From positions 1 to 13,783 of the forward strand of contig JADFPK010000022.1 of assembly GCA_022562375.1 (NCBI GenBank): a stretch of 13,783 bases of DNA. The letters run 5' to 3'. Positions within the stretch are counted from its first letter, which is position 1. Every line of letters starts with the position of its first letter. Positions 1-13,783 of this stretch are shown here, one piece after another. Under the pieces are notes generated by a model. The model ran no database searches, was not told the origin of the DNA, and saw only the letters and a list, made by a program, of their open reading frames with translations. The position numbers and the translations under genes were made by a program. Source of the DNA: Pseudomonadota bacterium (GTDB lineage Bacteria; Pseudomonadota; Alphaproteobacteria; SMXQ01).

Positions 1-520
1 TGATGTTCTCGGTGCTGCGCCATGAGCTCAGGGCGAAGACGGTGGTTTTCTTCTGGCCCGCACTGATGACGTCCTTGATCGACTTGAAGGGCGAATCCTT
101 GAGCACGAATATGGCGCCCGGATCGACCCCGAAGACGCCGAGATGGTAGACGGTGTCCTCCCACTTCCAATCCGGCTTTTGCGAAGCGTACATGATGCCC
201 GTGGTGGCGATATTGGTGGTCATCAGAACCGTGCCGTCCTGGGGCTGGGTGCGGAAGTAGTCGAAGCCGATACGGCCCGACGCCCCGCGCTTGTTCAGCA
301 CCTTGATCTTGGTGCCGAGCTTCTTCGCCCAGACCTTGACCAGCACCCGGGTCAGGCGATCCTGCCCGCCGCCAAGCGAATGGGGCAGGATGATGGTGAC
401 CTGCTTCGGCGTCCACTCAGCGGCCTGGGCGGCCGAGAGCGCAACCATCGACAACACCGCGGCCGAGAATACCGCCGCCGCGGCGATTCCAAACGTTCCA
501 TGGGTGATTCTATCAGTCAC
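1..520 (-). CDS. TctC/Bug-type periplasmic substrate-binding protein, 3' part cut off
   Basis: The 173 visible residues start with a GTG at 520, preceded by AAGGAG (534-529) at 8-nt spacing. Residues 1-34 form a signal peptide: a short polar start, an Ala/Val-rich core and an AQAA cleavage region. The mature part begins with WTPKQVTIILPHSLGGGQDR, followed by the RASGRIG-like stretch (KRGASGRIG) and DYFRTQPQDGT. This is the usual beginning of tripartite tricarboxylate transporter binding proteins (TctC/Bug family, about 320 residues), which capture organic anions in the periplasm for a TctAB membrane pair. The window edge removes the C-terminal half and any tctAB genes, so whether it is an orphan binding protein cannot be seen. 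It diverges from the VOC gene. Family assignment is firm; the ligand is unknown. Confidence 0.85.
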   Translation of the reverse strand, partial: MTDRITHGTFGIAAAAVFSAAVLSMVALSAAQAAEWTPKQVTIILPHSLGGGQDRLTRVLVKVWAKKLGTKIKVLNKRGASGRIGFDYFRTQPQDGTVLMTTNIATTGIMYASQKPDWKWEDTVYHLGVFGVDPGAIFVLKDSPFKSIKDVISAGQKKTTVFALSSWRSTENI

Positions 521-585
521 TTTTGCGTCTCCTTGTTCCCTGGTGTTACGGCCCGAAGATTAAGCGGACCAAATTTACCGGACCC

Positions 586-600
586 GTAAGTATTGCTTAC
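586..600. promoter_or_regulatory. Candidate operator palindrome GTAAG-N5-CTTAC
   Basis: A perfect 5-bp inverted repeat with a 5-nt spacer sits 66-80 nt upstream of the GTG start of the TctC-type gene. It lies in the 238-bp divergent region shared with the VOC gene. The flanks partly extend the dyad (CCGTAAG...CTTACACGG). No convincing -35/-10 pair could be placed beside it, so an operator role is inference. A second dyad (GCGCACCCC, 604-612, against GGGGTGGCGC, 625-634) lies just beyond it. Confidence 0.3.
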
Positions 601-758
601 ACGGCGCACCCCCTCGGAAATACCGGGGTGGCGCGAGCCCTGGTTCCATTCTATAAAATCATAGCCTAAATTGGAAGCTCGGGTCTCGTTCCTATGTTGA
701 CGGGCGCCCAGCCGATGGTTTTGGCGCCCCAGGCGTCGATTCGACGGGAGAAGGTGAC

Positions 759-1139
759 ATGAAGATCAGGCACATTGCGATAAAGGTCGACGATCTCGAG
801 GCCGCCGGCGATTTCTACGAGAACTACCTGGGCTTCAGGGATGTCCGCAAAGGGCGCAACCGGGACCACTTTTCCCGCCACATGACCGACGGCAACATCG
901 ACATCGCCCTGGTCAAGTACGACGGCGAGGACTCATCGAACGAGGCGAAGGCCGCCGGCGAAGGCCCCTGCATCCATCATATCGGTTTCGAGGTCGATGA
1001 CATCGAGGCGCGGATCGAGGAGATCAAGGACAAGGGCTACGAGATCATCTCAGATCCCGGCGTCGTCCCGGTCAAGTTCCGCGCGCCCGGCGGCACCATC
1101 GCCGAGTTCGCGCCGCGTGCGCACTTCAAGCTCGACTAG
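759..1139 (+). CDS. VOC (glyoxalase/dioxygenase-fold) family protein
   Basis: This 126-residue protein has the two-module betaalphabetabetabeta layout of the vicinal-oxygen-chelate superfamily. Module 1 starts at MKIRHIAIKVDDLEAAGDFY and module 2 at HHIGFEVDDIEARIEEIKDKG. Candidate metal ligands are H5, H73 or H74, and E116 (GTIAEFAPR). The fourth ligand position, expected near residues 48-50 in module 1, is an Asp/Ala stretch rather than an obvious Glu. The length fits a single-domain lactoylglutathione-lyase-like or methylmalonyl-CoA-epimerase-like member. The start is ATG with GGAGAAGG just upstream. It stands alone on the plus strand; a REP-like element follows directly after its stop. 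Reaction and substrate cannot be told from sequence. Confidence 0.85.
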   Translation: MKIRHIAIKVDDLEAAGDFYENYLGFRDVRKGRNRDHFSRHMTDGNIDIALVKYDGEDSSNEAKAAGEGPCIHHIGFEVDDIEARIEEIKDKGYEIISDPGVVPVKFRAPGGTIAEFAPRAHFKLD

Positions 1140-1250
1140 CGCCAAAACGCGACCGTTAAATGGGGACAGTATATAGTTTTCAGTGGCTTGGAACCAATCT
1201 CTAGCTTCGGAAAAATATATACTGTCTCCAATATCAGCGCCAAAACGCGA
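1139..1250. mobile_element. REP/MITE-like hairpin element flanked by a 14-bp direct repeat
   Basis: The left arm 1161-1181 begins TGGGGACAGTATATA. The right arm 1210-1230, read in reverse complement, begins TGGAGACAGTATATA. The 21-bp arms differ at 2 positions and enclose a 28-nt loop. Outside the arms the 14-mer GCGCCAAAACGCGA occurs twice in direct orientation (1139-1152 and 1237-1250), like a target duplication or a repeated insertion module. The arm sequence resembles REP sequences that accompany REP-associated tyrosine transposases (recollection of the family, not a search). It lies between convergent genes, where the hairpin could also stop transcription from both sides, although no T-run follows either arm. 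Confidence 0.65.
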
Positions 1251-1273
1251 ACGAGCCGGACGCGGGGGGCGGT

Positions 1274-1837
1274 TTACGCCCCGACCGCGTCGACGAAGCG
1301 GTCGCGGATGCTAAGCCCGTCCATCGGGATGACGCCGATGCCGTCGGGCATGCCCGTTTCGGTCTTGATCACGATGATTTGGGGACCGTCGTTGGCGCCA
1401 AGCGCGCCTTCGACGGCGGGGGTGATCCGCGCTTCCTCCTCGATCAGGGTGACGCGCTCGACGCCGCAGGCACGGGCGACGGCGTCGAGGCGCAAATTAC
1501 CGGCGGTGAAGGAGGGCTGGAAGCCGGTCGATCCATAGCGTTCGTTATCGATGATGATCAGCAGGTAGTTCGCCGGGCGCACCAGGCCGATGGTGGCGAG
1601 CGAGCCCATGTTCATGGCCACCGCCCCGTCGCCCTCGAGCACGACGACCTTCTTGGCCTGGGACATGGCGAGGCCGAGGCCGATCGAGGAGGCGAGCCCC
1701 ATCGACCCCAGCATGTAGAAGTTCTCGGGCCGGTCGCGGATGACGAACAGCTCCTGGGCCGGGTGGCCGATGTTGCACACCACCAACTCGTCGGTGATTG
1801 CCTCCATGACCCGTTCGGTCGCTTCGAATCGTCTCAA
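1274..1837 (-). CDS. comE: ComE-type TPP decarboxylase, beta (TPP-binding) subunit
   Basis: This 187-residue protein is the C-terminal, diphosphate-binding half of a thiamine-diphosphate decarboxylase. Visible landmarks are IGHPAQELF (24-31), LGSMGLASSIGLGLA (43-57), the GDG motif at 69-71 followed by AVAMNMGSLATIG, and IDNERYGSTG (96-105), which supplies the Asn of the GDG-x(n)-N motif. Length and split organisation match ComE of sulfopyruvate decarboxylase (EC 4.1.1.79, sulfopyruvate to sulfoacetaldehyde plus CO2). Two-subunit phosphonopyruvate decarboxylases look very similar and cannot be excluded; neither xsc nor pepM is in the window. The start is TTG with AAAGG 8 nt upstream; an in-frame TGA lies just upstream, ruling out extension. 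The alpha gene lies 73 nt before it, bridged by a 24-codon ORF. Confidence 0.8.
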   Translation of the reverse strand: MRRFEATERVMEAITDELVVCNIGHPAQELFVIRDRPENFYMLGSMGLASSIGLGLAMSQAKKVVVLEGDGAVAMNMGSLATIGLVRPANYLLIIIDNERYGSTGFQPSFTAGNLRLDAVARACGVERVTLIEEEARITPAVEGALGANDGPQIIVIKTETGMPDGIGVIPMDGLSIRDRFVDAVGA

Positions 1838-1839
1838 GG

Positions 1840-1914
1840 TTAATACCTTTCAGTCTGTTTCAGCGCCGCGATCGGAGGCGGCGGGCGAACGGCGGGATCG
1901 AAGCTTCGCATCAT
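1840..1914 (-). CDS. 24-codon ORF bridging the alpha and beta decarboxylase genes
   Basis: The ORF reads MMRSFDPAVRPPPPIAALKQ and ends TERY. Its ATG overlaps the alpha-subunit stop as ATGA (1914-1911). A GGGAGGG Shine-Dalgarno-like sequence inside the end of the alpha gene precedes it by about 6 nt. Its TAA (1842-1840) ends 2 nt before the TTG start of the beta subunit. It therefore fills the 73-nt gap exactly and could couple translation of alpha to beta by termination-reinitiation. The proline run and small size resemble no family I know. It may be non-functional as a peptide, or a chance open frame in GC-rich DNA. Confidence 0.3.
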   Translation of the reverse strand: MMRSFDPAVRPPPPIAALKQTERY

Positions 1915-2414
1915 TCGCCGCCCTCCCAGAAACTGAAGGGGAAGAGGAAGCCGACGGGCTTTTGGGTCTCGAACGCCCTATTGATGCCTTCCCCGACCCG
2001 GTCGAGCTCGGCGGTGCTTACGATCTCGATGCAATCGACGCCGACGGCCTCCATCAACGGCTTGACCGCATCCCCCATGACCCGCTGGGCCTCGACCGGC
2101 TCGCCCTCGCTTCCCCGGTGGCTGGTGAGGAACACCACCGGTATCTTGAAATAAGTTAGCAGCGAACAGACGGCGTTGACGGTGTTGCCGAAGCCCGAGT
2201 TCTGCATCACCAGCGCCGGCCGCTTGCCCGCCATATAGGCGCCGGCGAGGATGCCGAGGCCCTCTTCCTCCCGCGTCACCGGCGTGTAGGTGATATCCGG
2301 GTCATCTTCGAGGCGTTCGATGAGCTCGGCCAGCAACTTGCACGGCACCGAGACGAAGAAATCGATCTTCTCGGCCCTCAGCCTTTCGTAGAGTTGCTCC
2401 GTCGGGGTCAACAC
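1911..2414 (-). CDS. comD: ComD-type TPP decarboxylase, alpha (PYR) subunit
   Basis: This 167-residue protein is the N-terminal pyrimidine-binding half of a split TPP enzyme, partner of the downstream beta subunit. The segment REEEGLGILAGAYMAGKRPA (48-67) carries the Glu expected to activate the TPP aminopyrimidine (E49-E51 region). MQNSGFGNTVNAVCSLLTY (70-88) and IPVVFLTSHRGSEGEPVEAQ (91-110) are characteristic of ComD-type sulfopyruvate and phosphonopyruvate decarboxylases. GTG at 2414 has AAGGAG only 3 nt away; the next codon, TTG at 2411, is at a better 6-nt spacing and may be the true start. It lies 24 nt after the longer FAH gene. Together with the two FAH hydrolases and the SLC13 permease it suggests catabolism of a substituted pyruvate. 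Confidence 0.82.
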   Translation of the reverse strand: MLTPTEQLYERLRAEKIDFFVSVPCKLLAELIERLEDDPDITYTPVTREEEGLGILAGAYMAGKRPALVMQNSGFGNTVNAVCSLLTYFKIPVVFLTSHRGSEGEPVEAQRVMGDAVKPLMEAVGVDCIEIVSTAELDRVGEGINRAFETQKPVGFLFPFSFWEGGE

Positions 2415-2438
2415 GCGCTCCTTTTCACGCCACCGGGC

Positions 2439-3332
2439 TCACGCCACCGGGTTTTCCAGCGTTCCGATGGGCTCGATGGTGATCGCCACCTCATCGCCCG
2501 GCCGGAGGAACTTCGGCGGATCGAAGCCGATGCCGACGCCGGCGGGCGTGCCGGTGGCGATGAGATCGCCGGGCTCGAGCGTCATGCCGAGCGAGATGGT
2601 CTCGATCACGGTGGGGATATCGAATATGAGATCGGCGACCGACACCTGCTGGCGCACCTCGCCGTTGACACGGGTCGTCATCTCCAGCGCGCCGACGTCC
2701 TTTACCTCATCCGCCGTCACCAGGCACGGACCCATGGGACAGAAGCCGTCGAGGCTCTTGCCAAGGAACCACTGGGAGTGGCGGCGCTGAATGGTGCGGG
2801 CGGTGACGTCGTTGATGATGGTGTAGCCATAGATATGGTCGAAGGCGTCGGCCCGGGAGATCTTGCGGCCGGCCTTGCCGATGACGATGGTCAGCTCGCC
2901 CTCGTAATCGACGCTGGCGGTGGGATCGAGATGGCCGGGAATGGGCTCGCCGGGCCCGATGACGCTCGATGTCCATTTGGTGAAGATGATCGGCAGGTCG
3001 GGAACGTCGACGCCGCCCGAGCTCTTGTCGAAGCCGCTGGCCTGAAATTCCCTGGCGTGCTCGTGATAGTTCTTGCCGACGCAAAGGATGTTCCGCGCCG
3101 GACGCGGGATCGGCGCCAGCAATTTGACCGCCGAGACCGCGATCAGCGCGTCCCTCGCCGCCTCGGCCACCCCATCGCCCGCCGGGCCGAGCGCCGCATC
3201 GCCAAGGGCGATGAAGCCAAGCATGTCGCGCGGCAGATCGGGGCAGGCGGCGGCAAGATCGAGGACCTTATCGCCGTCACAAAGGACGCCGATCCGCCTT
3301 CCATCGCCGTCGGAAAATGTCACCAGCCGCAT
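2439..3332 (-). CDS. FAH-family hydrolase/isomerase (long form)
   Basis: This 297-residue fumarylacetoacetate-hydrolase-fold enzyme has an N-terminal extension (1-75, MRLVTFSDGDGRRIG...) followed by the catalytic core. Metal ligands appear as E144 and E146 (YEGEL) and D175 (IINDVTARTIQ). The catalytic His/Glu pair corresponds to H92 and E95 (KNYHEHAREF), and the active-site Lys to K192 (LGKSLDGF). GTPAGVGIG (261-269) and an ENPV C-terminus are typical. The family includes acylpyruvases, 2-hydroxyhepta-2,4-diene-1,7-dioate isomerases, ureidoglycolate lyases and 2,4-diketo-3-deoxy-sugar-acid hydrolases; the sequence does not decide among these. ATG at 3332 is chosen over an upstream start at 3395 because it has AAGGGGG upstream and matches family N-termini; the extra 21 codons run through repetitive spacer. 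Confidence 0.85.
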   Translation of the reverse strand: MRLVTFSDGDGRRIGVLCDGDKVLDLAAACPDLPRDMLGFIALGDAALGPAGDGVAEAARDALIAVSAVKLLAPIPRPARNILCVGKNYHEHAREFQASGFDKSSGGVDVPDLPIIFTKWTSSVIGPGEPIPGHLDPTASVDYEGELTIVIGKAGRKISRADAFDHIYGYTIINDVTARTIQRRHSQWFLGKSLDGFCPMGPCLVTADEVKDVGALEMTTRVNGEVRQQVSVADLIFDIPTVIETISLGMTLEPGDLIATGTPAGVGIGFDPPKFLRPGDEVAITIEPIGTLENPVA

Positions 3333-3365
3333 CGTGTTCCCCCTTATCCCAATTCGCCGCCCGTC

Positions 3366-3393
3366 GATCGCCGCCGATCGATCGCCGCCGATC
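3366..3393. repeat. 14-bp exact tandem duplication between the two FAH genes
   Basis: GATCGCCGCCGATC occurs twice head to tail (3366-3379 and 3380-3393), followed by a partial third unit (AATCGCC). Each unit is itself nearly palindromic. The stop codon of the short FAH gene (3394-3392) falls at its edge, so the duplication lengthens the 59-nt spacer before the next gene. Confidence 0.6.
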
Positions 3394-4081
3394 AATCGCC
3401 AATGGTGATGGTCAGATCGCCGACCCCGTCGACATGGCCCTCGAGTTTATCGCCGCGTTCGACGGCGCCGACGCCCGCCGGCGTGCCCGAGTAGATCAGA
3501 TCGCCGGCGACCAGGGTGACCAAATGGGAAAGATGGGAAATCGTCTCCGGGACGCTCCAGATCAACTGCCCGAGGTCGCCCTCCTGGCGCGTCTCGCCGT
3601 TGACCTTGAGCCGGATGGCGCCCTCCTCCGGGTGGCCGATGTCGCTCGCCGGCGCCATCGCCGAACACGGCGCCGAGTGATCGAACCCCTTGCCCATGTC
3701 CCACGGCCGGCGCGCCTCCTTGGCCTCGCCCTGCAAGTCCCGGCGCGTCATGTCGAGACCGACGGCGTAACCGAAGACATGCTCGAGCGCCCGGGCGACG
3801 GGGATGTCCCGGCCGGTCTTGCCGATGCCGACCACCAGTTCGATCTCATGGTGGAGGTTGGACGTGGCGGACGGGTAGGGCATGACCGAACCGCCGGGGA
3901 GGATGGCGTCGGCGGGCTTCATGAAATAGAACGGCGGCTCGCGGTCCGGGTCGTGCCCCATCTCGCGGGCATGGGCGGCATAATTGCGGCCGACGCAATA
4001 GATGCGGCGAACCGGGAAGACATCGGAAGACCCGGGGATCGGCACCGTCGGCACCGGCGGACAGGGAATGGCATAGCTCAT
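3392..4081 (-). CDS. FAH-family acylpyruvase/fumarylpyruvate-hydrolase-like enzyme (short form)
   Basis: This 229-residue protein has the compact FAH fold without the N-terminal extension of its neighbour. [19 protein letters not shown] (24-42) contains the catalytic pair H37 and E40. HHEIEL (77-82) gives metal ligands E79 and E81, GLDMTRRD (108-115) gives D110, and DMGKGFD gives K131. GTPAGVG (199-205) follows. The length and [14 protein letters not shown] signature match the YcgM/FAHD1/NagK group: acylpyruvases, fumarylpyruvate hydrolase of the gentisate route, and oxaloacetate decarboxylase. It cleaves or decarboxylates a 2-oxo acid; the specific substrate is not visible. The ATG has only a weak ribosome-binding site. 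Two divergent FAH enzymes in series suggest two successive steps, or two substrates feeding the same decarboxylase. Confidence 0.87.
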
Positions 4082-4161
4082 GGTCGTTGCTCGGGATGTT
4101 GCGCGCTCCGCCGCACCCGAACCGGTTTCGTCGGCAGAGGGGGGAGCGAAATATGTTGATG

Positions 4162-4204
4162 GGCGTCACTGAGTGACGCCGGCGCCGCCCGCAACCGGGG
4201 GCGG
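4162..4204. promoter_or_regulatory. Perfect 19-bp palindrome plus adjacent GC hairpin upstream of the short FAH gene
   Basis: GGCGTCACT (4162-4170), one central G, then AGTGACGCC (4172-4180) form a perfect 9-bp dyad. Directly beside it, CCGCCC (4185-4190) and GGGCGG (4199-4204) pair across an 8-nt loop. Both lie in the 155-nt gap between the permease stop and the short FAH start. The one-base centre of the first dyad favours a protein-binding operator over an RNA hairpin. No T-run follows on the minus strand, so a Rho-independent terminator is not supported. Confidence 0.4.
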
Positions 4205-4236
4205 ACCGATATTGAATACCACCTAACGATCCTCCA

Positions 4237-6090
4237 TCAAAGCCCGTAATACCACGGCGCGAACAGGGTGAATGCCAGCCACACCAAGATCACCAGCGGC
4301 GCGCCGGCGCGGGTGAAGTCGAGGAACCGGTAATTGCCGGGCGCCATCACCAGAAGGTTGGTCTGGTAGCCGATCGGCGAGGCGAAACTGCAGTTGGCGG
4401 CGAAAATCACGGCGACGGCGAAGGGCTCGACCGCAACGCCGAGGCCGGTGGCGAGGCTGACGGCGATCGGCGTGAACAGCACCGCCGTGGCCTTGGCGTT
4501 GATCAGGTTCGACAGCACGGCGACGAGGAGGAAGAATCCGGACAACACCGACGCCGGGCCGAAGTCGCCCGCGCTTCTCAGCAACACCCCGGCCAGGAAG
4601 TCGGCGCCGCCGGTTTCCTGCATGGCAATGCCCAAGGCCAGGGCGGCGGCGATCATCATCACCACATTGCGGTCGATGGCGCGGCCCGCCTGGCGGACGT
4701 TGAGCACGTTGGCGGCCAACATCAGACCGGCGCCGCTGAGCGCGGCGATGGAGATCGGCAAGATGCCCAACGCGGCGATGGCGAGAACCGCCCCGAAGAT
4801 CGCCAGCGCCCGGCGCGCATGATGGACCGAAGGCAGATCGGCGGCGGACCATTCGATCAACAACACGTCGGGATTGCCGCGCAAGGCGGTGATGTCCTCT
4901 CGCCGTCCCTGGATGAGCAGCACATCGCCCCCGGCGAGGCGGATCTCGGTGATCCGGCTGCGGATCATCCGCGATTGCCGTTGCAACCCGACGACGATGC
5001 AATGGGTGTGGTAACGAAAGCCGATCTGCTCCAGCGTCCGGCCGATCAGGCGCGAGGTCGGCGTCACCATGACCTCGACCAATGTCTGGCTGCCGGCCTG
5101 CCAGCGGCGGGGTTCTTCCCCGGCCTCCGCCTCGCCCTCGGGCTCATCGCCAAGATCGGGGTGCAGAAGATCGGTTTCATCGCCGAGCAGATCGGTCAGC
5201 GCCTTGCGCGTCGCGGCGACGACCAGGATGTCGCCCGGCGCCAGGGTCAATTCGTCATCGAAGGGCGGCACGAAGGCGTGCTCGCCGCGCTGGAGGATGC
5301 GGACGGTGACCTCCGCCAGTTGCGGGAAATAACCGCCGAGTGGCGCCAGGCCATCGAATTGCGAACCCTCGGCGACGCTGATCTGGGCGATGAACTGACG
5401 GCCGCCGCCGGTCAGCGCCGCCGTAAGCAAGTCGCGCGACGGCATTAGCCGCGGCGCGATGGTGACCAGATAGACCAGGCCGACGACGGCCAGCACGATG
5501 CCGGGCACGGTGAAATCGAAAAACCCGAAGCCCGGGCGTCCCATCTCCACCAGCGTTCCCGACACCAGGAGATTGGTGCTCGACCCGATCAGCGTCGTCA
5601 TGCCGCCGAGGATCGCCGCGAAGCTGAGCGGCATCATCATCCGGCTCGGCGAACGGTCGAGCCGTTCGGACAGCACCTGCATGACCGGTATGAAGATGAC
5701 CACCACCGGCGTGTTGTTGAGAAAGCCGCTGACCACCAGCACGGTGATCAAGACCAGCGCCAGCGCCAGGACGGCATGGCCCCGCGCCAGGCGCAGCACC
5801 AGACCGGCGCCGCGCTCGAGCACGCCGGTCGCCGCCAGCCCCTGGCCCATGACCAGCAGCCCGACCACGGCGAGCAGCGCCGGATTGGCGAAACCGGCCA
5901 GCAACTGCTTGGCGCCGAGGCGGTTGGCGCCGGTTTCGTCGATGACGGGGGCGAAGTGGAACAGCACCGCGAGGGTGCATATCACCCCCAGCGATGTCAG
6001 CGCCAGGGGGATGCGTTCGAACGCATAGAGCACCAATGCCGCGATGATGACGGCAAAGATCGCCCACATGCCGAAGTCGGTCCCGGTCAA
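4237..6090 (-). CDS. SLC13/DASS-type anion permease with two RCK_C (TrkA-C) domains
   Basis: The protein has about 617 residues from TTG 6090 (639 if read from GTG 6156; residue numbers below use the longer reading). N-terminal membrane segments contain SGFLNNTPVVVIFIP (143-157) and GGMTTLIGSSTNLLVSG (184-200), both hallmark SLC13 motifs. Two soluble RCK_C domains follow: about 253-326 (ISVAEGSQFDGLAPL, LAPGDILVVAA) and about 357-428 (VMVTPTSRLIGRTLEQIGF, LAGGDVLLIQG). The second membrane half repeats the motifs as LSNLINAKATAVLFTPIA and FASPIGYQTNLLVMAPGNY. Such carriers move sulfate, sulfonates or di/tricarboxylates; direction and substrate are unknown. TTG 6090 is preferred because GGGGGAG lies 5 nt upstream, while GTG 6156 has no such site and abuts a strong hairpin. 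It is the first gene of the putative decarboxylase cluster. Confidence 0.88.
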   Translation of the reverse strand: MTGTDFGMWAIFAVIIAALVLYAFERIPLALTSLGVICTLAVLFHFAPVIDETGANRLGAKQLLAGFANPALLAVVGLLVMGQGLAATGVLERGAGLVLRLARGHAVLALALVLITVLVVSGFLNNTPVVVIFIPVMQVLSERLDRSPSRMMMPLSFAAILGGMTTLIGSSTNLLVSGTLVEMGRPGFGFFDFTVPGIVLAVVGLVYLVTIAPRLMPSRDLLTAALTGGGRQFIAQISVAEGSQFDGLAPLGGYFPQLAEVTVRILQRGEHAFVPPFDDELTLAPGDILVVAATRKALTDLLGDETDLLHPDLGDEPEGEAEAGEEPRRWQAGSQTLVEVMVTPTSRLIGRTLEQIGFRYHTHCIVVGLQRQSRMIRSRITEIRLAGGDVLLIQGRREDITALRGNPDVLLIEWSAADLPSVHHARRALAIFGAVLAIAALGILPISIAALSGAGLMLAANVLNVRQAGRAIDRNVVMMIAAALALGIAMQETGGADFLAGVLLRSAGDFGPASVLSGFFLLVAVLSNLINAKATAVLFTPIAVSLATGLGVAVEPFAVAVIFAANCSFASPIGYQTNLLVMAPGNYRFLDFTRAGAPLVILVWLAFTLFAPWYYGL

Positions 6091-6158
6091 CGGCACTCCC
6101 CCGATGTCCTCGAATGTTGTTGTCGTCGTCGTGGAGGCAAAGCGTAACACGCCCACGC

Positions 6159-6220
6159 ACCGGCGCGAAGGGCGCCGGTCCCCGCCGGCCGATCACGGCG
6201 GCGCAGCCGCCGCGCCGCCG
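6159..6220 (-). promoter_or_regulatory. Two strong GC hairpins in the permease leader
   Basis: CGGCGGCGC (6196-6204) and GCGCCGCCG (6212-6220) form a 9-bp stem with a 7-nt loop. ACCGGCGC (6159-6166) and GCGCCGGT (6172-6179) form an 8-bp stem with a 5-nt loop. If transcription of the permease begins beyond 6220, the leader RNA folds into both. The second ends 2 nt before GTG 6156, which would hide that start. Function is inference; chance in GC-rich DNA is possible. Confidence 0.3.
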
Positions 6221-6309
6221 TTCCGTCGTGGTGGTGGTTTCCCGGCATCCTTGGCGCAGCGCCGGGGATGGAATTAGATATGGTGTCCGCTTAATTCCGC
6301 GACCGGGCG

Positions 6310-6333
6310 ATCCGGTGCTAATATCCGCCGGAT
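6310..6333 (+). promoter_or_regulatory. Candidate extended -10 promoter of the cyclase gene inside an inverted repeat
   Basis: TGCTAATAT (6316-6324) matches an extended -10 element (TGnTATAAT-like), placing a start near 6331 and a leader of about 30 nt before ATG 6364. ATCCGG (6310-6315) and CCGGAT (6328-6333) form an inverted repeat exactly bracketing it, where a bound repressor would block polymerase. No good -35 box is seen at 17 nt. Confidence 0.35.
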
Positions 6334-6363
6334 AGCCAGTGTGGCGGACGTTTGTTTGCGAAA

Positions 6364-7749
6364 ATGGTCAAAGTAACCTCGCTACCGGACAAGATAGATA
6401 TCGACGTCGCCGCGGGCGAGACCCTGCTGGAGGCGGCGCTGCGGTCGGGCGTGCCGTTCGCGCATGCCTGCGGCGGTCGGGCAAAATGTTCGACCTGCCG
6501 CATCTGGGTCCTCGATGGCCTGAAAGCGTGTCCGCGACGCTCGGCCGATGAGACTTCCATGGCGGAACGGTTGGGGCTGGCCGACGACGTGCGTCTGGCT
6601 TGTCAACTCAGGCCTGAAGGCGAACTTCGCGTCCGACGCCTGGTGCTCGACGAAACCGATCTGATGATGGCCAACCAGCTCGACCGTTCCGAGGCGGCGC
6701 GCACGGGCGAGACAAAATACGTCACCATTTTCTTCAGCGATATCGCTGATTTCACGTCGTTGTCGGAGCGTTTGTCGCCTTACGACGTGATGTACCTACT
6801 GAACCGTTACTTCGCGCAGGTGGGCGATATTATCGAGCGGAATGACGGCTTTATCGACAAGTTCGTCGGCGATGGCCTGATGGCGATTTTCGGCATCGAC
6901 GACCAGCCTGACGCACCGCTTCGCTCGATAAACGCGGCCTTGCAAACCCTGGCCACCGTCGATCGGATGAAGCCATTTTTCGCATCCATGTATGACGTCG
7001 ATTTCGATATCCGAATTGGCCTCCATTACGGCGAGGCCGTCATCGGCTCGCTGGGATCGATCGGCCACCAACGCCTGACGGCGGTCGGCGACGTGGTCAA
7101 CGTCGCCAGCCGGGTCGAGGCCGCCAACAAGGACGCCGGTACGCGGCTCCTGATATCGGCGGCGCTGCATGACCGGGTCGCAAGCAAGCTAGAGGTCGCC
7201 GATTTCGTCAGGATGCGGCTGCGGGGTACCAGCGAACGTATTACCCTGCATGAGATCCGCCGGCTGAGTCCCGAAGCCGATGCCGAGCTGAATGCTAAGG
7301 AACGCCGCCAGACCCTGGTTTATGCCGGCAAAAATTGGGTTCGCGTCTTCGCCGAAGACGAACTGGAAATCGGCGAACGCAAAATTCTCGATTTCGAAGA
7401 CTACGATGTCGTCGTCGTACGTGGGGCCGACGCCTATTATGCCTTCAACAATGCCTGCCCGCACCTCCATCTGCCGCTTTACGAACGCCGGGTTGTGGCC
7501 GAGGGCGATGGATTACAGCTACCGCACACCGCCAGCACCATCACCGAGGACCGTGGCCTGGTTTGCCGATGGCACCAGAGCTGTTTCGACCTTCAGACCG
7601 GTGACGTTCGGGAGTGGGCGACCAAGCTGCGGGAGGACGGCACCTCGCCGGGCCAGGAATACCTGGGCGACATCTCGAAAAACCGCACCAAATTGACGGT
7701 CTACGCCTGCCGCGTCGATGACGGCCATTTGTGGATCGCCCTCGAGTAA
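6364..7749 (+). CDS. Ferredoxin - class III adenylate cyclase - Rieske fusion protein
   Basis: This 461-residue soluble protein has three domains. Residues 1-96 form a plant/adrenodoxin-type [2Fe-2S] ferredoxin with ligands C36, C42, C45 (ACGGRAKCSTC) and C80 (LACQL). Residues about 115-302 form a class III cyclase catalytic domain: metal Asp D126 (FFSDIADFTSL) and D170 (DKFVGDGLMAIF), base-selecting K166 and T239 (RLTAVGDVVN), transition-state N246 and R250 (VNVASR). The K/T pair favours ATP over GTP. Residues about 316-461 form a Rieske domain: C365/H367 (ACPHLHL) and C401/H404 (VCRWHQSCFDLQTGD), with an insertion lengthening the usual gap between ligand pairs. There is no transmembrane segment. 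The likely role is redox- or oxygen-responsive cAMP synthesis; electron flow is inference. ATG 6364 is preferred over TTG 6352 because ferredoxin domains start near MVKVTSLPD; neither has a good ribosome-binding site. It diverges from the permease. Confidence 0.9.
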   Translation: MVKVTSLPDKIDIDVAAGETLLEAALRSGVPFAHACGGRAKCSTCRIWVLDGLKACPRRSADETSMAERLGLADDVRLACQLRPEGELRVRRLVLDETDLMMANQLDRSEAARTGETKYVTIFFSDIADFTSLSERLSPYDVMYLLNRYFAQVGDIIERNDGFIDKFVGDGLMAIFGIDDQPDAPLRSINAALQTLATVDRMKPFFASMYDVDFDIRIGLHYGEAVIGSLGSIGHQRLTAVGDVVNVASRVEAANKDAGTRLLISAALHDRVASKLEVADFVRMRLRGTSERITLHEIRRLSPEADAELNAKERRQTLVYAGKNWVRVFAEDELEIGERKILDFEDYDVVVVRGADAYYAFNNACPHLHLPLYERRVVAEGDGLQLPHTASTITEDRGLVCRWHQSCFDLQTGDVREWATKLREDGTSPGQEYLGDISKNRTKLTVYACRVDDGHLWIALE

Positions 7750-7767
7750 AATCGAATGGGCGTGAAC

Positions 7768-7787
7768 GGGTCGATGCGACTTGATTT
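7768..7787 (+). repeat. 20-bp dispersed repeat, copy 1
   Basis: GGGTCGATGCGACTTGATTT is identical to 13191-13210, directly left of the IS630 element. An exact 20-mer in a 13.8-kb window is not expected by chance. It lies 19 bp after the cyclase stop, at the left border of a repeat-rich scar. Confidence 0.7.
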
Positions 7788-7789
7788 CA

Positions 7790-7852
7790 CGCAATAGGGG
7801 TCGCACGCAGTAGGGGTCACACGCAGTAGGGGTCACACACGCAGTAGGGGTC
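7790..7852 (+). repeat. Short tandem repeat, about 16-18 bp, four units
   Basis: Units CGCAATAGGGGTCGCA (7790-7805), CGCAGTAGGGGTCACA (7806-7821), the same with an extra CA (7822-7839), and CGCAGTAGGGGTC (7840-7852) run head to tail. The last unit merges into the left arm of the inverted-repeat element. Units carry the GGGGTCA core of that arm, so they look like serial duplications of the element's end rather than a CRISPR array: there are no spacers. Confidence 0.75.
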
Positions 7853-7989
7853 AGGTCTTGTATCTTGCAGGCCAACCGTTGCGGCGATCTCGGTCAGGGT
7901 GTAGCCATGAGGTTCGTGCGCCGCCGTCATCCAGGCGCCGCGGTCGGCATGCCGGTTTCGGATCGCCGCAAAATACAAGACCTGACCCC
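7847..7989. mobile_element. Non-autonomous REP/RAYT-type inverted-repeat element
   Basis: Left arm 7847-7868 (GGGGTCAGGTCTTGTATCTT then GC) and right arm 7968-7989 (ending ACAAGACCTGACCCC) are inverted copies that differ at 1 of 22 positions. They enclose about 99 bp that translate on the minus strand into an apparent transposase tail. Repeats of this GGGGTCAGGTCTTGTATTTT type commonly bound REP-associated tyrosine transposase units (established knowledge of the type; not searched). The element appears to be an internal deletion derivative. It separates the cyclase gene from the remnant of a GntR gene. Confidence 0.65.
7869..7967 (-). pseudogene. Remnant of a REP-associated (RAYT) transposase C-terminus
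   Basis: On the minus strand the interior reads AIRNRHADRGAWMTAAHEPH followed by GYTLTEIAATVGL, then runs straight into the repeat arm (QDTRPDP). The GYTL-EIA--VGL pattern is the C-terminal helix-turn-helix start of many RAYT transposases, which normally continue with HYSTVSRI. That continuation is missing, and nothing of the Y1 catalytic domain (HUH and Tyr motifs) remains. No start codon is sensible. The assignment rests on a short motif only. Confidence 0.5.
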
Positions 7990-8011
7990 AAATGCTCTGA
8001 CCCCAAATGCT
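7982..8011 (+). repeat. 15-bp exact tandem duplication at the right end of the element
   Basis: CTGACCCCAAATGCT occurs at 7982-7996 and 7997-8011. It duplicates the outer end of the inverted-repeat element, mirroring the tandem copies at its left end, and joins directly to the GntR remnant. Confidence 0.7.
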
Positions 8012-8111
8012 CATCGCCGAGCGGGACATGGACCTGGCCGCCAAGCGCATGCGCCAACACCTGAGCACGGTGGGCAAGAATCTTCTCGACTCCATGGATT
8101 CAGGCGCCTGA
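8007..8111 (+). pseudogene. C-terminal remnant of a GntR/FCD-family regulator
   Basis: The reading ends LIAERDMDLAAKRMRQHLST then VGKNLLDSMDSGA and TGA at 8109-8111. The pattern of an Ile/Ala-Arg-Asp helix leading into A--RM--HL is the last helix pair of FCD domains, where the His is a metal ligand; compare the intact neighbour's AEVERKDFAAAGAEMRDHI. Everything before it is replaced by the repeat element, so the N-terminal DNA-binding domain is lost. It is either the scar of a deleted regulator or the tail of a tandem paralogue of the gene at 8244. The following 132 bp (8112-8243) contain no recognisable feature. Confidence 0.5.
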
Positions 8112-8243
8112 GGGCGGATTTTGCCGTCCTTGCCCTTGGCCGACGCCGAAAGTATGGTCCTAAACCGTAAGGCCATTCGGCGGCCCGCCGGCAACTGAAA
8201 GCGGCGGACATCCTCTCGGGCCCCGTCACGGGCGCGGGCTTAG

Positions 8244-8996
8244 ATGTTCGTATCGAGTCACATGGTCAAGAACCCGATCGCGGAAAAATCCCTCGGCGTT
8301 ACGGCGGCCCGGTTCGCCAGGCTCAGCCTCGACCCGGCCCTTCGCGAGCGGAAGACCACGTCGGATTACATCGCCGACGCCCTGCGCGCGGCGATCTACG
8401 ACGGCCAGTTCGCCGACGGCGAGGAACTCAACCAGGTGGAGCTGGCCGGTTACTTCCAGGTATCGCGGGCGCCGATCCGCGAAGCGCTTCGCCGGCTCCA
8501 GGCCGAGGGGCTGGTCAGCAGCATCGCCCACCGCCGCGCCGTGGTGATCGGACTGGAGCTCACCGAAATCATCGAGCTGATCGAAATCCGGGCCGTCATC
8601 GAAGGCTACCTTGTGGAAAAGGCCGGTTCCAAGCTCAACGCCGAGTCCATCAGGCGTCTCAGACGCCTGTGCGATGAAATTGAAGGCATCGAGACCTACG
8701 ACTACAACTGGGTGATGAAGAACTGGGAGTTCCACCGGGTCATGTATGGTCCCTCCAGGTCGGCGGCAGCCATCGACATGGCCGAACAACTCCACCGAAA
8801 GGTTGAGCGATATATCCGCCGGACGGGCCGGTCCGAGCGGCTGCGGAGCGCGGCGAATGAGCACAGGCGGATTCTCGCCGAAGTGGAAAGGAAGGATTTC
8901 GCCGCCGCCGGGGCCGAAATGCGTGATCACATCTTCAATACGGGAGAGGAGATACGCCGCCACTTCCCGGCCGGGGGCAAGGAATTCACGGATTGA
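8244..8996 (+). CDS. GntR-family transcriptional regulator, FCD (FadR-C) subfamily
   Basis: This 250-residue protein has a winged helix-turn-helix at about 38-103 (TSDYIADALRAAIYDGQFAD, LAGYFQVSRAPIREALRRLQ, EGLV). An all-helical FCD ligand domain follows at about 108-235. Metal-site positions include H164 (NWEFHRVMY), H207 (EHRRILAEVE) and H229 (MRDHI); the usual Asp four residues before the first His is N160. FCD regulators usually sense an organic acid and control nearby transport or catabolic genes. It converges on the ABC operon with only 33 bp between, so that operon or the upstream genes are candidate targets. An N-terminal tail of about 37 residues precedes the HTH; M7 at 8262 is an alternative start, and neither has a clear Shine-Dalgarno sequence. 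Confidence 0.9.
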   Translation: MFVSSHMVKNPIAEKSLGVTAARFARLSLDPALRERKTTSDYIADALRAAIYDGQFADGEELNQVELAGYFQVSRAPIREALRRLQAEGLVSSIAHRRAVVIGLELTEIIELIEIRAVIEGYLVEKAGSKLNAESIRRLRRLCDEIEGIETYDYNWVMKNWEFHRVMYGPSRSAAAIDMAEQLHRKVERYIRRTGRSERLRSAANEHRRILAEVERKDFAAAGAEMRDHIFNTGEEIRRHFPAGGKEFTD

Positions 8997-9029
8997 AGCC
9001 ACGGCCCGGAATTGGCCACGGCCCCATCC

Positions 9030-9869
9030 CTAGATTCCACGTTCGGCTTTGATTTTTTGGACATCCTCGGCGGTCATGTCCTCGGCCGTGCCTTCGGCGA
9101 TCATGGCCTCGCGGGCTGTCTGAAGTCCGTCGCGGACCATGATTTCTATGGCCGCGATGGATTTTCCGTTTTCCAGCTCCTTGTCCCGGTCGATTTCGCG
9201 GATGACCCGGCCCGGGCGCCCAAAAATCAGGATGCGCTGAGCAATGTCCACGGCTTCCGGCACCGAGTGGGTGATGAACAGGGTGGTGATGCCGGTCTCG
9301 CGAATCAGCCCGAGAAGGTCCTTGCGGACGCGCGCGGCGGTGAGTTCGTCAAGGGCGGTGAAGGCTTCGTCGGCGTACAGGAGCCTGGGTTCGATGGCGA
9401 AGGCCCGGGCGATCGAGACACGCTGGCGCATGCCGCCGGAAAGCTCGTGCGGGTAGGCGTCCTCGAATCCCAAGAGTCCGACGCGCTCCAGCCAGTTTCT
9501 GGCGGTTTTCAAGCGCTTTTCCTTCTCGACGTTAAGGATCTGGAGGCCGAAGGCGACGTTCTCGATGGCGGTCCGCCAGGGAAGCAGACGGTCGGTCTGG
9601 AAGATGATGCCGACCAGGCCGAGCAGGGAGTCAGCCTGTACGAAGGGATCCTTGCCTAATACCCGGACTTCGCCGCTGTCGGGCTTCTGAAGGCCGAGCA
9701 GCATGTTGAACGACGTGGATTTGCCGCACCCGGTCTCGCCGACGATGGCGACGACCTCGCCTTCCACGACCGAAAAAGACAGTTCCCGGCAAGCAAAAAA
9801 CGGTTCCCCGTCCGGTTTTCGGAACGTCTTGGACACCTGCGCAAAGCGGATGGGAGCTTCTTCTTTCAT
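9030..9869 (-). CDS. NitT/TauT-type ABC transporter ATP-binding protein
   Basis: This 279-residue ATPase has Walker A GETGCGKST (44-52), Q-loop FQTDRLLPW (Q91), signature LSGGMRQR (143-150), Walker B LLYADEAFTALD (163-174) and switch His in FITHSVPEA (H201). The Walker B is followed by DEAF instead of the usual DEPF. RLLPW after the Q-loop is typical of the TauB/SsuB/NrtD group, which drives uptake of nitrate, sulfonates, taurine or pyrimidines. A C-terminal tail of about 40 residues rich in Glu/Ala/Met (REAMIAEGTAEDMTAEDVQK) is longer than in TauB. ATG 9869 overlaps the permease stop as ATGA; the longer reading to 9893 would start inside the permease gene. It is the last gene of the ABC operon. 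Confidence 0.92.
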   Translation of the reverse strand: MKEEAPIRFAQVSKTFRKPDGEPFFACRELSFSVVEGEVVAIVGETGCGKSTSFNMLLGLQKPDSGEVRVLGKDPFVQADSLLGLVGIIFQTDRLLPWRTAIENVAFGLQILNVEKEKRLKTARNWLERVGLLGFEDAYPHELSGGMRQRVSIARAFAIEPRLLYADEAFTALDELTAARVRKDLLGLIRETGITTLFITHSVPEAVDIAQRILIFGRPGRVIREIDRDKELENGKSIAAIEIMVRDGLQTAREAMIAEGTAEDMTAEDVQKIKAERGI

Positions 9870-10678
9870 GCCTGTTCCCCCTTCGGCCGCCACCCCAGCA
9901 ACCGCCCCTCCAGAAAATTAATCGTAGCCTGGAACAGGGAAAGAAGGGCGACCAGGCTCAATGTCCAGGCGATGGCCCCGGCCATGTCGAAAACCGCCTG
10001 CGCGTTCAGAAGCTGGAATCCGACGCCGATGTTGGAGCCGATCAGCTCGGCCACCATGGCGACGCGAACCGCCGTTCCCAGGTTGACCACCCAGGAGCTG
10101 ATGACCTCGGGGATGATCGCCGGAATGATGATCATGCGGTATTGCTGCATCTGGTTGGCACGGAAGGCCTGGCCCAGGTGGATGAGGTCGAGGTTTACGC
10201 TACGCACGGCCCCGTCGATGTAGAGCGCGAACGAGGGCATGGTGACGATGAGCAGGATAAAGCCGATGCGAAACTCGACGTTGGAAAACCATATGACGGC
10301 GAAGATGACCCACGACAGCGCCGGGATTCCCTGGATGAAGTGGAGCATGGGCTTGACGTATTCGCGAACGCTGTCGATGGTCCCCATGGCTATGCCGATG
10401 GCGGCCCCGACAACAAAGGACACGACCAAGGCGACCAGGACGCGCGATGCGGTGGCCATCAGGTGGACAAGCTGGTCATACTGGGAAAAGATGGACCACA
10501 TCGCGGCGGCGATGTCCTTGAGCGGGGGCGTAATGATGGGCGGGAGAAAGAGCGTGCTGAACTCCCACAGCACCGCAATGACGACGAGACCGATGAAGAG
10601 AGGGCGCTGTTCCCGGAACTTACCCCTCATCCTTGCCATCGGTCCCCTCGTCGGCGTGTAGATACTTCGAAAAATCAT
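9866..10678 (-). CDS. NitT/TauT-type ABC transporter permease
   Basis: This 270-residue inner-membrane protein has about six hydrophobic segments, the clearest at 28-48, 78-100, 114-133, 137-155, 190-215 and 232-252. The cytoplasmic EAA loop that docks the ATPase is LGQAFRANQMQQYRMIIIPA plus IIPEV (168-192). The GTAVRVAMVAELIGSNIGVG segment (201-220) is typical of SsuC/TauC-like permeases. Its stop overlaps the ATPase start (ATGA), so the two are translationally coupled. ATG 10678 has GGGAGGG about 10 nt upstream. The binding-protein gene of the same orientation lies 177 bp upstream, separated by palindromic elements. The substrate is unknown. Confidence 0.92.
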   Translation of the reverse strand: MIFRSIYTPTRGPMARMRGKFREQRPLFIGLVVIAVLWEFSTLFLPPIITPPLKDIAAAMWSIFSQYDQLVHLMATASRVLVALVVSFVVGAAIGIAMGTIDSVREYVKPMLHFIQGIPALSWVIFAVIWFSNVEFRIGFILLIVTMPSFALYIDGAVRSVNLDLIHLGQAFRANQMQQYRMIIIPAIIPEVISSWVVNLGTAVRVAMVAELIGSNIGVGFQLLNAQAVFDMAGAIAWTLSLVALLSLFQATINFLEGRLLGWRPKGEQA

Positions 10679-10742
10679 GGCGGCTCACCCTCCCTTTCAT
10701 CCCATTGCTCGGGCGCCAAGAACCCGGACGCACGAACGCTGT

Positions 10743-10777
10743 CTAGAGCGAATTCCATTCAAATGGAATCGCCCTAG
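10743..10777. repeat. TA-flanked palindromic element related to the IS630 end
   Basis: CTAGAGCGAATTCCATT (10743-10759) pairs with AAATGGAATCGCCCTAG (10761-10777), with one bulged base and one mismatch. TA dinucleotides bound the dyad (10744-10745 and 10775-10776), as expected for an IS630/Tc1-type insertion at TA. GAGCG...TTCA...TGGAATC resembles the left flank of the IS630 copy at 13212. It lies between the binding-protein and permease genes, where the RNA hairpin could adjust the ratio of the two products. Confidence 0.55.
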
Positions 10778-10805
10778 TTTCTGCCTCTGGACCCTCAAGT
10801 GCCTG

Positions 10806-10850
10806 AGCGGGCTTATCGCCTGTTTCCACTCACGTGGAATATGCCCTCGC
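10806..10850. repeat. Second, imperfect palindrome in the same intergenic gap
   Basis: The core TTCCAC-TCAC-GTGGAA (10824-10839) is a perfect 6-bp stem with a 4-nt loop. Outer arms (GAGCGGGCTTAT against ATATGCCCTCGC) pair partly. The shared GAGCG...TTCCA...GTGGAAT theme links it to the element 30 bp away and to the IS630 left flank. Directly downstream of the binding-protein stop (10858-10856) on the minus strand, it could stabilise the 3' end of that message. Confidence 0.45.
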
Positions 10851-10855
10851 CAAAT

Positions 10856-11827
10856 CTACGGTCCGTCGTAAAGAACGCCCGGCGACGGCATCTTCTTAAG
10901 ATAGCCGATCGACAGGGCGGCCTTGAACGCGGCGGCGGCCGAATCGCGTTCCTTCCCCGGCCAGTAGACGCGCAACCCGAGCCGGTCCGAGCGGATGAAC
11001 GACTCTAGCACATCCGGCTTGAGCTTTCCCTTGGAGGCGTCGCTGATGATCTTGGCCGCCTCCTTCGGGTTGGCGGTTATGAAGTCCGCCGCCGACTTGT
11101 AGGCGTTGAACAGCTTGGGAATCAACGGCTTGTTCGCGGCCACCCATTCCTTGTGGGCGGCGACGCCGAGATAGGGCATCCCCGTCGTAATGCCGCTCTT
11201 TTTCTTCCAGTCGCTAACCAGGTCGAAGGCCCGGTACTTGTCGTTCTTGTAGGTGAGAATCGTATGGGCCGGCTCCCACATCTGGACCGCGTCCACGCGC
11301 CCCGAGGCGGCCATGGGCACCAGACCCGGCACCGGCGAGCTTTGGATCTCGACCTTAGACATGTCCAGGCCGGCCTCCTTGGCGAAGAAACGGAACATGG
11401 CGTAATTGGTTGTCGGCAGGGAAGCGGCGAGCTTTTTGCCTTCTAGATCCTTGAGCGTGTTGATGCCGCTTTTGGCGCCCACGACCACGGTGCCCCAGAA
11501 ATCGAACACGTTGAACAGGAAGATGGTCTCGACGCCCTTCTCGTTGAGCAAGGCCACGTCGGCGAGAATGGTGCCGGAGCCCCCTATCTTGTTGGTTCCG
11601 GCGGCGAAGTCGGTGCGGTAGAGGCCCGCCGGTTTGGCGTCGAACGTGATGTCTAGCCCATTGGCCTTGTCGAAGCCCTTGGCCTTGATGACGGGCGGGG
11701 TGAAGGCGGAAAGCGATGGGATCGTGAAAGTGGACAGTGTCAACTTCGTTTCCGCCGCCAAGGCCTGTCCAAACCAGACTAGGCCGACGACGAGGGCGCA
11801 CAACGAGCGCTTCGTGGTAGATTTCAT
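10856..11827 (-). CDS. NitT/TauT-type periplasmic substrate-binding protein (NMT1/SsuA-like)
   Basis: This 323-residue exported protein begins at ATG 11827 with GGGAG 8 nt upstream; a GTG three codons earlier overlaps that site. The signal peptide is MKSTTKRSLCALVVGLVWFG followed by QALA, with cleavage near residue 24; there is no lipobox. The mature sequence shows TLSTFTIPSLSAFTPPVI, DVALLNEKGVETIFLFNVFD, LKDLEGKKLAASLPTTNY and MAASGRVDAVQMWEPAH, the standard landmarks of the SsuA/TauA/NMT1-like group. It delivers an unknown small ligand to the permease and ATPase encoded downstream. Upstream, a GATAAT hexamer on the minus strand (11938-11933) and a GTATAC-centred dyad (CGTGTATACG, 11951-11960) are the only regulatory hints. 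Confidence 0.9.
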   Translation of the reverse strand: MKSTTKRSLCALVVGLVWFGQALAAETKLTLSTFTIPSLSAFTPPVIKAKGFDKANGLDITFDAKPAGLYRTDFAAGTNKIGGSGTILADVALLNEKGVETIFLFNVFDFWGTVVVGAKSGINTLKDLEGKKLAASLPTTNYAMFRFFAKEAGLDMSKVEIQSSPVPGLVPMAASGRVDAVQMWEPAHTILTYKNDKYRAFDLVSDWKKKSGITTGMPYLGVAAHKEWVAANKPLIPKLFNAYKSAADFITANPKEAAKIISDASKGKLKPDVLESFIRSDRLGLRVYWPGKERDSAAAAFKAALSIGYLKKMPSPGVLYDGP

Positions 11828-12117
11828 GGTGATCACTCCCTGGTTGCTGTCGTTGGTGTTTGATGCTCCTATCCCGCTCCCCCAGGGTCCCGTGTTTTTC
11901 CCGCCGGATTTGCCCTGGTTGGAATGTTAATAATTATCGTTCGCAGTCATCGTGTATACGTTAGCGTTAATCAACTTTTCCACTTCGTTACGGGGAGGAA
12001 CTGGTTGTTTATAAAATTATGGGATGCCGGCGGAGATGACCCGAGGCGATCGGAGGGGGCGCTGCTCCCTTGCGGCGCGCCTTTCCAAATTTTCGGCGTC
12101 CCGTCGTTTTGCCCGGA

Positions 12118-13029
12118 TCAGAGTCTGTTGCAGACAAGGTTTTCGTAGGTCCCGTCGTCGCCAACGAGATTCCAGCTGACCATCCAGTTGTAGGCCCGCT
12201 CGAACTCTTCCTGGGAATAGGGCACCGTTTCCACATAGCGCAACCGAGGCAGGTAGAAATCGTCGGGCGTCAACTGCTTGGCATATTTCTCGGGAATTTC
12301 ATCGAGCATGTAGTGGATGTATTTTTTCTTGTCCTTGTTAATCAGCTTGACCGCCTTTCCGACGGACCGCCAAAGGGCGTCGAGCACATCCTGGTCAAGT
12401 TTCTCGCCGGCGTTCTCGGTTCCCTGATAGTGGGTGCCGATGATCTCCTTGCAGCCGTTTTTTTCGGCCAGCGAGATCCAGGGCTCCATCAGGGTCGCCG
12501 CGTCCGTCTCGCCGTCCATCATGGCCTCGTAGCGTTCCTGCACGGTGCCCGAATGAACGACCTTGATCTCGTCGCGGGGCAAGAACCCCTCGAGCATGGC
12601 GATGGAGGTGTAATGGGACCCCTGGTGAAACTGGACGCCTACGGTTTTGTTGGCTAGGTTGATGGGGGCGTTAAAGGGCGAATCGGGGCGGACGAAAATT
12701 CCCTGGTACACCATGGCGGCGCGGCGCGCGATGATGGGGCCGCTGGGATCGTCGTATGTACGGCGGATCTGCCCCCACTCGCAAGCCCGGTAGACGTCCG
12801 CCCGGCCTTCCTCCCAGGCCTTCTGATAATTGGTCGAGACCACCTGATGATGGTCGTGGCTGCGAGGATCGGACCAGTCGAAACGGGTCTTGATACCGGG
12901 CGTGATGATCTCGATCTCGAGCCCTTCGTCGGCCACCGTATAGTCGCGGGCCACGAACCAGTGAAGGCCAAGGACCGCCTCCGCGCTCTCAACGATGATC
13001 TTCTGATTCGTCTTCGTCGCCGTCGTCAT
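12118..13029 (-). CDS. NMT1/THI5-like binding-protein-fold protein without a signal peptide
   Basis: This 303-residue protein has landmarks of the type II periplasmic-binding fold: VYQGIFVRPDSPFNAPINLA (107-126), KTVGVQFHQGSHY (128-140), HSGTVQERYEAMMDGETDAA (159-178) and LMEPWISLAEKNGC (180-193). The N-terminus MTTATKTNQKIIVESAEAVL is polar, with no hydrophobic export segment. GAGGAG precedes ATG 13029 at good spacing, so a hidden longer start is unlikely. It may therefore act in the cytoplasm. Enzymes with this fold exist, such as THI5-type pyrimidine synthase and 4,5-dihydroxyphthalate decarboxylase; SHDHH (57-61) is a possible metal-like cluster. Alternatively it is a binding protein exported unusually or a sensor. 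It lies 290 bp upstream of the ABC operon in the same direction. Confidence 0.8.
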   Translation of the reverse strand: MTTATKTNQKIIVESAEAVLGLHWFVARDYTVADEGLEIEIITPGIKTRFDWSDPRSHDHHQVVSTNYQKAWEEGRADVYRACEWGQIRRTYDDPSGPIIARRAAMVYQGIFVRPDSPFNAPINLANKTVGVQFHQGSHYTSIAMLEGFLPRDEIKVVHSGTVQERYEAMMDGETDAATLMEPWISLAEKNGCKEIIGTHYQGTENAGEKLDQDVLDALWRSVGKAVKLINKDKKKYIHYMLDEIPEKYAKQLTPDDFYLPRLRYVETVPYSQEEFERAYNWMVSWNLVGDDGTYENLVCNRL

Positions 13030-13190
13030 TGAACATTCTCCTCGCGTGAAGATGGGTGGATCGTCGAAAGTGTCTACAGTATGCAGTTGGCACTCTTAAT
13101 TTATACTCAAAACCTTGGCCATTGTCGAGCCATATGCCATGAAAATCCCGAATATCGTGGGAAAAAGGCCCGGGTACCGATGTCCGCTTT

Positions 13191-13210
13191 GGGTCGATGC
13201 GACTTGATTT
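13191..13210 (+). repeat. 20-bp dispersed repeat, copy 2, abutting IS630
   Basis: Identical to 7768-7787. The identity stops exactly at the TA dinucleotide (13210-13211) taken as the IS630 insertion point, so the repeat is host sequence outside the IS, interrupted here. On its left the sequence is ATGTCCGCTTT, unlike copy 1. Confidence 0.7.
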
Positions 13211-13275
13211 AGAGCGGTTTCAGTGAATGTGGAATCATTTTGGGGATTCCCTTGAAGCTTGATCGGTGATTCGAT

Positions 13276-13298
13276 CCTCTCTGGTCCAGAGAGGAGGG
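13276..13298 (+). promoter_or_regulatory. Hairpin overlapping the transposase ribosome-binding site
   Basis: CCTCTCTG (13276-13283) pairs perfectly with CAGAGAGG (13287-13294) across a 3-nt loop. The right arm includes the first half of the Shine-Dalgarno sequence GAGGAGGG (13291-13298), 4 nt before ATG 13303. Folding would partly hide the site and dampen transposase synthesis, a known strategy of insertion sequences against read-through transcription. Confidence 0.45.
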
Positions 13299-13302
13299 TT
13301 CG

Positions 13303-13680
13303 ATGTCACGGAGCTACAGTACTGAGCTTCGGGTTCGGGTGATTGGGTCGATTTCAGGCGGTCTTTCGAGACGCCGGGCGGCGGCTCGTTTTGGGGTCGG
13401 GGTTTCGACGGCGGTGAAGTGGTATCGGCGCTATCGCGAGACCGGTGAGGTTGCGGCGCGCCAGCAAGGTCAACCGGGCGGATCGAAGCTGGATGCCCAT
13501 GAGGCTTTCATTTTGGCGTTGGTGAAGGCGCGGCCGGACATCGGCTTGGCGGAGATCGCCGAGCGCCTGGCCGAGAAGCAGGCGGTGTCGGCCTGTCCGG
13601 CGACGGTGTGGTATTTCTTCAAGCGTCGCGGGATCAGCTTCAAAAAAAACCGCGCGCGCCGTCGAGCAAGAGCGGCCTGA
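13303..13680 (+). CDS. IS630-family transposase, N-terminal frame (orfA)
   Basis: These 125 residues carry two helix-turn-helix segments: LSRRRAAARFGVGVSTAVKW (21-40) and, in the winged-helix position, DIGLAEIAERLAEKQAVSAC with PATVWYFFKRRGISFKK (79-115). They form the bipartite DNA-binding region of IS630/Tc1 transposases. The frame then leaves the family consensus after ISFKK and ends in RARRRARAA at a TGA. The break falls on an A8 tract (13642-13649); the catalytic part continues in another frame. A strong GAGGAGGG precedes the ATG. Confidence 0.88.
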   Translation: MSRSYSTELRVRVIGSISGGLSRRRAAARFGVGVSTAVKWYRRYRETGEVAARQQGQPGGSKLDAHEAFILALVKARPDIGLAEIAERLAEKQAVSACPATVWYFFKRRGISFKKNRARRRARAA

Positions 13681-13783
13681 TGGGGTCGCCCGCCGCCAAG
13701 CCTGGTTCGTCGCCCAACCCGATCTTGATCCCGAGAAGCTCATCTTCATCGATGAGACCGGCGCCTCGACCAAGATGACCCGC
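13649..13783 (+). CDS. IS630-family transposase, catalytic frame (orfB), partial
   Basis: In the frame +1 (equivalently -2) to orfA the translation reads TARAVEQERPDGVARRQAWF, then AQPDLDPEKLIFIDETGAST and KMTR. This includes the first catalytic Asp of the DDE triad (FIDETG, GAT at 13751-13753). It joins smoothly to orfA at the A8 tract: 10 A residues would give ISFKKKTARAVEQ and 7 would give ISFKKTARAVEQ in one frame. It therefore has no start of its own and would need slippage, or it is inactivated. The remaining Asp and Glu lie beyond the window. Confidence 0.75.

What the first reader, a model, noticed from the sequence alone, without database searches (positions are those of the whole stretch)
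6364..7749. Cyclase flanked by two different [2Fe-2S] domains: a candidate redox-gated cAMP synthase
Seen: one open frame with ferredoxin ligands C36/C42/C45/C80, class III cyclase residues D126, K166, D170, T239, N246, R250, and Rieske ligands C365/H367/C401/H404, all intact, with no membrane segment. Known: ferredoxin domains fused to class III cyclases occur, and Rieske domains normally serve electron transfer or oxygenases. Inference: electrons pass between the low-potential ferredoxin and the higher-potential Rieske cluster, or each senses a different condition, and cluster state sets cAMP output. The triple architecture is not one I recognise as characterised. The gene is divergent from an anion permease/decarboxylase cluster, so cAMP signalling may be tied to that metabolism.
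Basis: partly seen in the sequence, partly recalled or inferred. Interest (0 to 1): 0.78.

Follow-up and report, generated by a model that had tools for sequence, protein, structure and literature searches.

The report
Soluble cyclase with two iron-sulfur domains
This gene encodes a real, conserved bacterial enzyme that joins a messenger-making (cyclic AMP) domain to two different iron-sulfur electron-carrying domains, so it may let cells turn their redox state into a cyclic AMP signal, although no experiment has yet shown that.

Summary
Window 6364-7749 (+) is one 461-aa frame: Fer2 [2Fe-2S] domain, class III cyclase, Rieske domain, named residues present, no membrane segment. It is not a local accident: 120 of 120 listed homologues have the same three domains, cluster ligands are near-invariant, and 18 sampled members form one clade. 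It is a soluble relative of a known redox-cyclase kind: Sinorhizobium CyaC (6TM diheme + [2Fe-2S] + cyclase; PMC10463352). New here is a pattern: the same Fer2-cyclase core carries a Rieske, an NAD(P)H-flavin reductase, a heme peroxidase, a membrane anchor, or nothing. I read it as an electron-gated adenylate cyclase with swappable redox inputs; gating itself is inferred. The permease/decarboxylase link is not supported. In Mesorhizobium the gene lies just upstream of the cyclic-nucleotide-gated K+ channel MloK1 in 4 of 30 carrier genomes; of 59 MloK1 loci, 5 others keep short remnants of it there and 6 have another cyclase. The Rieske domain resembles low-potential dioxygenase ferredoxins. 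Verdict: new variant of a known kind.

The parts
6364..7749 (+). gene for the 461-aa Fer2 - class III cyclase - Rieske protein
   Evidence: open frame and translation; Pfam; 120 of 120 listed homologues with the same domains
6385..6615 (+). Fer2 [2Fe-2S] ferredoxin domain, residues 8-84; ligands C36, C42, C45, C80
   Evidence: Pfam PF00111 E 5e-11; ligands 120-121 of 121; nearest solved ferredoxins by profile: 1i7h ferredoxin, an adrenodoxin homologue, putidaredoxin
6634..6660 (+). linker motif RRLVxDxxD (residues 91-99) joining Fer2 to cyclase
   Evidence: exact motif in 120 of 121 Rieske-family rows, 93 of 120 other soluble Fer2-cyclase rows, 0 of 42 rows L011-L052, of which 40 have a membrane segment
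6712..7227 (+). class III cyclase catalytic domain, residues 117-288; metal Asp 126/170, purine pair K166/T239, N246/R250
7333..7746 (+). Rieske [2Fe-2S] domain, residues 324-461; ligands C365, H367, C401, H404
6316..6324 (+). possible -10 element TGCTAATAT, 39 nt before the ATG
   Evidence: a TGCTA block at a similar place was read by eye upstream of several relatives; not tested statistically

Best explanation
A soluble class III adenylate cyclase whose cAMP output is set by the redox state of its iron-sulfur clusters. The Fer2 cluster, joined to the cyclase by a short conserved linker, is the gate; the C-terminal Rieske domain is the exchange port through which a soluble reductase or oxidant loads or drains electrons. 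Shown: architecture, conserved ligands and catalytic residues, one clade for the sampled Rieske fusions, exchange of the third module among relatives. Inferred: cluster assembly, homodimer, electron transfer Rieske to Fer2, gating. By analogy with CyaC the oxidised form would be the active one. Output in some Mesorhizobium relatives is probably the K+ channel MloK1; in the window's organism the target is unknown.
For: Three domains in 120 of 120 listed homologues, ligands near-invariant; 18 sampled Rieske rows one clade, support 100/99. The same core carries a heme peroxidase (53), an NAD-binding flavin reductase (22) or nothing further (45) in the 120 rows listed for a Leptospirales core (recounted by sequence; Pfam on five of them), and follows a multi-helix membrane part in CyaC-type proteins. 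CyaC: two heme b in its 6TM part, a [2Fe-2S] cluster, redox-sensitive activity, activated after oxidation by quinones (PMC10463352, passages). Effector link: just upstream of MloK1 in 4 of 30 carriers; cNMP-binding patatin next door in L001.
Against: No biochemical data. The full-length model does not fix the domain arrangement (pTM 0.52), so cluster-cluster distance is unknown. Fer2-cyclases without any third module exist (45 of 120 rows, some perhaps fragments), so the third module is not needed for whatever Fer2 does. K166 is N in 10 of 42 genome loci. MloK1 adjacency is a minority (4 of 30) and not in the window. The gene is absent from most sampled kin (present in 6 of 297 and 1 of 385 genomes, the centre genome counted in each), so it is dispensable.
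Confidence: 0.5

Rival explanations
1. Cluster-integrity sensor: the clusters do not pass electrons; loss or damage of one of them by O2, NO, peroxide or iron shortage changes the cyclase.
For: Some iron-sulfur regulators work by cluster loss or damage (IscR, FNR; recalled). Fer2-cyclases without a third module (45 of 120 rows) could respond through one cluster alone.
Against: Third modules in relatives are redox enzymes or carriers (flavin reductase, peroxidase, CyaC-type membrane part), which points to electron flow; both clusters are of electron-carrier types.
Confidence: 0.22
2. Two independent inputs: Fer2 and Rieske meet different partner proteins and the cyclase integrates both, with no electron transfer between them.
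For: The Rieske domain is of dioxygenase-ferredoxin type, which normally docks to a flavin reductase (recalled); Fer2 is adrenodoxin-like.
Against: No shared partner gene was seen across 10 relatives' loci; no data separate this from the main reading.
Confidence: 0.15
3. The cyclase product is not cAMP, or specificity is relaxed, in at least part of the family.
For: K166, the purine-specifying lysine position, is R, N or S in 29 of 121 sequences and N in 10 of 42 genome loci; the named ones among the 10 are Sinorhizobium psoraleae and two Rhizobium plasmids.
Against: The window has the usual K/T pair and T239 is invariant; in S. meliloti CyaC a K/T double mutant has very low activity (PMC10463352); all 120 rows keep K.
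Confidence: 0.1
4. A regulator of the adjacent anion permease / decarboxylase genes.
For: Divergent orientation, 6156 and 6364, in the window. A GntR/FCD regulator is the next gene downstream both here and in L001.
Against: No window gene of that cluster flanks the copies in 10 loci; the only matches are FAA-hydrolase relatives about 8 kb away in L001 and an ABC ATPase in L082. The two GntR genes face opposite ways and share 37% over 75 residues only, and that family is very common. Relatives sit in varied surroundings.
Confidence: 0.04

Closest known systems
Sinorhizobium meliloti CyaC (6TM diheme-b + [2Fe-2S] + class III cyclase)
   Same: A [2Fe-2S] cluster and a class III cyclase in one protein with redox-regulated cAMP synthesis (PMC10463352, passages read; the primary paper, Wissig 2019, is not held). 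The cyaC-annotated pSymB paralogue L093 has Fer2 directly before the cyclase; chromosomal CyaC itself was not fetched.
   Different: The window protein has no membrane anchor, a C-terminal Rieske domain instead, the RRLVxDxxD linker (0 of 42 rows L011-L052), and lies in a separate group from the 15 membrane-type rows sampled.
Fer2-cyclase fusions with flavin reductase or heme peroxidase (Leptospira, other spirochaetes, planctomycetes)
   Same: No third-module difference in order: Fer2, linker, cyclase, third redox module; same linker motif in 93 of 120; L009 41% identical over the core.
   Different: Third module is an NAD-binding flavoprotein (22 of 120) or peroxidase (53 of 120), not Rieske. 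One paper search showed none on them.
Dioxygenase Rieske ferredoxins (carbazole, naphthalene, toluene, biphenyl systems)
Cyclic-nucleotide-gated K+ channel MloK1 (mll3241) with a cyclase gene upstream
   Same: The relative in M. kowhaii (L002) lies about 260 nt upstream of an MloK1 orthologue (E 5e-211 to PDB 2zd9).
   Different: The window has no channel gene beside it (and ORF list).

Membership tests
Class III nucleotide cyclase | catalytic domain over curated cut-off | tested here: met
Class III nucleotide cyclase | two metal Asp, Asn/Arg transition-state pair, adenine K/T pair (roles recalled) | tested here: met
   D126, D170, N246, R250, K166, T239 present in the window protein
Class III nucleotide cyclase | homodimer making cAMP from ATP | not testable with these tools
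   needs purified protein
Fer2 [2Fe-2S] ferredoxin | Cx5Cx2C...C ligands in a Fer2 domain | tested here: met
   PF00111 42.8 bits, cut-off 21; ligands 120-121 of 121
Rieske ferredoxin | CxH...CxxH ligands in the Rieske fold | tested here: met
High-potential bc1-type Rieske | extra cysteine in each ligand loop (disulfide; recalled) | tested here: not met
   residues 370 and 403 are L and W; W403 invariant in 68 rows
CyaC-type redox cyclase | 6TM diheme anchor | tested here: not met
   no hydropathy segment in the window protein
CyaC-type redox cyclase | shared clade of the Fer2-cyclase core | tested here: not met
   15 membrane-type rows and 18 Rieske rows on separate starred branches; midpoint root, long branches flagged
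CyaC-type redox cyclase | activity depends on redox state | not testable with these tools
   needs enzyme assay

The most novel reading that the evidence does not exclude
Fer2-cyclases are a general electron-gated second-messenger switch: one conserved Fer2-linker-cyclase core onto which evolution has plugged different electron sources or sinks (quinone/heme, NAD(P)H/flavin, peroxide/heme, Rieske, or a free partner). The Rieske version reads the electron pressure of soluble, oxygenase-type reductases and, in some Mesorhizobium, opens the K+ channel MloK1, which would tie redox state to membrane potential.
Probability: 0.3. Interest if true: 0.85.

Novelty: new variant of a known kind. Interest (0 to 1): 0.62.

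Why it matters
If gating is real, a soluble single-gene protein would give a clean system for how an iron-sulfur cluster switches a cyclase, without membranes or quinones, and a set of natural fusions with which to swap inputs. The neighbourhood data also offer candidate cyclases for MloK1, a channel with many solved structures; what is known of its cAMP source in the cell was looked for only in the searches.

Tried and rejected
Tie to the window's anion/decarboxylase genes: rejected on neighbourhood. Recent in-frame accident: rejected. Stand-alone Rieske ancestor: a search with the Rieske part gave 67 relatives of 91 candidates, several with cyclase sequence or on short contigs; of three rows from longer contigs that I read, P0257 begins with cyclase sequence while P0264 and P0274 are Rieske-only frames, which I cannot tell from broken copies. 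Domain geometry from the full model: unusable (pTM 0.52). Motif scan of 15 upstream regions for FNR, CRP, RpoN, RirA and NifA sites (patterns recalled): one RirA-like match, in L002, not pursued. Association of gene and MloK1 across 146 Mesorhizobium genomes (24 of 30 carriers, 35 of 116 others, counted; Fisher p 1.4e-6) is not corrected for kinship and carries little weight. A cNMP-binding domain lies within 10 kb of the gene in 4 of 13 genomes or plasmids (G001, G686, G002, G076), two of them alike in upstream DNA (L003 and L099): also weak. A hit in L129 (E 0.006) upstream of MloK1 was left out of the remnant count. Papers: ten searches showed none on a Fer2-cyclase-Rieske protein among the rows listed, most of them capped lists; PMC1949818, PMC4284462 and PMC2447327 were only searched for terms; the library lacks most subscription papers.

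Full report
What is there. The frame 6364-7749 on the + strand encodes 461 residues with three Pfam domains in the order Fer2, Guanylate_cyc, Rieske. A hydropathy scan shows no membrane segment. NCBIfam has no match that names the whole protein; three models touch the ferredoxin part, all far under their cut-offs.

Is it more than chance. Of 7997 scored candidates 2547 pass E 1e-3; only the best 120 are listed, and all 120 carry the three domains. The best listed row, 99% identical, is probably the same gene. In 121 aligned sequences seven cluster ligands are invariant and C36 is kept in 120; D126, D170, T239, N246 and R250 are invariant; K166 is K in 92, R in 16, N in 7, S in 6. In 42 genome loci (four genomes appear twice) all eight ligands are kept except in L008 and L157, which look like one contig, where the frame is broken within the Rieske part; K166 is N in 10. 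Both clusters and the cyclase have thus been kept together through long divergence (down to 60% identity).

Where it occurs. Two Rhizobium plasmids of 644 records with a match carry the whole protein. Rows with a name are Mesorhizobium, Rhizobium, Phyllobacterium and Ensifer; most of the 120 are nameless, many on short contigs. Matches at E 1e-110 were found in 6 of 297 genomes of the family of G001 and 1 of 385 of the class of G004, the centre genome included each time, and at E 1e-100 in 30 of 146 genomes of one genus, that of M. kowhaii.

Relatives and the third module. The Fer2-cyclase core is wider than this fusion. Around the core of L009 (a Leptospirales MAG) the 120 listed of 3531 proteins are Fer2 + cyclase + peroxidase (53), + NAD-binding flavin reductase (22), or no further domain (45, some perhaps fragments) (counted); Pfam scans of five of them agree. 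In rows L011-L052, mostly alphaproteobacterial, 40 of 42 have membrane segments; those followed place them before Fer2, as in CyaC, and the two without are short pieces. The cyaC-annotated S. meliloti paralogue L093 has four segments by the same scan before its Fer2. One spirochaete protein carries a Cys-rich DUF2769 before Fer2 (L010). A tree of 66 cores puts the 18 Rieske rows on one branch (100/99), next to a two-domain Hymenobacter protein whose branch is long, and the 15 membrane-type rows on another (100/99); long branches are flagged. The peroxidase, reductase and bare forms are intermixed, which suggests repeated gain or loss there. The linker RRLVxDxxD is exact in 120 of 121 Rieske-family rows, 93 of 120 of the second list, and 0 of 42 rows L011-L052.

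What it may act on. Surroundings differ from genome to genome, apart from Mesorhizobium loci L004, L005, L006 and L008, which share neighbours. Of 10 flanking frames scanned two carry a cyclic-nucleotide-binding domain: a patatin upstream in L001 and a channel downstream in L002; of 10 further frames none does. The channel is an MloK1 orthologue (E 5e-211 to PDB 2zd9). Of 146 genomes of that genus 59 have MloK1 and 30 the cyclase; in 4 (G686, G722, G740, G745) the cyclase ends about 220-270 nt upstream of MloK1 on the same strand. In the 700 nt before all 59 MloK1 genes 16 show similarity to the query cyclases, and 0 of 59 shuffled controls do: the 4 intact copies; 5 remnants of 12-50 residues at 82-92% identity (L103, L112, L121, L164, L178; L103 belongs to a genome with a full copy elsewhere); 6 distant cyclases (L109, L114, L117, L119, L120, L170), five of them confirmed as a different class III cyclase of 355-357 aa; and 1 doubtful row, left out. 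The other 43 show none. Of 10 upstream frames scanned the other five were three glutathione synthetases and two without a family. So the place before MloK1 has been held by a cyclase more than once, which supports cAMP as the product and a channel as one target. The lineages are not independent, and the window has no such neighbour. Downstream of the cyclase both the window and L001 have a GntR/FCD regulator, in opposite orientation and with 37% identity over 75 residues only; I take this as chance.

Limits. All functional steps are inferred. The homologue lists show only best hits. The literature library is partial, and the primary CyaC paper was not held.

Noticed in passing
window 1274-2414 (-), 4237-6156 (-), 10856-11836 (-): Genes like sulfopyruvate decarboxylase alpha (over its NCBIfam cut-off) and beta (under it), a CitMHS anion permease, and a binding protein related to the sulfonate ABC family but under its cut-off: perhaps an organosulfonate or related acid catabolic neighbourhood.
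   Followed up: partly
window 7786-8011: Four copies of an 18-nt unit and a 28-nt inverted repeat (arms 7841-7868 and 7968-7995, 89% complementary) just behind the gene, perhaps a REP- or MITE-like element.
   Followed up: no
P0171 and others, one search list: Among 53 Fer2-cyclase-peroxidase proteins a proximal-His motif GAHTxG was found in 36 and a distal RxxFHD-type motif in 37 (motifs recalled); several Leptospira rows lack the proximal one, so the peroxidase part may have become a non-enzymatic sensor there.
   Followed up: partly
L010:3596-4984: A spirochaete Fer2-cyclase with an N-terminal Cys-rich DUF2769 domain.
   Followed up: no
L003, L081, L082, L095-L099, L143, L144: The adenine-specifying lysine position is Asn in these orthologues, which may change nucleotide preference or activity.
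   Followed up: partly
L109, L114, L117, L119, L120: A different 355-357-aa class III cyclase sits directly upstream of MloK1.
   Followed up: partly
L001:7633-9558: Patatin-like phospholipase with a cyclic-nucleotide-binding domain directly upstream of the cyclase, same strand.
   Followed up: partly
window 8244-8996 and L001:11745-12482: A GntR/FCD regulator is the next gene downstream of the cyclase in both, facing opposite ways.
   Followed up: partly
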